A DNA stretch of 64,000 bases, taken from NCBI GenBank assembly GCA_902167325.1, contig LR632930.1, positions 310,001-374,000 of the forward strand, in the 5' to 3' direction. Below are positions 1 through 64,000 of this stretch, piece after piece. This DNA is from Chitinophaga pinensis. Lineage in GTDB: Bacteria; Bacteroidota; Bacteroidia; Chitinophagales; Chitinophagaceae. The notes under the pieces were generated by a model that was not told where the DNA came from, ran no database searches, and was given only the letters and a program-made list of their open reading frames with translations. Every line of letters begins with the position of its first letter. Position 1 is the stretch's first letter. The translations under genes were made by a program, and so were the position numbers.

Positions 1-1432
1 GGCCTTTGATTTCCCGAACCTGGCGGAGGGTTGTTTCCCGTGTTCCTTTCCAGGTGGCGCTGATAGAGCGGGCTATGGGGTGGGAAGAATATTTTTCGAG
101 GCTGAAAACGAGAGAGCGGAAAGTGTCATCATCAATGCCAATGGCTTTCCACTGGCCGATGCTGAGTTTGCCTGTGGTGAGGGTCCCGGTTTTATCGAAT
201 ACGATCTGACGGATGTTACGGAACTGCTCCAGCGTGTTGGCACCTTTAATGAGGATACCGTTGCGCGCAGCACGGCCCAGGCCTACCATAACAGCAGCCG
301 GGGTGGCGAGGCCCATTGCGCAGGGGCAGGCGATCACCAGTACGGCGATGGCCCGCATCATGGCAACCGACACATCGGTACCGCCGATGAAATACCATCC
401 TAAAAACGTAACCACTGCAATACCCAGTACCACCGGTACAAAAATGGCGCTGATCCTGTCGGCCAGTTTCTGCATGGGCGGCTTATTACCCTGTGCCTGC
501 TTTACGAGGTCGATGATGTAGGAAAGCACGGTGTCTTTCCCGGTTGCCGTAATGTATACTTTGATGCTGCCATCTTCGAGGATGGTACCGCCTATTACTT
601 TATCTTTTTCCTGCTTACCAACAGGCGCGCTTTCCCCGGTGATCATGGATTCGTTCACATGCCCGCTGCCCCAGTATATGGTGCCATCCATGGGAATTTT
701 ATCGCCGGTATTAACGAGTACCCTGTCGCCGGTACGGAGTGCGCTGTTGTCCACTTCATCCACATGTTCTTCCCCATTCTCATGTACATGTAATCTGCGG
801 GCGGTGGTATGCTGCAGCCTCGCCAGTTCGGCGATGGCAGTGGTGGTTGATTTGACGGAACGCTCTTCGAGGAGGTTGCCAAGGAATACGAGGGTGAGGA
901 TGGCGGCGGTGGTTTCGAAAAACAGGTAATCTTCTCCAAGGCCCTGCACAGCACCTATGAGGCTGTAAGCGAAAGCCGCAGTAGCGCCAAGGGTTACGAG
1001 CACATCCATATTGGCAACGCCATTGCGCAGGGAGCGGAAGGCACTGGTTCCAAAATGCGCCATACCCACGAGGAATACCGGTAGGGTAAGGGCAAACTGT
1101 ACCCAGGGGTTATGGAGCCAATGCCAGCTTACCAACATATGCAGCAGCAAGGGAGCGGTGAAGATGGCACAGAAAATGAATTTGAAAGTAAGCGTTTTGT
1201 AGAATGGCTGCACGCGGGCTTCTGCCCCGGGGAGTACCACTTCGTACCCCAGTTTGTTGATACCGGTGATCACTTCATCCGCACTGGTGCCCTGTGGAAG
1301 ATTGAAACGCAATTCTTCCGTAGCCACGCTGATCGCCACATCTTCCATGCCTTTATTTTCGAGGTATTTGGAGATGGTAAGCGCGCAGCTGGTGCAATTC
1401 ATGCCTTTTACTTTACAACTGATCGTTTCCAT
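1..1432 (-). CDS. copA: Copper-translocating P1B-type ATPase, N-terminal 477 residues (cut by window edge)
   Basis: Pumps Cu(I) (or Ag(I)) out of the cytoplasm using ATP, in the inner membrane. The frame is open from an ATG at 1432 to the left edge. It reads an N-terminal heavy-metal-associated domain with a GMNCTSCA metal site (Cys13, Cys16), a first group of membrane helices, the actuator motif TGES (about 265-268), the metal-path motif CPC (about 369-371) in the sixth helix, and the phosphorylation motif DKTGT (Asp413). The rest of the ATP-binding domain lies outside. A single HMA domain and the CPC motif fit CopA rather than Zn/Cd ATPases, though the sequence alone does not prove the metal. 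A TAnnTTTG element (1441-1448) lies just 8 bp before the ATG, so the transcript may be nearly leaderless. Confidence 0.93.
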   Translation of the reverse strand, partial: METISCKVKGMNCTSCALTISKYLENKGMEDVAISVATEELRFNLPQGTSADEVITGINKLGYEVVLPGAEARVQPFYKTLTFKFIFCAIFTAPLLLHMLVSWHWLHNPWVQFALTLPVFLVGMAHFGTSAFRSLRNGVANMDVLVTLGATAAFAYSLIGAVQGLGEDYLFFETTAAILTLVFLGNLLEERSVKSTTTAIAELARLQHTTARRLHVHENGEEHVDEVDNSALRTGDRVLVNTGDKIPMDGTIYWGSGHVNESMITGESAPVGKQEKDKVIGGTILEDGSIKVYITATGKDTVLSYIIDLVKQAQGNKPPMQKLADRISAIFVPVVLGIAVVTFLGWYFIGGTDVSVAMMRAIAVLVIACPCAMGLATPAAVMVGLGRAARNGILIKGANTLEQFRNIRQIVFDKTGTLTTGKLSIGQWKAIGIDDDTFRSLVFSLEKYSSHPIARSISATWKGTRETTLRQVREIKG

Positions 1433-1667
1433 ATGTAATACAAAATTACCCATGGCTGCCCGCAAACCCATAGGTTTTTAATGCAACAACCTTGCTATTT
1501 ACCACGCCGGACGCGCCATTCCGGGCTTCGGCAGGGCATTTCCCAATACAGCAGTTATTATTGCAACAAAGGTGCTTTTCAGGCCCTCAAATCCCCTGAA
1601 AACGCCATAAAACGGCAGTAAGTGGCCGGGAAGTATTAAATTTAGGCTTTGTAAAGGGCAGACACGT

Positions 1668-2129
1668 ATGAATTTGACTTTTTCACTGGATGAATTACCG
1701 GAAGTGGCCCGCCAGTTCTGGGCCGGTTTCCCGAAAGCGCGCGTTTTTGCGCTCAATGGCGAAATGGGGGCGGGTAAAACCACCTTTATTAAAGCCCTTT
1801 GTGCGGTGAAAGGCGTAAACGGCGCCACCGCCAGTCCCACCTTTTCCATCATCAACGAATACCGGTTCAAAGACGGCCGTGAGCAGGATAAAATCATCTA
1901 CCATCTGGACCTTTACCGGCTCAAAAATCTGGAGGAAGCCGTGGAAGCCGGCGTGGAAGACTGCCTTTACCACCCTTCCGCAGTATCGTTTGTGGAATGG
2001 CCGGATGTGGTAACGGGGATATTACCGGCCGATACGGTACACGTATTTCTTTCTGTCACCCCCGGCCATCAGCGCAAGCTGGTAGCGGGTTTGGCCGATC
2101 CGGGGGAATTCAGACCATCCCTGCAATAA
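1668..2129 (+). CDS. tsaE: tRNA threonylcarbamoyladenosine biosynthesis ATPase TsaE
   Basis: Small P-loop ATPase that, with TsaB and TsaD, makes N6-threonylcarbamoyladenosine at position 37 of ANN-decoding tRNAs. The 153-aa protein has the usual family length. The Walker A sequence GEMGAGKTT is at residues 31-39, followed by the characteristic SPTFSIINEY stretch and a YHLDLYRL strand. It is 46 bp upstream of alanine dehydrogenase on the same strand and probably shares its transcript, although a promoter-like element also sits in that gap. Confidence 0.93.
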   Translation: MNLTFSLDELPEVARQFWAGFPKARVFALNGEMGAGKTTFIKALCAVKGVNGATASPTFSIINEYRFKDGREQDKIIYHLDLYRLKNLEEAVEAGVEDCLYHPSAVSFVEWPDVVTGILPADTVHVFLSVTPGHQRKLVAGLADPGEFRPSLQ

Positions 2130-2135
2130 TAAACG

Positions 2136-2143
2136 TAACTTTG
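2136..2143 (+). promoter_or_regulatory. Candidate -7 element upstream of ald
   Basis: TAACTTTG matches the Bacteroidota -7 consensus TAnnTTTG and lies 33 bp before the ald ATG. I see no convincing TTTG at -33, so this rests on one element. Confidence 0.3.
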
Positions 2144-2175
2144 GAAGCGACCCTAACATACAACTGTCATTAATT

Positions 2176-3393
2176 ATGGAGCATAGGCCAAAACCTGTTG
2201 TGAGTGCTGGTTTCACGTATTCACCGCTCGAGGAAACACTGGACATCCCGCAGAAAAATTCCCGCCTTTTTATCGGGATACCCAAGGAAACATCCTTTCA
2301 GGAAAACCGCATCGCGCTTACGCCCGACGCGGTCAGTATCCTTACCAATAACGGGCACCACATTGTTGTGGAACACAAAGCGGGCGACGGCTCGCATTTC
2401 TACGATACCGACTATTCAGAAGCCGGTGCGGAGATAGTGTATGAAAAGAAAGAAGTGTTTAAGGCAGACATCATCGTCAAATCAGCCCCGCTTAATGATG
2501 AAGAAATTGAACTGCTGCACCCTCACCAGATCGTCATCTCCCCCATCCACCTCTCCGTTTTAAGAGCAGAGCAGTTGCAGAAGATGATGGACAAGCGGAT
2601 CACCCTGCTGTCTTTCGAAAATCTGAAAGACGATGCGGGTACCTATCCAATTGTTCGTGCCATGAGTGAAATAGCCGGTTCAGCCGTAATGCTGATTGCC
2701 GGGCAATACCTCAGTACCAGCAGCCGCGGAAAAGGCATTCTGCTGGGTGGCATTACAGGCATCCCGCCAACGAAGGTAGTGATCATCGGAGCGGGTATCG
2801 TAGGCGAATTTGCCGCACGTACCGCCCTCGCCCTGGGTTCTTCCGTGAAGGTTTTTGATAACAATATTTATAAGCTGAAACGGCTGCAGAATAACATCGG
2901 TGTACGCCTTTTCACCTCCGTAATTCAGCCCCGGGTACTTGCAGAGCAACTGCGGACGGCCGACGTGGCAGTAGGCGCACTGTCTTCCCAAAGCGGCCGG
3001 ACGCCTATCGTAGTATCCGAATCAATGGTGAGCCACATGAAAACAGGTGCTGTAATCGTTGATGTGAGCATTGACCGTGGCGGCTGCTTCGAAACTTCGG
3101 AAGTGACGACCCACGAAAACCCCGTTTTCAAAAAGTATGACGTGATCCACTATTGCGTTCCCAATATTCCATCCGGCTTCGCAGGAACGGCCTCTCAGGC
3201 TATCAGCAACGTGCTCATGCCCCTGTTGCTGGAAGCTGCTGACGATGGCGGGTTCGAAAACCTCGTCTGGATCAAGCGCGGGGTAAGAAACGGGATCTAC
3301 CTTTACAAAGGCGCCCTTACCAACTATCACCTCAGTGAAAAATTCAAGCTCAAATACACCGACCTGGAACTGCTGCTGGCCGTGAAAGGATAG
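2176..3393 (+). CDS. ald: Alanine dehydrogenase (AlaDH/PNT family)
   Basis: Catalyses reversible NAD-dependent oxidative deamination of L-alanine to pyruvate and ammonia. The 405-aa product carries an N-terminal tail of about 30 residues, then the AlaDH/PNT N-terminal domain (IGIPKETSFQENRIALTP, about 33-50; the GHHIVVEHKAGDG segment, about 60-72; Lys102 and His125 in conserved positions) and a Rossmann NAD-binding domain with GAGIVG at 205-210. The tail is longer than in Bacillus Ald; such an extension is known among Bacteroidota relatives. Transhydrogenase alpha subunits are excluded by the absence of a membrane region. A strong terminator follows. Confidence 0.9.
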   Translation: MEHRPKPVVSAGFTYSPLEETLDIPQKNSRLFIGIPKETSFQENRIALTPDAVSILTNNGHHIVVEHKAGDGSHFYDTDYSEAGAEIVYEKKEVFKADIIVKSAPLNDEEIELLHPHQIVISPIHLSVLRAEQLQKMMDKRITLLSFENLKDDAGTYPIVRAMSEIAGSAVMLIAGQYLSTSSRGKGILLGGITGIPPTKVVIIGAGIVGEFAARTALALGSSVKVFDNNIYKLKRLQNNIGVRLFTSVIQPRVLAEQLRTADVAVGALSSQSGRTPIVVSESMVSHMKTGAVIVDVSIDRGGCFETSEVTTHENPVFKKYDVIHYCVPNIPSGFAGTASQAISNVLMPLLLEAADDGGFENLVWIKRGVRNGIYLYKGALTNYHLSEKFKLKYTDLELLLAVKG

Positions 3394-3416
3394 ATGTCGG
3401 TTAACTTATAAACATT

Positions 3417-3445
3417 AGCCCGGGCTGCTCAGTCCGGGCTTTTCA
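3417..3445 (+). terminator. Rho-independent terminator after ald
   Basis: AGCCCGG and CCGGGCT arms around a short loop, followed by a T-rich tail, 24 bp after the ald stop codon. Confidence 0.75.
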
Positions 3446-3593
3446 TTTGAGTTAATTTATTATCAGGTATGTGAAAATATTAACTCTCATCAAAAAATAT
3501 CAATTCATTTATTATCAATCAATTGCACTGGCGCCTTTTTACCAAACTCCCTCCAGCCGTGGCTTGCGATGAGGGTTGGAGGCAGGAAAGCAA

Positions 3594-3626
3594 AAGGCCG
3601 CCTCATACCCTTGAGACAGCCTTTTT
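3594..3626 (-). terminator. Terminator of the 3645-4859 gene
   Basis: Read on the minus strand, AAGGCTGTCTCA pairs with TGAGGCGGCCTT (two G-U pairs) across a 6-nt loop, followed by TTTTGCTTT. The arm sequence resembles the hairpin at 38097-38133. Confidence 0.65.
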
Positions 3627-3644
3627 TAATATTGTGTAAAGCCA

Positions 3645-4859
3645 TTACTGGCGGAGCACATAACGGAACAGAAGCTGTACAGTAGTAGCCCTTACGTCCA
3701 TCATGGTATAATTATCCAGCGCATGCGGCAAAATACACCTGAGTTCACCATTCAGTCTCTTATACCGGAGGCCGGCCCCTACAAGGACAGGCAGCGTCAG
3801 TTCTCTTCCACCTCCCAGCGCTTCATCCTGCTGAGACCAGCCCTGTGGCGTGTAGAGATCACTTCCCCCGATTTTAGCCATCATACCAAAACCTCCGCTA
3901 ACATAGGGACGCAATTCACCAACCGGATAAGTATAGCGGATCAGTGTTTGCAGGCTCAGAAAATGGTAGGTGAAATCTATCGGGTCCGGACCTTTGGAAA
4001 CCACTTTCTTGCTGCTATATACCCCTTCGATGTTAAGGACCATTTGTTGCCTGCGGCGCGATAATGGAAGGTCGAGGAATACACCTACCACCGGGGTAAG
4101 GGTTTGCTTAAATTTATTCTTCACAATCCGGTGCTGCCCCTCAGCACTCAGCATCTCTGCAGATGCACCACCCATCACTCCATACATCGCCCGCATCTGG
4201 GGGTCCTTTTTAGCTACTGCAACCTGCTGATTGGGGTACTTGCAGGCGGTATACTTCTGCAGTACGCGGGAAAGCGCTTCTGCACGGTAATCCAGCACAT
4301 CCACGTTGGGCTTGCGCGCACAATCATTCATGAGTATATCCAGCTGCTGACGGTAAAAATTAAGTGTCTGCATCTTACCGTAGTTGGCAGATTCCTGATT
4401 GTCGATATACTTCACCTGACGGATAAGATGAACCGCAGTATCGGGTGTTTGCACTACAAAATGCTGCCGGTTATTCTTATCGGTATGCTGCAGCAATTTA
4501 ACCGGTCCGTTCATGATCACTCTGAAAAAATGCGGGCCATTTGAAACAACACGTACCTTTTCTACCGACAGGATTTCAGTTGTTTCATATGTTATATCCA
4601 TTTCCCCGGGAACAGTAATATACTGTTCGTCGTTTTCATGGATACGAAACCCCGCAAGCTTTTCCGGCGTGAAGGTGGTAGTGTTGCCATTTCCACGGAA
4701 AATGATAGTCAGGGGATCTTTGTCCCAATTCCGGTAATCGATTTCGCCAACGAGGCTGTCGCCCTGTGGAAGTAAAATAGTAGCCGGCACAAAGCGCTGC
4801 TGCGCAAATACTGCCGTGGTCAACAAAAGCGAAGTCAACAGTAAGGTAAGGGATCGCAT
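3645..4859 (-). CDS. Secreted/outer-membrane beta-barrel protein of unknown function
   Basis: The 404-aa product starts MRSLTLLL with a clear signal peptide ending near VFAQQ. A longer frame to 4946 would overlap uppP and add no recognisable sequence, so I chose the ATG at 4859. The first half (about 20-190) is a mixed globular region with repeated beta patterns. The C-terminal 200 residues show alternating hydrophobic strands and glycines (VGVFLDLPLSRRR, YVSGGFGMMAKIGG, VGAGLRYKRLNG) and end in LFRYVLRQ, as in small outer-membrane barrels. No enzymatic motif is visible. It lies directly downstream of uppP on the same strand. Confidence 0.6.
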   Translation of the reverse strand: MRSLTLLLTSLLLTTAVFAQQRFVPATILLPQGDSLVGEIDYRNWDKDPLTIIFRGNGNTTTFTPEKLAGFRIHENDEQYITVPGEMDITYETTEILSVEKVRVVSNGPHFFRVIMNGPVKLLQHTDKNNRQHFVVQTPDTAVHLIRQVKYIDNQESANYGKMQTLNFYRQQLDILMNDCARKPNVDVLDYRAEALSRVLQKYTACKYPNQQVAVAKKDPQMRAMYGVMGGASAEMLSAEGQHRIVKNKFKQTLTPVVGVFLDLPLSRRRQQMVLNIEGVYSSKKVVSKGPDPIDFTYHFLSLQTLIRYTYPVGELRPYVSGGFGMMAKIGGSDLYTPQGWSQQDEALGGGRELTLPVLVGAGLRYKRLNGELRCILPHALDNYTMMDVRATTVQLLFRYVLRQ

Positions 4860-4882
4860 AAAAAGGAGATAAAAAAGTAAGA

Positions 4883-5665
4883 TTAACGGTGGATAAATAA
4901 AGTAACAAGGATAATTAAACCTACCACAATGCGGTAGTATCCCCACATTTTGAATCCGAATTTCTGCAGCGTGCCGATAAAGAATTTAATGGCAAGCATA
5001 GCCACGAAAAACGCCACTACGTTACCTATCAGCAGCAGCCGGATGTTATCGGGCGAGCTGGTGAGCACTTCGTGATTCTTGAGGATCTTGTATCCGGTAG
5101 CTGCTGCCATGGTAGGCACGGCGAGGAAAAAAGAGAATTCTGCCGCGGCATGGCGGGTCAGTTTTTGCTGCATACCGCCTATGATAGATGCGGCGCTGCG
5201 GCTCACACCGGGGATCATGGCGATACATTGGAAGAGACCGATGCGGATGGCGCGGAAATAATCCAGCTCCTCATCGCTTTTGATAGTTGGGTTCTGGAAC
5301 CATTTGTCAACGAACAACAATACAAAACCTCCCAGCAGGAGGGTAATGCCCACGATGAGGGGGCTTTCCAGCAGCTGATCGATATAATCGTCGAACAGGT
5401 AACCGAGGATGAGTGCCGGCGCTACGCCCAGGGCGAGCTTCACATAGAACTGCCATTTTCCGAAATCAAAGAACTTTTTCCAGTACAATACTACCACCGC
5501 CAGAATGGCGCCCAGCTGGATGGCGATCTCGAAGAGCTTGGTAAAAGCGTCTTCATTGATGCCCATGAGACTGCTGGCAATGATCATGTGGCCGGTGGAT
5601 GAAATGGGTATGAATTCGGTGAGTCCTTCAATGATCGCGATAAGGATGGCTTCTAATGTGCTCAT
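4883..5665 (-). CDS. uppP: Undecaprenyl-diphosphatase UppP (BacA family)
   Basis: Integral membrane phosphatase that converts undecaprenyl pyrophosphate to the monophosphate, recycling the lipid carrier for peptidoglycan and other glycans. The 260-aa protein has the family signatures [15 protein letters not shown] (about 14-28, with the catalytic Glu) and PGVSRSAAS (about 153-161), and about eight hydrophobic segments. It is the last of three tightly arranged genes ftsX-DUF3098-uppP, an order common in Bacteroidota. Confidence 0.95.
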
Positions 5666-5730
5666 GATTCAAATAAGAAAAGCGATGAGGCTTTCATCGC
5701 TATGTTAGAAATTCGGGTTACGGTGTTGAA

Positions 5731-5982
5731 TTAGTCTTTCGGTTTGCGCATAATAGCCCATGCTTCCACAGCGAGGCCGAGGAGGATCACGATGGGAGCC
5801 AGGGTAATGCGGCGGAAGCTGTACACTTCTTCCGGTGAAAAACGGGCCGGATCGTCGGAACTGCCGCCCATCATCAGGAGGAAGCCGATCACGATCAGTA
5901 CCGCGCCGGCCAGCATCAGCTGATAATTACCTTTCCCGAAGAGGGATTTGGAGGCAGATGGTTTGTTAACTTCTTTAGACAT
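5731..5982 (-). CDS. DUF3098 family two-helix membrane protein
   Basis: The 83-aa protein has two hydrophobic helices (about 21-39 and 59-76) separated by an FSPEEVYSFRRITLAP loop, the hallmark of the DUF3098 family. Function is unknown. Its position between ftsX and uppP is conserved in Bacteroidota, so an accessory role in cell-envelope assembly or division is plausible but inferred. Confidence 0.85.
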   Translation of the reverse strand: MSKEVNKPSASKSLFGKGNYQLMLAGAVLIVIGFLLMMGGSSDDPARFSPEEVYSFRRITLAPIVILLGLAVEAWAIMRKPKD

Positions 5983-6002
5983 ATCGGTGAATTAAGTTTA
6001 AA

Positions 6003-6875
6003 TCAATATAAATCGTCGAGTTTGAGTTTGAGATATTTCATCACCGAGCGGTGGGTGCTGATGAAGGAAATACCGATTCCGAGTACGATGAGACCTATGA
6101 ACAAGAGGCCCGTCAGCCAGTAATCGCGCATACCACGAAGACCCGGCAGGGCGGATTCCGCGAAATATATAAGGGCAATTAGGGTGGCGATGGCCAATAC
6201 CGCAGAAATCGCCCCGTTAATGATGCTGCGCTGGTCAAACGGTTTGGCAATGAACCATCGGGTAGCACCCACCATCTGCATCGTTTTAATCAGGAAGCGG
6301 TTGCTGTACATAGCGAGGCGGATGGTATTATCGATAAGGAAAAGTACCACGATGGCCATCAGTGAACTGATCACCAGCAATACGATCCCGATCTTTTTGG
6401 CGATTTCCAGTACTTCAGACACAAGTGATTTCTGATAATACAACTCACGAACGGTAGACCGGGCCTGGATCTGCTGCTCGATAGCCATCAGACTATCTGG
6501 CTGCACATACCGGGCATACAGGCTGATATCGATACTGGCATACAGGGGGTTGAAGCCCAGTACTGCGAAGTTTTCTTCCGGGTTCTCCCGTTTGAACTTC
6601 TCCGCCGCCATTTCTTTCGACACATACTGTATTTTCTTCACATAGGGCATTACTGCGAGGGAATCCTTCAGCAGAAGCGCCTGATCTTCCTTCACATTAT
6701 CGCGCAGGATCACCTGCAGCTCAATATTTTCTTTGTAATATTCGCTGAGATTCTTGGCATTGATCATGAAAAGCCCGAGCACACCTAACAGGATGAGCAC
6801 GAGGGTGACACCGATGATCGAATATATATAAGACGGCTTCGATTTCTTTGCTGACATTTTCCCGGGTTGAGCCAT
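6003..6875 (-). CDS. ftsX: Cell division protein FtsX
   Basis: Permease-like partner of the ATPase FtsE; the FtsEX complex activates peptidoglycan hydrolases at the division site. The 290-aa protein has the expected topology: first helix at about 18-38, a periplasmic domain with the IELQVILRDN and YVSKEMAAEKFK segments, and three further helices in the C-terminal half. The VGATRWFIAKPF segment is typical of FtsX. No ftsE is adjacent. The gene starts 20 bp upstream of DUF3098 and probably heads that operon. Confidence 0.93.
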   Translation of the reverse strand: MAQPGKMSAKKSKPSYIYSIIGVTLVLILLGVLGLFMINAKNLSEYYKENIELQVILRDNVKEDQALLLKDSLAVMPYVKKIQYVSKEMAAEKFKRENPEENFAVLGFNPLYASIDISLYARYVQPDSLMAIEQQIQARSTVRELYYQKSLVSEVLEIAKKIGIVLLVISSLMAIVVLFLIDNTIRLAMYSNRFLIKTMQMVGATRWFIAKPFDQRSIINGAISAVLAIATLIALIYFAESALPGLRGMRDYWLTGLLFIGLIVLGIGISFISTHRSVMKYLKLKLDDLY

Positions 6876-6922
6876 TCGTCTATAGTTTATGGGCGAAAAT
6901 AATAAAAATTGGGACTTATGTT

Positions 6923-6930
6923 TACTTTTG
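6923..6930 (+). promoter_or_regulatory. Candidate -7 element upstream of leuS
   Basis: TACTTTTG matches TAnnTTTG and lies about 115 bp before the leuS ATG in the divergent ftsX/leuS spacer. No -33 TTTG is seen at the right distance. Confidence 0.3.
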
Positions 6931-7045
6931 CCATCCCAAACGGTATTTTAACATATTTTATTATATGCATAAACGCCGGTTGGAAAATGTTTTGTGAATA
7001 AGTAATTTACAATAAATGCCCGGCTAACCCGGGCTTTCGATCATT

Positions 7046-9823
7046 ATGGAGTACAATTTCAGGCAAATCGAGCGGAAATGGCAGGACCATTGGGTGAAAA
7101 CCGGCGCCTACAAGGTTAGTAACGACAGCAATAAGCCCAAATGTTATGTGCTGGATATGTTCCCCTACCCATCCGGGGCCGGGCTGCACGTAGGGCACCC
7201 CCTTGGCTTCATCGCTTCGGATATCTATGCCCGTTTTAAACGGCTGAAGGGGTTTAACGTACTGCACCCCATGGGGTACGATGCTTTTGGCCTGCCCGCA
7301 GAGCAATATGCCATTGAAACCGGCCAGCACCCCGCAGTAACCACAGCTGCCAATATCCACACCTTCCGCCAGCAGCTCGATAATATCGGGTTCTGCTTCG
7401 ACTGGTCGCGCCAGATCAACACCAGCGAGCCGGATTATTACAAATGGACACAACATATCTTCCTTCAGCTGTACGGCAGCTGGTATAACCGCCATGCCGC
7501 CAAAGCTGAAGCCATAGAAACACTCGTACGCATCTTCGAGCAGGAAGGCAACATCCACCAGGAATGCCCCGGCGACCGCAGCATCCGCTTCAGTGCAGAC
7601 ACCTGGAACGGTATGACGTATGAAGAACAGCAGCAAACCCTCATGGAGTACCGCCTCGCTTACCTCGCTTATGCCGAAGTGAACTGGTGCCCTGCTTTGG
7701 GTACTGTACTAGCCAACGATGAAGTGATCAATGGCGTGAGCGAACGTGGCGGCCACCCCGTAATCAAAAAGAAAATGCGCCAGTGGTTCCTGCGCATCAC
7801 CGAATATGCAGACCGCCTGCTCGAAGGCCTCGAAAAAGTCCAGTTCAGCGAAGCCATGAAAGACATGCAGCGCAACTGGATCGGGAAAAGCCAGGGAGCG
7901 GAGATTAAATTCAACGTTGCCGGCAGCCTCAATAATATTGTGGTGTACACCACCCGCCCCGATACTATCTTCGGTGTAGACTTCATGGTGCTGGCCCCCG
8001 AGCACGAACTCGTGGAAGGCATTACCACCAGCGAACAGTTGCAGGCCATTACCGATTACCGCGAATATGTACAAAGCCGCTCAGAGCGCGAGCGCATGGC
8101 CGAAGTGAAACAAATCACCGGCTGCTTTACCGGCGCTTATGCCGTAAATCCGTTCGACGGGCGCAAGATCCCCATCTGGATCTCTGAATACGTGCTGGCC
8201 GGATACGGTACCGGCGCTATTATGGCGGTGCCCTGTGGTGATGCACGCGATTTCGGCTTTGCGAAACATTTCAATATTCCCATCACCAATATTATTGGCG
8301 ACGCTTTCAACGGTGAAGAAGCTAATGCCACGAAAGACGCCATTCTCCAGAACAGCGATTTCCTGAACGGTAAACCCATGCGCGAAGCCATGGACCTTGT
8401 GGCCGACAAGATCGAGCAGCTGGGTATCGGCAAACGCCAGATCAATTACAAAATGCGTGATGCCGGTTTCAGCCGTCAGCGCTACTGGGGTGAGCCATTC
8501 CCTATCGTGTTCCGTAACGGTGTTCCTGAAGCAATGGACGCTTCCGAGCTGCCGCTTGAACTGCCGCATGTGGAAAATTACCGTCCGGGTGATGAAGGCG
8601 AAGGCCCCCTTGCTAATGTGACCGATTGGGTTAACCTGCCTTCCGAATCAGGTACTTCTATCCGGCGCGAAACGAATACCATGCCCGGCTACGCCGGCTC
8701 CAGCTGGTACTTCCTCCGCTATATGGACCCTCAGAATAAGGACACTTTCTGCGACCGTAAAGTATCTGACTATTGGGGACAGGTAGACCTCTACATCGGC
8801 GGTACAGAGCACGCCGTGGGCCACCTGCTCTACAGCCGCTTGTGGACGAAAGTACTGTTTGACCTGGGGCATATCGGGTTCGATGAGCCTTACAAGAAAC
8901 TCGTGAACCAGGGCATGATCGGCGGCAGCTCGCGCCTCGTGTACCGCGTGCGCGGCACTAATCAGTTCGTATCCGCCGGCCTTGCTGACAAATACGAAAC
9001 CGATGAACTGCATGTGGACGTGAACATTGTAGATGGTGTGGAACTGGATACTGAAGCGTTCAAAAAGTGGCGCCCGGACTATGCCAAGGCTACCTTCATC
9101 CTTGAAAATGGTAAATATGTTTGCGGCACGCTCATGGAAAAAATGAGCAAAAGCAAGTTCAATACCGTAAACCCGGATATGCTGGTGGACAAATACGGTG
9201 CGGATACCTTCCGTATGTACGAAATGTTCCTCGGCCCGGTAGAGCAAAGTAAGCCCTGGGAAACCAAGGGTATTGAAGGTGTGCACCGTTTCCTTAAGAA
9301 AACCTGGCGCCTGTTCTTCGACGAAAACAAAGGCCTCATCGTAAAGGACGAAGCCCCTGCTGCAGAAGAGCTTAAAACACTCCACCGTACCATCCGCAAG
9401 ATAGAGGACGATTCTGAGCGCCTTTCCTTCAACACTGCCGTAAGCGCATTCATGGTTTGCGTGAATGAACTGACCGATCAGAAGTGCAGCAAGAAAGCCG
9501 TGCTGGAACAATTGCTCGTGCTGCTAACGCCTTACGCGCCGCATATGTGCGAAGAGTTATGGAGCGCCATCGGCAACAGCGGCTCCATCCTGGATGCATC
9601 TTTCCCCGTATTCGAAGAAAAATACGTGGTGGAATCTGCAAAGGAATACCCTGTTTCCGTTAACGGTAAGCTCCGCACTACCATCAATATCAGCCTGGAT
9701 ACTGATCCCGCGGAAGTGGAGCAGATTGCACTGGCCAATGAAATAGTACAGAAGTGGCTGGAAGGCAAAGCGCCCAAGAAGATCATCTTCGTGAAAGGTA
9801 AAATGATCAATATAGTGGTGTAA
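7046..9823 (+). CDS. leuS: Leucyl-tRNA synthetase
   Basis: Class I aminoacyl-tRNA synthetase that charges tRNA-Leu. The 925-aa protein has the HIGH motif as HVGH (48-51), the CP1 editing domain (around 235-430, with the TTRPDTIFGV stretch), the KMSKS motif at 699-703 preceded by LMEK, an anticodon-binding region, and a C-terminal VNGKLR domain. The length is slightly above Escherichia coli LeuS and normal for Bacteroidota. It stands alone on the plus strand with its own terminator. Confidence 0.97.
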   Translation: MEYNFRQIERKWQDHWVKTGAYKVSNDSNKPKCYVLDMFPYPSGAGLHVGHPLGFIASDIYARFKRLKGFNVLHPMGYDAFGLPAEQYAIETGQHPAVTTAANIHTFRQQLDNIGFCFDWSRQINTSEPDYYKWTQHIFLQLYGSWYNRHAAKAEAIETLVRIFEQEGNIHQECPGDRSIRFSADTWNGMTYEEQQQTLMEYRLAYLAYAEVNWCPALGTVLANDEVINGVSERGGHPVIKKKMRQWFLRITEYADRLLEGLEKVQFSEAMKDMQRNWIGKSQGAEIKFNVAGSLNNIVVYTTRPDTIFGVDFMVLAPEHELVEGITTSEQLQAITDYREYVQSRSERERMAEVKQITGCFTGAYAVNPFDGRKIPIWISEYVLAGYGTGAIMAVPCGDARDFGFAKHFNIPITNIIGDAFNGEEANATKDAILQNSDFLNGKPMREAMDLVADKIEQLGIGKRQINYKMRDAGFSRQRYWGEPFPIVFRNGVPEAMDASELPLELPHVENYRPGDEGEGPLANVTDWVNLPSESGTSIRRETNTMPGYAGSSWYFLRYMDPQNKDTFCDRKVSDYWGQVDLYIGGTEHAVGHLLYSRLWTKVLFDLGHIGFDEPYKKLVNQGMIGGSSRLVYRVRGTNQFVSAGLADKYETDELHVDVNIVDGVELDTEAFKKWRPDYAKATFILENGKYVCGTLMEKMSKSKFNTVNPDMLVDKYGADTFRMYEMFLGPVEQSKPWETKGIEGVHRFLKKTWRLFFDENKGLIVKDEAPAAEELKTLHRTIRKIEDDSERLSFNTAVSAFMVCVNELTDQKCSKKAVLEQLLVLLTPYAPHMCEELWSAIGNSGSILDASFPVFEEKYVVESAKEYPVSVNGKLRTTINISLDTDPAEVEQIALANEIVQKWLEGKAPKKIIFVKGKMINIVV

Positions 9824-9843
9824 TACCCACTACCGATATTGAG

Positions 9844-9874
9844 AAAAGCCGGCCCCCTGAGGCCGGTTTTTCTT
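9844..9874 (+). terminator. Terminator after leuS
   Basis: AAAAGCCGGCC and GGCCGGTTTTT arms with a 6-nt loop, 21 bp after the leuS stop. Confidence 0.8.
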
Positions 9875-9910
9875 TTTATCGCACTGTTTCCCCGCACGCC
9901 ACCGCGGGTT

Positions 9911-11149
9911 TTATGTTTCCTGCGTTAAAAGCCTTTTTATACTCCGCCTGTCCGGTATCCTCGGGTTTCTTCTCAATATCCTGGTTACGCCTGATCGATG
10001 TTCTGTCAAAGTGCGCGTTTCACCTCTTCTTATGCGATAACCATACGGCTCCGGCTCATATGCCGGCCATGAAGAATCGTTGATAGATTCCCGGTGCTTT
10101 CGGAATAGCATGGCCCTTTCGCCCGGTTGCTTATCTGGATGTTGTGCCCGGGTTTTGCGTTCAGGTCTGATTTTCCTCCGAATGTCAGGGCGGGTGTGAT
10201 GGTCCGGGAGCTGATCCGTGTTCCTGCACACATTCTTTTCCGATGGTTGCTGCGTATCCTGCACAGGAGGCTTCTCCGGCAGGTTACAGGTATGTAGCTT
10301 TGCGGAATGCTCACTTTCCGCGCGTATGTGCAGAACAGGGCTGGCGCTTTTTTCCTCCTGCGCGGGGATAGGTTGTGCGGCGGCGGCTAATGCCACATCT
10401 ACGCCCGTCAGCTGCATTCTGTTATCCTCACAGTTCAGCATAGGGATGAAAGCTCCCTTCTCCCATATCATGAACTCTATTGCCATCGCGATAAACAGGG
10501 GGGAGCTGGTGCCGGCCGGTATCTGCACAGTAAGCTCTTCCGGTTTGACGAGTTGGTTCCCCTTCGAAAAAGGCGTGGAACTGGCGGATGTAAACGTAAA
10601 CGTTTCTTGTCCGAAGTCCAGCACAGCTACGCCCATCTTCAGCCTGGCATGCGTGGCATGCTTCGGGAACCGGATAACGCCGGCCGGTGCAAAGGCAGGC
10701 ATTCCGATACGAACGATGCCGGTGCTACGGTCAGTTGTATGGTGGAAAGGTATACTGGCGGGTAGCCCTGACTTCCCTTCCGGGTTGAAGCTAAAGTTTC
10801 CCAGCAAAGAAAGGTCTCCGTTCATGAGCATGCGGCTGCCCCTGGGCTGAGCGGAGTCGGAATTGATAACGGCTTTACAGACCCTGGTGAGCCGGCTGTG
10901 CAGCACATCATTCGCAACCCTGGGGATCATGGTACGAAAGGCTTTGCGTATCAATGCGCTGCCTTTGGCTGCCTGGCCAAACTCGCTTGTATTGATCCGG
11001 GCCTGTGCATAATTGGGGTCTTTGGCGAACCTTTTAGCCGTTGGTCCCCCCTTTCTTCTAAGTCCGTATTCACCGTTTCGCTTCCGGTAAATACTCATGT
11101 TTTGCGTTGGCCCCAGCATCTGCAAGAGGCCGCTTTGCGTGCTTGCCAT
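9911..11149 (-). CDS. Uncharacterised 412-aa protein with Arg-rich C-terminal tail
   Basis: I do not know a function. The N-terminal 90 residues (MSIYRKRNGEYGLRRKGG, FAKDPNYAQARINTSEFG, KGSALIRKAFRTMI) resemble a Bacteroidota family of roughly 280-aa hypothetical proteins that I recall only from its motif pattern. Residues about 90-270 look like beta-rich folded sequence with SSPLFIAMAIEFMIWEKG. From about 280 to 412 the sequence becomes polar, Pro/Arg/His-rich and disordered-looking, beyond the length I would expect for the family. There is no signal peptide and no neighbour in an operon. The upstream 446 bp contain no gene but hold tandem repeats. Laterally acquired or rapidly evolving DNA is possible. 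Confidence 0.6.
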   Translation of the reverse strand: MASTQSGLLQMLGPTQNMSIYRKRNGEYGLRRKGGPTAKRFAKDPNYAQARINTSEFGQAAKGSALIRKAFRTMIPRVANDVLHSRLTRVCKAVINSDSAQPRGSRMLMNGDLSLLGNFSFNPEGKSGLPASIPFHHTTDRSTGIVRIGMPAFAPAGVIRFPKHATHARLKMGVAVLDFGQETFTFTSASSTPFSKGNQLVKPEELTVQIPAGTSSPLFIAMAIEFMIWEKGAFIPMLNCEDNRMQLTGVDVALAAAAQPIPAQEEKSASPVLHIRAESEHSAKLHTCNLPEKPPVQDTQQPSEKNVCRNTDQLPDHHTRPDIRRKIRPERKTRAQHPDKQPGERAMLFRKHRESINDSSWPAYEPEPYGYRIRRGETRTLTEHRSGVTRILRRNPRIPDRRSIKRLLTQET

Positions 11150-11595
11150 AACGTTGTTTATTTTAAGTGAAAAATAAGTGTATCGGGCCTTGGTGGCCTT
11201 TCTACATCGACAATTCCAGTAGAATAAGATACGGAATCCTCACCAAATATCCATTTGTTATTCTCGTTTTCTCTGCTTCGGGGGGCAATAGTTCCACTTT
11301 GGGTCGTTTTGGGTCATAATGGGCGGCTTGGAGTCATTTTATACCCCTGGAGGTTAGGGCTCATCTGCCTTTCGTCTGCCTTTCGTCTGCCCTTCGTCTG
11401 CCTTTCATCTCCCTGTTAACCTGGCTTTATCTCCTGCACATTGTCCTGAAATAAGTTTACAACTGCCCCCTCTCCCCGGTATATCAACACCCACGGTCAT
11501 GGAAAAATGTTCCGAAACACTGTTCTTCCGTGATAGATGGTTTCCGGGTACACGGATTCCTTATTATCTTTCCTAACCTAAATTGTCCTGCTATT
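11150..11595. other. 446-bp gene-free spacer with short repeats
   Basis: Between the divergent 412-aa gene and the tricorn-like gene I find no ORF with coding character. It contains paired GGGTCGTTTT/GGGTCATAAT stretches at about 11299-11321 and an 11-bp tandem repeat (separate entry). It must also hold both divergent promoters, which I could not place with confidence. Confidence 0.5.
11365..11408. repeat. Four tandem copies of an 11-bp unit
   Basis: Units CTGCCTTTCGT, CTGCCTTTCGT, CTGCCCTTCGT, CTGCCTTTCAT follow one another without spacers. They lie upstream of the 412-aa gene, whose promoter would read through them from the other strand as GACGAAAGGCA units. Confidence 0.85.
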
Positions 11596-14500
11596 ATGAG
11601 ACCATTATTACTGGGTATTATGGCCGCAACCCTGTCGATGCCTGCCTATGCCCAACAATCAGACACCTATTTCACCACATCTCCCACGCTCACCCCAGAC
11701 GGGCAAACCGTGATCTTCAGCTTCGAGGGAGACCTCTGGAAAGCCGATATCCAACAACCCCAGGCCACCCGCCTCACGGCGATGCAGGGCAGCGAATCCC
11801 TCCCGAAAGTATCCCCCGACGGTAAATGGATCGCTTTCACCGGCACCCAGTTTGGCCGGGCCGATGTATTCATCATGCCCATCGCCGGCGGTGAAATAAA
11901 GCAGCTCACCGTTCATGATGCCAATGATCTCATGGACTCCTGGAGCTGGGATTCCAAATCAGTGTACTTTACCTCCAACCGCGGTGGTGCCCCCACTACC
12001 TACAAAGTAGGTATCGATGGCGGAACACCTGTTCGTGTGTTCAACCATTACTTTAATCTCATACACAACCTCTCCGAACACCCCTCCACCGGTGAACTCT
12101 TCTTTAACGATACATGGGAAAGCAGCTTCGCCGCTAACCGTAAACGTTATAAGGGCGACTTCAATCCCGATATCCAATCCTACAATCCAGCTACCAAACA
12201 ATACAAGCAGTACACCAACTACCGCGGTAAAGACCTCTGGACTACCATCGACCGGAAAGGCAATGTGTATTTCGCTTCCGACGAGGCAAACGGGGAATAC
12301 AATCTCTACACCTTTACCGGCGGACAGAAAAAAGCGCTTACCAAATTCCCTACTTCCATAAAGCGCCCGTCTGTCAGCGCTACCGGTAACCGCATCGTAT
12401 TTGAAAAGGATTACCAGGTATGGGTGTACGACGTTGCTTCCGGCAAATCGGAAAAACTCGCCCTCCAGCTCTTCCGCAATCCGGTGCTCAATAAAGAGCA
12501 GGCCTTCGATGTGCGTGATCGCATCTCCAACTTTGATGTATCGCCCGATGGCAAAAAGCTCGCATTCATCTCCCGCGGCGAACTGTTCGTATCCGACATT
12601 GAAGGGAAGTTTGTACGTCAGCTCGAAGGGTCCGGCGAAAGAGTAACGGAAGTATGCTGGCTGTCTGACAATAAGACCCTGCTCTTCAACCAAACGCTGA
12701 ATGGATACCTCAACATTTACACCATTGCTGCAGATGGTAACGGTACTGCCAAACAACATACCAGTGACAAGCGCAACAACCGCAGCATCAATCTCAATCA
12801 TAACCGTACCGAAGCTGTATACCTCAGTGGCCGCGATGAAGTAAGAATCATCGATCTCAAAACACTGCAATCGCGCACCGTTGTTAAAGACGAGATCTGG
12901 GCATTCCAGAACTCCGAGCCACGCTTCTCTCCTAATGGTGAATACATCGTATTCAACGTTCGCCGTAATTTCGAGACAGACATCCTGGTACATCAGCTTA
13001 AAAAGAATATCACCACCAATCTCACCAACACCGGCGTTTCTGAAGTGGACCCCTTCTGGTCGCCCGATGGCAAGTACATCTACTTCGCATCTTCCCGCAC
13101 CAGGCCCGCTTATCCTTTCGGTATGACCAACCCGAAGATCTACCGCCTGGCGCTCGACAAGAACGACGATCCTTTCCGTTCCGCGAAGTTCAATGATCTG
13201 TTCGAAGAGAAGAAAGAAGAGAAAAAAGAGGAGAAGAAGGACGATAAGAAAGATGACAAAAAGAAGGATGACAAAACCGACAAACCGGTTGTTGCAGCAT
13301 CCGGCAAAAAAGATGATGCATCCGGTTCCGCTTCCGGCACTATTGTGCTCAACACTTCGCGCCTGATGCAACGCATCCAGCAGGTGTCTCCTGATTTCGG
13401 CTCACAATATGGTCCTTTCCATATCTCCGGAAAAGGAGATAAGGTTACCTTCTACTTCAGCTCCAACCATGAAGGAAGATATGGTCTGTATAAAACCGTA
13501 TCCGAGCCATTTGAAAATACCAAGACCGAGCGTATCAATGGCAGCGAAAACATCAATGGCAATGTTGTGGAAGTAGACGGTAAGCTCTATGCCCTTGCCG
13601 GTGGTAACATCTGCAAACTGAACCCGGATGCCAACAAGATCGACCCCATCAGCATTGGCCAGACTTTCTACCGCAACCTGCACGACGAGTTCCAGCAGAT
13701 CTACTTTGAAACCTGGGCCAACGTGGAAGAAAACTTCTACAACGCAGATTTCCATGGTACCAACTGGACCAAACTGCGTGACGATTACAGCCGCTACCTG
13801 CCGTATGTAAATAACCGTGCTGATCTGCGCGTACTGATCAATGACTTGCTGGGCGAACTGAACTCTTCGCACCTCGGGTTTAACTCCTTTGGTGATGAAG
13901 AGCGCATCAACCTCAGCTACCAGACCATGGAAACCGGTATCCTCTATGAAGAGCTGCAGCCTTACACCGTACGCCGCATCGTTGCCAATAGCAATGCAGA
14001 CAGAACAGGTATAGACATTCGTCCCGGTGATGTACTCACTAAGGTTAACGGGAAGAAGGTGGACCCGAAACAATGCCGCGATCAATACTTCACCCGCCCC
14101 GGCTTCGAGCGTGAGATCACCCTCACTTTCGAACGTGCAGGTACACCTTTTGACGTACGCCTCCATCCTCAGGGCAGCGGCGATCTCGACCGTCAGCTAT
14201 ACGATGAATGGATCTATGGGAACGAACTGAAAGTGGACCAGCTCAGCAATAATCGCATCGCTTATACATATATGAAGAATATGGGCGGTGGAGAACTGGA
14301 TAAATTCTTAATTGATATGGCCGGCAAGATCGGCAGCAAAGATGCGCTCATCCTCGACCTCCGTTACAACACCGGTGGAAACGTACACGATGAAGTACTG
14401 AAATTCCTGTCGCAGCGCCCTTATCTGCAATGGCAGTACCGCGAAGGTAAACCTTCGCCTCAGCCCAACTTTGCACCGGCAGGCAAACCCATTGTGCTGC

Positions 14501-14805
14501 TGATAAACGAGCAATCACTCAGCGATGCTGAAATGACCGCTGCAGGTTTCAAAGCACTGGGCCTTGGCAAAATCATCGGTACAGAATCTTACCGCTGGAT
14601 CATTTTCACTTCCGGCAAAGGATTGGTAGACGGTTCTTTCTACCGCCTCCCCTCCTGGGGTTGCTATACCCTCGATGGTAAAAACCTCGAGAAGGAAGGT
14701 GTAGCCCCGGATATCTATGTTAAAACCAGCTTTACTGACAGGCTGGATGACAAAGATCCTCAACTGGAACGTGCTGTACAGGAACTGCTGAAAAGCATCC
14801 GCTAA
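11596..14805 (+). CDS. Tricorn-like S41 family serine protease, exported
   Basis: Large periplasmic or surface peptidase. The ATG at 11596 gives a signal peptide (MRPLLLGIMAATLS..AYAQQ); an upstream frame adds 22 residues before it. In order: two beta-propeller regions made of WD-like SPDGKWIAF/SWDSKSVYF repeats (about 25-560), a Lys/Glu/Asp-rich linker (about 530-575, runs of EEKK and DDKK), a helical tricorn-C1-like segment, a PDZ domain (RPGDVLTKVNGKKV, about 815), and the S41 core. There SLSDAE places the predicted nucleophile at Ser976, followed by Asp977 as in tricorn Ser965-Asp966. At 1069 aa the length matches bacterial tricorn homologues. Whether it is oligomeric or degrades peptides here is inferred. 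Confidence 0.85.
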   Translation: MRPLLLGIMAATLSMPAYAQQSDTYFTTSPTLTPDGQTVIFSFEGDLWKADIQQPQATRLTAMQGSESLPKVSPDGKWIAFTGTQFGRADVFIMPIAGGEIKQLTVHDANDLMDSWSWDSKSVYFTSNRGGAPTTYKVGIDGGTPVRVFNHYFNLIHNLSEHPSTGELFFNDTWESSFAANRKRYKGDFNPDIQSYNPATKQYKQYTNYRGKDLWTTIDRKGNVYFASDEANGEYNLYTFTGGQKKALTKFPTSIKRPSVSATGNRIVFEKDYQVWVYDVASGKSEKLALQLFRNPVLNKEQAFDVRDRISNFDVSPDGKKLAFISRGELFVSDIEGKFVRQLEGSGERVTEVCWLSDNKTLLFNQTLNGYLNIYTIAADGNGTAKQHTSDKRNNRSINLNHNRTEAVYLSGRDEVRIIDLKTLQSRTVVKDEIWAFQNSEPRFSPNGEYIVFNVRRNFETDILVHQLKKNITTNLTNTGVSEVDPFWSPDGKYIYFASSRTRPAYPFGMTNPKIYRLALDKNDDPFRSAKFNDLFEEKKEEKKEEKKDDKKDDKKKDDKTDKPVVAASGKKDDASGSASGTIVLNTSRLMQRIQQVSPDFGSQYGPFHISGKGDKVTFYFSSNHEGRYGLYKTVSEPFENTKTERINGSENINGNVVEVDGKLYALAGGNICKLNPDANKIDPISIGQTFYRNLHDEFQQIYFETWANVEENFYNADFHGTNWTKLRDDYSRYLPYVNNRADLRVLINDLLGELNSSHLGFNSFGDEERINLSYQTMETGILYEELQPYTVRRIVANSNADRTGIDIRPGDVLTKVNGKKVDPKQCRDQYFTRPGFEREITLTFERAGTPFDVRLHPQGSGDLDRQLYDEWIYGNELKVDQLSNNRIAYTYMKNMGGGELDKFLIDMAGKIGSKDALILDLRYNTGGNVHDEVLKFLSQRPYLQWQYREGKPSPQPNFAPAGKPIVLLINEQSLSDAEMTAAGFKALGLGKIIGTESYRWIIFTSGKGLVDGSFYRLPSWGCYTLDGKNLEKEGVAPDIYVKTSFTDRLDDKDPQLERAVQELLKSIR

Positions 14806-14833
14806 TATGTTCAACATGTAATTTTTTTATAGC

Positions 14834-14863
14834 AGGACCGGCAGGAATGCCGGTCCTTTTTTT
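14834..14863 (+). terminator. Terminator after the tricorn-like gene
   Basis: AGGACCGGCA pairs with TGCCGGTCCT across a GGAA loop, followed by seven T, 28 bp after the stop. Confidence 0.9.
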
Positions 14864-14980
14864 GCTGCGTAATCGATGTAACTAACCCAGCCTGCCAATG
14901 CCCCGTGCTTACCGGTATACCTCCCGGAAAACTACGAACCCAATTATGTCATATGCCGGCCCGGCGCACTACCCGGATCA

Positions 14981-15226
14981 TCATCCCCCATTCAGATAAT
15001 CTTCCAGATCGTCCTGCGTCACACACATTGCCCGCAGCGCCTGCCGGATGATGAAGGGCGGCACAGGATCTGTAAGCCGGGATAATACTACAGGCCTCAT
15101 ACCCTCGCGGCCCGTCCATTGCTCGTGACCGCCTGACAGCAGCCTGAACCGGTAACCTTTCCGGATAAGAAATGTCCGGAACGTATCCAGCGATACGACT
15201 TCACTATAATCTGACTGCTGTTTCAT
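14981..15226 (-). CDS. HicA-like (YcfA) small protein, putative mRNA interferase toxin
   Basis: The 81-aa protein has the HicA-type pattern: an N-terminal helix (FRTFLIRKGYRF), a beta hairpin carrying a Gly-Gly-His in place of the usual Gly-Ser-His (GGHEQW), a strand with RPVVLS, and a C-terminal helical pair (FIIRQALRAMCVTQDDLEDYL). In HicA toxins this histidine is catalytic for mRNA cleavage. A HicB-like gene lies 244 bp upstream on the same strand. The wide gap and diverged sequence make the toxin call tentative. Confidence 0.5.
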   Translation of the reverse strand: MKQQSDYSEVVSLDTFRTFLIRKGYRFRLLSGGHEQWTGREGMRPVVLSRLTDPVPPFIIRQALRAMCVTQDDLEDYLNGG

Positions 15227-15470
15227 GTATGTTGTATGATTTACAACTAATAAGAAATCTCATTTGCCAACGTCTCCAACGATTTCCATATTGAAAGCGC
15301 AACATTCCCGGGGCCTATACTTTAATCAGGAACACAAGTTTAAATACACCCGCTACTTTCATGGAAACTACCACAGCAACCACAACTCCATCACTTAAAA
15401 AGCATTACTCCCCCGGGTCGTATATTGAGATACGTCCGTTCCTTTACATTATCATATCGTTTGTTTGAAT

Positions 15471-15842
15471 TTACCTGACGGAAGTACCTACTTCCAGCCG
15501 TAAGCAGAATGGCCGCATTACCGAACCCGTCCTCAGACAGGCCATTATTTCCTGCAACTCCTGAAACCGGATCATCGGAGAATACCAGATCCCTGCTTCT
15601 TCCATCCATCTGCTCTCCCGAATCGCCTCTTCCAGTTTTCCCTCCTTCCAAACCGTTTGCAGCAATACACCCGCCATCACTTCCAGCGAATCATATGCTG
15701 CCTTGCGGCTGCGGCCATATCCTGTTACCCGCAATGATGGTACATGCGCATGCCAGCAGCCTCCCGCATCCCGGAACAATACCCCGGCCGCACGCAACCG
15801 GCAAGCTCCCGGCCCATCAAAAACAATACGCTTCGTAATCAT
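15471..15842 (-). CDS. HicB-like protein, putative antitoxin
   Basis: The 123-aa product (start MITKRIVF at 15842; an in-frame ATG lies 8 codons upstream at 15866) contains a HicB/UPF0150-like core, GCWHAHVPSLRVTGYGRSRKAAYDSL, resembling the usual 'y.a.vP.lpg..t.G.t.eeA' motif. No clear DNA-binding fold is visible in its C-terminal half. It precedes the HicA-like gene on the same strand. Together they suggest a HicBA-type module in antitoxin-first order, at low to moderate confidence. Confidence 0.4.
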   Translation of the reverse strand: MITKRIVFDGPGACRLRAAGVLFRDAGGCWHAHVPSLRVTGYGRSRKAAYDSLEVMAGVLLQTVWKEGKLEEAIRESRWMEEAGIWYSPMIRFQELQEIMACLRTGSVMRPFCLRLEVGTSVR

Positions 15843-15982
15843 GGATTTGTTTACAGCAATCGGCATCGCTGTGGAGTAAATTTAAAGGGAAAGTTGACCC
15901 GGGAAATGAAAAAAGGGTGAGGATATCTCCGAGTTTCAGGGAATATCTCCGAAAAACAAAGATTGTGACGTATTTTAATTGC

Positions 15983-16834
15983 ATGAAAAGGTTTTTGACT
16001 ATTCTCTTCGCAGCTTTTTCCTGCATGCAGGCTTCCGCACAAGACCGCAGCATCCAGGTTATGACGTTCAACGTCCGTTATAACTCACCTAAAGACAGCA
16101 TCAATGCATGGCCTAACCGTAAAGACCGCCTCGTTTCGCAGGTACTTTACCACCGCCCGCAACTCCTCGGCGTCCAGGAAGCCCTGTGGGATCAAATGCT
16201 CGACCTCAATAATGCCCTCCCGCAATATAAATACCTTGGGGTAGGACGGAACGATGGCGATAAAAAAGGGGAGTTCTCCGCCATCTTCTACGACACCACC
16301 CGCCTCCGCCTGCTCGAATCCAACACCTTCTGGCTCTCGGAAACACCGGATAAAATAGGCGCCAAAGGCTGGGATGCCGCCATTGAGCGCATCGTGTCTT
16401 ACGGCAGGTTCCGGGATAAAACAACCGGTAAGATCTTCTACCACTTCAATACCCACTTTGATCATATGGGCAAAATTGCCCGCCGCGAAAGCGCGAAGCT
16501 CCTGCTTGAAAAAGTAGCCGCCATCTCCGGAAAACTGCCCGCAGTTGTAACCGGCGATTTCAACGCCACGCCCAATGATGAACCCATCCGCGTAATCGTA
16601 GACACCCAAAATCCGCTCCGCTTCACCGATGCCAAAGCCATCAGCCAAACACCGCACTATGGTCCCACAGGCACTTTCAATGGCTTCCGCGCACATGAAA
16701 CCGGCGACGAACCCATTGATTACATTTTCCTGAAAGGCCCGTGGAAAGTGCTGCAGCACGCCACCATTTCCCAGACATGGAAAGGCCTCTTCGCCTCCGA
16801 CCATTTTGCCGTGGTTGCGAAGCTCCAGCTCTGA
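15983..16834 (+). CDS. Exported endonuclease/exonuclease/phosphatase-fold hydrolase
   Basis: The 283-aa product begins MKRFLTILFAAF with a signal peptide ending near ASAQ; the frame opens further upstream but the ATG at 15983 fits the export signal. EEP-fold motifs follow in order: VMTFNVRYNS (about 25-34), LGVQEAL (metal-binding Glu), HFNTHFDHMG (catalytic His), VTGDFNATPNDEP (Asp-x-Asn), and ASDHFAV near the C-terminus. These support a metal-dependent phosphodiesterase or nuclease acting outside the cytoplasm. The substrate cannot be told from sequence. Confidence 0.88.
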   Translation: MKRFLTILFAAFSCMQASAQDRSIQVMTFNVRYNSPKDSINAWPNRKDRLVSQVLYHRPQLLGVQEALWDQMLDLNNALPQYKYLGVGRNDGDKKGEFSAIFYDTTRLRLLESNTFWLSETPDKIGAKGWDAAIERIVSYGRFRDKTTGKIFYHFNTHFDHMGKIARRESAKLLLEKVAAISGKLPAVVTGDFNATPNDEPIRVIVDTQNPLRFTDAKAISQTPHYGPTGTFNGFRAHETGDEPIDYIFLKGPWKVLQHATISQTWKGLFASDHFAVVAKLQL

Positions 16835-16857
16835 TTGCTATAATACCCATCATAAAC

Positions 16858-16892
16858 AAGGGCGGACCGTAATGGCCCGCCCTTGCGTTTTA
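16858..16892. terminator. Bidirectional terminator between the EEP hydrolase and M28 peptidase genes
   Basis: AAGGGCGG pairs with CCGCCCTT around a short loop in the convergent spacer, with T-rich sequence after the hairpin on the plus side. Confidence 0.65.
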
Positions 16893-16908
16893 TATCATTT
16901 CTGTACTT

Positions 16909-17877
16909 CTATTCTTTCGTAACACGGGTAGGGGTATCCTTACCACCTACAATAGTACCCGAGCTAACAGCGATCGCATTGATGATATCCGCGATGTTCT
17001 GCATGTCCAGCGATTCGATCTCATCATCTACACTGTGATACAGTTTGTCTTTATCGATCTGTGTAGTGGAAATGGTATGAGCCGGCACGCCCAGTTTGGC
17101 CAGCATGGCATTATCTGAACGGTAGAACAATTGTTGTTCGGGATACGGATCGGGATGGAACCGGAATGCGGAGCCTTCGAGGTTGCGTTGCAGGATAGGC
17201 CCGAAATCAGACCGCTCAAAACCGGTAATGAACGCACTGTTACGCCCGAATTTAGATTCCTTGCCGATCATTTCGATGTTAAACATCGCCACAACCTGGT
17301 CCGGGTTCACTTCGCGGGAAAAGTACCGGGAACCGAAACCGCCAATCTCTTCGGCAGTAAATGCGGCGAAAATTACGGTACGCTCAGGAGGGTTTTGTTT
17401 AAAGTAACGGCTGAGCAGGATCACGGCCGTAATGCCGGAAGCATCATCGTCTGCACCGTTGGCGATACTGTCTTCCGAAACGGATTTCAGTACACCGATA
17501 TGATCGTAGTGGCCGGAGAAGATCACGAACTCATCCGGTTTGCTGCGGCCACGGATAAGGCCCACCACATTGTGGAGCGATTTTGCCCCGGGCACGAGCG
17601 TCAGGGAATCTGCCGGGTAAATGGTGCGGCCTTTCATGGCAAAAGGCTGGCGGTAGCTGGATGCTCCCGGCAACTTCTCCAGTCCGCTGGCGGCAAATTC
17701 CGCTTCAATGAAAACGGATGCTTTTTCAATACCGGGAGAAAAGGTCATGCGGCCCATCATACTGTCGGCAGCAAGCGCCGAAATAATGCGGCTCACCTCT
17801 TTCACGTCGGCCTGCTGTGCGCTGGCACCCAGGCTGGCAGAGAGCATCAGGGCGGCGGCGATAATTTTTCTGGTCAT
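16909..17877 (-). CDS. Exported M28 family zinc aminopeptidase
   Basis: The 322-aa protein has a signal peptide (MTRKIIAAALMLSASLGASAQ). Metal ligands typical of M28 peptidases are visible in order: His in GHYDHIG, Asp in NGADDDASG, the Glu pair in FTAEEIGG, an acidic residue in FNIEMIG, and the final His in LYHSVDDE. It probably removes N-terminal residues from peptides in the periplasm. It is monocistronic, between convergent and divergent neighbours. Confidence 0.92.
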   Translation of the reverse strand: MTRKIIAAALMLSASLGASAQQADVKEVSRIISALAADSMMGRMTFSPGIEKASVFIEAEFAASGLEKLPGASSYRQPFAMKGRTIYPADSLTLVPGAKSLHNVVGLIRGRSKPDEFVIFSGHYDHIGVLKSVSEDSIANGADDDASGITAVILLSRYFKQNPPERTVIFAAFTAEEIGGFGSRYFSREVNPDQVVAMFNIEMIGKESKFGRNSAFITGFERSDFGPILQRNLEGSAFRFHPDPYPEQQLFYRSDNAMLAKLGVPAHTISTTQIDKDKLYHSVDDEIESLDMQNIADIINAIAVSSGTIVGGKDTPTRVTKE

Positions 17878-17937
17878 AGGCAGATGTCAAGATTTGCTTA
17901 AAAATAAACGATATTCATATCCTCGCCAATTTCTCAT

Positions 17938-17945
17938 TACTTTTG
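17938..17945 (+). promoter_or_regulatory. Candidate -7 element upstream of ruvB
   Basis: TACTTTTG matches TAnnTTTG and ends 7 bp before the ATG at 17953, implying a very short leader or use of the second ATG at 17965. Confidence 0.35.
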
Positions 17946-17952
17946 ACGCTGA

Positions 17953-18993
17953 ATGGCTACAGACATGTCCAATCCGAACCTTAGACCAGAGGAGAACAGA
18001 TTGAGCGCTGCGGAGAAAGAATTCGAGAACAGCATCCGGCCCAGGGAGATCATAGATTTTTCCGGGCAGGATCAGATCATCGAAAACCTCAAAGTGTTCA
18101 TCAAAGCGGCGAAAATGCGCGATGAGGCCCTCGATCATATTCTTTTCCACGGTCCTCCGGGCCTTGGTAAAACTACCCTCTCACGCATCGTGGCTAATGA
18201 GCTGGGTGTAAACATCCGTGAAACATCCGGCCCTGTAATCGAAAAACCCGGCGACCTTGCCGGCCTGCTCACCAATCTGGAAACGCGCGATGTTTTGTTT
18301 GTAGACGAAATTCACCGCCTCAGTACCGTTGTGGAAGAATACCTGTATTCTGCCATGGAAGATTACCGGATCGATATTATGATTGATTCAGGACCCAACG
18401 CCCGAACCGTACAGATCAATCTCCACCCGTTCACGCTGGTAGGTGCCACCACCCGCTCCGGCCTCCTTACGGCCCCGCTACTCAGTCGTTTCGGCATCAA
18501 AAGCCGACTGGAATATTATAATACCGACACGCTGCAACGCATCCTCTGGCGCGCGGCCGGCCTGCTGGGCACCAAGATCACTTCTGATGCTGCTTCGGAA
18601 ATTGCCCGCCGCAGCAGGGGTACCCCCCGTATTGCCAACGGCCTCCTGCGCCGGGTACGCGATTTCGCACAGGTAATGGGCAATGGTGTCATTGACCTCG
18701 GCATTGCCCAGTTCAGCCTCAAAGCGCTGAGCGTGGATGAATATGGCCTTGATGAGATGGATAACCGCATCCTCTCCACTATTATCGACAATTTTAAAGG
18801 CGGACCGGTTGGTATCACTACCATTGCAACTGCCGTTGGGGAAGAGTCCGGTACACTGGAAGAAGTATATGAGCCTTTCCTTATCCAGGAAGGCTTCATC
18901 AAACGCACCCCACGCGGCCGTGAAGTGACAGAAAAAGCCTACATCCACCTTGGAAGGAACCCTAATAGCAGAGGGTCGCAACTCCTGTTCTAA
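17953..18993 (+). CDS. ruvB: Holliday junction branch migration ATPase RuvB
   Basis: AAA+ motor that, with RuvA, drives Holliday junction branch migration in recombination repair. The 346-aa product has the usual length. Visible motifs: Walker [10 protein letters not shown] (about 65-73), Walker B FVDEIHRL, the sensor segment [18 protein letters not shown], the lid domain with an arginine-rich [10 protein letters not shown] stretch, and the winged-helix C-terminus ending in [16 protein letters not shown]. ruvC is encoded 2.7 kb downstream, also on the plus strand; ruvA is not in the window. Confidence 0.97.
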
Positions 18994-19023
18994 TACATTA
19001 TAAACCAATATATTATTAACAGA

Positions 19024-19053
19024 AAGGCCGGTTGAGTATATCAACCGGCCTTT
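19024..19053 (+). terminator. Terminator after ruvB
   Basis: AAGGCCGGTTGA and TCAACCGGCCTT form a 12-bp stem with a 5-nt loop in the convergent spacer; the T-rich tail is short. Confidence 0.75.
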
Positions 19054-19075
19054 CATTATAGTAAAACATTCAGCA

Positions 19076-19777
19076 TCAGTCTTTCACCACAAGGCGGAAG
19101 CCGTTACCGTGAATGTTCACGATTTCGATATTAGAATCGTCTTTGAGGTATTTCCGGAGCTTGGCGATATACACGTCCATACTACGGCCATTGAAGTAGG
19201 TATCGCTGCCCCAGATCTTCTTCAGTGCTACTTCGCGCGGGAGCAGGTCGTTCTTATGCTCACAAAGCATGTGCAGCAGTTCGTTTTCTTTGGGAGAAAG
19301 CGTATGTGCATCCGTTCCTTTGGTGAGGGTGCGCAGGCGGGAGTTGAAATGGTATTGCCCGATATTGAACTCAAACTGTTCCTCTTCTTTATTATTCAGC
19401 TCCTGGTTGCGTTTCAGGATCGCTTTGATCTTCAGCAGCAGCAGTTCAGAGTCGAAGGGTTTGGAGATATAATCGTCGGCCCCCAGTTTATATCCCTGAA
19501 TAATGTCTTCCTTCATGGTTTTGGCAGAGAGGAAAAACAGGGGAATATCGGGGTCCACGTCGCGGATTTCTTCTGCCAGCTTGAAACCGTCCATATTAGG
19601 CATCATAATGTCGAGCAGGCAAATGTCGAACTTGTCCCTGCGGAAGGCTGCCAGTGCCAGAATACCATCCCTGCTAAGCTCCACATCGTAATCGTTGAGT
19701 TCCAGGTAGTTCTTTAATACCATCCCGAGGTTGGTATCATCTTCGGCCAGCAGGATCTTGGGTTTGCGTTCTTCCAT
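19076..19777 (-). CDS. OmpR-family response regulator, orphan (RprY-like)
   Basis: The ATG at 19777 (MEERKPKILLAEDD) gives 233 aa; a longer frame adds nine unlikely residues. Receiver domain about 1-120: acidic pair ED, phospho-acceptor Asp in CLLDIMMPNMDG, conserved Lys in DDYISKPF. A C-terminal winged-helix DNA-binding domain (about 135-230) has the SPKENELLHMLC and GRSMDVYIAKLRKYL segments. It resembles RprY of Bacteroides. No histidine kinase is adjacent; it lies 60 bp downstream of the DUF3108 gene and may be cotranscribed. The regulator at 22389 is a paralogue. Confidence 0.9.
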   Translation of the reverse strand: MEERKPKILLAEDDTNLGMVLKNYLELNDYDVELSRDGILALAAFRRDKFDICLLDIMMPNMDGFKLAEEIRDVDPDIPLFFLSAKTMKEDIIQGYKLGADDYISKPFDSELLLLKIKAILKRNQELNNKEEEQFEFNIGQYHFNSRLRTLTKGTDAHTLSPKENELLHMLCEHKNDLLPREVALKKIWGSDTYFNGRSMDVYIAKLRKYLKDDSNIEIVNIHGNGFRLVVKD

Positions 19778-19837
19778 ATTTAAAATTAATTGTGTCTGAA
19801 ACAAATATAACAGATAAAGATGAATCCGGTTCGGGGT

Positions 19838-20629
19838 TTAACGCTTCTTTATGAGAGAGGAAAGCGCCCAGCGGAGGTTAGAGAAGCTGATCATGTCCAC
19901 TTTAATGCTGCCCACGGAAATAGGACTGTCTACCCGCAGGGGGATTTTATTGGCATCATCGCTTACCCAAACCGTCATTTTCTCACCACCTTCGAAGATG
20001 GTGCCCTTGATGAGCAGGGGCTTGAACTTGATAGCACGGAACTTGCCGTAGCGGGTATCCACTTCTTCCTTGCCGATGTACCGGATGTAAATATCGAACA
20101 CCTCATCGTCGAGGAACATGGAGAAGGGGATCTTATCGCCTGGTTTGTATTTATTGAAATCGATGTTACGGGCGTAATAGATAGAGGAAATAACGTCCTG
20201 AATGCAGGCGGGGACCTTAAATGTGCCGGTGGTGCTCACGGCGGTGGAGTTTTCCCGGTTGAAGCCCACGTTATTATATTTCTTGTAACCGCCTTCGTTG
20301 ATATTTCGGATAAATCGCATGGGAAGCAGGGTGGCGGTATCGATGTAACTTTCGTAGCGGTCGCGCACTTTGAAGAACCAGTCGTAAGAGCGGTATGTTT
20401 TACCATCGCCCACCACATGATATGCGTCTCTGTTATTGTATTTAACAAGAGAGCAGTTAAAGGTGGCTTCGCCGGCACCTACGAATACATTACCGAGATT
20501 GTAAAAGACTTTCAGGGTGATGGATTCGCCGGCCCTGAAGCTGGTATTGACGATCCCGCAGAAGTTAGTCTGCGCATCAGATGCGTTGGAAATCGCCAGG
20601 CCACAAAGCAACAGTAAAAAATACTTCAT
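19838..20629 (-). CDS. Exported DUF3108 domain protein
   Basis: The 263-aa protein has a signal peptide (MKYFLLLLCGLAISNASDAQ) followed by a single DUF3108-type domain with GESITLKVFYNLG, a YSYDWFFKVRDRYESYID-like segment, and GTIFEGGEKMTVWVSDD. Members are beta-rich periplasmic proteins of unknown biochemical role. It sits between a flippase-like membrane protein (10 bp upstream) and an orphan response regulator, so an envelope function is plausible but unproven. Confidence 0.8.
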   Translation of the reverse strand: MKYFLLLLCGLAISNASDAQTNFCGIVNTSFRAGESITLKVFYNLGNVFVGAGEATFNCSLVKYNNRDAYHVVGDGKTYRSYDWFFKVRDRYESYIDTATLLPMRFIRNINEGGYKKYNNVGFNRENSTAVSTTGTFKVPACIQDVISSIYYARNIDFNKYKPGDKIPFSMFLDDEVFDIYIRYIGKEEVDTRYGKFRAIKFKPLLIKGTIFEGGEKMTVWVSDDANKIPLRVDSPISVGSIKVDMISFSNLRWALSSLIKKR

Positions 20630-20639
20630 CGATCGATCG

Positions 20640-21626
20640 CTATTTATCTCTGAAAATCTTCACGCCAAGGAGCAGCACGGAGCCGATGGCGGCGGGCAGC
20701 ACCAGGTTTATAAGCCAAATGGCCACAGTAGCGGCCAGAATGCCTGCGGCGTTGGCACTGAGGAGGCCCAGGAAGTGGAGGCTGACGCTACCCCTGAGGC
20801 CAATTTCCGCAATGGCCACAGTGGGGATCACTGCCATGACGAGGTAAATTACACTGATCATGAAAAAGCCCTGCCACCACACAAATGCAACTCCCAACGC
20901 ATATAATAAAATCAAATATTGTGCCGTAAACACCATGTAACGGATTGCACTAAGATATAGCAGGGTCCGCAATTCGGCTGGGGAATACCGCACGATCACC
21001 ATGATGAAAACCTTCACTTTCCGTAACCACTTCACCCGGTCTACCAGTGTTATGATGATCCTTAGCCGAAAATAAAGGAATAAAACGGTGACGCAAACGA
21101 GTATAAGTAAAGCAAGCGTTAATTTTTCCCTAAAACCGGGAGAGGATGAAGCCAGCCCCGTAACATCGAACCGGGAGATGTAATATATCCCCCCTGCAAG
21201 GCCGAAAAGAAGCGTGGCGATAATCTGTGAAAAGCTGCCTACTATGGTGGCCGCAATGGATTTAAGTTTGCTGGCGTTGCTGAGATAAAGCATCCGGCCG
21301 CCATATTCACCGATGCGGTTGGGTGTACTCACCGATACCGACACTCCGGTAAAGATGGCCGAAAAAGCCCTCCTGAAAGGCACTTCTTCCAGCGGACTAA
21401 CCAGTATTTGCCATTTCCGTGCTTCAATCCCCCAGTTCACCAGCATCATGAAAACCACCATCAGCAATAGCATCCACCCCCTGTCTGCCACGATCTCCTG
21501 AATATGCGTCCAGGCTGCCGGAAGGTTGTCCTGATGCCGTATCTGCCTAACAATCGCAAAGGTTAACCAGGTGAAGAGGGCGCCGCCGAGGACGTAATTG
21601 AGGATTATTTTGGTACTTTTGTTCAG
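20640..21626 (-). CDS. UPF0104/lysylphosphatidylglycerol synthase-type transmembrane protein
   Basis: A polytopic protein with at least seven hydrophobic segments and the family traits RIGEYGGRMLYL and AEIGLRGSVSLHFLG. Members are flippase-like or lipid-related membrane proteins. The start is unusual. The first ordinary start codon is a GTG at 21491, which would remove a well-formed first membrane helix. The frame stays open upstream to a stop at 21630-21632, and the encoded sequence NKSTKIILNYVLGGALFTWL looks like the true N-terminus, beginning at a CTG at 21626. I therefore give the long form (328 aa) with a probable CTG start. It is divergent from ruvC with a 32-bp gap. Confidence 0.7.
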   Translation of the reverse strand: MNKSTKIILNYVLGGALFTWLTFAIVRQIRHQDNLPAAWTHIQEIVADRGWMLLLMVVFMMLVNWGIEARKWQILVSPLEEVPFRRAFSAIFTGVSVSVSTPNRIGEYGGRMLYLSNASKLKSIAATIVGSFSQIIATLLFGLAGGIYYISRFDVTGLASSSPGFREKLTLALLILVCVTVLFLYFRLRIIITLVDRVKWLRKVKVFIMVIVRYSPAELRTLLYLSAIRYMVFTAQYLILLYALGVAFVWWQGFFMISVIYLVMAVIPTVAIAEIGLRGSVSLHFLGLLSANAAGILAATVAIWLINLVLPAAIGSVLLLGVKIFRDK

Positions 21627-21658
21627 ACTTCACACATTTTGGCAAAAATACTCTCCGC

Positions 21659-22228
21659 TTGGCAAACAATACGAAAATAATTCTTGGGATAGACCCCGGC
21701 ACCATTATTATGGGCTATGGCCTTATCGCCGTAAAAGGCCAGCAGGTGGATATTATCAAAATGGATGTGCTTAAACTCAATCCCAAAAAAGATCACTACG
21801 AAAGGCTCCAGGCTATCCACGAACGGATGAATAAGATCATTCTGGAGCACAAACCAGTTTGCTGTGCCATTGAAGCACCCTTCTTCGGGAAGAACGTGCA
21901 GTCGATGCTCAAACTTGGCAGAGCGCAGGGTGTGGCCATTGCCACCGCCATGCAGGCAGGACTTACCGTAGCGGAATACTCCCCCAAAAAAGTAAAACAG
22001 TCGATCACCGGCAACGGTAACGCCAATAAGGAACAGGTGTGGCAAATGCTGCAACGTATCCTCAAATTCACGGAAGTGCCGGAATATCTTGATGCCACCG
22101 ATGCGCTGGCCGTGGCCGTATGCCATCACTTCCAGGACAGCAGCCCGCTCTTAACTACCGGTAAATCAAAAGGCTGGGATAAATTTCTGCAGCAAAACCC
22201 TGAAAGGCTGACCAAGGCAAAAGGTTAA
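21659..22228 (+). CDS. ruvC: Holliday junction endonuclease RuvC
   Basis: Resolves Holliday junctions by paired incisions. The 189-aa product has the N-terminal ILGIDPGT motif with the first catalytic Asp, the IEAPFF segment with catalytic Glu, and the C-terminal DATDALAVAVCHH motif supplying the last two acids. The only start available at the right place is a TTG at 21659; no in-frame ATG or GTG precedes GIDPGT. Confidence 0.96.
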   Translation: MANNTKIILGIDPGTIIMGYGLIAVKGQQVDIIKMDVLKLNPKKDHYERLQAIHERMNKIILEHKPVCCAIEAPFFGKNVQSMLKLGRAQGVAIATAMQAGLTVAEYSPKKVKQSITGNGNANKEQVWQMLQRILKFTEVPEYLDATDALAVAVCHHFQDSSPLLTTGKSKGWDKFLQQNPERLTKAKG

Positions 22229-22253
22229 TTGAACATAAACCGCCCGGCCGATG

Positions 22254-22283
22254 TTTGTTAATTGAGAAATTGTACTTATTTTG
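22254..22283 (+). promoter_or_regulatory. Candidate promoter for the 22389 response regulator
   Basis: TTTG (22254-22257), an 18-bp spacer and TTATTTTG (22276-22283) approximate TTTG-N19-TAnnTTTG with one mismatch in the -7 box. The leader would be about 100 nt. Confidence 0.35.
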
Positions 22284-22388
22284 AACTGAATTCTGATGGA
22301 GGCGCCCTGAATTAGTACCGCTTGGCGCACACTACAATGTGTTACTCATGAAATTTTTACCTTTTATCACCCCTAATTTTTTTCGTAG

Positions 22389-23090
22389 ATGGATACGAAG
22401 GCTAGAATTTTACTAGTGGAGGATGATTACAACCTGGGTGCTATTACCAAAAAACGTTTGGAAGAATCCGGATACGAGGTTACCCATTGCTCTGATGGGG
22501 AAATAGCCTGGAAAACGTTTCAAAAAAGCCTGTACGATATATGCCTGCTGGACGTTGTGATGCCTAAGAAGAACGGCTTTGAGCTGGCAAGGCAGATACG
22601 GCAAAAGAACGACCTGATCCCGATTCTCTTCCTCACATCTAAATCGCAGGACGAAGATAAGATCAGCGGTTTCAAGCATGGTGCTGACGATTACGTTACC
22701 AAGCCCTTTTCCATGCAGGAATTGCTGCTTCGCATTGAAGTATTCCTGAAGCGCACCCGACCACTAAATGCAGACAAGCGTACTACCTATACCGTAGGCA
22801 AAACCACCTTCGATTATGGCGAGTTGAAACTGATGGACAGTGCGGGCAAATTAAAAGCCAGCCTTACCCAGAAGGAAGCCGACCTGTTGAAGTTTTTCTG
22901 CGAGAATGCCAATAAAACCCTGAAAAGAGAAGAAATCCTTTACCACGTTTGGGGAAAAGACGATTATTTTCTCGGCAGAAGCATGGATGTATTCATCACC
23001 AAAATCCGTAAACACTTCCTGGACGATAAAGACGTGAAGCTCGAAACGCTCCACGGCATCGGGTTCAAGTTTTATGTTCCCACGCTTTAA
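22389..23090 (+). CDS. OmpR-family response regulator, orphan (RprY-like)
   Basis: The 233-aa protein has a receiver domain (VEDD acidic pocket, phospho-acceptor Asp in CLLDVVMPKKNG, Lys in DDYVTKPF) and a C-terminal winged helix with TQKEADLLKFFC and GRSMDVFITKIRKHF. It is a close paralogue of the regulator at 19076-19777, sharing the YF.GRSMDV block. No kinase gene is adjacent. Its stop overlaps the convergent HIT gene by 4 bp. Confidence 0.9.
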   Translation: MDTKARILLVEDDYNLGAITKKRLEESGYEVTHCSDGEIAWKTFQKSLYDICLLDVVMPKKNGFELARQIRQKNDLIPILFLTSKSQDEDKISGFKHGADDYVTKPFSMQELLLRIEVFLKRTRPLNADKRTTYTVGKTTFDYGELKLMDSAGKLKASLTQKEADLLKFFCENANKTLKREEILYHVWGKDDYFLGRSMDVFITKIRKHFLDDKDVKLETLHGIGFKFYVPTL

Positions 23091-23488
23091 GCGTTACGTG
23101 CCAGTTCAGCTACTATTTTTTCCTGGATTGCCTTCAGTTCATCCGGCTGCAGCTTCAGCTTATGGCGGGTGAAGTTGAGATCGTCTGCCGAATTAATCGG
23201 CACCAGATGCAGATGTGCATGCGGCACCTCAAGCCCCATTACGCTGATACCTACACGGTTGCAGGGCACCACGGCTTCAATGGCCCGGGCAATGGGGCGT
23301 GCGAAAAGCAGCCATTCCGCCAGGTAAACATCGTCCACATCAAAGAATTTGTCTACTTCCGTTTTAGGGATCACGAGTGTATGCCCTTCCATCATAGGGA
23401 AGATATCCAGGAAAGCGTAGAAGCGGTCGTTCTCCGCGATCTTGTAACTGGGGATTTCGCCGTTGATGATTTTTGAGAAGATAGTCAT
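23087..23488 (-). CDS. HIT family nucleotide-binding hydrolase
   Basis: The ATG at 23488 (MTIFSKIINGEIPSYKI) matches the usual family start and gives 133 aa. The histidine triad HAHLHL is at residues 90-95, and GHTLVIPK (about 35-42) is typical of Hint/HIT proteins. These hydrolyse nucleoside phosphoramidates or related nucleotides in the cytosol. greA lies immediately upstream, separated by a strong terminator. Confidence 0.92.
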   Translation of the reverse strand: MTIFSKIINGEIPSYKIAENDRFYAFLDIFPMMEGHTLVIPKTEVDKFFDVDDVYLAEWLLFARPIARAIEAVVPCNRVGISVMGLEVPHAHLHLVPINSADDLNFTRHKLKLQPDELKAIQEKIVAELARNA

Positions 23489-23533
23489 AGGAAATGTTTT
23501 AAGCCGTGATAAAACTACAATTTTTGACATAAA

Positions 23534-23566
23534 AAAAGGCCCCCGTTTCGGCGGGGGCCTTTTCTA
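23534..23566 (-). terminator. Terminator after greA
   Basis: AAAAGGCCCCCG and CGGGGGCCTTTT form a perfect stem with a short loop between the greA stop and the HIT gene start. T-runs on both strands make it potentially bidirectional. Confidence 0.85.
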
Positions 23567-23582
23567 TATACTTTCAGCCGCA

Positions 23583-24056
23583 TTACACGGTGATGTGATC
23601 GATTTTGAAACGGAACTTGCCATTGGGCGCTACCACATCAGCTTCCTCACCTACCTTCTTTCCCAGCAGGCCTTTGCCAATGGGAGAAGTAACAGAGATT
23701 TTGCCCAGCTTCAGATCTGCTTCCTTTTCGGAAACAAGCTGGTAAGTGATGGTTTTCTTATTGGCCACATTGGTTATCGTCACTTTACAGAGGATGGATA
23801 CTTTAGAAGTATCAATTTCATCAGCTTCCACGACGCGTGCTGTGGCGATGGCGTTTTCCAGCACGGCGATCTTTGCTTCATGAAGGCCCTGCGCTTCCTT
23901 TGCCGCGTCATACTCCGCATTCTCTTTCAAATCACCTTTCTCACGCGCTTCAGAAATCGCACGCGCAATCTCAGCCCTTCCTTTGGTCTTAAGTTGCGTC
24001 AGCTCATCCTTCATTAGTTCAAGGGTCGCTTTGGTAACATAATTTACGCCAGACAT
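23583..24056 (-). CDS. greA: Transcript cleavage factor GreA
   Basis: Rescues backtracked RNA polymerase by stimulating transcript cleavage. The 157-aa protein has the normal length. The N-terminal coiled coil (YVTKATLELMKDELTQLK, with KGDLKENAEYDAAKEAQ carrying the acidic tip residues) and the C-terminal FKBP-like domain (SPIGKGLLGKKVGEEADV) are both visible. It appears monocistronic. Confidence 0.97.
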   Translation of the reverse strand: MSGVNYVTKATLELMKDELTQLKTKGRAEIARAISEAREKGDLKENAEYDAAKEAQGLHEAKIAVLENAIATARVVEADEIDTSKVSILCKVTITNVANKKTITYQLVSEKEADLKLGKISVTSPIGKGLLGKKVGEEADVVAPNGKFRFKIDHITV

Positions 24057-24211
24057 ACCTGATTGTTTTTATTAGACAGAAAAAAAAATTAACGTCCTCA
24101 CTTGCGCAAAGACGTCAATCAGTATCAGTATTGCAAATATAACTTTTTTTCGTTCCGGACCACCCCCTGCATCAAATATTAAAATGCTTAATATGGAGGG
24201 TTTCCCCTATG

Positions 24212-25138
24212 CTAGAGATGCAATTTTTCCAGCACTACTTTTGCCATTTTAATGCTCGCTTCATGGCTGTAGCCTGCAATATGAGGGGTAATTACCGCCC
24301 GGGGAGAGGCCAGCAGATATTGAAACTCCGCCTGTTCGGTTTCGCTGTATGTCTCCAGCTTTTCGTTCTCCAGTACATCGAGTGCGGCACCTTCCAGCGT
24401 ACCGTTTTCCAGCGCTTTCACCACATCGGCCGTTTTCACCACTTTACCCCTCGAAGTGTTGAGCAGGTATACCGGTTTTTGGAAAGACCGGAAGAAGTCC
24501 ATGTTCCCCAGATGCCGGGTTTCCTCCGTTAGCGGCAGGTGCAGGCTCACAATATCTGCCTCGTGGTAAAGCTCTTCAAGGGTGGCCTCCTGTACAAATT
24601 CGTCTCCGAAACCGGTTTTATACTTGTCGTAAGCGAGGATTTTCATCCCGAAACCGCGCAGCCGCTGTGCAAAAGCACCGCCGGTATGCCCGTAACCTAT
24701 GATGCCCACTGTACGTCCGCCCAGCTCCCAGGCCCGGTTGCCATCGCGTTCCCAGATGCCCTCACGCAATTCCAGACTGCTTTTCAGAAGGTTATGCATG
24801 AGCATAATGAGCATACCCACTGCCTGCTCCCCAACGGTATCGCGGTTACCTTCAGGGCTGCTCGCCAGCCGGATGCCTTTGGATGCAGCATACGCCGTAT
24901 CTATCAGCTCCATCCCCGAACCCAGCCGCCCTATCCATTCCAGCTGTGTGGCGCGGTCCAGCATCGCGGCATCCACTTTAATGCGGGTGGTCACGATGAG
25001 TCCGGAAGCTGTATGGATGGAATCTGACAGTTCGTTGTAGGAGATGGAAGGCCGGTAATCAACGGTGAAGCCCTTTGCCTGTAATTCGTTGATCAGATAT
25101 TCGTGTACTTTGGCCGTAATGATTACTAGCTTGCTCAT
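24212..25138 (-). CDS. NAD-dependent D-2-hydroxyacid dehydrogenase, phosphoglycerate dehydrogenase-like
   Basis: The 308-aa enzyme has the family motifs: GRLGSGMELID (substrate domain), VGIIGYGHTGGAFAQRL (NAD-binding), LPLTEETRHL, the catalytic Arg in LLNTSRGKVV, and the Glu and His of TPHIAGYS. It oxidises or reduces a 2-hydroxy/2-keto acid. SerA-type phosphoglycerate dehydrogenase is possible, but it lacks a C-terminal ACT domain and the substrate is uncertain. Its ATG overlaps the rsmA stop codon (ATGA), so the two genes are translationally coupled. Confidence 0.85.
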   Translation of the reverse strand: MSKLVIITAKVHEYLINELQAKGFTVDYRPSISYNELSDSIHTASGLIVTTRIKVDAAMLDRATQLEWIGRLGSGMELIDTAYAASKGIRLASSPEGNRDTVGEQAVGMLIMLMHNLLKSSLELREGIWERDGNRAWELGGRTVGIIGYGHTGGAFAQRLRGFGMKILAYDKYKTGFGDEFVQEATLEELYHEADIVSLHLPLTEETRHLGNMDFFRSFQKPVYLLNTSRGKVVKTADVVKALENGTLEGAALDVLENEKLETYSETEQAEFQYLLASPRAVITPHIAGYSHEASIKMAKVVLEKLHL

Positions 25139-25887
25139 AACATATGTTCGGTAAGGGCAACGAAATCAGCTACTGTCAGCTCTTCCGCCCGTTTCGTAAA
25201 TATTGGTTCCTGTAAAAACTCTTTCTTAAAATGCCCTTTCAGGGGGTTCCGTAATTGCTTGCGGCGTTGCCCGAAGGCGGTTTTTACCAGCAGCATGAAC
25301 TTTTTCCAGTTCTTCACTTCATAAGGCTGTTCGAGCCGGGTAAGGCGGATCACGCCTGATTTAACCTTAGGGGGCGGGTTAAAGCAGTTCTCATGCACAT
25401 CGAAGAGATATTCGATCTTGTACTCCGATTGCAGCAGTACGCTGAGGATGCCGTATTCCTTGTTGCCATGCCCGGCAGCTATCCGCTGTGCCACTTCTTT
25501 CTGGAACATGCCTACTACGAGGGGCACCTGCGCTTTCCATTCCAGTACACGGAACATGATCTGGGTGGAAATATTATATGGGAAATTACCGATAACAGCG
25601 AAAGAGCCTGTAAACGGCGGCGGCGTTTCCAGGAAGTTTTCGTTGATCAGCTTCCCCTGAATGGCGGGGTAGGTTTTCTCCAGGTACTGGACCTTTTCAG
25701 TGTCCAGTTCCACGGCTTTGAAGCTGATATCCGGGATTTCAAGGAGATATTTGGTGATAGCTCCCGCGCCGGGGCCTACCTCCAGCAGCTGCATTCCCGG
25801 GGTAACGGGCAGTGCATCCACAATCTGACGGCACATGTTCTCATCCCGGAGGAAATGCTGGCCTAATGACTTCTTTAGCGTGTACAT
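25135..25887 (-). CDS. rsmA: 16S rRNA dimethyladenosine transferase RsmA (KsgA)
   Basis: Dimethylates two adjacent adenosines near the 3' end of 16S rRNA during small-subunit assembly. The 250-aa protein has the N-terminal KKSLGQHFLRD signature, the SAM-binding LLEVGPGAGAIT (about 34-45), the catalytic GNFPYNIST (NxxY type), and the C-terminal FGQRRKQLRN segment. It is followed with a 4-bp overlap by the hydroxyacid dehydrogenase. Confidence 0.96.
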   Translation of the reverse strand: MYTLKKSLGQHFLRDENMCRQIVDALPVTPGMQLLEVGPGAGAITKYLLEIPDISFKAVELDTEKVQYLEKTYPAIQGKLINENFLETPPPFTGSFAVIGNFPYNISTQIMFRVLEWKAQVPLVVGMFQKEVAQRIAAGHGNKEYGILSVLLQSEYKIEYLFDVHENCFNPPPKVKSGVIRLTRLEQPYEVKNWKKFMLLVKTAFGQRRKQLRNPLKGHFKKEFLQEPIFTKRAEELTVADFVALTEHML

Positions 25888-25990
25888 GAAACAGAATAAG
25901 CCGCAAATTTACGGAATCCCCGGCAGTTTGTTCCCGGCGGCCCATCTCTCAACTATAACTCCTATATTTGTAGGATATTTCGGAATACTC

Positions 25991-27070
25991 ATGAGCTCAG
26001 CAAACGCACATACGCACCGCCCCGTGATCGGGATCTCCGCAGGGGATTTGAACAGCATCGGCCTGGAGATCATCATCAAGACTTTCGCGGACAACCGTAT
26101 GCTTGAATTGTGCACCCCAGTTGTATTTGCCTCTAACAAGGCGATCAACTTTTACCGCAAACTGCTCAACGAGAACAATTTCAATTACCAGAGCATCAAG
26201 GATTTCACGAAACTGAACCCCAAGCAGGTGAGCGTATTCAACTGCTGGGAGGAAGAAGTGCAGATCACGCCGGGCGTACTGAACGAGATCGGTGGTAAAT
26301 ATGCCGCCCGCTCCCTCGCCGTGGCAGTGGAAAGCCTTAAAAACCGTGATATCGAAGGGCTTATTACCGCTCCCATTCACAAAAAGAACATCCAGTCGAA
26401 AGATTTCGACTTTACCGGACATACCCCCTACCTCCGCAATGCTTTCGCAAGTAAAGACGTACTCATGTTCATGACGGCCGACAATATGCGTGTAGGCCTC
26501 CTCACCGAGCATGTTCCCGTTTCGGAAGTAGCGAAGTATGTGACCAAAGAAAACATCCTCTCCAAGATCGCCATGATGAAAGACAGCCTCATCCGCGATT
26601 TCGGTATTGATAATCCCCGTATCGCGGTATTAGGCCTCAACCCCCATGCGGGCGACGAAGGGCTGATCGGCAACGAGGAAATCCAGCAGATCACTCCTGC
26701 TATCCGTGAAGCTAAGCAGCGTGGCACACTCACCTTTGGCCCCTATAGTGCTGATGCCTTCTTTGCCCGTGAAATGTACGCGCAGTTCGACGGCGTACTG
26801 GCCATGTATCACGATCAGGGCCTCATCCCCTTCAAATCCCTCGCCAGCGGCGAAGGTATCAATTACACCGCCGGCCTCCCCATCGTACGCACCTCACCCG
26901 ATCACGGTACCGCCTTCGACATTGCAGGCAAGAACGTGGCCGACGAAGCATCTTTCCGGCAGGCCGTATTTTCCTGTCTCGACATCATTGCCCAGCGGAA
27001 GGAATATGCCGAAAACACCCGCAATCCCCTCAAGAAAACGGAGCTTACTTCCGAAAGAGGCGCCGTATAA
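25991..27070 (+). CDS. pdxA: 4-hydroxythreonine-4-phosphate dehydrogenase PdxA
   Basis: Oxidises 4-phosphohydroxy-L-threonine in the DXP-dependent pathway to pyridoxal phosphate. The ATG at 25991 (MSSANAHTHRPVIGISAG) gives 359 aa; the frame is open further upstream but that part overlaps rsmA and lacks family sequence. Visible signatures: VIGISAGDLNSIGLEIIIK, the FTGHTPYLRNAF metal-binding His region, and MYHDQGLIPFK with TSPDHGTAFDIAG near the C-terminus. Confidence 0.94.
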   Translation: MSSANAHTHRPVIGISAGDLNSIGLEIIIKTFADNRMLELCTPVVFASNKAINFYRKLLNENNFNYQSIKDFTKLNPKQVSVFNCWEEEVQITPGVLNEIGGKYAARSLAVAVESLKNRDIEGLITAPIHKKNIQSKDFDFTGHTPYLRNAFASKDVLMFMTADNMRVGLLTEHVPVSEVAKYVTKENILSKIAMMKDSLIRDFGIDNPRIAVLGLNPHAGDEGLIGNEEIQQITPAIREAKQRGTLTFGPYSADAFFAREMYAQFDGVLAMYHDQGLIPFKSLASGEGINYTAGLPIVRTSPDHGTAFDIAGKNVADEASFRQAVFSCLDIIAQRKEYAENTRNPLKKTELTSERGAV

Positions 27071-27074
27071 GGTT

Positions 27075-27926
27075 TTAGAGGTAAAACGCAATCATCTCCA
27101 GAAATCCATCTCCTTCTTCGTAGAACAGCTCATTACGGCCGTTCAGCTTAAACTCTATGTCCTGCAGGGAATCTATCCCCGCCACCTCTCCGTGCAATAA
27201 CCCTATCAGCCGGAACATCTGCTGACGGTCGTACCGGTAGGTGGCCCCGCCTATAAACTGTTCAAGGTACCCAACCAGCGCACGGTAAACCGGACGGGAT
27301 GCAGGAGGGATCTTATCTTCCGGTAGCTTATAATCCATCAGCACCACGTTCGTTTTATTAGGCGTGCGGAAGATCTGCATAGTATTGAGGAATAATTCGT
27401 CCGTCACATAATGCACCACCCCTTCATAAATGACGAGGGTAGGTTTTTCGGGAGAATACCCCGCATCCCGGAGCCGCTCCAGCAGATGCAGGGTATCTGT
27501 GATATCCGCCTGAATGAAATGTATGGGTTCCCCTGGTGGCAGCAACCGGTTGTAAAGGGCTGATTTAACGGGCATATGTGCCGCATCGATCTCATAAACG
27601 GCACTCACGGCAGAACGGTGGTGTTCGAGTATGTAAAGGGAAAGCGGGTCTAACCCCGCACCGGGGATGCACACCTGAATGGGGTTGCCCTCCTGCAGGT
27701 ATTGCTCCAGCAGGTAACGCACAAACAGCTTGCGGTAGCGCAGCGCTGTTCCGTAATGTTGCCAGGTTTGATTCAGTTTCGCAGAAATATCCTGCACATC
27801 GCCGAAATCGAGCAGGGAAAAATATTCGCCGGCGAGGCCTGCCTGGTACAATGGCTGTGCCTGTAGTAGTACCATGGCGGAAGTGGGCGCCACTTTCAGT
27901 TTGTGATCGAGCAGTTCTTCTTCCAT
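27075..27926 (-). CDS. Leucine carboxyl methyltransferase-like SAM methyltransferase
   Basis: The 283-aa product (start MEEELLDH; another ATG lies 9 codons upstream) has LCMT/Ppm1-family traits: FVRYLLEQYL, the SAM site CIPGAGLDPLSLYI, YEIDAAHMPVKSALYN, and VIYEGVVHYVTDE. Bacterial members often methylate carboxyl or small-molecule groups; the substrate here is unknown. It is convergent with pdxA (4-bp gap) and downstream of the winged-helix gene. Confidence 0.8.
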   Translation of the reverse strand: MEEELLDHKLKVAPTSAMVLLQAQPLYQAGLAGEYFSLLDFGDVQDISAKLNQTWQHYGTALRYRKLFVRYLLEQYLQEGNPIQVCIPGAGLDPLSLYILEHHRSAVSAVYEIDAAHMPVKSALYNRLLPPGEPIHFIQADITDTLHLLERLRDAGYSPEKPTLVIYEGVVHYVTDELFLNTMQIFRTPNKTNVVLMDYKLPEDKIPPASRPVYRALVGYLEQFIGGATYRYDRQQMFRLIGLLHGEVAGIDSLQDIEFKLNGRNELFYEEGDGFLEMIAFYL

Positions 27927-28022
27927 CGCGTGTCCTTTAAGGGTTATCAACACCGCTCCGGGCGGACGTTAAAGATAACACGCGGCGCTGCATCGGCCCT
28001 TCAGTTGCAAAACCAACAGGGG

Positions 28023-28325
28023 TCAGGGTTTGCGGCCGGTATGAAAGTAAGTTTGGATGGATTTGACGTAGTCCTGAAATGCCGTTTCTCCTTTTGCGGT
28101 GATGTGGCAAATGGTGAGTGGATAATTATCCTTGAATTGCTTGGTGACTTCTATATACTCCGCTTCTTTCAGCTTATTGATCTGCACACTGAGGTTGCCC
28201 GCCGTTGCGTTCGTCTTCTCCTTCAATACGGTAAATTCCGCTTCTTTCTCACGCATCAGCACAGACATTACGGCCAGCCGCAACTGGGAGTGTAACACCG
28301 GGTCCAGTTCTTTAAACACCATCAC
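28023..28325 (-). CDS. Winged-helix transcriptional regulator (100 aa)
   Basis: A compact DNA-binding protein with a MarR/ArsR-like winged-helix fold: LDPVLHSQLRLAVMSVLM (helix 1), EFTVLKEKTNATAGNLSVQINKLKEAEYIEV (helix-turn-helix), and CHITAKGETAFQDYVKSI (wing and last helix). This resembles the single-domain HTH_34 type. It is last in the TonB receptor-TPR-regulator run and is a candidate autoregulator of that operon, which is an inference. Confidence 0.8.
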   Translation of the reverse strand: MMVFKELDPVLHSQLRLAVMSVLMREKEAEFTVLKEKTNATAGNLSVQINKLKEAEYIEVTKQFKDNYPLTICHITAKGETAFQDYVKSIQTYFHTGRKP

Positions 28326-28390
28326 GATCGTTTGGATTACAAAAAATAACTTCGGGCGGAAAGCATGTTCCGCCCGTAAAATATAAAAAA

Positions 28391-29035
28391 TTAAGGAACC
28401 ATTTTCAGCAACTCCTTCGTATAGGCTTCACCCCAACGCGGTGCAATATTGCTCTCCGGCTTAAAGGTTGTGTATTTCTGCAATGCCAGATTAAACATTT
28501 CCTTCGCCTTCACCTTGCTGCCGCCGAAAGCTTCGGGCGTAAACAGCAGGTTTTGCCCCTGCAGCATGTACACACGCGGGTTCTCCGGATTCAGCGTACG
28601 TGCTTTCTCCAACAGCTCGGCAGACTCAGTTCCATACCGCATACCGCGCGACATAGGATCTACCGCGATGCGCGAAGATGCGATTAGCGACAACAGGCAG
28701 GAAAGTTCGGAATCCTGCCCTTTCAACGCTACTGCTTTTTCTGCCAGCAGAGATGCTTTGTCGGAGATGGGATCTACTTTGGTTTTGTCTTCTGTCATGA
28801 AGGCTTCGTTCACGAGGCAATAAGCAGCATAATAATACGGGAGCCATTGCGTTTTCTCGGCTTCGGCGATACGTTCAAAGGTATTTGCCAGCGTGTGCAG
28901 GTTCGCGGGCTTAAAGGTGCTGAAACTGTCCAGCAGCGATACCTGCTGCTGCATGGCGGTCTCGTAACGGTCCTGCGCGGAAGCGTTGCTTGTTACAACG
29001 GCCAGCAGTAAAAGATAAGCAAGAATGGATTTCAT
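28391..29035 (-). CDS. Exported TPR-like protein of unknown function
   Basis: The 214-aa product has a signal peptide (MKSILAYLLLLAVVTSNASAQ) and helical repeats that look TPR-like (YYYAAYCLVNEAFM, ELLEKARTLNPENPRVYMLQGQNLL, AKEMFNLALQKYTTFKPES). It lies 34 bp downstream of a TonB-dependent receptor and 65 bp upstream of a winged-helix regulator on the same strand. A periplasmic accessory role in that uptake operon is the simplest guess. Confidence 0.65.
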   Translation of the reverse strand: MKSILAYLLLLAVVTSNASAQDRYETAMQQQVSLLDSFSTFKPANLHTLANTFERIAEAEKTQWLPYYYAAYCLVNEAFMTEDKTKVDPISDKASLLAEKAVALKGQDSELSCLLSLIASSRIAVDPMSRGMRYGTESAELLEKARTLNPENPRVYMLQGQNLLFTPEAFGGSKVKAKEMFNLALQKYTTFKPESNIAPRWGEAYTKELLKMVP

Positions 29036-29069
29036 ATTGTCGGATTAAAGGGTTGATGATGAGATATTG

Positions 29070-31226
29070 TTATTGACGGTCTATCATTTCCTGGCGGCGG
29101 TCCATACCAAAGCTCATGAACATACCCACATAAAAGAACCGGGGCGCCATTGGCTCCACTACCCTGCTGCGCAGTTTATCTGTCGAATACCGGAAGCCAT
29201 ACTGCTGCTCCGTGCCGAGCACGTTGCTCATGGTGAACACAAAAACGGTAAACGCCTTGCCTACAGTAGTGAGGTAGTTGACATTGATGCTGAGTGTATT
29301 GAGATTGCGCGTCCTGTCTTTCATAAACTCAATTTCCGGGCGGCTCGGATTGTAGTAAGGGCGCCCTGTTGCGAAGGTGTATGTACCTCCCAGGTTAAGC
29401 TGCCATGCAGGGATGTAATGTTTGTACACCAGCGTAGCGGTATGCTCTGCCGCAAAGTCGGGCTGCACTTCATACGGGTAATTCAGGTGATCGCGTTTGG
29501 TATCGAGCCAGGAATAAGAGATCCAGTAATCGGCATTCTTGATGAGCTTTTTATCGCGCCAGAAAAGCTCCGCTCCTTTGGCATAACCGGTGCCCCTGTT
29601 ATTAAAAGTCGGTACTGTTTTGATAAGGTCGTGATATTGTTTGTAGAAAAACTCCGTGCGGAACACGCGGAACTGTGAGATGTGCTGATAGCTGGCGATG
29701 TAATGCGTGGCACGCATGTAACCGAGGTTATGATCGAAGCGGAGATATTGCTGTTCCGGTTTCTGGTAGAACTCCCCATAGGCCAGCGCCACCTGGCTCT
29801 TTGCATCCACTTTATAGGCGATGGAAGCACGCGGGGCAATGTTGGGAGAACGGAGCAGCGAAGAGTATTCATACCGTGTACCAAGCCGCCCTACAAACCG
29901 AGGTGTAAAATATATATCAGCTTCCGCGAAAGATGCGGTGTAGCCGTCTACATAATCGGCCTGTAATTCATTAAACTTCGAACCTTCTGTTCCATACTGA
30001 TATTCGCTGCCGAGGCGGAGCACGGAAAACTTACCGAGGTTCTTCGAAAGCACTGCCCGGAACTGTGAGAGATCCTGCCGGGTGCGGATGCGCGTGGGGC
30101 TGAGCTGCACGCCAATAGTATCCATGGAAATACGGTCGCGGTTGGTGCTGTAAGATGTTCCCAGCTGGATCTTCCAGCCTTTACCTAAACTTTCCTTCCA
30201 GGACACATTCGTATAGAGGTATTGGTTGGTAAGCCTGAACTCTTCGTCCTTCCCCGGGTACTCAAGACTTTCGCCCCTGAATCCGAAACGGCCCCAGGAA
30301 CCCATCACAAAGATCTTGAGCATGCCGTTGCGGGATGTCTTGAGTCGGTAATTGGCGGAAGAGTTCACGAACTCCGGCGATACTACCGGATCCTGCTTTT
30401 GTTTCATCAGTTTGAAATACGGCCAGAGGTTCACATAATCCAATTCGAAACCATAGCCTTTCTTTTTGTCTTTAGACAGTTTATCCACACCTACAGCAGG
30501 CCCTACTGAACCGATGCCCAAAGTATAAGACGAACGCTCCGGCAGGTCTATCGACTCTAAAACGAGTGCAGAGCTGAGGCCCTGACCATATTGGGCGGAG
30601 TAACCGCCACTGCTGAAAGTAGTGCCTTTAAAAAGGAACGGAGAAAAACGGCCGCGTGCCGCAAAGTCGGGCATACCACTGCTAAAGGGATTACGAACGA
30701 TCATACCATCGATGAAGGTTTGTGTTTCGTACCCGGTTCCCCCACGAACAAAGAGCCCTTCCTTCTCCCCCACCTGCTGTGCGCCGGGCAGGGTTTTAAG
30801 CGCACTTACGATATCGGCATTGGCACCGGCGGTGGTCACAATATCGAGCGGCTTCAGCACGGTATTTTTTTTCTCGTCGCTGGCTTCGAAGCTCCCGGCG
30901 GAGATGGTCACCATCTTCAGCTCGTTCACCGTTTCTTTAAGGATGAGAAGTAAGGGTGCTGAAGAAGAAAGGTCGGCCTTCACTTCAATGGAACCATAGC
31001 CGGTAAGTGATGCCGTAATGAGCCGCTCGCCCTTTTCGGAAGTGGTAAAGGTAAAAGTTCCGTCTTTCGCGGTGGTAGCCCCGTCGTAGGAACCTACAAG
31101 CGCAATATTTACGCCTGCAAGGGGCCTTTTTCGGGCGTCAGTCACTTTTCCGGATATAACAGTCTGCGCATGCAGCAATACCGGAAATAACAGGCAAATC
31201 AGAGTTATAAATGGCTTATACATCAT
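29070..31226 (-). CDS. TonB-dependent outer-membrane receptor (718 aa)
   Basis: Energised outer-membrane transporter. In order: signal peptide (about 1-20), a carboxypeptidase-like regulatory beta-sandwich (SGKVTDARKRPLAGVNIALVG, about 25-100), a plug domain (DIVSALKTLPGAQQVGEKEGLFVRGG), and a beta-barrel to the C-terminus (VNYLTTVGKAFTVFV, RFFYVGMFMSFGMD). The product ends with a short polar tail (RRQEMIDRQ) beyond the last barrel strand. No SusD partner follows; instead there is a TPR protein and a regulator. The substrate is unknown. Confidence 0.9.
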   Translation of the reverse strand: MMYKPFITLICLLFPVLLHAQTVISGKVTDARKRPLAGVNIALVGSYDGATTAKDGTFTFTTSEKGERLITASLTGYGSIEVKADLSSSAPLLLILKETVNELKMVTISAGSFEASDEKKNTVLKPLDIVTTAGANADIVSALKTLPGAQQVGEKEGLFVRGGTGYETQTFIDGMIVRNPFSSGMPDFAARGRFSPFLFKGTTFSSGGYSAQYGQGLSSALVLESIDLPERSSYTLGIGSVGPAVGVDKLSKDKKKGYGFELDYVNLWPYFKLMKQKQDPVVSPEFVNSSANYRLKTSRNGMLKIFVMGSWGRFGFRGESLEYPGKDEEFRLTNQYLYTNVSWKESLGKGWKIQLGTSYSTNRDRISMDTIGVQLSPTRIRTRQDLSQFRAVLSKNLGKFSVLRLGSEYQYGTEGSKFNELQADYVDGYTASFAEADIYFTPRFVGRLGTRYEYSSLLRSPNIAPRASIAYKVDAKSQVALAYGEFYQKPEQQYLRFDHNLGYMRATHYIASYQHISQFRVFRTEFFYKQYHDLIKTVPTFNNRGTGYAKGAELFWRDKKLIKNADYWISYSWLDTKRDHLNYPYEVQPDFAAEHTATLVYKHYIPAWQLNLGGTYTFATGRPYYNPSRPEIEFMKDRTRNLNTLSINVNYLTTVGKAFTVFVFTMSNVLGTEQQYGFRYSTDKLRSRVVEPMAPRFFYVGMFMSFGMDRRQEMIDRQ

Positions 31227-31249
31227 ATAGTCAGGCAGGAATGATGGAT

Positions 31250-31281
31250 CAAAACTAATTCAGTTTATTTTATAAACCAAA
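31250..31281 (-). promoter_or_regulatory. Promoter with overlapping palindrome for the 29070-31226 operon
   Basis: On the minus strand TTTG (31278-31281), a 20-bp spacer and TAGTTTTG (31250-31257) match the Bacteroidota consensus. The spacer contains the inverted repeat GTTTAT-AAA-ATAAAC (31263-31277), a plausible operator for the winged-helix protein at the end of the operon. Confidence 0.45.
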
Positions 31282-31416
31282 TTACACACTAAATTATATT
31301 ATAAGTTAAAACATCTATCTTACTTAGGGGCGCCTCCTGTTGCAATCGTTCCTGCCAAAGCTACAGCAGTGTTTTCATATACTTAAATTCTTTAGTTCCG
31401 GGGGTAATTACCCAAT

Positions 31417-31450
31417 AAAAAAGGCCCCCTGCATGCAGGGGGCCTTTTCA
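31417..31450 (-). terminator. Terminator after atpA
   Basis: AAGGCCCCCTGC and GCAGGGGGCCTT form a long perfect stem followed on the minus strand by T-rich sequence, 19 bp after the atpA stop. It marks the end of the atp operon. Confidence 0.9.
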
Positions 31451-31468
31451 GATTATATGAGCAATGGC

Positions 31469-33047
31469 TTAAGCGAAGCGGGGCTTCAGCTCGTCGGCCA
31501 GGGCAACCATTTTCTTGATGCCGTCTTCAGGCAGATTGCCTTTCTTGAACTCTCCGAGTACTTCGGGCAGGCGCACTTCCATTTCATTCAGGAAAGCGTC
31601 TTCGAAAGCACGGATGTTCTTAACGGGCACTTCACGGAGCAGACCGTTGGTACCGAGGTAGATGATAGCTACCTGTTTTTTCCACGGAGAACGGGCTGAA
31701 CTGCGGTTGTTTCAGGATTTCCACGTTACGGGCACCTTTATCCAGTACAGATTTAGTGGCAGCATCGAGGTCACCACCGAATTTGGAGAAGGCTTCCATT
31801 TCGCGGTACATCGCCTGGTCAAGCTTCAGGGTTCCGGATACTTTCTTCATGGATTTGATCTGCGCGTTACCACCTACACGGGATACGGAGATACCCACGT
31901 TGATCGCAGGACGGATACCGGCGTTGAACAGGTTGTTCTCAAGGAAGATCTGTCCGTCGGTGATGGAGATTACGTTCGTGGGAATGTAAGCAGATACGTC
32001 ACCGGCCTGTGTTTCGATGATAGGCAGAGCGGTCAGTGAACCACCACCTTTCACGAGGTGCCTGATAGAATCCGGGAGGTCGTTCATCTGCTGAGCGATG
32101 TCGTCTTTCGCGATCACCTTAGCGGCGCGCTCGAGCAAACGGCTGTGCAGGTAGAATACGTCACCAGGATATGCTTCACGTCCGGGAGGACGGCGGAGCA
32201 GCAGGGACACCTCACGGTAAGCTACGGCTTGTTTGGACAGGTCATCATAGATGATCAGTGCAGGGCGGCCGGTATCACGGAAGAACTCACCGATTGCCGC
32301 GCCGGCGAACGGAGCGTAGAACTGGAGAGGAGCCGGATCAGCTGCAGAAGCTGCTACGATGGTAGTGTAGGCCATAGCGCCGCTTTCCTGCAGGGTTTTC
32401 ATAACACCTGCAACGGTGGAGGCTTTCTGGCCGATAGCTACGTATATGCAATAAACGGGTTTGCCCGCTTCGTAAAATTCTTTCTGATTGATGATGGCAT
32501 CGATACAGATGGCGGTTTTACCGGTCTGACGGTCACCAATTACCAGCTCACGCTGGCCGCGGCCGATGGGGATCATGGCATCGATCGCCTTGATACCTGT
32601 TTGCAGCGGTTCTTTAACGGGTTCACGGTAGATTACACCGGGAGCTTTACGTTCCAGGGGCATTTCATACAGTTCGCCGGTGATGGGACCTTTACCGTCG
32701 ATCGCTTCACCGAGGGTATTTACCACACGGCCTACCATGCCTTCACCTACCTTAATGGAGGCGATTTTACCGGTACGGCGAACGGTGTCACCTTCTTTGA
32801 TGTTTCTGTACTCACCCATCAATACCACACCCACGTTGTCCTCTTCCAGGTTCAAAGCGATCGCTTTCACGCCGCTTTCGAACTCTACGAGTTCACCGGA
32901 ACGAACATTGTTCAGTCCATATACACGGGCGATACCGTCACCCACCTGCAGTACCGTGCCTACTTCTTCCAGTTCCGCGGAAGCGTTGAAGTTGCTCAGT
33001 TGCTGGCGTAATATCGCCGAAATTTCATCTGGTTTAATGTCAACCAT
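31469..33047 (-). CDS. atpA: F1 ATP synthase subunit alpha, with an apparent one-base frameshift
   Basis: Non-catalytic nucleotide-binding subunit of F1. From [10 protein letters not shown] the frame reads normally through Walker [11 protein letters not shown] and the [26 protein letters not shown] signature to [16 protein letters not shown], then breaks and stops after 471 aa. Removing one A from the six-A run at 31676-31681 (minus strand) restores [17 protein letters not shown] through ELKPRFA and a stop at 31469. The total is then 525 aa, the expected length. The gene is essential for the complex, so a sequencing error is the likeliest cause; transcriptional slippage on the A-run is an alternative. 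Fifth gene of atpBEFHA. Confidence 0.93.
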
Positions 33048-33137
33048 CGTTATGATTTTTTAAAGAGTCGTTAAGGTTTATTGTTATAACGACAACAGCT
33101 TTGCGGTTACGCAGCGGCTGCTGTATCAATTGCTTAA

Positions 33138-33698
33138 TTAGCGGATATTGGAAACATAGATGTTCTGGAGGAACTGCTTCTTAATATCTTTCAGGTCGCG
33201 CAGTACGGAAGCGTCAAACAGATCGTTGCCCGTTTCCAGAACGAAGCCGCCGATCAGTTCAGGGTTTACCTGCGTTTCCAGTTCTATTTTGCGGCCGGCG
33301 GAAGTTTCCACCTTTTCGCGGATCAGGTTCAGCAGGGATGCATCCAGCGGAGCGGCCGAAGTCAGTTTCACACGGGAAATGCCTTTCAGTGTGTTATACT
33401 GTTTTTCGAACTCACCGGCGATCTGAGCCAGCACGCTTTCGCGGCCTTTCTGCGTTACGAGACGGATGAAGGCGGAAGTAATTCCGCTGATCTTACCGTC
33501 CAGGATGGCGCCCATGATCTTGATCTTCTTGTCGGCCTTAATGATGGGGCTTTTCAGCAGCGCTACCACATCGGCATTGCTGCGGGTGATGGACTGCAGC
33601 AGCAGCATGTCGCCATGCACCGCTTCCAGTTCATTCTGTGCCACCGCCAGGTCGATCAGCGATTTCGCATACCTGTTAGCTAAACGGGGATTCTGCAT
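33138..33698 (-). CDS. atpH: F1 ATP synthase subunit delta
   Basis: Stalk subunit joining F1 to the peripheral b-subunit stalk. The 186-aa product has the N-terminal helical domain (NPRLANRYAKSLIDLAVAQN) and the C-terminal signature (NPELIGGFVLETGNDLFDASVLRDLKDIKKQF). It lies between atpF (23 bp) and atpA (90 bp). Confidence 0.94.
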   Translation of the reverse strand: MQNPRLANRYAKSLIDLAVAQNELEAVHGDMLLLQSITRSNADVVALLKSPIIKADKKIKIMGAILDGKISGITSAFIRLVTQKGRESVLAQIAGEFEKQYNTLKGISRVKLTSAAPLDASLLNLIREKVETSAGRKIELETQVNPELIGGFVLETGNDLFDASVLRDLKDIKKQFLQNIYVSNIR

Positions 33699-33721
33699 AT
33701 TCTTTTATTCAGCCGTTTTAA

Positions 33722-34216
33722 TTAGTTCATTTTGATTTCTCCGGCCAGTTGCTTGATGTAAGCTTCCTGGTTAGCCCTGTCAGACAGTTCTTTACGGAGT
33801 ACTTTCTCGGATACTTCTATCACGAGGGCGCCCACCTGGTTTTTCACGTCGGTGAGTGCAGCCATCTTCTGGTTCTCGATGGCAACAGCAGCTTCGGCGA
33901 TGATCTTCTTCGCCTGTGCCTGTGCCTGTTCTTTCGCTTCACGGATGATCTGCTCTTTCGCGTCTTTCGCTTCTTTGAGGATAGCACTGCGTTCTGCTTT
34001 CGCTTCTGCCAGTACATGCTCGTGCTCGGCTTTCATCTGCGCCATTTCTTCTTTCACGCGCTCTGCGGTGGCGATAGACTCGGAGATGGAATCTTCCCTT
34101 TCTTTCAGGGTGGAGAGGATGGGCTTCCAGGCAAATTTCTTCAGAATCAGGAGAACGATAATGAAGATCACGAATGAGATGACAAATAAGCCTAAGCCGG
34201 GAATCAACAGATCCAT
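33722..34216 (-). CDS. atpF: F0 ATP synthase subunit b
   Basis: Peripheral stalk subunit. The 164-aa protein has one N-terminal membrane helix (about 5-26, GLGLFVISFVIFIIVLLILKK) and a long charged coiled coil (about 35-145) rich in Ala, Glu and Lys, as expected. Third gene of the atp operon. Confidence 0.94.
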   Translation of the reverse strand: MDLLIPGLGLFVISFVIFIIVLLILKKFAWKPILSTLKEREDSISESIATAERVKEEMAQMKAEHEHVLAEAKAERSAILKEAKDAKEQIIREAKEQAQAQAKKIIAEAAVAIENQKMAALTDVKNQVGALVIEVSEKVLRKELSDRANQEAYIKQLAGEIKMN

Positions 34217-34307
34217 ATATCTAGTTATTTATGAGTTGTGCTTTGCGTAAAATAGAGATTACTGCATCCTTTGCCCTTTGCGCGGGATGCAGTAAAAAGT
34301 TCTGCGA

Positions 34308-34589
<282 letters not shown>

Positions 34590-34606
34590 TTAGATTAAAC
34601 GTTTGA

Positions 34607-35725
34607 TTAGTGATGATCGCCCTGATGCTCCATGGCCTGACCGATGAATACAGCGGTAAGGTTGGCAAAGATGAACGCCTGGATGAAAGCTACCAGCAGC
34701 TCCAGCATCATCATCACAATGTTAAATGCGATCGTGATGGGAAGGAAGCCGTAACCCGCAACTTTACTCAGGGATCCGAAAATAAACACGAGGGAGATAA
34801 TGCTCAGGATAATGATGTGGCCTGCCAGGATGTTGGCGAAAAGCCGTATCATCAGCGACAGGGGTTTGGTGAACACACCAATCAGCTCCACCGGAGCCAG
34901 GATGATCTTCACACCACCGGGTACCGGGGGGTTGAAGATGTGCGCCCAGAAGTGACGGTTGGTAGCAGCCATCATGGCAATGAAAGAGATCAGTGCCAGT
35001 GCAGCAGTTACCGCAATGTTACCCGTTACGTTAGCCGAACCAGGTACCAGACCCAGCAGGTTGTTGATCAGGATAAAGAAGAAAATAGTCAGAATGAATG
35101 GAGTGTACTTCTCACCTTTAGCGCCGGGGATGTTCGGGCGAACAACCTCATCACGCATAAAGAGAATCACCGGCTCCACCAGGCTCTGAAAGCCTTTTGG
35201 CGCCTGACGGTGGCCGCGGATGCGGTACGCCTTGGCAACCTGCAGCATCAGGAACACCAGCAAAGCCGAGCCAAACAGCAGGAATGCAATGTTCTTGGTG
35301 ATAGACAGGTCGTAGATCTTCTCCCCGGTAGGGTTATCCTGCGCATCCACCGCAATCACACTACCCTCAGGGTACTGCGCAGCTGTCAGATGTTTGGACT
35401 CCAGGTAATGCGCGTCTACCAGACGGTATCCGTCATAAGATGAATGACCATGATGGAACTGGGAAGACGAGAACATGGAAAAGCCCCGTGCCTGATTATA
35501 AATAATCACAGGCAAAGGAACCGTTACATGAACATCTCCCACATCCAGGATATGCCAGTCATGTGCATCCTTCACGTGGCCAAGAATTACTTCTTTGGCG
35601 TTAAAACCTTTCTTTTCTTCATGACCTTCTGATGCATACGCAGTGGTAAATGTACCGCAAACGGTCATAAAAAATACCGTTATCAGGGCTACCAGCTTAT
35701 ATTTGAACCGATTCAAGGAAACCAC
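34607..35725 (-). CDS. atpB: F0 ATP synthase subunit a
   Basis: Stator subunit forming the proton half-channels. The 372-aa protein begins at a GTG (35725). It has a signal-like N-terminus (LVALITVFFMTVCGTFTTAYAS) and a long periplasmic extension of about 120 residues, both common in Bacteroidota. Then come the membrane helices, with the essential Arg in LSLMIRLFANILAGH. It heads the atp operon. Confidence 0.94.
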   Translation of the reverse strand: MVSLNRFKYKLVALITVFFMTVCGTFTTAYASEGHEEKKGFNAKEVILGHVKDAHDWHILDVGDVHVTVPLPVIIYNQARGFSMFSSSQFHHGHSSYDGYRLVDAHYLESKHLTAAQYPEGSVIAVDAQDNPTGEKIYDLSITKNIAFLLFGSALLVFLMLQVAKAYRIRGHRQAPKGFQSLVEPVILFMRDEVVRPNIPGAKGEKYTPFILTIFFFILINNLLGLVPGSANVTGNIAVTAALALISFIAMMAATNRHFWAHIFNPPVPGGVKIILAPVELIGVFTKPLSLMIRLFANILAGHIIILSIISLVFIFGSLSKVAGYGFLPITIAFNIVMMMLELLVAFIQAFIFANLTAVFIGQAMEHQGDHH

Positions 35726-35744
35726 GTTTTTCTGAAATTTTGTG

Positions 35745-35752
35745 CAAAGGTA
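35745..35752 (-). promoter_or_regulatory. Candidate -7 element of the atp operon
   Basis: TACCTTTG on the minus strand matches TAnnTTTG and lies 20 bp before the atpB GTG. No clear -33 TTTG is seen at the standard distance. Confidence 0.4.
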
Positions 35753-35991
35753 ACCGATTTTATATTAAATAGTATGGGACGATAAAAAAACTGACGAGGA
35801 TCATGTTACCCCACCCCTTCCACTCCAATTCATTCATTATCAGTCAGTAAAACAACGAAGACCCACCGTAAAGGCAGGCCCTCCCACTTCTTTGCAGCCC
35901 TCCCGATGGCATTTTTTATCACCATCCGGCCCTTAGCGTATAATCGACAATAAGTCTTTTGGTTATTCTTATTAAGAAATTAAATCATGCT

Positions 35992-37758
35992 TCAAGCGGT
36001 ACTCCCCGATGTCTGAAACTGCATCATGTACAGTTTGTGGTAATACCCCTCCAGCTTCAGCAGCTCGTCATGCGTTCCGGCCTCCCGCACCTCACCTTTA
36101 TCCAGCACGATGATCTGGTCGGCCTTGCTGATCGTACTCAGCCGGTGCGCAATCACGATTGCCGTACGCCCCGCAATCAGCTTTTCGATCGCATGCTGGA
36201 TCAGCTGCTCCGATTCGGTATCTACAGACGAGGTAGCCTCGTCAAGGATGAGGACCGCCGGGTCGTACAACAGCGCCCTGATGAAGGAGATCAATTGCCG
36301 CTGTCCCAGAGACAGGGTGCTGCCACGTTCCATCACCGGGTAATCGTACCCGCCGGGCAATTGCAGGATAAAATCATGCATCCCTATGAGCTTCGCGGCC
36401 CCTTCCACCTGCTCCCGTGTAATGGCGGGGTTGCGCAGGGTAATATTGTCGAATATAGACCCGGAGAACAGGAACACATCCTGTAGCACCACCCCTATCC
36501 GGCTCCGCAGTTCCCCCAGCTGGTAATCTTCCAGTTTTACCCCATCGATGGTGATCGTCCCTTTCTGTATTTCATACAGCCGGTTGAGGATACTGATGAT
36601 GGTGGTTTTACCACTCCCCGTATGCCCCACCAATGCAATGGTTTGCCCCGGCTTAGCATGGAAACTAACGTCCTTCAGCACATGCCGGTCGTCTTTATAG
36701 GCAAACCAAACCCTGTCGAACCGGATATCGCCCTTCATTTCCTTAGCGGTGTGCGTACCGTGGTCTGGCATAAATTCTTCACTGTCCAGCAGCTTAAACA
36801 CTCTTTCGCTGGCCACCATTCCCATCTGCAGGGTATTGAACTTATCGGCCAGGATGCGGAGCGGGCGGAACAGCATGTTGAGGTACATGATAAATGCGAT
36901 CATCACCCCCTGCGTTACTTCATAGTTCAGCACCATGTTGGCGCCCCACCATACCATCAGCCCCAGCGAAATGGCGAGGATGATTTCCACGATCGGGAAA
37001 AAGACGGAATAGGCGAAAATGGCATCGATATTGGCTTTGCGGTGGTCTTTGTTGATGGTCCGGAACTTCCCGAACTCCCGGTTCTCTGCAGAAAAGGCCT
37101 GCACCACCGTCATCCCCGTAATATGTTCCTGCACAAAGGCATTGAGTGCCGCCACGGCGTTACGCACCCGGTGGAACGATTTGTTCACTGCCTCTTTGAA
37201 CCAGTACGTGGCCAATATCAGCACCGGGAACGGACTGAGGCTCACCAGCGTCAGCCGCCAGTCTTCCGCGAACATCACCCCAAGTATAGCCATGATCATG
37301 AGCACATCCGCCACAATGGAGATGATCCCTTCCGAGAATATATCGTTGATGGCTTCAATATCGTTGATGGTCCGCGTGGTAAGGGTACCTATGGGCGTAC
37401 GGTCGAAGAAACCGAGGTTCAGGCGTACCACTTTCCGGTACACCGCTACCCGCAGATCCTTGATGACGGATTGACCCAGCCAGTTGGTGATGTAGGAGAA
37501 GAAAAACCTTACCGCAGTTTCCACCAGCAACAAACCTATTTGCACGATGGTGATCAGCACCAGCATTTGCGTCCACTGGTTGGTAATGTACTTATCCACC
37601 GTTTGCTGGATAAGCCAGGGCCTCACCGGAGAAATGAGCGCCAGCAGTACCGTCAGGAACATGGATACGTAAAAATAGCGCCGGTAAGGCGCCGCAAATG
37701 AGAATACGCGCTTCAGCAAACTGAAGTCAAAAACCCGCCTGGACTTGTCTTTATTCAT
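35992..37758 (-). CDS. ABC exporter, fused membrane and ATPase domains (MsbA-like)
   Basis: Half-transporter of 588 aa (start MNKDKSRRVFDF at 37758; the longer frame adds an unlikely 15 residues). Six membrane helices (about 1-310) precede a nucleotide-binding domain with Walker A GHTGSGKTT, the signature motif LSLGQRQ (Leu replaces the usual second Gly of LSGGQ), Walker B VLILDEATSSVD and the H-loop IAHRLSTI. It probably exports lipids, peptides or drugs as a homodimer; the substrate is unknown. Confidence 0.9.
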   Translation of the reverse strand: MNKDKSRRVFDFSLLKRVFSFAAPYRRYFYVSMFLTVLLALISPVRPWLIQQTVDKYITNQWTQMLVLITIVQIGLLLVETAVRFFFSYITNWLGQSVIKDLRVAVYRKVVRLNLGFFDRTPIGTLTTRTINDIEAINDIFSEGIISIVADVLMIMAILGVMFAEDWRLTLVSLSPFPVLILATYWFKEAVNKSFHRVRNAVAALNAFVQEHITGMTVVQAFSAENREFGKFRTINKDHRKANIDAIFAYSVFFPIVEIILAISLGLMVWWGANMVLNYEVTQGVMIAFIMYLNMLFRPLRILADKFNTLQMGMVASERVFKLLDSEEFMPDHGTHTAKEMKGDIRFDRVWFAYKDDRHVLKDVSFHAKPGQTIALVGHTGSGKTTIISILNRLYEIQKGTITIDGVKLEDYQLGELRSRIGVVLQDVFLFSGSIFDNITLRNPAITREQVEGAAKLIGMHDFILQLPGGYDYPVMERGSTLSLGQRQLISFIRALLYDPAVLILDEATSSVDTESEQLIQHAIEKLIAGRTAIVIAHRLSTISKADQIIVLDKGEVREAGTHDELLKLEGYYHKLYMMQFQTSGSTA

Positions 37759-38149
37759 CCATGTAAAAGTAAACGCTAATTCCCAGAACGCAAAAAGCCC
37801 CATCTCCCGGCATCATCCCGCCACTTGCCACCGCTTTCAGAGTTCTTAAAACGTCCTTTATGGTTACTTAAAGTATCCTTACTGTAGGTTTACTGTAGGT
37901 ATACTGTATATCTAATGTATATCAGGGGGTTCTTTAAGGGTACAGAACATACATTTTACTCCTTAATTATCAGCACTTTAACCCATACCCAAACATGCGG
38001 ATAATGCCCATATACCCTGAATATAGTACTGTACCCCCTTAAATATTGACACGAACCGGGTAAGATGGTGGCGAACGCGCCACACTGGCTGCATAAAAAA
38101 GAGGCCGTCTCAAACGAGTGAAACGGCCTCTTTAGCTTTATAAGGTTGC
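37759..38149. other. 391-bp gene-free spacer with direct and inverted repeats
   Basis: It holds the ABC exporter upstream region and the terminator of the next gene. TACTGTAGGT occurs at 37880-37889 and 37891-37900, with a related TACTGTATAT at 37902-37911 (11-bp spacing). An imperfect inverted repeat pairs TTTAAGGGTACAG (37933-37945) with CTGTACCCCCTTAAA (38029-38043). No ORF with coding character is seen. Confidence 0.5.
38097..38134 (-). terminator. Terminator of the 38150-40336 gene
   Basis: On the minus strand AAAGAGGCCGTTTCA pairs with TGAGACGGCCTCTTT across a short loop, then T-rich sequence. The GAGAC-containing arm resembles the hairpin at 3594-3626. Confidence 0.8.
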
Positions 38150-40336
38150 TTAGTTTTCGTCTTTCATCACCTGGCGGTAAGCCTTGATGAAGATGGCGCC
38201 GAGGTTCTTATGCGGCGGCACATAGTCATCGAACAGGGCTTTGTTGGCAGTGTCTGCAGCAAACTTGCGGCTGAGGCCTGCCCACATCTGTACCCAGTCT
38301 ACATTCTTACCTGCACGGATCACATCTTCCAGACTGCGGATGATAGGCTCGTTTACCCAGCGGGTACCCACCTGTTTGGAGGAAATGATGTGTGCTTCAG
38401 GCGCTTTTTCCAACACGGTAGCCAGGTTGTGGTAACCACCGCAGGACCCCAGGACCACAATGCGTGCGGTGCTCTGCAGGTTATCCAGCGTGGTATTCAC
38501 GTGGTAGCTGTGCCCGCGGTGAATGAATATAGTCGGGTGAATATCCTTCTCATCGAGGTACTGACCCAGTTTCTCGATGGCAGTTTTATCTTCCGGCTCT
38601 TTCAGCGGGTTATTGGCGAAAATGGTAGTAGGCTTGCCCTTGGCGGAAGTAATGGTTGTCCAGTAGGTATTCTTCGTCACATTCCATTCCCCTTTCGGGA
38701 AATTGCCCATGAAGCTGGCGAAAGAACTGATGCCGTCTTCATCCCCATAGAAAAATACCTGCTGGTAAATACGCCCGCTATCGCTGGGCAGCGTGGCAAA
38801 CTCCACGTAATTGATGGGAGGCAGCTGCAGCTTGGAGCTCATGTCAGACGCCCACGAGCTGTCGTTCCCATGCCCTTCTTCCATGAAAATGCTATTGAGG
38901 AGGGAATAAATGGTAACGCCCCGCTTGTCGTTTTTAGACTGAACGAAGCTGAGGTTCTTCCGAACTTCTTCCCGGAGGAACTCCAGGAGCTTGGGATCGC
39001 GGATGGAGCCAAACGAGTTGGCTACGTCTACGGCATCTTCCAGATCTTCCGTTTTCTCCAGACTGCGCACAAACTTCACCATGAGGTAATTGGCGTTCTC
39101 CCCTTCCATCGACTTCAGGAAGTTATCGAGGGTATTGAAGCCTGCCGCCATGGCAATGAATTTCTTGAACCGGTCGAAGCTCACGAGCAACAACAGGCTA
39201 TCGCCCCGGGGAGGCTTCATACGGATCATCATCTGGTCGTACAGTCCCTGCTTGGCGGCATTGGTGTAGCTGGAGGTATATAATTCTTCCTGACCGTTGA
39301 TGATCAGGTAATACAGTTCTTCAGGGGTAAAGTCTTTCACGATACGGAAGCGGATGGCATGGCTCTCGTCGTGCAGGTCATTGATTTCACGGATGTACCG
39401 GAGTGATTTGGCCCGCATGTTTTCATGCATGGATTTGAGGCCCATGATGTTGGCGCCTTCTGCCTTTTTCTTCTGGAGTACGATGGAAGTGTGCACCATG
39501 AGGCGGAAATAAGCATCGTCGTTCTCTACTGCCCTTTCCAGTTCAGGGATGGTAGCAGAGCCATCCAGCAGCTGATCGATAAAAGGCATGAGTTTGGTGG
39601 ACTGGCTGCTTTTGCCAATGGCCACGATCTGCTGCACCAGGGGGTCCTGATTGCGGCGGATGGCGGAAGCGGTGGGCGTGTATGAAGTGGCGTAGGTAAG
39701 CACCTGATTGGGGTACTTTTTGGCTACTGCAGCCACAATGGAGTCGGTCACCGGGTATTCCAGGTAAGGGCCGAGCTTGGGCATGATTTCTTCCAGGTTC
39801 TTGAAAGCGAACTTGGAGAACATTTCTGCCCTCGACTCTTTATAGCCGGGGTTATCCTGGAATGCGTCTATCACCCTTTCTCCCGCCTCAAAGCTGAGTG
39901 TTCTGGCGATGGGGTAAATGCTTTTCCCTTTGATATCGGCCTTCATCATCTGATGATATGCCTGCAGCATGGCCGGCGCTTCTTCAGCGTCGATCCTGTT
40001 ATATGCCCTTTTTACGTTGTAATCGCGGAGGGTTTGATGAAGCCCGGAGAGGTACTTCACTTTCAGCCGGTGGTCAAGGGAGGTATCCTTCTCAATTTCC
40101 AGCTGCATATCATCCACCAGTTTGGTGAGCGCGCTGGTTACCTGGAGGTTCATGTTTTCGTCGTCACCGACTTTCACGTAGTTATCCTGCTTACCGTCCA
40201 GCTTATCGGCATTGAGCTGCTCCTTGTCGATATTGTCATGGAAGCCCTGCCTGTTAATGGGGATCTGTACTTTCTGACCATAACTCCAACCACTATAGAT
40301 AATGCCTAAAGATATGATTAGTAATGCTTTTTTCAT
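38150..40336 (-). CDS. Large exported protein with a C-terminal caspase-like (clan CD) signature
   Basis: The 728-aa product has a signal peptide (MKKALLIISLGIIYSGWSYGQ). Residues about 60-520 are mostly alpha-helical with no family I recognise. The C-terminal 130 residues show a hydrophobic strand leading to HRGHSYH (His606, His609, His612) and, about 23 residues on, ARIVVLGSCGGYHNLA with Cys632, then HIISSKQVGTRWVNEPII. A strand-His-Gly followed by a strand-Ser/Ala-Cys-Gly is the hallmark of caspase, gingipain and CHAT peptidases. I infer a putative cysteine peptidase or a degenerate relative; His609 and Cys632 would be the dyad. It has its own terminator and diverges from the PhoB-like regulator. 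Confidence 0.6.
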   Translation of the reverse strand: MKKALLIISLGIIYSGWSYGQKVQIPINRQGFHDNIDKEQLNADKLDGKQDNYVKVGDDENMNLQVTSALTKLVDDMQLEIEKDTSLDHRLKVKYLSGLHQTLRDYNVKRAYNRIDAEEAPAMLQAYHQMMKADIKGKSIYPIARTLSFEAGERVIDAFQDNPGYKESRAEMFSKFAFKNLEEIMPKLGPYLEYPVTDSIVAAVAKKYPNQVLTYATSYTPTASAIRRNQDPLVQQIVAIGKSSQSTKLMPFIDQLLDGSATIPELERAVENDDAYFRLMVHTSIVLQKKKAEGANIMGLKSMHENMRAKSLRYIREINDLHDESHAIRFRIVKDFTPEELYYLIINGQEELYTSSYTNAAKQGLYDQMMIRMKPPRGDSLLLLVSFDRFKKFIAMAAGFNTLDNFLKSMEGENANYLMVKFVRSLEKTEDLEDAVDVANSFGSIRDPKLLEFLREEVRKNLSFVQSKNDKRGVTIYSLLNSIFMEEGHGNDSSWASDMSSKLQLPPINYVEFATLPSDSGRIYQQVFFYGDEDGISSFASFMGNFPKGEWNVTKNTYWTTITSAKGKPTTIFANNPLKEPEDKTAIEKLGQYLDEKDIHPTIFIHRGHSYHVNTTLDNLQSTARIVVLGSCGGYHNLATVLEKAPEAHIISSKQVGTRWVNEPIIRSLEDVIRAGKNVDWVQMWAGLSRKFAADTANKALFDDYVPPHKNLGAIFIKAYRQVMKDEN

Positions 40337-40364
40337 ATATGTGTGTTACGCCTATGCTATACTG

Positions 40365-40372
40365 CAAATTTA
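40365..40372 (-). promoter_or_regulatory. Candidate -7 element for the 38150-40336 gene
   Basis: TAAATTTG on the minus strand matches TAnnTTTG, 29 bp before the ATG. An ATTG at 40394-40397 is a weak -33 candidate. Confidence 0.3.
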
Positions 40373-40607
40373 CTACCAATTCTACCGAATAAGCAATGCC
40401 ATCGCAGGCATATTGAACAATTTATATGTGTTTTTCGTTAAATGTCCATCCGCATAGGTACCACACCGGCATGTTTGCGCCTTTTTGAGAGATGCAGGAA
40501 TTATGAAGGGAAAAATGAGCCTGCCGGAATGTCTGGTACACGGTACCCCGTAAAGGGTCAAAATGCGTACCTTGCAGGCGTATAGGCGATTTGAGGGACG
40601 GAGTGAA

Positions 40608-40663
40608 TTAACAATTACATAATGTTATCTTTTCATGAAACGGGAATGAGCTGATTAATTTTG
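40608..40663 (+). promoter_or_regulatory. PhoB-like gene promoter with half-preserved Pho-type box
   Basis: TAATTTTG (40656-40663) is a good -7 element. In the exact register used by the four Pho-type promoters of this window (44 bp of 11-bp units, then 4 bp, then -7), the two distal units read TTAACAATTAC (40608-40618) and ATAATGTTATC (40619-40629). The two proximal units (TTTTCATGAAA, CGGGAATGAGC) are degenerate. Weak autoregulation by the PhoB-like product is inferred. Confidence 0.4.
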
Positions 40664-40686
40664 TGCCGTCTTTAAACACCCAAATT

Positions 40687-41376
40687 ATGTTGATGGAACC
40701 AGCAGTAGCAGTAGGTAAAATCCTGGTAGTAGATGACGAAGCGGATATCCTCGAGATCATCAGCTACAACCTCAAGAGCGCGGGGTATGAGACAGTGACG
40801 GCAAAAGATGGCCTTGAGGCCATCCAGAAGGCTAAAATCTTCCGCCCCGACCTGATCATGCTGGATATCATGATGCCCAACAAAAACGGTATAGATACCT
40901 GCCGTGAGTTGCGCCGTCTCCCTGAGTTCAAGGAAACCATGGTACTGTTCCTCACCGCTCTCAACGATGAGAAGAGTGAAATAGAAGGCCTGAATATGGG
41001 CGCAGATGATTACATCGCCAAACCCATTAAACCCCGGCTCCTCGTTTCCCGCATCAACGCCCTCTTCCGCAGGCTCAACAAAACCGAAGAGCAGCAACTC
41101 CACCTCGGCGATCTTATTATCGACCGGGAAAAATTCACCGTTACCTACAAAGGCACCGAGATCATCCTTGCAAAAAAAGAGTTCGAACTGCTGCAGCTGC
41201 TGGCCTCCAAGCCCGGCCGCGTGTTCCTCCGCAATGAGATCCTCAACCAGGTTTGGGGTACCGAAGTAATCGTGGGCGACCGTACTATTGACGTGCATAT
41301 CCGCAAGATCCGTCAGAAGCTGGGGGTAGACCTGATAACTACCGTAAAAGGCGTAGGCTACAAATTCGAACTGTAA
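40687..41376 (+). CDS. PhoB-like OmpR-family response regulator
   Basis: The 229-aa product begins at an ATG at 40687 (a GTG at 40663 overlaps the -7 element and is unlikely). Receiver domain: ILVVDDEADILEI acidic pocket, phospho-acceptor Asp in LIMLDIMMPNKNG, Lys in DDYIAKPIK. The C-terminal winged helix has KKEFELLQLLASKPGRVFLRNEIL and GDRTIDVHIRKIRQKLG, typical of PhoB/PhoP. It is 65 bp upstream of a PhoR-like kinase. The phosphate-related genes and Pho-type promoters downstream support the role of phosphate-starvation regulator. DNA-binding specificity is inferred from those repeats. Confidence 0.85.
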   Translation: MLMEPAVAVGKILVVDDEADILEIISYNLKSAGYETVTAKDGLEAIQKAKIFRPDLIMLDIMMPNKNGIDTCRELRRLPEFKETMVLFLTALNDEKSEIEGLNMGADDYIAKPIKPRLLVSRINALFRRLNKTEEQQLHLGDLIIDREKFTVTYKGTEIILAKKEFELLQLLASKPGRVFLRNEILNQVWGTEVIVGDRTIDVHIRKIRQKLGVDLITTVKGVGYKFEL

Positions 41377-41441
41377 ACACTTTTTTTATTCTTTTCCCAA
41401 CTCCTGTATCCGCACCTGTGTGGCAACCGGCCCTGTGAATT

Positions 41442-42560
41442 ATGGCAAGCACAAGTAAAAAAAATAATCTAACTTCCAGCTATTACAACCTATACGCTCT
41501 CTGGAGTATGCTGAAAGCCAAAAACCTGTCGCCACAAAAGCTCGCCGCATTTACTGCGACCATCCTGTCCATCGTTATGGCCTTTGGATGTTTCGTAATC
41601 GGCGCCACCCTCAAGGAAACCCTCATCGCCCTCGGCCTTACATTCCTGGTGGCGTATTTCCTCTACCTCTATACCCTGCAGAACTTCATCTACAGGAAGA
41701 TCAAGCTCATCTACAAATTCATTTACCAGACCAAAGCTTCCAAGCGGGAAGATTTTTTCAATAAGAACATCCTCCCGCTGAAAACCATCGAGGAAGTAAG
41801 TGAAGACGTGGAGAAATGGGCTTCGCAGAAGAAGGAAGAACTGGAAAACCTCCGCCGCAACGAGGCCTTCCGGAAAGAGTTCCTCCTGAACCTCTCCCAT
41901 GAACTCAAAACCCCCATCTTCGCCGTGCAGGGTTATATCCATACGTTGCTGGACGGAGCTATTGACGATCCCAACGTCAACAAGGTGTTCCTCAAAAACG
42001 CCACCAAGAATATCGACCGCCTTTGCCGCCTGATAGATGACCTCGACGAAATCTCCAAGCTCGAAAGCGGGGAAATGACCATCACGAAGGAACAGTTTGT
42101 GATACAGGATCTTATCCGTGATGTATTCGACACTCTCTCCATCAAGGCTAAACAGAAAGAAATCAAATTCGGCATCAAGAAAGGATGCGAAGCACCCATC
42201 CAGGTATATGCCGATAAGGAGAAGATACGCCAGGTACTGATTAACCTCATCGAAAACTCCGTTAAGTACGGTAAGCCCGACGGACAAACCATTGCCAGCA
42301 TTTACAATATGGACGGCAAACGCGTGCTGGTGGAGATCTCCGACACCGGCATCGGCATGGCCGAAGAACACCTGCCCCGGGTATTCGAACGCTTCTACCG
42401 GACAGACCGTGCCCGCAGCCGCGACATAGGTGGTACCGGCCTTGGCCTCGCCATTGTGAAACATATCGTGGAAGCGCATGATCAAACCATTAATGTGCGC
42501 AGTAAGGTAGAAGTAGGCTCCACCTTCGGCTTTACCCTTGAACTGGGCAGGGAGAGCTAA
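41442..42560 (+). CDS. PhoR-like membrane sensor histidine kinase
   Basis: Cognate kinase of the preceding regulator by position. The 372-aa protein has two membrane helices (about 35-57 and 61-80) with almost no periplasmic loop and no PAS domain. The HisKA domain has the phospho-acceptor His153 in LSHELKTP. The HATPase domain shows the N box INLIENSVKYG, DTGIGM, and GGTGLGLAIVKHIVEAH. A missing sensory loop fits PhoR-type kinases that sense through transporters or PhoU-like proteins. The DUF47 protein at 51334 is a candidate partner. Confidence 0.88.
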   Translation: MASTSKKNNLTSSYYNLYALWSMLKAKNLSPQKLAAFTATILSIVMAFGCFVIGATLKETLIALGLTFLVAYFLYLYTLQNFIYRKIKLIYKFIYQTKASKREDFFNKNILPLKTIEEVSEDVEKWASQKKEELENLRRNEAFRKEFLLNLSHELKTPIFAVQGYIHTLLDGAIDDPNVNKVFLKNATKNIDRLCRLIDDLDEISKLESGEMTITKEQFVIQDLIRDVFDTLSIKAKQKEIKFGIKKGCEAPIQVYADKEKIRQVLINLIENSVKYGKPDGQTIASIYNMDGKRVLVEISDTGIGMAEEHLPRVFERFYRTDRARSRDIGGTGLGLAIVKHIVEAHDQTINVRSKVEVGSTFGFTLELGRES

Positions 42561-42618
42561 CCTGTAACTTTTACACCCCAATGCCGTTTAACAGGGAAAC
42601 AACCAAAATATCTCCCTT

Positions 42619-43022
42619 ATGAAACGCATGCTTCTGTTCGCATTCCTTGCAGTCAGTATTGCAACGGTATCCAGTTGTAAAAAAGTAAAGCTCCCCACTT
42701 CGATGGTCCATCCAATCTTGTCAGTGGTAATTGGCATCCCGACCTTTCCAGCATATCCGTTATGCCCGGCACTATCATCCCTACATTCGCGTTTGGTACA
42801 GATTACCGATATGAAAAGGTTTCCGGCAAAACAAATGACCGTAACATCGAAAGGGGTACATATTCCATACTCACCGCGGAAAATCCCAATGCACACTCCA
42901 TCATCCTGAAACCCAATGGCGGCAATGAGTATACCATTGATTTAAAGGAATTTAAGGACAGTACTGCCCTCTTCCGGTATGGCAATTACCAGGAACATCC
43001 CCTCCCCTATTTCAGGAGGTAA
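42619..43022 (+). pseudogene. Small lipoprotein gene with one-base frameshift (first of three paralogues)
   Basis: The first frame reads MKRMLLFAFLAVSIATVSSCKK, a lipoprotein signal with lipobox VSSC, then loses sense. Adding one A to the six-A run at 42679-42684 gives SCKKSKAPHFDGPSNLVSGNW, joined to the frame ending RYGNYQEHPLPYFRR at 43022. The joined product of about 134 aa aligns with the next gene (SCKKDKSPDYGG, SGIW, FGTDNRYE, RRGTYTL). It is therefore either a real pseudogene, a slippage-controlled gene, or a sequencing error. Function unknown; a small lipocalin-like beta protein is plausible. Confidence 0.7.
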
Positions 43023-43092
43023 AACTTCGCATTCCCGGTATGTTTTTCTGCCTGCGGAAGTGTATCTTTAGGTAAGTACCCAAATTCCCTTT

Positions 43093-43482
43093 ATGAAGCC
43101 ATTATTCCTGTTCCTGACCATCGCAGCATGTACCTGCCTGTTTTCCTGCAAAAAAGATAAAAGTCCTGACTATGGCGGTACCGCTACTGCCATCAGCGGG
43201 ATATGGACATTAGACCAGACTGCTGCAGGCGCGTTCCTCGGCGCTGCTCTGGCACCCCGGTATGGATTCGGGACCGATAACAGGTATGAGATAGTATCCG
43301 GTACCGTGGAAGAGCCTGATATCAGGCGTGGCACTTATACCCTTGATCAAACCGCCGCCGGATATACACTTACGCTGACACCCCGCACAGGCAATACCAT
43401 GACCATCCATTTCACGAAAATCACGGACAAAGTTATTTATACAGGCACAGCGCCTAATCTGCAGCGCTACTTCTACAGATAG
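43093..43482 (+). CDS. Small lipoprotein, second of three tandem paralogues
   Basis: The 129-aa product has a signal peptide ending in the lipobox LFSC (Cys at about 19) and a predicted small beta-rich domain: ISGIWTLDQ, YGFGTDNRYEIVSG, RRGTYTLDQ, YTLTLTPRTGNTMTIHF. The pattern of a GxW start and a late L-T-x-x-x-G-N-x-x-x-I strand is reminiscent of lipocalin-like proteins. Function is unknown. The upstream paralogue is frameshifted. Confidence 0.7.
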   Translation: MKPLFLFLTIAACTCLFSCKKDKSPDYGGTATAISGIWTLDQTAAGAFLGAALAPRYGFGTDNRYEIVSGTVEEPDIRRGTYTLDQTAAGYTLTLTPRTGNTMTIHFTKITDKVIYTGTAPNLQRYFYR

Positions 43483-43505
43483 CCGTACTCTTAAATTAAT
43501 TCCGA

Positions 43506-43901
43506 ATGAAACACATGCTTATTGCCTGCGTACTCAGCGCAGGAGCACTGCTATCCGCGTGCAAAAAAGAAGGAACCGAACCAGAGATAATTATTTGTCC
43601 ACCGGCATCCGGCAGCCCACTTAACGGCAAATGGAGTATGAATACCGCTAATGTGAACCTGGCCCAGGGTGCCATTGTACCGGAATACACGTTTACCGAC
43701 GAAGCATTCACTTACCTCGAAGGCATGCAAAACGCGCCCAAAAAGGAGTCTGGGCCTTACACAATGAAGTGGAATGGAAATAATGAACCGCGTTACACCA
43801 TAACGCTGAAGCCCAATGGCGGTGCCGTACGCACCATAGAAGTAAATTTTGTGACTGATAAACAGTTCAGCACAGGCATATTAACCTGGGACCGTAAGTA
43901 A
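43506..43901 (+). CDS. Small lipoprotein, third of three tandem paralogues
   Basis: The 131-aa product has a lipoprotein signal (lipobox LLSAC, Cys about 19) and the same layout as its neighbours: LNGKWSMNTANVNL, PEYTFTDEAFTYLEG, SGPYTMKWNG, YTITLKPNGGAVRTIEVNF. It lies 23 bp after the second copy and ends 15 bp before the convergent porin gene. Confidence 0.7.
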   Translation: MKHMLIACVLSAGALLSACKKEGTEPEIIICPPASGSPLNGKWSMNTANVNLAQGAIVPEYTFTDEAFTYLEGMQNAPKKESGPYTMKWNGNNEPRYTITLKPNGGAVRTIEVNFVTDKQFSTGILTWDRK

Positions 43902-43916
43902 AACCCGGCCTGCAAA

Positions 43917-45254
43917 TCAGAAGCGGTATTGCAATCGTGCAGTAAACACGTTGTCGGCAATATCATCCTCGAACCCTTCCAGCGAAGTGCCTTCGTTCCA
44001 GACACGGTCGTACCAGAAGGTGGCTTTCATATTTTCATTGAAGTAAAGCACATACCCGAAACCGAAGGTATCGAAACGGATATCTGCAGGCGTGAGGTAT
44101 TTGGCTGAGGCATCACCTATCTGGCGGCCTTTCACCTGCCGGTTAGGATCGTACCAGTCATATTTCAACACCAGCTGGTGCCTGGGGTTACCCAGGTGCT
44201 GCAGGAAGGAAAAATATGCGCCGTCGAACGGACGGATGTATAAAGGTGCGAAAGCCCCGTTCTTATCCACAGGAATAGTGCCGGGTGTTTCCGTATCGGT
44301 TTGTGTGGAGGACTGGTGCCCGCGGATGTACTCGGCACGGAACTGGGTACTGCCGCGCTTCTCCCCGTTAGGGATTACCAGCTGGGCATCTCCCCCATAA
44401 TACTGACGTGGGGCAATGGCGCCTACGTTTGTATCAGTAGAATCAACGGTAAAGTCTGCCTTCCCGCCTTCCATCTTATAGATCTTCTTAGTAAACTGCT
44501 CCATTCCTCCATAGAGGATGCTGCCACCGAAAGAGAGCAGCCAGCCGCTGGCGTTGATGGCCTTGGGCTTCATGGCCACTCGGGCAATGAGGTCTTTATG
44601 GCTGTCGAAGTCCGACGGGCCGGAGAGGCCCTGGCCGTTGAACAAGCCTACATCCACTTTCAGGTAGTGCAGCGGGTGCGACTTCGACCGTGGTTCAAAA
44701 GTGAGCATTCCGCCCATATCGCGCTCGCTGCGCATGAGGATCTGGCTCATACGGCCACGCTCCGGTGCTTCACGGTCGCCGGAAGAGAGGTTTACTTCAT
44801 ACCCGAATGGCCGGGCAAACATCCCCATGGTAAGGGCCATTACATCCCATTTTCCGTCAAATACACGGCCCCAGAAGTCACGGATATTCACCCCGCGCTC
44901 GGTTCCGTCGAACTGGAATACGAACTGCACGGTGGGCAGGTTGCGTTTATTGAAGTGGGCATAATCGAACCGCACGCGGCCGCGGCGAAGCATAAAGCGG
45001 TTATCGGTCTGTTTATTGAAGTCTCCGCCGGCATAGCTTTCTATCCCTTTATGGGAAGCGTACTGGAACTGGGGTTGCATATACCCGCTGATACGGAGGT
45101 GATCATACCGCTTGTAGATGGAGATCATCCCCTTACCCAGACTGGTAGTGGTATCGATCATATCCATCAGGAACTGGGCTTTTACGGAAAAAGCCGCCAA
45201 ACTGAGAAATAATGCCAGAAACCCTGTCCGAACCGTTGTACGCAATACCTTCAT
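43917..45254 (-). CDS. OprO/OprP-type (phosphate-selective family) porin
   Basis: The 445-aa product (ATG at 45254, MKVLRTTVRTGFLALF) has a signal peptide, a short coiled segment (DMIDTTTSLGKGMISIYKRYDHLRISGYMQPQFQY), and a beta-barrel with RFMLRRGRVRFDYAHFN, FVFQFDGTERGVNIRDFW and MGMFARPFGYEVNLSSGDREAPERGRMSQ. These are characteristic of the phosphate-selective porin O/P family. It ends in VFTARLQYRF with a terminal Phe. Many relatives are not phosphate-specific, but the surrounding Pho genes make an anion or phosphate role credible. Confidence 0.85.
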   Translation of the reverse strand: MKVLRTTVRTGFLALFLSLAAFSVKAQFLMDMIDTTTSLGKGMISIYKRYDHLRISGYMQPQFQYASHKGIESYAGGDFNKQTDNRFMLRRGRVRFDYAHFNKRNLPTVQFVFQFDGTERGVNIRDFWGRVFDGKWDVMALTMGMFARPFGYEVNLSSGDREAPERGRMSQILMRSERDMGGMLTFEPRSKSHPLHYLKVDVGLFNGQGLSGPSDFDSHKDLIARVAMKPKAINASGWLLSFGGSILYGGMEQFTKKIYKMEGGKADFTVDSTDTNVGAIAPRQYYGGDAQLVIPNGEKRGSTQFRAEYIRGHQSSTQTDTETPGTIPVDKNGAFAPLYIRPFDGAYFSFLQHLGNPRHQLVLKYDWYDPNRQVKGRQIGDASAKYLTPADIRFDTFGFGYVLYFNENMKATFWYDRVWNEGTSLEGFEDDIADNVFTARLQYRF

Positions 45255-45258
45255 CGCG

Positions 45259-45289
45259 CAAAAATACGGAACCGATCCCTGCAAACAAA
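45259..45289 (-). promoter_or_regulatory. Candidate porin promoter
   Basis: On the minus strand TTTG, a 19-bp spacer and TATTTTTG (about 45259-45266) fit TTTG-N19-TAnnTTTG. The -7 element ends 4 bp before the ATG, so the mRNA would be leaderless or nearly so. There is no TTAACA-type repeat here. Confidence 0.4.
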
Positions 45290-45316
45290 ACGCCCGGGCT
45301 TTAGGCCCGGGCGTTG
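45289..45316 (-). terminator. Terminator of the beta-helix lipoprotein gene
   Basis: AACGCCCGGGC and GCCCGGGCGTT pair across a 4-nt loop, followed on the minus strand by TTTGTTTG. The tail overlaps the -33 of the porin promoter. Confidence 0.8.
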
Positions 45317-45345
45317 TAAATTATAACGATTCGACAGATGAAAGA

Positions 45346-46749
45346 TTAGTATGCCTGCTGATTGGGGTTGAAAATAGCCCAGCCAGCCATCCAGTTGTCT
45401 ATACCGAAAGCGCCACGGAAAGTCTCCGTTTTGATGCCGGTAGCGGCCTGGAATGTACCTGTAAGGGCCGGAGTACCCGGTTTAGGCAGGAAGTTGGGAG
45501 TGGTCAGGTTGAAGGGATCGTTCAGGCCCACAGCATCTGCACTGGCGGCTACCAGGTTAAACTGGCCTGCGCTTTCTGCTTTCGCTTTAATGAGGAGCGC
45601 TGCGGCGGCGATCATCTGGCCCTGTACATCTTTAGAGATCGGATCTGCGGGGAACTGGGCACCGGTCAGGATGCGGGCAGTAGCAGAGTCGGTAGTGAAT
45701 GGCTTGGCTACTGCAAACACTACGTTGTTTTTGAAAGAAGAAGTACCAGCGTTGAAAGCGTCGTAAGAGGATTTAGATTCTACTGACAGGCCGCCTTTCT
45801 GAGAACCCAGGATAATGGAGTTCACGAAAGTGAAACGGGTGGACCTTCTCCAGCGGTTGCCATAGTTGTGGTTAGAGGCAGTACCGGCGGCATTATTGGG
45901 TCCGATGATAGTCATATTGGAAATCACCGGATGGGTGAAAGGCTCGGCCTGGGTGCTGGAACCATCGTTATCGCACTCGATACCATTTCCGGCATCTCCG
46001 GGATCAACGAAAGTAGGGATACGGAGGGCTACTGCGTACTGTACGGTACCACGGTATCCGAAGTCGAAATCGAAATCATCGTCTGCAGTGCCATAAGCTA
46101 CCAGGTGGGTAGGGCTTACAGTGCCGCCAAAGAATTCGAAAGCATCGTCGTTAGCGTAAGAAGTCATTACATGATCGATCACTGTACCGCGACCAACAGC
46201 ACCCATTGTGAGGGCATTGATCTCAGAGTTAGGCTGAGCGGCGATACCTGCGTATTCGATACGAACATATTTCAGGATACCGGAGTTATCATCGTCATCG
46301 TTACCTCCATAGGGGCGGCCTACACCGCCTTCGATCTGAGGTTCGGTGCTACGGTTGGTTTTGGCACGGCCAAGGATGATGATACCACCCCAGTCGCCCG
46401 GGTTACGCTGGCCTGCAGGTTTACCGGAGGTAAATACGATAGGCTTGGCGGCAGTACCGGTGGCGTAGATCTTCGCGCCACGCTCAATGATCAGCGCGCC
46501 TTTTTCGGTGACATCACTTTTAATGATGGTACCTTCCTGAATAGTAAGGGTAGTGCCTTCTTTAAAGTACACGTATCCTTTCAGGGTCCATACTTTATCG
46601 TTTGTAAGCGTCTTGCTCGTGGTCTGTTCTCCGCTCAGCGTGGTAGGCTGGTCCGGCGTCAGATCGTCATCGTCTGTATTATTGTTACGGCAGGAAGAGA
46701 GCGCTACCGCTGTACCTAAAGTAAAAGCAAAGAATTTTACAAGTTTCAT
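45346..46749 (-). CDS. Exported lipoprotein with predicted right-handed beta-helix, Pho-type promoter
   Basis: The 467-aa product begins MKLVKFFAFTLGTAVALSSC with a lipobox (Cys20), then an acidic linker (TDDDDLTPDQ). The rest looks like a parallel beta-helix: repeated short strands (GTTLTIQEGTIIKSD, GALIIERGAKIYATG, WGGIIILGRAK, HPVISNMTIIGPNN, FTFVNSIILGS) with Asp-rich turns (GGNDDDDNSG, TADDDFDFDFG) that may bind calcium. It is probably exposed at the outer membrane. It follows the large TonB receptor and has its own promoter with four 11-bp repeats. A role as surface partner of that receptor in capturing a phosphorus compound is inferred. Confidence 0.7.
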   Translation of the reverse strand: MKLVKFFAFTLGTAVALSSCRNNNTDDDDLTPDQPTTLSGEQTTSKTLTNDKVWTLKGYVYFKEGTTLTIQEGTIIKSDVTEKGALIIERGAKIYATGTAAKPIVFTSGKPAGQRNPGDWGGIIILGRAKTNRSTEPQIEGGVGRPYGGNDDDDNSGILKYVRIEYAGIAAQPNSEINALTMGAVGRGTVIDHVMTSYANDDAFEFFGGTVSPTHLVAYGTADDDFDFDFGYRGTVQYAVALRIPTFVDPGDAGNGIECDNDGSSTQAEPFTHPVISNMTIIGPNNAAGTASNHNYGNRWRRSTRFTFVNSIILGSQKGGLSVESKSSYDAFNAGTSSFKNNVVFAVAKPFTTDSATARILTGAQFPADPISKDVQGQMIAAAALLIKAKAESAGQFNLVAASADAVGLNDPFNLTTPNFLPKPGTPALTGTFQAATGIKTETFRGAFGIDNWMAGWAIFNPNQQAY

Positions 46750-46781
46750 TCGAACAGATTTTCAGTGATTGAATTGCAGTG

Positions 46782-46837
46782 CAAAAGTGCTGAGTGTATG
46801 TTATGCATACTTTAACGCAGCGTTATGAAATTGTTAC
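46782..46837 (-). promoter_or_regulatory. Pho-type promoter of the beta-helix lipoprotein gene
   Basis: Minus strand, 5' to 3': units GTAACAATTTC, ATAACGCTGCG, TTAAAGTATGC, ATAACATACAC (46837 down to 46794), a 4-bp spacer TCAG, then CACTTTTG as a weak -7 element (46782-46789). The ATG follows about 33 bp later. The -33 position is occupied by the repeats, as in activator-dependent Pho promoters. Confidence 0.65.
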
Positions 46838-46847
46838 TGTACCTCGT

Positions 46848-49670
46848 TCATTTATTCTTTCCCAGACCAAACTGGTATGTGAAATTCAACGAAATATTTG
46901 TGCCCGGGCGGAGGGAGTTGATGATCTGATCAACACCTTCTTTATAAGCCTTTTTGCTGTCGTTGTTCTGATAGAAAAGCACCTTCTGGTTCAGCAGGTC
47001 GCTCACATTCAGGCGCAGTTCTCCTTTCTTGTTCAGGATCTTCTTACCGATCTGTAAATCGATCAGGTCGCGGCCTTTCTCATAAATGTGTTCGTATCCT
47101 TCGAAGCCAACGAGGTATACACGTTGCCCCATTTTGTTGTACAGCAGTCCGAATGTGAGATCCGTTTCGGGCTGTACATACTGGATACCGGCATTGATGA
47201 GGTAAGGGCTCTGCCCCTGCAGGCCACGCTGTGCCAGCTGGTCTGAAGTGAGCCCCTGCAGGTCTACAGAAGAATGGATGTAGGAGAAGTTGGCGAATGC
47301 AGTCGTATTATCGAAGAAAGGCTCGCTGGAAATGAAGTCCAGCTTCTTGCGGAACTCCAGTTCAAAACCGTAAGACTGTGCTTTGGGTACGTTCTGGAAC
47401 AGGATCTGACGGCGGTTAGGGGTAGATCCCGGATCTACTACCTGCTCGATCGCATCCTGGAAATGCTTGAAGAAAACGGAAGCCGTGATCGCCTCCCCTA
47501 CTCCCGGATACAGCTCATAACGCAGATCGGCATTGGTGATCAGTGCGCGCTTCAGATTCGGGTTACCAATCATGCTGCTGTAGGTCACGAAGTCGTAGAA
47601 AGAGAAATAGCTCAGCTCACGCAGTTCAGGACGGGATACCGTTCTGCTGCCGCTCAGGCGGAGGTTCGACTTATCGTTCAGTGCATAGGAAATATTGGCG
47701 CTGGGCAACAGGTCAAAGAAAGTAACGTCCTGCTTAACTCTTTTACCGGAGAAGTCGGCCGTGCGGATAAACTGGTAGTAAGACTCGCCACGCGCTCCCC
47801 AAACTACACGTACCTTTTCACCGATCTTATTATCGAACTGTACATATCCTGCGATGAGGTCAGAGGTAGCACTGTATTTGTCGGAGTTGTTGGTGATCTC
47901 ATCTATACGCAGTCCGTTTGTACGGATATTGTTCTGCGCGAAGATTTCGCCTGGAGCCAATTTCAGTATTTCCTGATCGTAGCCGGTATTAACACCCACA
48001 TATCCGAGGATGCGTGCGCTGAAATCGCGCTGGCGGTAGAGCTTCTGGCCACCTACCTTCACGCTTTGCTTCACACCGGAGATGTTGAACGGAACGGTCA
48101 GTGAACCCATACCGCCAATGCCATACTCTTCGAGAGAAGACCAGAAGCGGGAAACGTTACGCGCTGCGGTGTTAACAGGGATCATGGCCTTGAAAGTGTC
48201 TGCAGGGTTAAAGTTGCGCTTATAAGTGAGCACTTTCATATCGGGCTGGTCGCGGTTAGTGAGCGAGTAGTTCACGTTCCAGTCCAGCTTCCAGTCGCGG
48301 GAATTCAGTTTGTGGCTGCCTTCCAGCTGGGAGTTGAGCATCGTCTTGATGGTCATATCCTGACCGTAGCTCAGCTGTTCGCCGTTGATATCGTTGTTGC
48401 TGCCGGAGCGGAAGATGTAGTTGTTATCGAGGATGCGGTTAAAGATGTTCTTGAACGAGATCTTATTGTTGCGCTTCACATAAGTGAAGTTGGCAATGGC
48501 ACCAAGACTGGTATTGTACTTATATAATTCTTCCCCGAAGTTAAAGCTGCGTACTTTGCCGGATTCATAATCTGAACGCTCGCCTTTCTGAATGTTCTCA
48601 GAATTGCGGTAAGTAACGCTGATGATGCTGCCGAAAGATCCGTCTTTCTTCAACCGGATGCGGTTGCCCCAGGTAACCTGGTAGCTTTGCGCAGGCAATG
48701 CTTTGCCCTGGTTGCTGACAGCCCAATTGTTCTTGAAATCACGGGAAAGCGACAGTTGATTGTCGAGGCTCAGTGCTGCATATTTTGCGCGGGTAGACGG
48801 GAAAGAAGAAGGCAGCTTGCGTGAGCCGTCATCAAAAGTGAGCCAGTCGGTTTTACCACGCTCCATGCTCTGCGTTTCCTTGAAAGTGGTTTGGGTGTTA
48901 TAGCCCATACCGATGTTGAAGGAAAGGAAGTTTTCGGTGGGAATATCTTTTGTATATACCTGTACAAGACCGCCGGCAAAGTCTGCAGGCATTTCCGGAG
49001 AAGCGGTCTTATTGATAATGATATTATCGATCAGGTTAGAAGGAATGAGGTCGAAGGAAAACGCTTTACGATCCGGCTCGGTGCTGGGGAGCATGGCGTT
49101 GTTGATGGTGGCCGAGTTGTAACGGTCGTTCAGGCCACGTACAATGATGTATTTATTATCCTGTATGCTGGCGCCGCTCACGCGTTTAAGCACTTCAGAC
49201 GTATTACGGTCCGGACTGCGGCGGATGCTTTCGCCGGAAATACCGCTGGAAATGCTGGGGTTATTTTTTTGCGCAACATAAAGGGCGTTGATGGTTTCCT
49301 GTTTGTAGGAACCGCGGATCACCACTTCCTTCAGGTCTTTGGACTTGGGTTCGTCCAGCGCTATATCCAGATTGGTAACCTGACCGGTTTTCACCACCAC
49401 TTCGGAGATGGATTTGGTCTGGTAGCCCATGTATTTAAAATCGAGGGTATAAGTACCCGGCGCAAGCTGGAGGATGTAACGGCCTTCTACGTCCGTTACG
49501 GCGCCTTTGGCAGTGTTTTGAACCATCACGGTCACACCGATCAGGAGTTCGCCTGTTTTTTTGTCTGACAGTTTGCCGGTCACTTTCCCGGATCCATCCT
49601 GCGCGAAGGCCGGCAGGCAGGCGACACATAAAATCCCGATAATTTGTACAGCAGTAATAATGCGTTTCAC
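46848..49670 (-). CDS. Large TonB-dependent receptor (940 aa) under a Pho-type promoter
   Basis: It starts at GTG 49670 (KRIITAVQIIGILCVACLPA signal peptide); no in-frame ATG lies nearby. In order: signal peptide, carboxypeptidase-like regulatory domain (GKVTGKLSDKKTGELLIGV, about 28-110), plug (SGESIRRSPDRNTSEVLKRV, IIVRGLNDRYNSATINNAML), and a barrel of about 700 residues (RVSGSRTVSRPELRELSYFS; final strands NISLNFTYQFGLGKNK). It is followed 98 bp later by the beta-helix lipoprotein; there is no SusD homologue. The promoter suggests induction by phosphate limitation. The substrate is unknown, possibly a phosphorus-containing compound or metal phosphate. Confidence 0.9.
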   Translation of the reverse strand: MKRIITAVQIIGILCVACLPAFAQDGSGKVTGKLSDKKTGELLIGVTVMVQNTAKGAVTDVEGRYILQLAPGTYTLDFKYMGYQTKSISEVVVKTGQVTNLDIALDEPKSKDLKEVVIRGSYKQETINALYVAQKNNPSISSGISGESIRRSPDRNTSEVLKRVSGASIQDNKYIIVRGLNDRYNSATINNAMLPSTEPDRKAFSFDLIPSNLIDNIIINKTASPEMPADFAGGLVQVYTKDIPTENFLSFNIGMGYNTQTTFKETQSMERGKTDWLTFDDGSRKLPSSFPSTRAKYAALSLDNQLSLSRDFKNNWAVSNQGKALPAQSYQVTWGNRIRLKKDGSFGSIISVTYRNSENIQKGERSDYESGKVRSFNFGEELYKYNTSLGAIANFTYVKRNNKISFKNIFNRILDNNYIFRSGSNNDINGEQLSYGQDMTIKTMLNSQLEGSHKLNSRDWKLDWNVNYSLTNRDQPDMKVLTYKRNFNPADTFKAMIPVNTAARNVSRFWSSLEEYGIGGMGSLTVPFNISGVKQSVKVGGQKLYRQRDFSARILGYVGVNTGYDQEILKLAPGEIFAQNNIRTNGLRIDEITNNSDKYSATSDLIAGYVQFDNKIGEKVRVVWGARGESYYQFIRTADFSGKRVKQDVTFFDLLPSANISYALNDKSNLRLSGSRTVSRPELRELSYFSFYDFVTYSSMIGNPNLKRALITNADLRYELYPGVGEAITASVFFKHFQDAIEQVVDPGSTPNRRQILFQNVPKAQSYGFELEFRKKLDFISSEPFFDNTTAFANFSYIHSSVDLQGLTSDQLAQRGLQGQSPYLINAGIQYVQPETDLTFGLLYNKMGQRVYLVGFEGYEHIYEKGRDLIDLQIGKKILNKKGELRLNVSDLLNQKVLFYQNNDSKKAYKEGVDQIINSLRPGTNISLNFTYQFGLGKNK

Positions 49671-49693
49671 GATTTGTGTATTGATTACGGCTG

Positions 49694-49749
49694 CAAAACT
49701 ACCATGGTGCCATTACGCCAATGTTAAGCCAATATTACCAGAATGTTAA
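49694..49749 (-). promoter_or_regulatory. Pho-type promoter of the large TonB receptor
   Basis: Minus strand: units TTAACATTCTG, GTAATATTGGC, TTAACATTGGC, GTAATGGCACC (49749 down to 49706), spacer ATGG, then a perfect -7 element TAGTTTTG (49694-49701), 23 bp before the GTG start. This is the clearest of the four arrays. Confidence 0.75.
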
Positions 49750-49827
49750 TTGTTAAGAAATCATTAAAGAATTATTAACAACACAGGGAAACCTGTTGCT
49801 GCAGATGCTTTCAACGGGATGCAGGTA

Positions 49828-50211
49828 TTACATCGCAGGGTTACCTCCCTGGCGCAGCAGCCATTCAATAGAGAGATCCACGCCACGGGCGGGCGGAGGG
49901 TTATCAGAAATAGGCGGTAACTGAAACAGGCGGAGACTTTTGTTCATAAAGGGTTTCTGGTTCATGTTGCACAGTTCGAGCGAGAAATGGAACTTCTCTT
50001 CCAGCTCTTCCTCGAACTCGCGGAGACTGAGGGTTTCATCGATATGGAATTCCACCATCTCGTCTTCTTCCAGTCCTGCTTCGCGGAGTGTATTGAAACC
50101 ATTTGCAAGGGTATGACGGATATAAACGGCTGCATTACAGTGGAGTAACCGCTGTATCTGCATCTGTAAAAGGGATATCGTCATGAGTGGGTGTAGCTTG
50201 AGCGTCTTCAT
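49828..50211 (-). CDS. 127-aa protein of unknown function under a Pho-type promoter
   Basis: I do not recognise a family. The product is mixed: an N-terminal amphipathic stretch (MTISLLQMQIQRLLHCNAAVYIRHTLANGF), an acidic middle (REAGLEEDEMVEFHIDETLSLREFEEELEEKF), and a C-terminal part ending SIEWLLRQGG. It has no signal peptide and is probably cytoplasmic. It stands alone between the metallophosphoesterase and TonB receptor genes, with its own four-repeat promoter 20 bp upstream. This suggests a regulatory or adaptor role in the phosphate response, but that is only context. Confidence 0.6.
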   Translation of the reverse strand: MKTLKLHPLMTISLLQMQIQRLLHCNAAVYIRHTLANGFNTLREAGLEEDEMVEFHIDETLSLREFEEELEEKFHFSLELCNMNQKPFMNKSLRLFQLPPISDNPPPARGVDLSIEWLLRQGGNPAM

Positions 50212-50231
50212 CTATCATCGGATCGGTTACC

Positions 50232-50287
50232 CAAACTTACAGCCGCAGGGTTATGTAAATATTAAGCAAACGTTATAAATGTGTGAA
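50232..50287 (-). promoter_or_regulatory. Pho-type promoter of the 127-aa gene
   Basis: Minus strand: units TTCACACATTT, ATAACGTTTGC, TTAATATTTAC, ATAACCCTGCG (50287 down to 50244), spacer GCTG, then TAAGTTTG (50232-50239), a perfect -7 match 20 bp before the ATG. The array abuts the stop codon of the upstream metallophosphoesterase gene. Confidence 0.7.
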
Positions 50288-50289
50288 AA

Positions 50290-51117
50290 TTAACGGGTGA
50301 AGGAAACTGAGCGGGCAACAGCACTCCATTCAAGCAACAGCGATTCATCCTCTTCTTCCACTACGGGGGCTTTCTTTTCCGCGTGCTGGTAAAGGAGCCA
50401 TTCGCCATTGGCATACTCCAGGGCCGTGAGGCTTTCCACCCAGTCGCCCGAATTGAGGTAGGTTACCTTCCGGCCATTCACGGTTTCTTCCCTGATCACC
50501 GGTTGGTGGATATGCCCGCAGCATACTACGTCTATTTCCTTATCGGCTGCTATTTCCACTACCGTTTGCTCAAAATCGGAAATGAATTTAACCGCCTGCT
50601 TTACACCTGCCTTTATTTTCCGGGAAAACGACATCTTCTCTCTCCCCATCTTTTCGAGGAGGTGATTGACGAGGCGGTTCAGGATAATGAGGAGATCATA
50701 ACCCTTTCCGCCCAGCTTGGCCAGCCATTTGGAGTTCTTCATGGTTACATCATATACATCTCCATGAAAAAACCAGTGCTTTTTACCATCCACATCCAGC
50801 ATCAGCTTATTATCGATGAGGAAATTGCCCAGTCCGAAGCCTGCATATTTACGAAGGGCCTCGTCGTGGTTACCGGTGAGGTAATACACATCCGTTCCTT
50901 TGCCCATCATTTTCAGGATGCGGCGGATTACTTTGGTGTGAGACTTGGGGAAGTACCGCTTACTGAACTGCCAGATGTCGATAATATCACCGTTGAGGAT
51001 GAGGATCCTGGGCTGGATGGAGTCCAGGTATTGGGCGAGCTCTTTAGCGTGACAGCCGTAGATTCCGAGGTGGACGTCGGAAATTACTACAATATCCAGT
51101 GGTCGTTTGTCTGACAT
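50290..51117 (-). CDS. Calcineurin-like metallophosphoesterase (LpxH/PlcP type) under a Pho-type promoter
   Basis: The 275-aa product (ATG at 51117, MSDKRPLDIVVISDVHLG; a GTG-initiated longer frame lies within the promoter) carries the full dimetal motif set: SDVHLG (Asp14, His16), LNGDIIDIW, TGNHDEALRKY, FHGDVYD and CCGHIHQP. This group is usually labelled UDP-2,3-diacylglucosamine diphosphatase. PhoB-controlled PlcP phospholipases of phosphate-starved bacteria belong to the same superfamily and are often given that label. With a Pho-type promoter upstream, a lipid-remodelling phospholipase C role is the more interesting reading, though not proven. Confidence 0.8.
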   Translation of the reverse strand: MSDKRPLDIVVISDVHLGIYGCHAKELAQYLDSIQPRILILNGDIIDIWQFSKRYFPKSHTKVIRRILKMMGKGTDVYYLTGNHDEALRKYAGFGLGNFLIDNKLMLDVDGKKHWFFHGDVYDVTMKNSKWLAKLGGKGYDLLIILNRLVNHLLEKMGREKMSFSRKIKAGVKQAVKFISDFEQTVVEIAADKEIDVVCCGHIHQPVIREETVNGRKVTYLNSGDWVESLTALEYANGEWLLYQHAEKKAPVVEEEDESLLLEWSAVARSVSFTR

Positions 51118-51203
51118 TTGATCGTTTAAGAGGGCTTTCTGCAACTTTTTAACATCACAATTGTTACATATATGATGTGGCGGTAAGGCCCTGAATTCCA
51201 CTA

Positions 51204-51259
51204 CAAAGGAAAAAATGCTATATTACTCTTATATTAATTCAATGTTACCAAAACATTAA
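51204..51259 (-). promoter_or_regulatory. Pho-type promoter of the metallophosphoesterase gene
   Basis: Minus strand: units TTAATGTTTTG, GTAACATTGAA, TTAATATAAGA, GTAATATAGCA (51259 down to 51216), spacer TTTT, then TTCCTTTG (51204-51211) as -7 element with one mismatch. The leader to the ATG at 51117 is about 80 nt. Confidence 0.65.
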
Positions 51260-51296
51260 TTCTCAATTTTTCCAGGTACTATTTCTTTCAGAAAGC

Positions 51297-51304
51297 TAAT
51301 TTTG
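51297..51304 (+). promoter_or_regulatory. Candidate -7 element of the DUF47-Pit operon
   Basis: TAATTTTG matches TAnnTTTG, 29 bp before the ATG at 51334. The 44 bp in Pho-box register upstream contain no TTAACA-like units. Confidence 0.4.
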
Positions 51305-51333
51305 CGGCAAATTTTCAACTAACACAAACTTTT

Positions 51334-51984
51334 ATGGGAGGCTTTAATTCTATTGTGAAATTGTTCATGCCGAAAGACAGAGTGTTCTATTCTCTTTTCG
51401 AGGATGTGGCGGCAAACCTGACAGAGATGGGCAAAGTGCTGGTGGAACTGGTGGAGACAAAGGATCCGACAGTCCGGAAAGATAAAGTTCACCTGATTGA
51501 GCGGCTGGAGCATAAAAACGATGACCTTACGCATCGTATTTTCGTAGAATTAGGTCAAAACTTCATAACTCCCTTCGACCGGGAAGATATTCACTATCTC
51601 GCCTCTACGCTGGATGACGTGGCGGATTACATTCATGGTTCTGCCAAGCGTATCGATATGTACAAGGTGGTGGAGATCAATGACAGCATCCGTAAACTGG
51701 CGGATTTGATCAACCAGGGTGTACTGGAACTGGCGCGTGCCATTCCTGAACTGCGTACCATGAGCAACATGCGGGCTATCACCGATGCCTGTGTGAAGAT
51801 CAACAGCCTGGAAAACCATGCGGACGATATTTATGACCGTGCGATTGCCGACCTGTTTGACCAGGAAAGCAATGCGGTAGAGCTGATCAAGATGCGCGAA
51901 ATCTATCAGGCGCTGGAAATCGCTACCGACAAGTGCGAAGATTGCGCCAACGTGATAGAAACCATCATCATTAAATATGCGTAG
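51334..51984 (+). CDS. DUF47 (PhoU-like) phosphate transport accessory protein
   Basis: The 216-aa all-helical protein contains the DUF47 signature LVEGVETKD-like N-terminal region (LVELVETKDPTVRKDKVHLIERLEHKNDDLTHRIFVELGQNFITPFDREDIHYLASTLDDVADYI, residues about 33-100) and a C-terminal helical half (EIYQALEIATDKCEDCANVIE). DUF47 proteins are PhoU relatives that accompany Pit transporters and are thought to gate or regulate phosphate uptake. It is 18 bp upstream of the pit gene. Confidence 0.93.
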   Translation: MGGFNSIVKLFMPKDRVFYSLFEDVAANLTEMGKVLVELVETKDPTVRKDKVHLIERLEHKNDDLTHRIFVELGQNFITPFDREDIHYLASTLDDVADYIHGSAKRIDMYKVVEINDSIRKLADLINQGVLELARAIPELRTMSNMRAITDACVKINSLENHADDIYDRAIADLFDQESNAVELIKMREIYQALEIATDKCEDCANVIETIIIKYA

Positions 51985-52002
51985 CCGCTAATCCGACAAC
52001 TC

Positions 52003-53010
52003 ATGACATTTCTGGTAGTCATTATTATACTGGCATTTATTTTCGATTATATAAACGGATTCCACGATGCGGCCAACTCTATCGCCACCATCGTGTCCAC
52101 CAAAGTGCTGACGCCTTTTCAGGCGGTATTGTGGGCCGCGTTATTCAACTTTGCGGCGTTTTTCGTTTCCAAATATTTTTACGGGGAGTTCAAGGTGGGT
52201 AATACCATCGCTAAATCGGTGTTTGAGGAATTCATTACACTGAAAGTGATCTTTTCGGGTCTTGTAGCTGCCATCATCTGGAACCTGCTGACCTGGTGGT
52301 ACGGTATCCCGTCCAGCTCCTCTCACACCCTGATCGGGGGCTTCATTGGAGCAGCAGTTGCCAACTCTCATGGCGCCTTCAGCGTGATCAACTTCGCAAA
52401 AGTATTGCCTACGGTGTATTTCATTGTGCTGGCTCCGCTTATCGGTATGGTGGTCGCATTTATTATTACGGTGATCATCGTAAACATCTCCCGTAAGGCT
52501 AACCCTTACAAAGCGGAGAACTGGTTCAAGCGCCTGCAGCTGGTTTCATCAGCAGCATTCAGCCTTGGCCACGGTGGTAACGATGCGCAGAAGGTAATGG
52601 GTATCATCGCTGCCGCTATGGTGGCGCACGGCAGCATCGGCACCCTCAAGGATGTGCCGGACTGGGTACCTTTCTCCTGTTTCGCGGCCATTGCGCTGGG
52701 AACACTCAGTGGCGGCTGGAAGATCATTAAAACAATGGGTACCCGTATCACGAAGGTGACACCCCTCGAAGGTGTGAGTGCCGAAACTGCGGGCGCCATT
52801 ACCCTGTATATGACCGAAAGCCTCGGTATCCCCGTGAGCACTACCCACACCATCGTGGGTTCCATCATCGGTGTAGGTGCCACCAAGCGCCTGTCGGCCG
52901 TACGCTGGGGGGTAACGGTAAACCTGCTCTGGGCATGGATACTTACGATTCCGATCAGTGCAGCCCTGGCTGCGGTGGTCTTCTTTATCGTGAACCTCTT
53001 CGTTAAATAG
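52003..53010 (+). CDS. pit: Low-affinity inorganic phosphate transporter, PiT family
   Basis: Membrane symporter for phosphate (usually as a metal-phosphate complex). The 335-aa protein has the duplicated PiT signatures GFHDAANSIATIVSTKVLTP (about 20-39) and GGNDAQKVMGIIAAAM (about 190-205), and the GIPVSTTHTIVGSIIGVG segment near the C-terminus, with about ten membrane helices. It is cotranscribed with the DUF47 gene. Its promoter side lacks the Pho-type repeats, fitting constitutive uptake. Confidence 0.95.
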   Translation: MTFLVVIIILAFIFDYINGFHDAANSIATIVSTKVLTPFQAVLWAALFNFAAFFVSKYFYGEFKVGNTIAKSVFEEFITLKVIFSGLVAAIIWNLLTWWYGIPSSSSHTLIGGFIGAAVANSHGAFSVINFAKVLPTVYFIVLAPLIGMVVAFIITVIIVNISRKANPYKAENWFKRLQLVSSAAFSLGHGGNDAQKVMGIIAAAMVAHGSIGTLKDVPDWVPFSCFAAIALGTLSGGWKIIKTMGTRITKVTPLEGVSAETAGAITLYMTESLGIPVSTTHTIVGSIIGVGATKRLSAVRWGVTVNLLWAWILTIPISAALAAVVFFIVNLFVK

Positions 53011-53353
53011 CTGATTTTCAATCGGAATATCTAAAAGCCGCCTTACACAGGGCGGCTTTTTTTTTGAAAACCAGTTCTAAGTGCCTGTAAATCAGCTGAT
53101 ACTATAAATTGCTGTTATACTGCTATATGATTACAGACAGCGCGATTGCAGCCCAATTAAATAGTATTCTCTTTATTAGCCCTTGTTCGTGCATGTTTTT
53201 CCGGCATCCGCATGACAAATCACCGACCGGAAGGGGGCCAAAACCAGGGGAAACAGGGCCGGGAGGGTTATAAAATTGCATTAAATCACAAAATAATAGG
53301 GGATATAGGAAGGTTCGACTATTTTTGTGCCTCCAAAAATTTGATAATTAGCC
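53011..53353. other. 343-bp gene-free spacer between pit and rfbA
   Basis: It contains the pit terminator (about 53033-53066) and, near the right end, TATTTTTG at 53320-53327, a -7-like element 26 bp before rfbA. The rest is AT-rich sequence without coding character; I see no RNA gene. Confidence 0.5.
53033..53066 (+). terminator. Terminator after pit
   Basis: AAAAGCCGCC and GGGCGGCTTTT arms with a 6-7 nt loop and a run of nine T. Confidence 0.9.
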
Positions 53354-54214
53354 ATGAAAGGAATTATTCTGGCAGGAGGCTCCGGGACCCGGCTCCACCC
53401 CATCACCTACGCGATCAGCAAACAGATCATGCCTGTTTATGATAAACCAATGATCTACTACCCGCTTTCCACCCTAATGTTGGCTGGGATACGGGAGATT
53501 CTCATTATCAGCACCCCGCATGACCTTCCGGCCTTCCAACGCCTGTTTGGAGACGGCAGCCAGTTCGGCCTGAGCCTGTCTTATGCCGAACAACCCGAAC
53601 CCAATGGCCTTGCTCAGGCTTTCGTGATCGGGAAAGATTTTATCGGTAAAGATCCCGTGGCCCTGGTACTGGGAGACAATATCTTTTATGGTGCCGGCCT
53701 CGGCAGCCAGTTGGCTAACAATACTAATCCGGAAGGCGGCATCGTGTACGCTTACCAGGTGTCTGACCCGGAACGCTATGGCGTTGTGGAGTTCGACGCT
53801 GATATGAAAGCCATTTCCATCGAAGAAAAGCCGGCAAAGCCCAAATCCAACTACGCTGTGCCCGGCCTTTATTTCTATGACAACCAGGTGGTGGATATTG
53901 CGGCCAACCTTAAGCCCAGCCCCCGCGGCGAATATGAGATAACAGACGTGAACAAGGCTTACCTCGAAGCGGGAAGGCTCCAGGTCTCTATCCTCCCCCG
54001 TGGCACCGCCTGGCTCGATACCGGCACCTTTGATTCCCTTATGCAGGCTTCCCAGTTTGTACAGGTGATAGAACAGCGCCAGGGCATTAAAGTCGCCTGT
54101 ATCGAAGAGATCGCCTGGCGGAAAGGGTTCCTGAACAACGAACAGCTCCATAAACTCGCCCAGCCGCTCGTAAAAAGCGGTTATGGCGCCTATTTGATGA
54201 ATCTGATAAAATAA
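53354..54214 (+). CDS. rfbA: Glucose-1-phosphate thymidylyltransferase
   Basis: Makes dTDP-glucose from dTTP and glucose 1-phosphate, the first step of dTDP-rhamnose synthesis for surface polysaccharide. The 286-aa protein has the nucleotidyltransferase motif [11 protein letters not shown] (about 8-18), [20 protein letters not shown], the [22 protein letters not shown] block, and [12 protein letters not shown]. It is 9 bp upstream of galE; other rml genes are not in the window. Confidence 0.95.
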
Positions 54215-54223
54215 CTTCACAGT

Positions 54224-55255
54224 ATGCAGAAAGTCCTTGTTACGGGCGGTTGCGGATACATTGGATCCCATACCATCGTAGATCTCATCAACAATGGTTT
54301 TGATGTAGTGTCGGTAGACAGCAATATCCGATCCTCCACCAAGCTCCTCGAAGGAGTGGAAAAAATCACCGGGCGCAAGATCCGGAACTATAAGGTGGAC
54401 CTTTGCAACATGGAAGACACGCATGCCGTGTTCCACGAAAACCGCGACATCGTGGGGGTAATCCATTTTGCAGCCCTCAAAAGTGTTGGCGAGTCCGTGA
54501 ACGAGCCGCTCTTTTACTTTCAGAATAACCTCACTTCACTCATCAATGTGCTGAAGTGCATCAAGGAATTCAACGTACCTAACTTCGTATTTTCTTCTTC
54601 CTGCTCCGTATACGGTAATGCTACGGAACTGCCTGTGGTAGAAAGCACGCCCCTTGGCGAAGCCCAAAGCCCTTACGCACGCACCAAGCAGATGGGTGAG
54701 CAGATGATTGAAGATTTTGCACGGGTTAATACCGCCAACAGCATCCTCCTCCGCTATTTCAATCCCGTAGGCGCACACCCTTCCGCCCTTATTGGCGAGC
54801 TGCCTATCGGCAAGCCGGATAACCTGGTGCCGGTAATCACGCAAACCGCTATCGGTAAAATCCCGAAGCTTTCCGTACACGGCTCCAATTACGATACGCG
54901 CGACGGCTCCTGCATCCGCGATTATATCCACGTAATGGATATCGCAAATGCCCACACCAAAGCACTGCAATACCTCATCGAAAAACGCAACAGCAGCAAT
55001 CTGGATGTCTTCAATCTGGGTACAGGTAACGGGGTAACCGTTCTCGAAGCTATCCAGGCTTTTGAAAAAGTATCCGGTATGAAGCTGAACTACGAAATCG
55101 GCCCCGAGCGCCCCGGTGATGTGATCGCTATCTACGCAAACAATAGTAAAGCGAAGACCGAGCTGGGATGGGACCCGCAGCTGACTATCGAAGATTCGAT
55201 GCGTACTGCCTGGCAGTGGGAAGTAGCGCTGCGCGACCGTGTTTTACAGAATTAA
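54224..55255 (+). CDS. galE: UDP-glucose 4-epimerase
   Basis: Interconverts UDP-glucose and UDP-galactose with bound NAD. The 343-aa protein has the N-terminal Rossmann motif VTGGCGYIGSHT, the SSSCSVYG active-site strand, the catalytic YxxxK as YARTK, and GDGSCIRDYIHVMDIA-type sequence, all standard for GalE. It probably shares an operon with rfbA. Confidence 0.93.
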   Translation: MQKVLVTGGCGYIGSHTIVDLINNGFDVVSVDSNIRSSTKLLEGVEKITGRKIRNYKVDLCNMEDTHAVFHENRDIVGVIHFAALKSVGESVNEPLFYFQNNLTSLINVLKCIKEFNVPNFVFSSSCSVYGNATELPVVESTPLGEAQSPYARTKQMGEQMIEDFARVNTANSILLRYFNPVGAHPSALIGELPIGKPDNLVPVITQTAIGKIPKLSVHGSNYDTRDGSCIRDYIHVMDIANAHTKALQYLIEKRNSSNLDVFNLGTGNGVTVLEAIQAFEKVSGMKLNYEIGPERPGDVIAIYANNSKAKTELGWDPQLTIEDSMRTAWQWEVALRDRVLQN

Positions 55256-55297
55256 TCTATTTTATTTTCTAGTTTTGCGACACAAATTTCTGGCATT

Positions 55298-56260
55298 ATG
55301 GTAAAAGACATACAAGTACTGAACGAAAAGGAGACCCGTGGCGGATTCGGCGAGGGCATCCTGGAAGCAGGCAGAAGGAATCCCAATGTGTTGGCACTCA
55401 CGGCCGACCTGCTTGGCTCCATGAAACTGCAGGCCTTTATCAAGGAATTCCCCGACCGCTTCGTTCAATGCGGCATCGCGGAAGCCAATATGATCGGTGT
55501 GGCTGCCGGCCTTACCATCGGCGGTAAAATCCCCTACACCACCACTTTTGCCAACTTCTCCACCGGCCGTGTATATGATCAGATCCGCCAGTCCGTTGCC
55601 TATTCCGGCAAAAACGTGAAGATCTGCGCTTCCCACGCCGGCCTTACCCTCGGGGAAGACGGTGCCACCCACCAGATCCTCGAAGATATCGGGATGATGA
55701 AAATGCTCCCCGGTATGACCGTGATCGTACCCTGCGACTTTAACCAGACCAAAGCGGCTACCATAGCTCTCGCAGACCATGAAGGCCCTGCATATCTCCG
55801 TTTCGGCCGTCCGAAATGGCCCAACTTCACCGCTGAAGACCAGGATTTCCAGATCGGAAAGGCCCAGATCCTCAACGAAGGCACCGATATCACCCTCTTC
55901 GCATGCGGTCACCTCGTATGGAAATGCGTGGAAGCGGGTCGCATCCTCGAAGAAAAAGGCTATAGCGTGGAGCTTATCAATATCCACACCATCAAGCCCC
56001 TTGATGAGGAAGCCGTGATCAAATCCATCAAAAAAACCGGCTGCGCCGTTACCGCAGAAGAACATAACGTTCTCGGCGGACTGGGAGACAGCATCGCACA
56101 GGTAGCTTCCCGCCACAACCCTATCCCCATCGAATACATCGGTACCAACGATACATTCGGGGAAAGCGGTACGCCCATGGAACTCCTGAAGAAATACGGA
56201 CTGGACACACCCCAGATCGTTGCAGCAGCAGAAAAAGCCATTGCCCGTAAAAAAGGCTAA
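55298..56260 (+). CDS. Transketolase, C-terminal half (separate subunit)
   Basis: The 320-aa product covers the pyrimidine-binding and C-terminal transketolase domains: ALTADLLGS, FPDRFVQCGIAEANMIGVAAGLT (with the TPP-activating Glu), HAGLTLGEDGATHQILED, and the C-terminal VITAEEH-like TAEEHNVLGGLGDSIAQV. Bacteroidota often encode transketolase as two polypeptides. The partner carrying the diphosphate-binding domain is not beside it here. It acts in the non-oxidative pentose phosphate pathway. Confidence 0.88.
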   Translation: MVKDIQVLNEKETRGGFGEGILEAGRRNPNVLALTADLLGSMKLQAFIKEFPDRFVQCGIAEANMIGVAAGLTIGGKIPYTTTFANFSTGRVYDQIRQSVAYSGKNVKICASHAGLTLGEDGATHQILEDIGMMKMLPGMTVIVPCDFNQTKAATIALADHEGPAYLRFGRPKWPNFTAEDQDFQIGKAQILNEGTDITLFACGHLVWKCVEAGRILEEKGYSVELINIHTIKPLDEEAVIKSIKKTGCAVTAEEHNVLGGLGDSIAQVASRHNPIPIEYIGTNDTFGESGTPMELLKKYGLDTPQIVAAAEKAIARKKG

Positions 56261-56289
56261 AATCTTATAGCGTACATTAAACCTTCGCC

Positions 56290-56325
56290 GGAAAAAACCA
56301 TCTTAATGATGGTTTTTTCCGTTTT
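56290..56325 (+). terminator. Terminator after the transketolase half
   Basis: GGAAAAAACCATC and GATGGTTTTTTCC form a 13-bp stem with a 5-nt loop, followed by GTTTTT. It overlaps the upstream part of the sigma factor frame, arguing for the later start of that gene. Confidence 0.85.
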
Positions 56326-56416
56326 TACAGCAACCGGAACCCTGGATATTGGTTATATTGGTGTTAAAACCGGCCCGAACTCCAAAGGTTTCCGTTCATT
56401 TACTGTACAACCGCTT

Positions 56417-56968
56417 ATGGCTGTTACGCAAGAAGATAAAGAATTACTGGCGCTCTTCGGAAATCCGGACTCAAGGGAGAAAGGTTTTACCCTCATTGTC
56501 AGAAAGTATCAGGAAAGGCTTTACTGGCACATCCGCCGCCTCGTCATCGATCATGACGATGCGAACGACGTACTCCAGAATGTATTTATCAAAGTCTGGA
56601 AAAGCCTCGACAACTTTCGGGAAGATGCCCAGCTGTATACCTGGCTGTATAAGATCGCGACCAACGAATGCCTCTCTTTTATCGACAGTCTCAAACGCAA
56701 GGCCGCCCTCTCGCTGTCAGACGTGGAATCCGGGCTGAGTAACAAGCTCCATGCAGATCCCGGCTATGATGCCTCCAAAATCGAATGGAAGCTCCAGAAT
56801 GCCATCCTCGCACTGCCCGAAAAGCAACGAACCGTGTTCAGTCTCCGGTATTACGACGAAATGCCATACGAAGCCATGAGCAAAGTGCTGGAAACTTCGG
56901 AAGGGGCACTGAAAGCATCCTACCATCATGCCGTAAAAAAAGTAGAAGAATATTTAAAAAATAATTGA
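56417..56968 (+). CDS. ECF-type sigma factor
   Basis: The 183-aa sigma factor (ATG at 56417, MAVTQEDKELLALFG; the earlier frame start lies inside a terminator) has region 2 (YQERLYWHIRRLVIDHDDANDVLQNVFIKVWKSLDNF) and region 4 (LPEKQRTVFSLRYYDEMPYEAMSKVLETSEGALKASYHHAVKKVEEYL). It is followed 37 bp later by a single-helix membrane protein likely to be its anti-sigma partner, then a Spy-like periplasmic protein, suggesting envelope-stress control. Confidence 0.9.
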   Translation: MAVTQEDKELLALFGNPDSREKGFTLIVRKYQERLYWHIRRLVIDHDDANDVLQNVFIKVWKSLDNFREDAQLYTWLYKIATNECLSFIDSLKRKAALSLSDVESGLSNKLHADPGYDASKIEWKLQNAILALPEKQRTVFSLRYYDEMPYEAMSKVLETSEGALKASYHHAVKKVEEYLKNN

Positions 56969-57005
56969 CTTTTAAACCATCCCGTGGTTATAGGGTCTTA
57001 CTTAT

Positions 57006-57620
57006 ATGTCACAAAAAGGAAAAGATATCGCTGATGAACTGAAAGGGGTTTCACCTGATCTTCCCGATCTGGGAGGCATGCCGGAGGTAGAAATACCCGA
57101 TGGGTATTTTGATCAGTTCCCTTCCGCCCTCATCGGCAGGATACGGAATATGGAAGTGACGGATGAACTGGAAGCCATCGCTCCTTTCTTATCCGCTGCT
57201 CCCCGTAAAACCGCTCCTTTTTCCACACCCTACAAGTATTTTGAAGGGCTGGACCGCCATATGATTGCCGGCAGCGGCAACGAACCGGTTAGTAAAGTGA
57301 TCCCCATCGGTAAAAAGATCCGTCTTTTTAAACGCTGCCTTGCAGCTGCAGCCATTGCCGGTGTGATCGTGGTTTCTGCCATCTGGGGTGCTAAACAATG
57401 GTCTGGTGCCGCAATGGACCGGAGGCTTTCACAGATCAGCGATCAGGAAATTGTCGATTTTCTCCAGTACCGCTCGGATGATTTCGATGATGAGAATATC
57501 TTTGCCAATGTATCCCTCGAAGAAAGCATGCCCAGCGTGCTGCCGGAGGAATTAAGTAACGAACAGATTGATAACATGCTGGAAGAGAATATTCTGCAGC
57601 AAGTACAACTCAATAACTAA
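57006..57620 (+). CDS. Single-pass membrane protein, putative anti-sigma factor
   Basis: The 204-aa product has an acidic N-terminal cytoplasmic region (about 1-105) with two related short motifs (EIPDGYFDQFP and FSTPYKYFEGLDRH), one membrane helix (about 111-127, AAAAIAGVIVVSAIWG), and an acidic periplasmic tail with helical segments (EIVDFLQYRSDDFDDENIF, EELSNEQIDNMLEENIL). No standard zinc-binding anti-sigma domain is visible. The anti-sigma call rests on gene order and topology. Confidence 0.6.
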   Translation: MSQKGKDIADELKGVSPDLPDLGGMPEVEIPDGYFDQFPSALIGRIRNMEVTDELEAIAPFLSAAPRKTAPFSTPYKYFEGLDRHMIAGSGNEPVSKVIPIGKKIRLFKRCLAAAAIAGVIVVSAIWGAKQWSGAAMDRRLSQISDQEIVDFLQYRSDDFDDENIFANVSLEESMPSVLPEELSNEQIDNMLEENILQQVQLNN

Positions 57621-57625
57621 AACAG

Positions 57626-58129
57626 ATGAAACGGATCAGATTGATAGGGATTTTACTCGCATGCTTCAGCAGCGCTCTGCTGCCGGCCTTTATCGGGCCG
57701 GTACAGGCACAGCAGAAGGAAGCACCCGCCAGCGGGGAAGACAAGGTGAAATCCCTCGAAATCCTCTTTATCTCCCGTGAGCTGGATCTCACACCCGAAG
57801 AAGCGCAGAAGTTCTGGCCTGTATACAAGAAATATTCCGAGGAAGTAAATACCCTCATCTCCGAACGCCGTAAAAAGGTAAAAGAACTCAAAACCCAGCC
57901 CCGCACCGATCAGCTGGCTAATGAAGCCCTCGACCGGGAGCTGGGATACGAAAAGCGCATGCTTGACATCAAGACGCGTTATAAGCAGGAGTTCCTTAAA
58001 GTACTACCCGCCCGCAAGGTCGGCAACCTATACCGCGCCGAAAGGGAATTCAGGTCTATGATGATCCGGCAACTAAAAGAGCGGCGGGAGAACCGCGCCC
58101 TCAACGGAAAAGGCAATAAGCAACACTAA
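57626..58129 (+). CDS. Exported Spy/CpxP-like helical protein
   Basis: The 167-aa product has a signal peptide (MKRIRLIGILLACFSSALLPAFIGPVQAQQ) and a charged all-helical domain with an LTxxQ-like segment (FISRELDLTPEEAQKFWPVYKKYSEEV) and a basic C-terminus. This resembles Spy/CpxP periplasmic chaperone or stress-sensing proteins. It lies 5 bp after the putative anti-sigma gene, so the three genes form one operon. Confidence 0.7.
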   Translation: MKRIRLIGILLACFSSALLPAFIGPVQAQQKEAPASGEDKVKSLEILFISRELDLTPEEAQKFWPVYKKYSEEVNTLISERRKKVKELKTQPRTDQLANEALDRELGYEKRMLDIKTRYKQEFLKVLPARKVGNLYRAEREFRSMMIRQLKERRENRALNGKGNKQH

Positions 58130-58130
58130 T

Positions 58131-58163
58131 AAAAAAGCCCCGGCATAGCGCCGGGGCTTTTTG
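58131..58163. terminator. Bidirectional terminator between the Spy-like and NTF2-like genes
   Basis: AAAAAAGCCCCGGC and GCCGGGGCTTTTT form a near-perfect stem with a very short loop and T-runs on both strands in a convergent spacer. Confidence 0.9.
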
Positions 58164-58165
58164 CT

Positions 58166-58510
58166 TTATTGCTCTTTATAGTGTGCTCTCACTTCCTTCA
58201 CCTTTCCATCCGGTCCCAGCACCATCATTTCGGCAGACAGGCGGTTGTTGATACTCTTGTAATACAGCACCATGGAATCCACCCCTTCCAGCACATGATA
58301 CAGATCAAAGTGCAGATCGGGATAGGCTGTAAGCCCCTTCTCAAAATAGGCTCTCAGTGCTGCCTTCCCGGTTACACGGCCCAGTGGATCGTTATTCAGT
58401 TTCTGAATAATGGGAGAATAAAATACGATGTCGTCGGCATAGTGATCCATAATGGCGTCGAGGTCGTGGTTGTTCCACGCCTGCACCCAGGCTTCTGCTA
58501 ATTGGCTCAT
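58166..58510 (-). CDS. NTF2/SnoaL-like small protein
   Basis: The 114-aa protein has the cone-shaped NTF2-like pattern: WVQAWNNHDLDAIMDHYADDIVFYSP, GKAALRAYFEKGLTAYPDLHFDLYHVLEG, and a final strand set (SMVLYYKSINNRLSAEMMVLG). Members bind or convert small molecules; the substrate is unknown. Its ATG overlaps the stop codon of the MBL hydrolase gene by 4 bp, implying coupled expression. Confidence 0.85.
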   Translation of the reverse strand: MSQLAEAWVQAWNNHDLDAIMDHYADDIVFYSPIIQKLNNDPLGRVTGKAALRAYFEKGLTAYPDLHFDLYHVLEGVDSMVLYYKSINNRLSAEMMVLGPDGKVKEVRAHYKEQ

Positions 58511-59259
58511 TGTTGGAATTTTGCTGTGGGTTGTTTGGTATCGTGATAAAATAAAAACGTCCAGTTGTCTGCCTTTCCTCTTTCCATATACTGCTGCCGC
58601 AGCTCGCTCGCCCGCTTCCCGTCGTAATCATACTTCGCCACAAAGCGGCTCCGCATCTGGGAGATCTGCGGTGCTTCATCTCCCCCGAAAAACACTTTAT
58701 CTTCTCCATCATCAATCAAAAATACCTGGTGCTGCGGACAGTGCCCGCCCGACCATTCGTAATGGATATAGCCGTCGATGCTGCCTTCCCCTTCGGTAAA
58801 AACTACATTATCGCGCTGCGCGAGGAGGTCGAAATCTTCTTTATGGTAGGATTTACCATCGTTCGCAAAAGCATAATCCAGCTCTGGTTTTGAAACGTAA
58901 TAAGTAGCATGCGGGAAGCTGAGGTTGCGTTCGCCCGTTACCGGATCAGTAACGATCACACCGCCGGAATGGTCTTTATGCAAATGGCTCATCAGCACCT
59001 TCGTCACTTCCATAGGGTTGATCCCATTGTCGATAAGGTTCTGATGTAATTGCAGAATACCGTCTGCATTACGGAAGCCGAGACCGGTATCGAGGAGAAT
59101 GATATCACGGTCAGTAATCACGAGGAAGGGCTGGATCTCTACCAGCAGGGAGCCTGCAGGCCTTTCTTTCAGCTGGTCTTTCCGTTCATCGAAGGGTACG
59201 AATTGCTTGGTTCCGTCTACAGTAAAGCTTCCTTCCGAAAGCGGGATAATGCGTGCCAT
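58507..59259 (-). CDS. MBL-fold metallo-hydrolase
   Basis: The 250-aa protein shows metallo-beta-lactamase-fold metal ligands: LLDTGLGF, SHLHKDHSGGV (HxHxDH type), a downstream HCPQHQVF histidine and FFGGDEAPQ. AHL lactonases and related hydrolases share this pattern, but the substrate cannot be assigned. It is translationally coupled to the NTF2-like gene. Confidence 0.87.
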   Translation of the reverse strand: MARIIPLSEGSFTVDGTKQFVPFDERKDQLKERPAGSLLVEIQPFLVITDRDIILLDTGLGFRNADGILQLHQNLIDNGINPMEVTKVLMSHLHKDHSGGVIVTDPVTGERNLSFPHATYYVSKPELDYAFANDGKSYHKEDFDLLAQRDNVVFTEGEGSIDGYIHYEWSGGHCPQHQVFLIDDGEDKVFFGGDEAPQISQMRSRFVAKYDYDGKRASELRQQYMERGKADNWTFLFYHDTKQPTAKFQQ

Positions 59260-59283
59260 TGTACAAATGTAACAAATCAGCCC

Positions 59284-60570
59284 CTATCTCAAAACCATCT
59301 GCCGGTCCGCATCGAGGCGGAGCATGATGAAAATGAGCATGGTAAACGTCATGAGCGACGATCCGCCGTAAGACACCAATGGCAACGGGATCCCGATCAC
59401 GGGTGCCAGACCGATGGTCATCATAATATTGATGGCCAGATGGAAGAAAATGATGGATGCTACGCCGTATGCGTAGACGCGACTGAAGGTAGACCGCTGT
59501 CGCTCGGCTATGAAGATGATCCGTAAGAGCAGGGACACGTAAATACCGAGGAATATGAGGCTGCCCACGAAGCCAAAGTCTTCACCAATGGTGCAGAATA
59601 TAAAGTCAGTGGATTGTTCGGGTACAAAGTCGAACCGGGTTTGTGTGCCTTTGAGGTAACCTTTTCCCCAGAAGCCGCCGGAGCCGATTGCGATCATGGA
59701 CTGCCGGGTGTTATACGTGGCCTTGGGGTCGTTTTCCTGACCAAGCATTACGTAAATGCGGCGTACCTGGTAATCTTTCAGGACGTTGGTAAAAACAAAA
59801 GGCACCACGTACATCACGAACGAGGCACAAAAGGCCCAGATAGCGATGATGGTTACCAGCCGTGATTTCTTTCGCCGGATCTGGTAGCGGTTGAAGTATA
59901 TAACCACGGCGGCAACGCCGGTAAAAATATAAAGAAGAATAAATTTATCGACCAGCAGGGCGCTCAGTACGAGCACAATGCCTGAAAAGGCGATTACGAG
60001 CAGCACACCGGGCAGGCCTTCGCGGTACATCACAAGGAAGAAGGCGAGGTATACGAGCGCAAGCCCCGTTTCATCCTGCAAAATGATAATACCGAGGGGG
60101 AACATGACCATGCCCACTGCGATCAGGCGCGACCGCAGTTTCGTGAAATCAGTTTCCATGGCCGACAGGTATTTGGCCAGTGCCAGACAGGTACAGAGCT
60201 TTGTGAACTCGGCAGGCTGGAAGCGAAAGCCGCCCAGCTCGAGCCAGGAATTAGAACCCTTTACGCCGGTACCAATGGCCAATACTACGAGTAATAACAG
60301 TATACCGAAAGCGTAGAACAGGTTGGCGGTGGCGGTAAAGAACTTACTGTCCGTCAGCCAGATGCCGGTAGCCAGCACAATAGACACGCCGAACCACAGT
60401 ACCTGCCGCGCCCAGTTCTTATTCTGGGAAAGGAGGTTCTGGATCACATGGTCACCTTCCCGGTATTCCGCAGCGAATATCGCGAGGAAGCCGATAAATA
60501 CCAGCGCGAGGTACATCCCGAAGATGGGCCAGTCAATACCTGCTGTTAATTTCGCCTGTGAGCGGTTCAT
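59284..60570 (-). CDS. rodA: Rod shape-determining SEDS glycosyltransferase RodA
   Basis: Peptidoglycan glycosyltransferase of lateral-wall synthesis, partner of PBP2. The 428-aa polytopic protein has SEDS-family motifs (GSNSWLELGGFRFQPAEFTKL and the C-terminal GLAPVIGIPLPLVSYGGSSLM). The order mreC-mreD-mrdA-rodA on this strand distinguishes it from FtsW. Confidence 0.95.
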   Translation of the reverse strand: MNRSQAKLTAGIDWPIFGMYLALVFIGFLAIFAAEYREGDHVIQNLLSQNKNWARQVLWFGVSIVLATGIWLTDSKFFTATANLFYAFGILLLLVVLAIGTGVKGSNSWLELGGFRFQPAEFTKLCTCLALAKYLSAMETDFTKLRSRLIAVGMVMFPLGIIILQDETGLALVYLAFFLVMYREGLPGVLLVIAFSGIVLVLSALLVDKFILLYIFTGVAAVVIYFNRYQIRRKKSRLVTIIAIWAFCASFVMYVVPFVFTNVLKDYQVRRIYVMLGQENDPKATYNTRQSMIAIGSGGFWGKGYLKGTQTRFDFVPEQSTDFIFCTIGEDFGFVGSLIFLGIYVSLLLRIIFIAERQRSTFSRVYAYGVASIIFFHLAINIMMTIGLAPVIGIPLPLVSYGGSSLMTFTMLIFIMLRLDADRQMVLR

Positions 60571-60594
60571 GGTGTCTGTTTGCGCTTTTATATT

Positions 60595-62559
60595 TTATTG
60601 GCCGAGTATCTTCCGCATGATCACGGCTCCTTCTGCACCAGCGTAGTTTACACTGTTGAGGGAGTCGAGTTTGGATTTATTTTTGATCTCCGCAGAGAAT
60701 GTATTTGTTTTCAGCATTTCAGTGAGGTAAGGTTTGCCTTTCACCGAAATGGTATCGTTCAGGTACTTTTCCATGAGTACCCGTGCAATGGGTACAGCGT
60801 AGGTACCGCCGAAACCTGCGTTTTCCACTACAACGGCGATGGCGATCTTCGGATTATCTTTCGGAGCAAACCCTACGAACAGGGAGTGGTCTTTCAGCTG
60901 CACTACTTTCCCGTTAATGCGGGCTTTGTTTTCGGCAGTACCGGTTTTACCGCACACGGCAATCCCGTCTATCTGGGCCTTTCTGGCTGTACCATGGGTT
61001 ACCACATCTTCCATACCGAGGATCACGGAGCTAAAGGATTCCGGAGATATATGTGCAACGGTCTGCTTTTCCTTGAATTTCTTCAGGATGCCGGAATTGT
61101 CGTTATCGATGCTTTCCACGAAGTGCGGAATATAATAGTGACCACGGTTGGCAATGATGGCCATGGCGTTGGCAAGCTGGAGCGGCGTCAGGATCAGCTG
61201 CCCCTGGCCCATACCTACGTACATTTCAGAACAGGAGTTCCATACATTGTTATATACCCTGTTCATGCGTGCGGTATCAGGTACTACCCCACCCGCTTCG
61301 GAAGGAATATCGATCCCTATGCGGCGGCCCATACCCATGGCATTGAGATATTCCACCCATTTAGCCTGTCCAAGTTTGGTGCTGCCCCATTTTTTGCTGT
61401 CTACCGACAAGCGGTAGAGGTGCATAAAGTAACTGTTGCAGGAGTTGGCGAGGGCGGCACGCATATTAGCGGCGTGGCCGGGATTGCTATGCATACAGCG
61501 GGAGAAGCGGCCGCAAAGTCCATACCCGCCACGGCAGTTAAAACCAAAGTCGGGGGTTATTACTCCTTCATCAAGGGCAATGAGTCCCGTGATGGGCTTG
61601 AACGTAGAACCGGGAGGATAAGCCGCCTGAATGGCACGGTTGAGCATGGGCTTCACTGTATCCGTAAACAGGATACCGAGGTTACGAGCGCGGTAGGATC
61701 CGGAAAGCAGGTTCGGGTCGAAAGTAGGACCGCTCACCATCGTGAGGATACCACCGGTTTGAGGGTCGATGGCTACAATGGAGCCGATCTTACCTGCCAT
61801 CATCTTTTCACCGAGCACCTGTAATTCTATATCCAGTGCCAGCCGGAGGTTTTTACCTGCGATGGCTGCCGTATCAAAAATCCCTCCTTCCAGGGAGCCT
61901 TGCGGACGGTTCAGGTTATCTTTTACCAGGTACTGGATACCGCGCTGCCCCATGAGAATGTTCTCATAGGTGCGTTCCAGGCCAGTCATACCAATATAAT
62001 CACCCTGCTGATACGAGTTGTATTTACCGCTGGTATCGCCCAGCATGCCGGGGGAAATTTCGCTGATGTAACCGAGGAAGTTGGCCCCAACACCGTAAGG
62101 GTACGAACGTACGGGGCGCTGTACCAGCTCAAAGCCGGGCTGAAACAGGTACATACTTTCCTGTAACCGCCCATACATATCGGGGGAAAGGAGGTTGGCG
62201 AACACGGAGGGCCTTCTTGGACCTTCGCGGTTACGTGCTACCTGGATGCGGCGAAGGAATTCCTCCTTCTCGATCTCCAGGATCTCACACATATAGGCCG
62301 TATCGATATTCTTAACGTTGATAGGGGTTACCATGAGGTCGTACAACGCCTCATTACGCATCACAGCGCGGCCATGACGGTCATATACGATGCCGCGGCT
62401 GGGGTAGATCACTTTGCGCAAGTGGGCGTTGGCATCTGCCAGTTTGGAATATTTTGTTTCCACCACCTGCAGGAAAAACAGTCGCGCCACGATCACCAGT
62501 ACGGTGCCGAGCATGATGAATTGGATGACGCGCTTTCTGGACTGATTAAAAACAGACAT
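60595..62559 (-). CDS. mrdA: Penicillin-binding protein 2
   Basis: Class B transpeptidase that crosslinks lateral-wall peptidoglycan with RodA. The 654-aa protein has one N-terminal membrane anchor (about 10-32), the dimerisation domain with SRGIVYDRHG, and the transpeptidase domain with SxxK as GSTFK (Ser318), an SCN motif (ALANSCNSYF), and KTG (Lys538 in CGKTGTAEN). It is immediately upstream of rodA (24 bp). Confidence 0.96.
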   Translation of the reverse strand: MSVFNQSRKRVIQFIMLGTVLVIVARLFFLQVVETKYSKLADANAHLRKVIYPSRGIVYDRHGRAVMRNEALYDLMVTPINVKNIDTAYMCEILEIEKEEFLRRIQVARNREGPRRPSVFANLLSPDMYGRLQESMYLFQPGFELVQRPVRSYPYGVGANFLGYISEISPGMLGDTSGKYNSYQQGDYIGMTGLERTYENILMGQRGIQYLVKDNLNRPQGSLEGGIFDTAAIAGKNLRLALDIELQVLGEKMMAGKIGSIVAIDPQTGGILTMVSGPTFDPNLLSGSYRARNLGILFTDTVKPMLNRAIQAAYPPGSTFKPITGLIALDEGVITPDFGFNCRGGYGLCGRFSRCMHSNPGHAANMRAALANSCNSYFMHLYRLSVDSKKWGSTKLGQAKWVEYLNAMGMGRRIGIDIPSEAGGVVPDTARMNRVYNNVWNSCSEMYVGMGQGQLILTPLQLANAMAIIANRGHYYIPHFVESIDNDNSGILKKFKEKQTVAHISPESFSSVILGMEDVVTHGTARKAQIDGIAVCGKTGTAENKARINGKVVQLKDHSLFVGFAPKDNPKIAIAVVVENAGFGGTYAVPIARVLMEKYLNDTISVKGKPYLTEMLKTNTFSAEIKNKSKLDSLNSVNYAGAEGAVIMRKILGQ

Positions 62560-62591
62560 GGCAGGTTCCTGGATTTATACTTTTTTGCTCC

Positions 62592-63101
62592 CTATTTCCT
62601 GCTGAAGAACAACAGCTCGTATATCAATATCAAAAATAAACTGGCCGCGGTCGACAACAAAATCTTCATCAGGAGGTACAGGGGATCGGAAAAACTGAAA
62701 ACGGACAAACAAAAATACGCAATGTGATGCAACAAGACCATTACGGTCGCATAAATCGCGAACTGGGAAACACCCATGGTAGTAACGGAGGGCGTACGCT
62801 GGGGGCCTTCGAAGCCGCCCTGCGGGCTGAGGATATTAAGGACAAAAGGCCGCAGATACGCGATAAACACACAGGCAGCGGCATGAACGCCCATGGAATC
62901 CGAGAACATATCGAGCGTAAGGCCCAGCATCAGGCCCAGCAACTGAAGGGCAGGGCGCGGCAGGTTAAAGGGCAGCAGCAGGATGAAGAGCATGTAAAGA
63001 TAGGGGTTCACCATCTGGTGCACGAGAATCCGGTCCAGCACCAATACCTGGAACAGGATCAGCAGGATGAATCGGATAATATTTCGTAACAGTATGCTCA
63101 T
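62592..63101 (-). CDS. mreD: Rod shape-determining protein MreD
   Basis: The 169-aa membrane protein has about five hydrophobic helices and an MreD-like centre (NPYLYMLFILLLPFNLPRPALQLLGLMLGLTLDMFSDSMGVHAAACV). It overlaps mreC by 4 bp and precedes mrdA by 32 bp, as expected in the rod-complex operon. Confidence 0.92.
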   Translation of the reverse strand: MSILLRNIIRFILLILFQVLVLDRILVHQMVNPYLYMLFILLLPFNLPRPALQLLGLMLGLTLDMFSDSMGVHAAACVFIAYLRPFVLNILSPQGGFEGPQRTPSVTTMGVSQFAIYATVMVLLHHIAYFCLSVFSFSDPLYLLMKILLSTAASLFLILIYELLFFSRK

Positions 63102-63997
63102 TTCAACATTTTGCGTGTCGAATCTTCCAGTCTTACCTGCTCATCGCGCAGCAGGTTCTCGATGATGTACACGTATTGCAGGTTGTAAAAATTAGTGGCC
63201 AGTTTAAGGCGGATAGTAAACGATGTACTCGCTTTTTCACCGACGTAAACGGTATCGATGTATCCGATATTCACGTTTTCAGGGAACACGGCGGAGAAAC
63301 CGCTGGTGATCACGGTATCGCCTTTATGCAGTTTAGCGCTGCGGGGCACGTCTTTCATCGTTACATACCCGGCATCATACCCGTCCCAGTACACCGTTCC
63401 GATCTCGCCGGAGTTTTTCAGGCGGGAGCTGAAGCTGAACGAGGAAGTACTCCCGTTGGATTTGGTGAGCAGGGAAATGACAACCGAATAGTTTGGGCTG
63501 GCAGTACGCACCACCCCTACCATACCGTTAGGCCCGATCACGCCCATGTTGGGACGGATTCCGTCATTACTCCCGCGGTTAATGGTAATGTAATTGGTGG
63601 TCTGGTTAACGGAGTTGTTGATCACTTTCGCGTCCCGGTAAAGGAACTTGCGCACTTCCGTACTGAGGAGCTTGCGGGCCGTGTCGTTCGTGAATTTCCG
63701 GAGGGTATCCATAACGATCCTGGTAGTAGTATCGCGCACATCAAAGCTGGTGGCCAGTTGCTGGCGCAATGCAAGGTTTTCGGATACCAGACTGTCGTTG
63801 GTGGATTTGAGATGGAAATAATACTGAATGTCGTTATAACGGGTATACAGTTTACCGGAAACACCGTTGGCAGAATTGAGGTAAACGGTGCGCTGAAAAT
63901 TGTTGTTCCTGAAAACGAAAATCAAACAAATCACTTCCAGCAGTAAGAACAGAAAGAAGTTAAAATACCGCCGTAAGAAAATGATCAGATTGCGCAC
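63098..63997 (-). CDS. mreC: Rod shape-determining protein MreC
   Basis: Elongasome scaffold. The 299-aa product has one N-terminal membrane helix (about 12-30), a coiled coil (LKSTNDSLVSENLALRQQL), and a beta-rich domain with RGSNDGIRPNMGVIGPNGMVGVV and the KGDTVITSGFSAVFPENVNIGYI signature. It appears to start at a GTG at 63997, three bases from the edge. A more upstream start outside the window cannot be excluded, but the Bacteroidota-type beginning RNLIIFLRRYFNF supports this one. mreB would be expected just outside. Confidence 0.93.
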   Translation of the reverse strand: MRNLIIFLRRYFNFFLFLLLEVICLIFVFRNNNFQRTVYLNSANGVSGKLYTRYNDIQYYFHLKSTNDSLVSENLALRQQLATSFDVRDTTTRIVMDTLRKFTNDTARKLLSTEVRKFLYRDAKVINNSVNQTTNYITINRGSNDGIRPNMGVIGPNGMVGVVRTASPNYSVVISLLTKSNGSTSSFSFSSRLKNSGEIGTVYWDGYDAGYVTMKDVPRSAKLHKGDTVITSGFSAVFPENVNIGYIDTVYVGEKASTSFTIRLKLATNFYNLQYVYIIENLLRDEQVRLEDSTRKMLK

Positions 63998-64000
63998 TGG

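Follow-up and report, generated by a model that had tools for sequence, protein, structure and literature searches.

A candidate family of exported proteins with a clan CD-like C-terminal domain in Chitinophaga pinensis and its relatives

An exported protein of 728 residues is encoded in the genome of Chitinophaga pinensis, and the question raised by its gene is whether the His and Cys motifs near the C-terminal end belong to a caspase-like peptidase and, if so, to which family. The gene lies within a window of 64,000 nucleotides (assembly GCA_902167325.1, contig LR632930.1, positions 310,001 to 374,000 of the forward strand), the features of which are collected in Table 1. It is present as a single copy in a genome of 6.28 Mb, and the nearest named relative of its product, from Chitinophaga deserti, is 98% identical. 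The best explanation, to which a probability of about 0.58 is given, is that the protein represents a new family of cysteine peptidases, exported and probably located in the periplasm, in which a clan CD-like C-terminal domain is carried on a large helical scaffold.

Table 1. Features of the gene and its surroundings (positions in the window)
Feature	Position	Strand	Basis
Gene of the 728-aa exported protein with caspase-like C-terminal domain	38150..40336	-	ORF with ATG start; homologues
Signal peptide, residues 1-20	40277..40336	-	Sequence; N-terminal hydrophobicity in 88% of 60 homologues
Helical region, residues 27-502	38831..40258	-	AlphaFold model
C-terminal alpha/beta domain, residues 505-728, clan-CD-like	38153..38824	-	Model (pLDDT 91.3, pTM 0.90); structural alignments
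Acidic pair D532-x-D534 where strand 1 ends, either a candidate S1 element (basic P1) or structural	38735..38743	-	Conservation; S1 role inferred from PMC4357240
HRGHSYH, residues 606-612, after strand 3, with His609 as predicted catalytic His	38501..38521	-	Conservation
GSCGG, residues 630-634, after strand 4, with Cys632 as predicted nucleophile	38435..38449	-	Conservation; sole Cys of the protein
Promoter-like block ATTGGTaGTAAATTTGC, including TAnnTTTG, a short way upstream of the gene	40364..40380	-	Footprint in about 40 loci
OmpR/PhoB-type response regulator, divergent	40663..41376	+	PF00072 and PF00486
Histidine kinase with two membrane helices	41442..42560	+	HisKA/HATPase

The general layout of the protein is the one originally predicted, namely a signal peptide, some 500 helical residues and a C-terminal part in which a His motif and a Cys motif stand about 23 residues apart. 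A signal peptide can be read from the N-terminal sequence, MKKALLIISLGIIYSGWSYG/Q, and a strongly hydrophobic stretch is found within the first 35 residues in 88% of 60 aligned homologues. In the whole-protein AlphaFold model, built with 60 natural homologues (mean pLDDT 89.9), the region in front of the C-terminal domain is entirely helical. The second motif, VVLGSCGG, occupies residues 627-634, and His609 and Cys632 are exactly 23 residues apart.

Sequence searches of Pfam, NCBIfam, PADLOC and PDB with the 728-residue protein returned chance-level matches only. No match was obtained to the CHAT family (PF12770), which is also absent from the 25 weak families met most often among 60 members, nor in Pfam to C11 (PF03415), nor in Pfam or NCBIfam to the C14 caspases and metacaspases or the C25 gingipains. 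No literature was found on a caspase-like protein of such a type in Chitinophaga or Chitinophagaceae; an unrelated C. pinensis metacaspase, in a fusion with amidase and lipase domains, has been described (PMC3501461). The same genome also encodes a separate CHAT-domain protein (G000:C1:4549065-4549892, open frame of 1794 aa).

The fold was predicted with confidence as an alpha/beta/alpha domain, both in the whole-protein model and when residues 505-728 were modelled alone. In the whole model, the domain runs through a strand (523-529), a helix (533-543), a strand region (551-575), a helix (582-596), a strand (603-607) leading into HRGH, a helix (610-618), a strand (626-629) leading into GSCGG, a helix (634-644), a strand (649-653) and a helix (659-674). 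Five core strands and their helices are present in order in the model of the C-terminal domain, the clan CD sheet being the six-stranded one of caspases and haemoglobinases. In all members of clan CD, the His stands at the C-terminal end of strand 3 and the Cys at that of strand 4 (PMC4357240), and in both models His609 follows strand 3 and Cys632 follows strand 4, in keeping with the clan CD resemblance proposed when the motifs were first noticed. The clan also conserves a Gly adjacent to the catalytic His (PMC4357240). Around His609, the sequence reads G608-H609-S610, with Gly before and Ser after (Ser in 199 of 199 domains), so that the usual His-Gly order of the clan is absent.

Structural alignments of the C-terminal domain are headed by a SAVED-CHAT protease (Z 9.1, rmsd 3.8, 167 residues), followed by iotapain, a C11 protease of Bacteroides (Z 8.7, 184 residues). 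When the whole model was aligned, the matches near the top included DdvA, an anti-sigma factor that bears a CHAT domain (Z 8.9), as well as iotapain (8.2), Csx29 (8.0), separase (7.9) and the Craspase TPR-CHAT protein (7.6), with GTPases interspersed among them. Scores of this size are no proof of kinship, the alignment tool itself cautioning that Z 7-8 is common without it. C13, C14, C25, C50 and C80 do not appear in the structural list of the C-terminal domain, an absence that excludes nothing. Could the domain then belong to another Rossmann-like group, Ras-like GTPases, HAD-like proteins or similar, and share with caspases only a doubly wound sheet? Small GTPases dominate the structural lists, reaching Z 8.2 against the C-terminal domain, and they lead the Foldseek list against PDB, where both models gave weak matches, mostly to GTPases. 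The beta hairpin ahead of helix 2 also fits the Ras-like order, and the DxDG found where strand 1 ends is reminiscent of the HAD motif. However, the GTPase alignments are shorter (125-151 residues versus 167-184), and neither an NKxD motif nor a P-loop was found. Indeed, GxxxxGK[ST] was sought after strand 1, and the GTPase reading is disfavoured because that position reads GDEDG, of which D532, D534 and G535 are invariant in the family alignment. HAD proteins carry a squiggle and a flap after their DxDG motif, whereas here helix 1 follows DxDG directly. Invariant residues moreover stand where clan CD has His and Cys. Membership of such a Rossmann-like group is for these reasons considered very improbable.

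Profile comparison adds a hint in the direction of CHAT. With hhalign, CHAT ranked first, above C11 and four control families, with an E-value of 0.019 and a probability of 2.4%, which is not significant. The alignment is in register, with the CHAT His motif opposite IHRGH and the CHAT Cys motif opposite LGSCG. The comparison with C11, whose profile was made from four sequences only, gave a non-significant E of 0.55. The domain is thus caspase-like and is assigned to none of CHAT, C11, C14 and C25; that it is not filed in CHAT follows from the non-significant profile comparison. The proposed caspase resemblance, in sum, is partly supported, namely by the predicted fold, the His/Cys placement and the top alignments, whereas the missing His-Gly, the close scores of GTPases and the non-significant profiles stand against it.

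Each of the candidate relatives shares some features with the protein and departs from it in others. In CHAT proteins, the His also lies on strand 3 (HxxTHG versus HRGHS) and the Cys on strand 4 (VVLSAC versus VVLGSCGG). However, His is followed by Gly rather than Ser, the His-Cys spacing is about 45 residues in the CHAT proteins compared instead of 23, and CHAT proteins are cytoplasmic, whereas the present protein is exported by its sequence. The plan of a helical region placed before a C-terminal caspase-like domain is common to Csx29 (PMC10028731). In this cytoplasmic TPR-CHAT protein, control of the caspase-like domain by the helical repeat region is established (PMC10028731). The C11 family (clostripain, PmC11 and Bacteroides iotapain) offers a secreted clan CD protease of Bacteroidota, and a basic P1 preference would match, but sequence or profile similarity is lacking and the domain plan is different. 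Separase (C50) likewise joins a large helical N-terminal part to a C-terminal protease but is eukaryotic, cytoplasmic or nuclear, and without sequence similarity. Gingipains and PorU (C25) are exported clan CD enzymes of Bacteroidota, whereas in the 728-residue protein no type IX secretion tail is seen after the domain and the N-terminal region is helical instead.

Conservation was counted over 199 distinct homologous C-terminal domains. D532, R607, S610, G630, C632 and G633 are invariant (199/199), and H606 (198/199), S631 and D534 (197/199 each) and H609 (195/199) are nearly so. The protein contains no cysteine other than Cys632, which is also the sole conserved cysteine of the family. Judged from these sequences, the HRGHSYH/GSCGG motif is not due to chance because Cys632 stands alone and R607, S610, G630, C632 and G633 never vary in the 199 domains. 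The pattern around Cys632 would suit a catalytic nucleophile. The invariance originally expected of both residues among homologues was thus found in full for Cys632 and not quite for His609, which is replaced only in four long paralogues from two taxonomic families, each of them retaining Cys632.

These exceptions bear on the possibility that the fold is caspase-like while the protein is not a peptidase but a binding or signalling module, with Cys, His and Asp forming a structural or a metal/redox site. Five near-invariant residues (two Asp, two His and one Cys) lie where strands 1, 3 and 4 reach their C-terminal ends, the clan-typical His-Gly is absent, and the four long paralogues without His609 keep not only Cys632 but also H606 and D532, for which reason Cys632 may serve another role. 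However, the His/Cys pair is kept in every ordinary-length member sampled, and the loss of His is confined to one of two tandem copies, which resembles a pseudoenzyme partner of an active enzyme. Indeed, in several families, the caspase-like gene adjoins a longer relative, about 930-1,100 aa in length, with a duplicated helical part, and where His609 is lost, the loss sits in this longer tandem copy. A non-catalytic module is held to be unlikely, although it is a more serious contender than a Rossmann-like protein of another group. The tandem pair could possibly combine an active enzyme with a pseudoenzyme partner. The replacement is H609L in L149, L182 and L186 and H609Y in L150, most of the motif being kept, and these long tandem paralogues are candidate pseudoenzymes in which His609 was independently replaced.

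For the preferred reading as an exported cysteine peptidase, we infer a periplasmic location, a peptidase activity, a basic P1 specificity, a role for the scaffold and a regulation along the following lines. The signal peptide would export the 728-residue protein. The helical region might then dock a protein partner or sense a condition of the envelope and so position the catalytic domain, in which His609 would activate Cys632 for the cleavage of one or a few proteins. In clan CD, S1 specificity is set by helix 1 or loop 1, loop 4 and loop 5 (PMC4357240). Because loop 1 bears the invariant acidic pair D532/D534, which flanks the predicted S1 pocket, a preference for basic P1 residues is suggested, and cleavage would probably occur after Lys or Arg. 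Finally, the gene is probably under the control of the PhoB/PhoR-like two-component system next to it, or else that system probably responds to the gene product. The original idea of an exported caspase-like protein outside the recognised families holds at the level of predicted structure and conserved residues, the enzyme, its site of action and its targets being putative.

Homologues were detected in 116 of 119 sampled genomes of Chitinophagaceae, the taxonomic family of the host and a group of soil bacteria (100 of 102 genera). A profile search also recovered them in several other families of the same order, and a class-level scan in one additional family of the class. A profile search of weak sensitivity over 395 genomes of the phylum found no homologue beyond Chitinophagaceae, whereas the order and class scans did find other families. 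A phage origin of the gene was considered and rejected, a scan of viral contigs having returned no relative of the protein. In view of this distribution and of the empty viral scan, the gene looks like a core gene that is vertically inherited in the group rather than a mobile defence gene. To our knowledge, most accounts of bacterial caspase-like proteins concern defence, virulence or lineage-specific genes of scattered occurrence. If the present reading is true, an exported caspase-like protein that is nearly universal and usually single-copy throughout a bacterial family would point to a house-keeping role in the cell envelope; a nameless gene would gain a testable active site and clan CD a probable new family. 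In one genome, Chitinophaga sp. E66 (L085, CP079103.1), the gene and its neighbours are split into many short ORFs, probably owing to an error-rich assembly rather than to gene decay.

The response regulator, transcribed like the histidine kinase in the direction away from the caspase-like gene, adjoins that gene in 36 of 38 Chitinophaga loci and in 30 of 42 other loci, and the linked two-component system offers a direct genetic handle on the gene. As read from its sequence, the histidine kinase has about 4 residues between its two membrane helices and no periplasmic sensor domain; because almost no periplasmic loop is left, its sensing must, on this reading, take place inside the membrane or rely on a partner. 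The other families of the order usually possess one clear kinase orthologue per genome. In five of these genomes (G511, G549, G567, G568 and G582), belonging to four genera and three families other than that of the host, this orthologue immediately precedes the caspase-like genes and is oriented as they are, and in about 27 of the 32 genomes outside Chitinophagaceae that possess it, it is found elsewhere. Gene order across the families thus provides evidence for a putative ancestral functional link between the kinase and the caspase-like genes, often lost.

The linkage can also be read as mere chromosomal neighbourhood, the protein then being a periplasmic peptidase with a general house-keeping function. 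Downstream of the caspase-like gene, an ABC exporter and genes of the ATP synthase are likewise kept as neighbours in many loci, and the linkage to the kinase is lost in most genomes outside the taxonomic family. Yet in the five genomes no more than a few kilobases separate the kinase orthologue from the caspase-like genes, with a gene orientation different from that in the host, and the number of such linked cases expected by chance is, by a rough estimate, about 0.1. A plain house-keeping peptidase with an incidental neighbour is considered possible and is the most plausible of the alternatives, though still doubtful. A wider proposal is an order-wide periplasmic signalling protease system, in which a caspase-like enzyme on a helical sensor, accompanied in some lineages by a His-less longer partner, would act as sensor or switch for the sensorless kinase; it is speculative and regarded as improbable, somewhat more so than the non-catalytic module.

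Two further observations concern the surroundings of the gene. An ORF of 445 aa without Pfam family (43917-45254, minus strand) is a neighbour in 33 Chitinophaga loci and in one other locus. The ATTGGTaGTAAATTTGC block is strongly conserved in about 40 loci, TAnnTTTG being the Bacteroidota promoter element, which stands here beside a conserved TTGGT.
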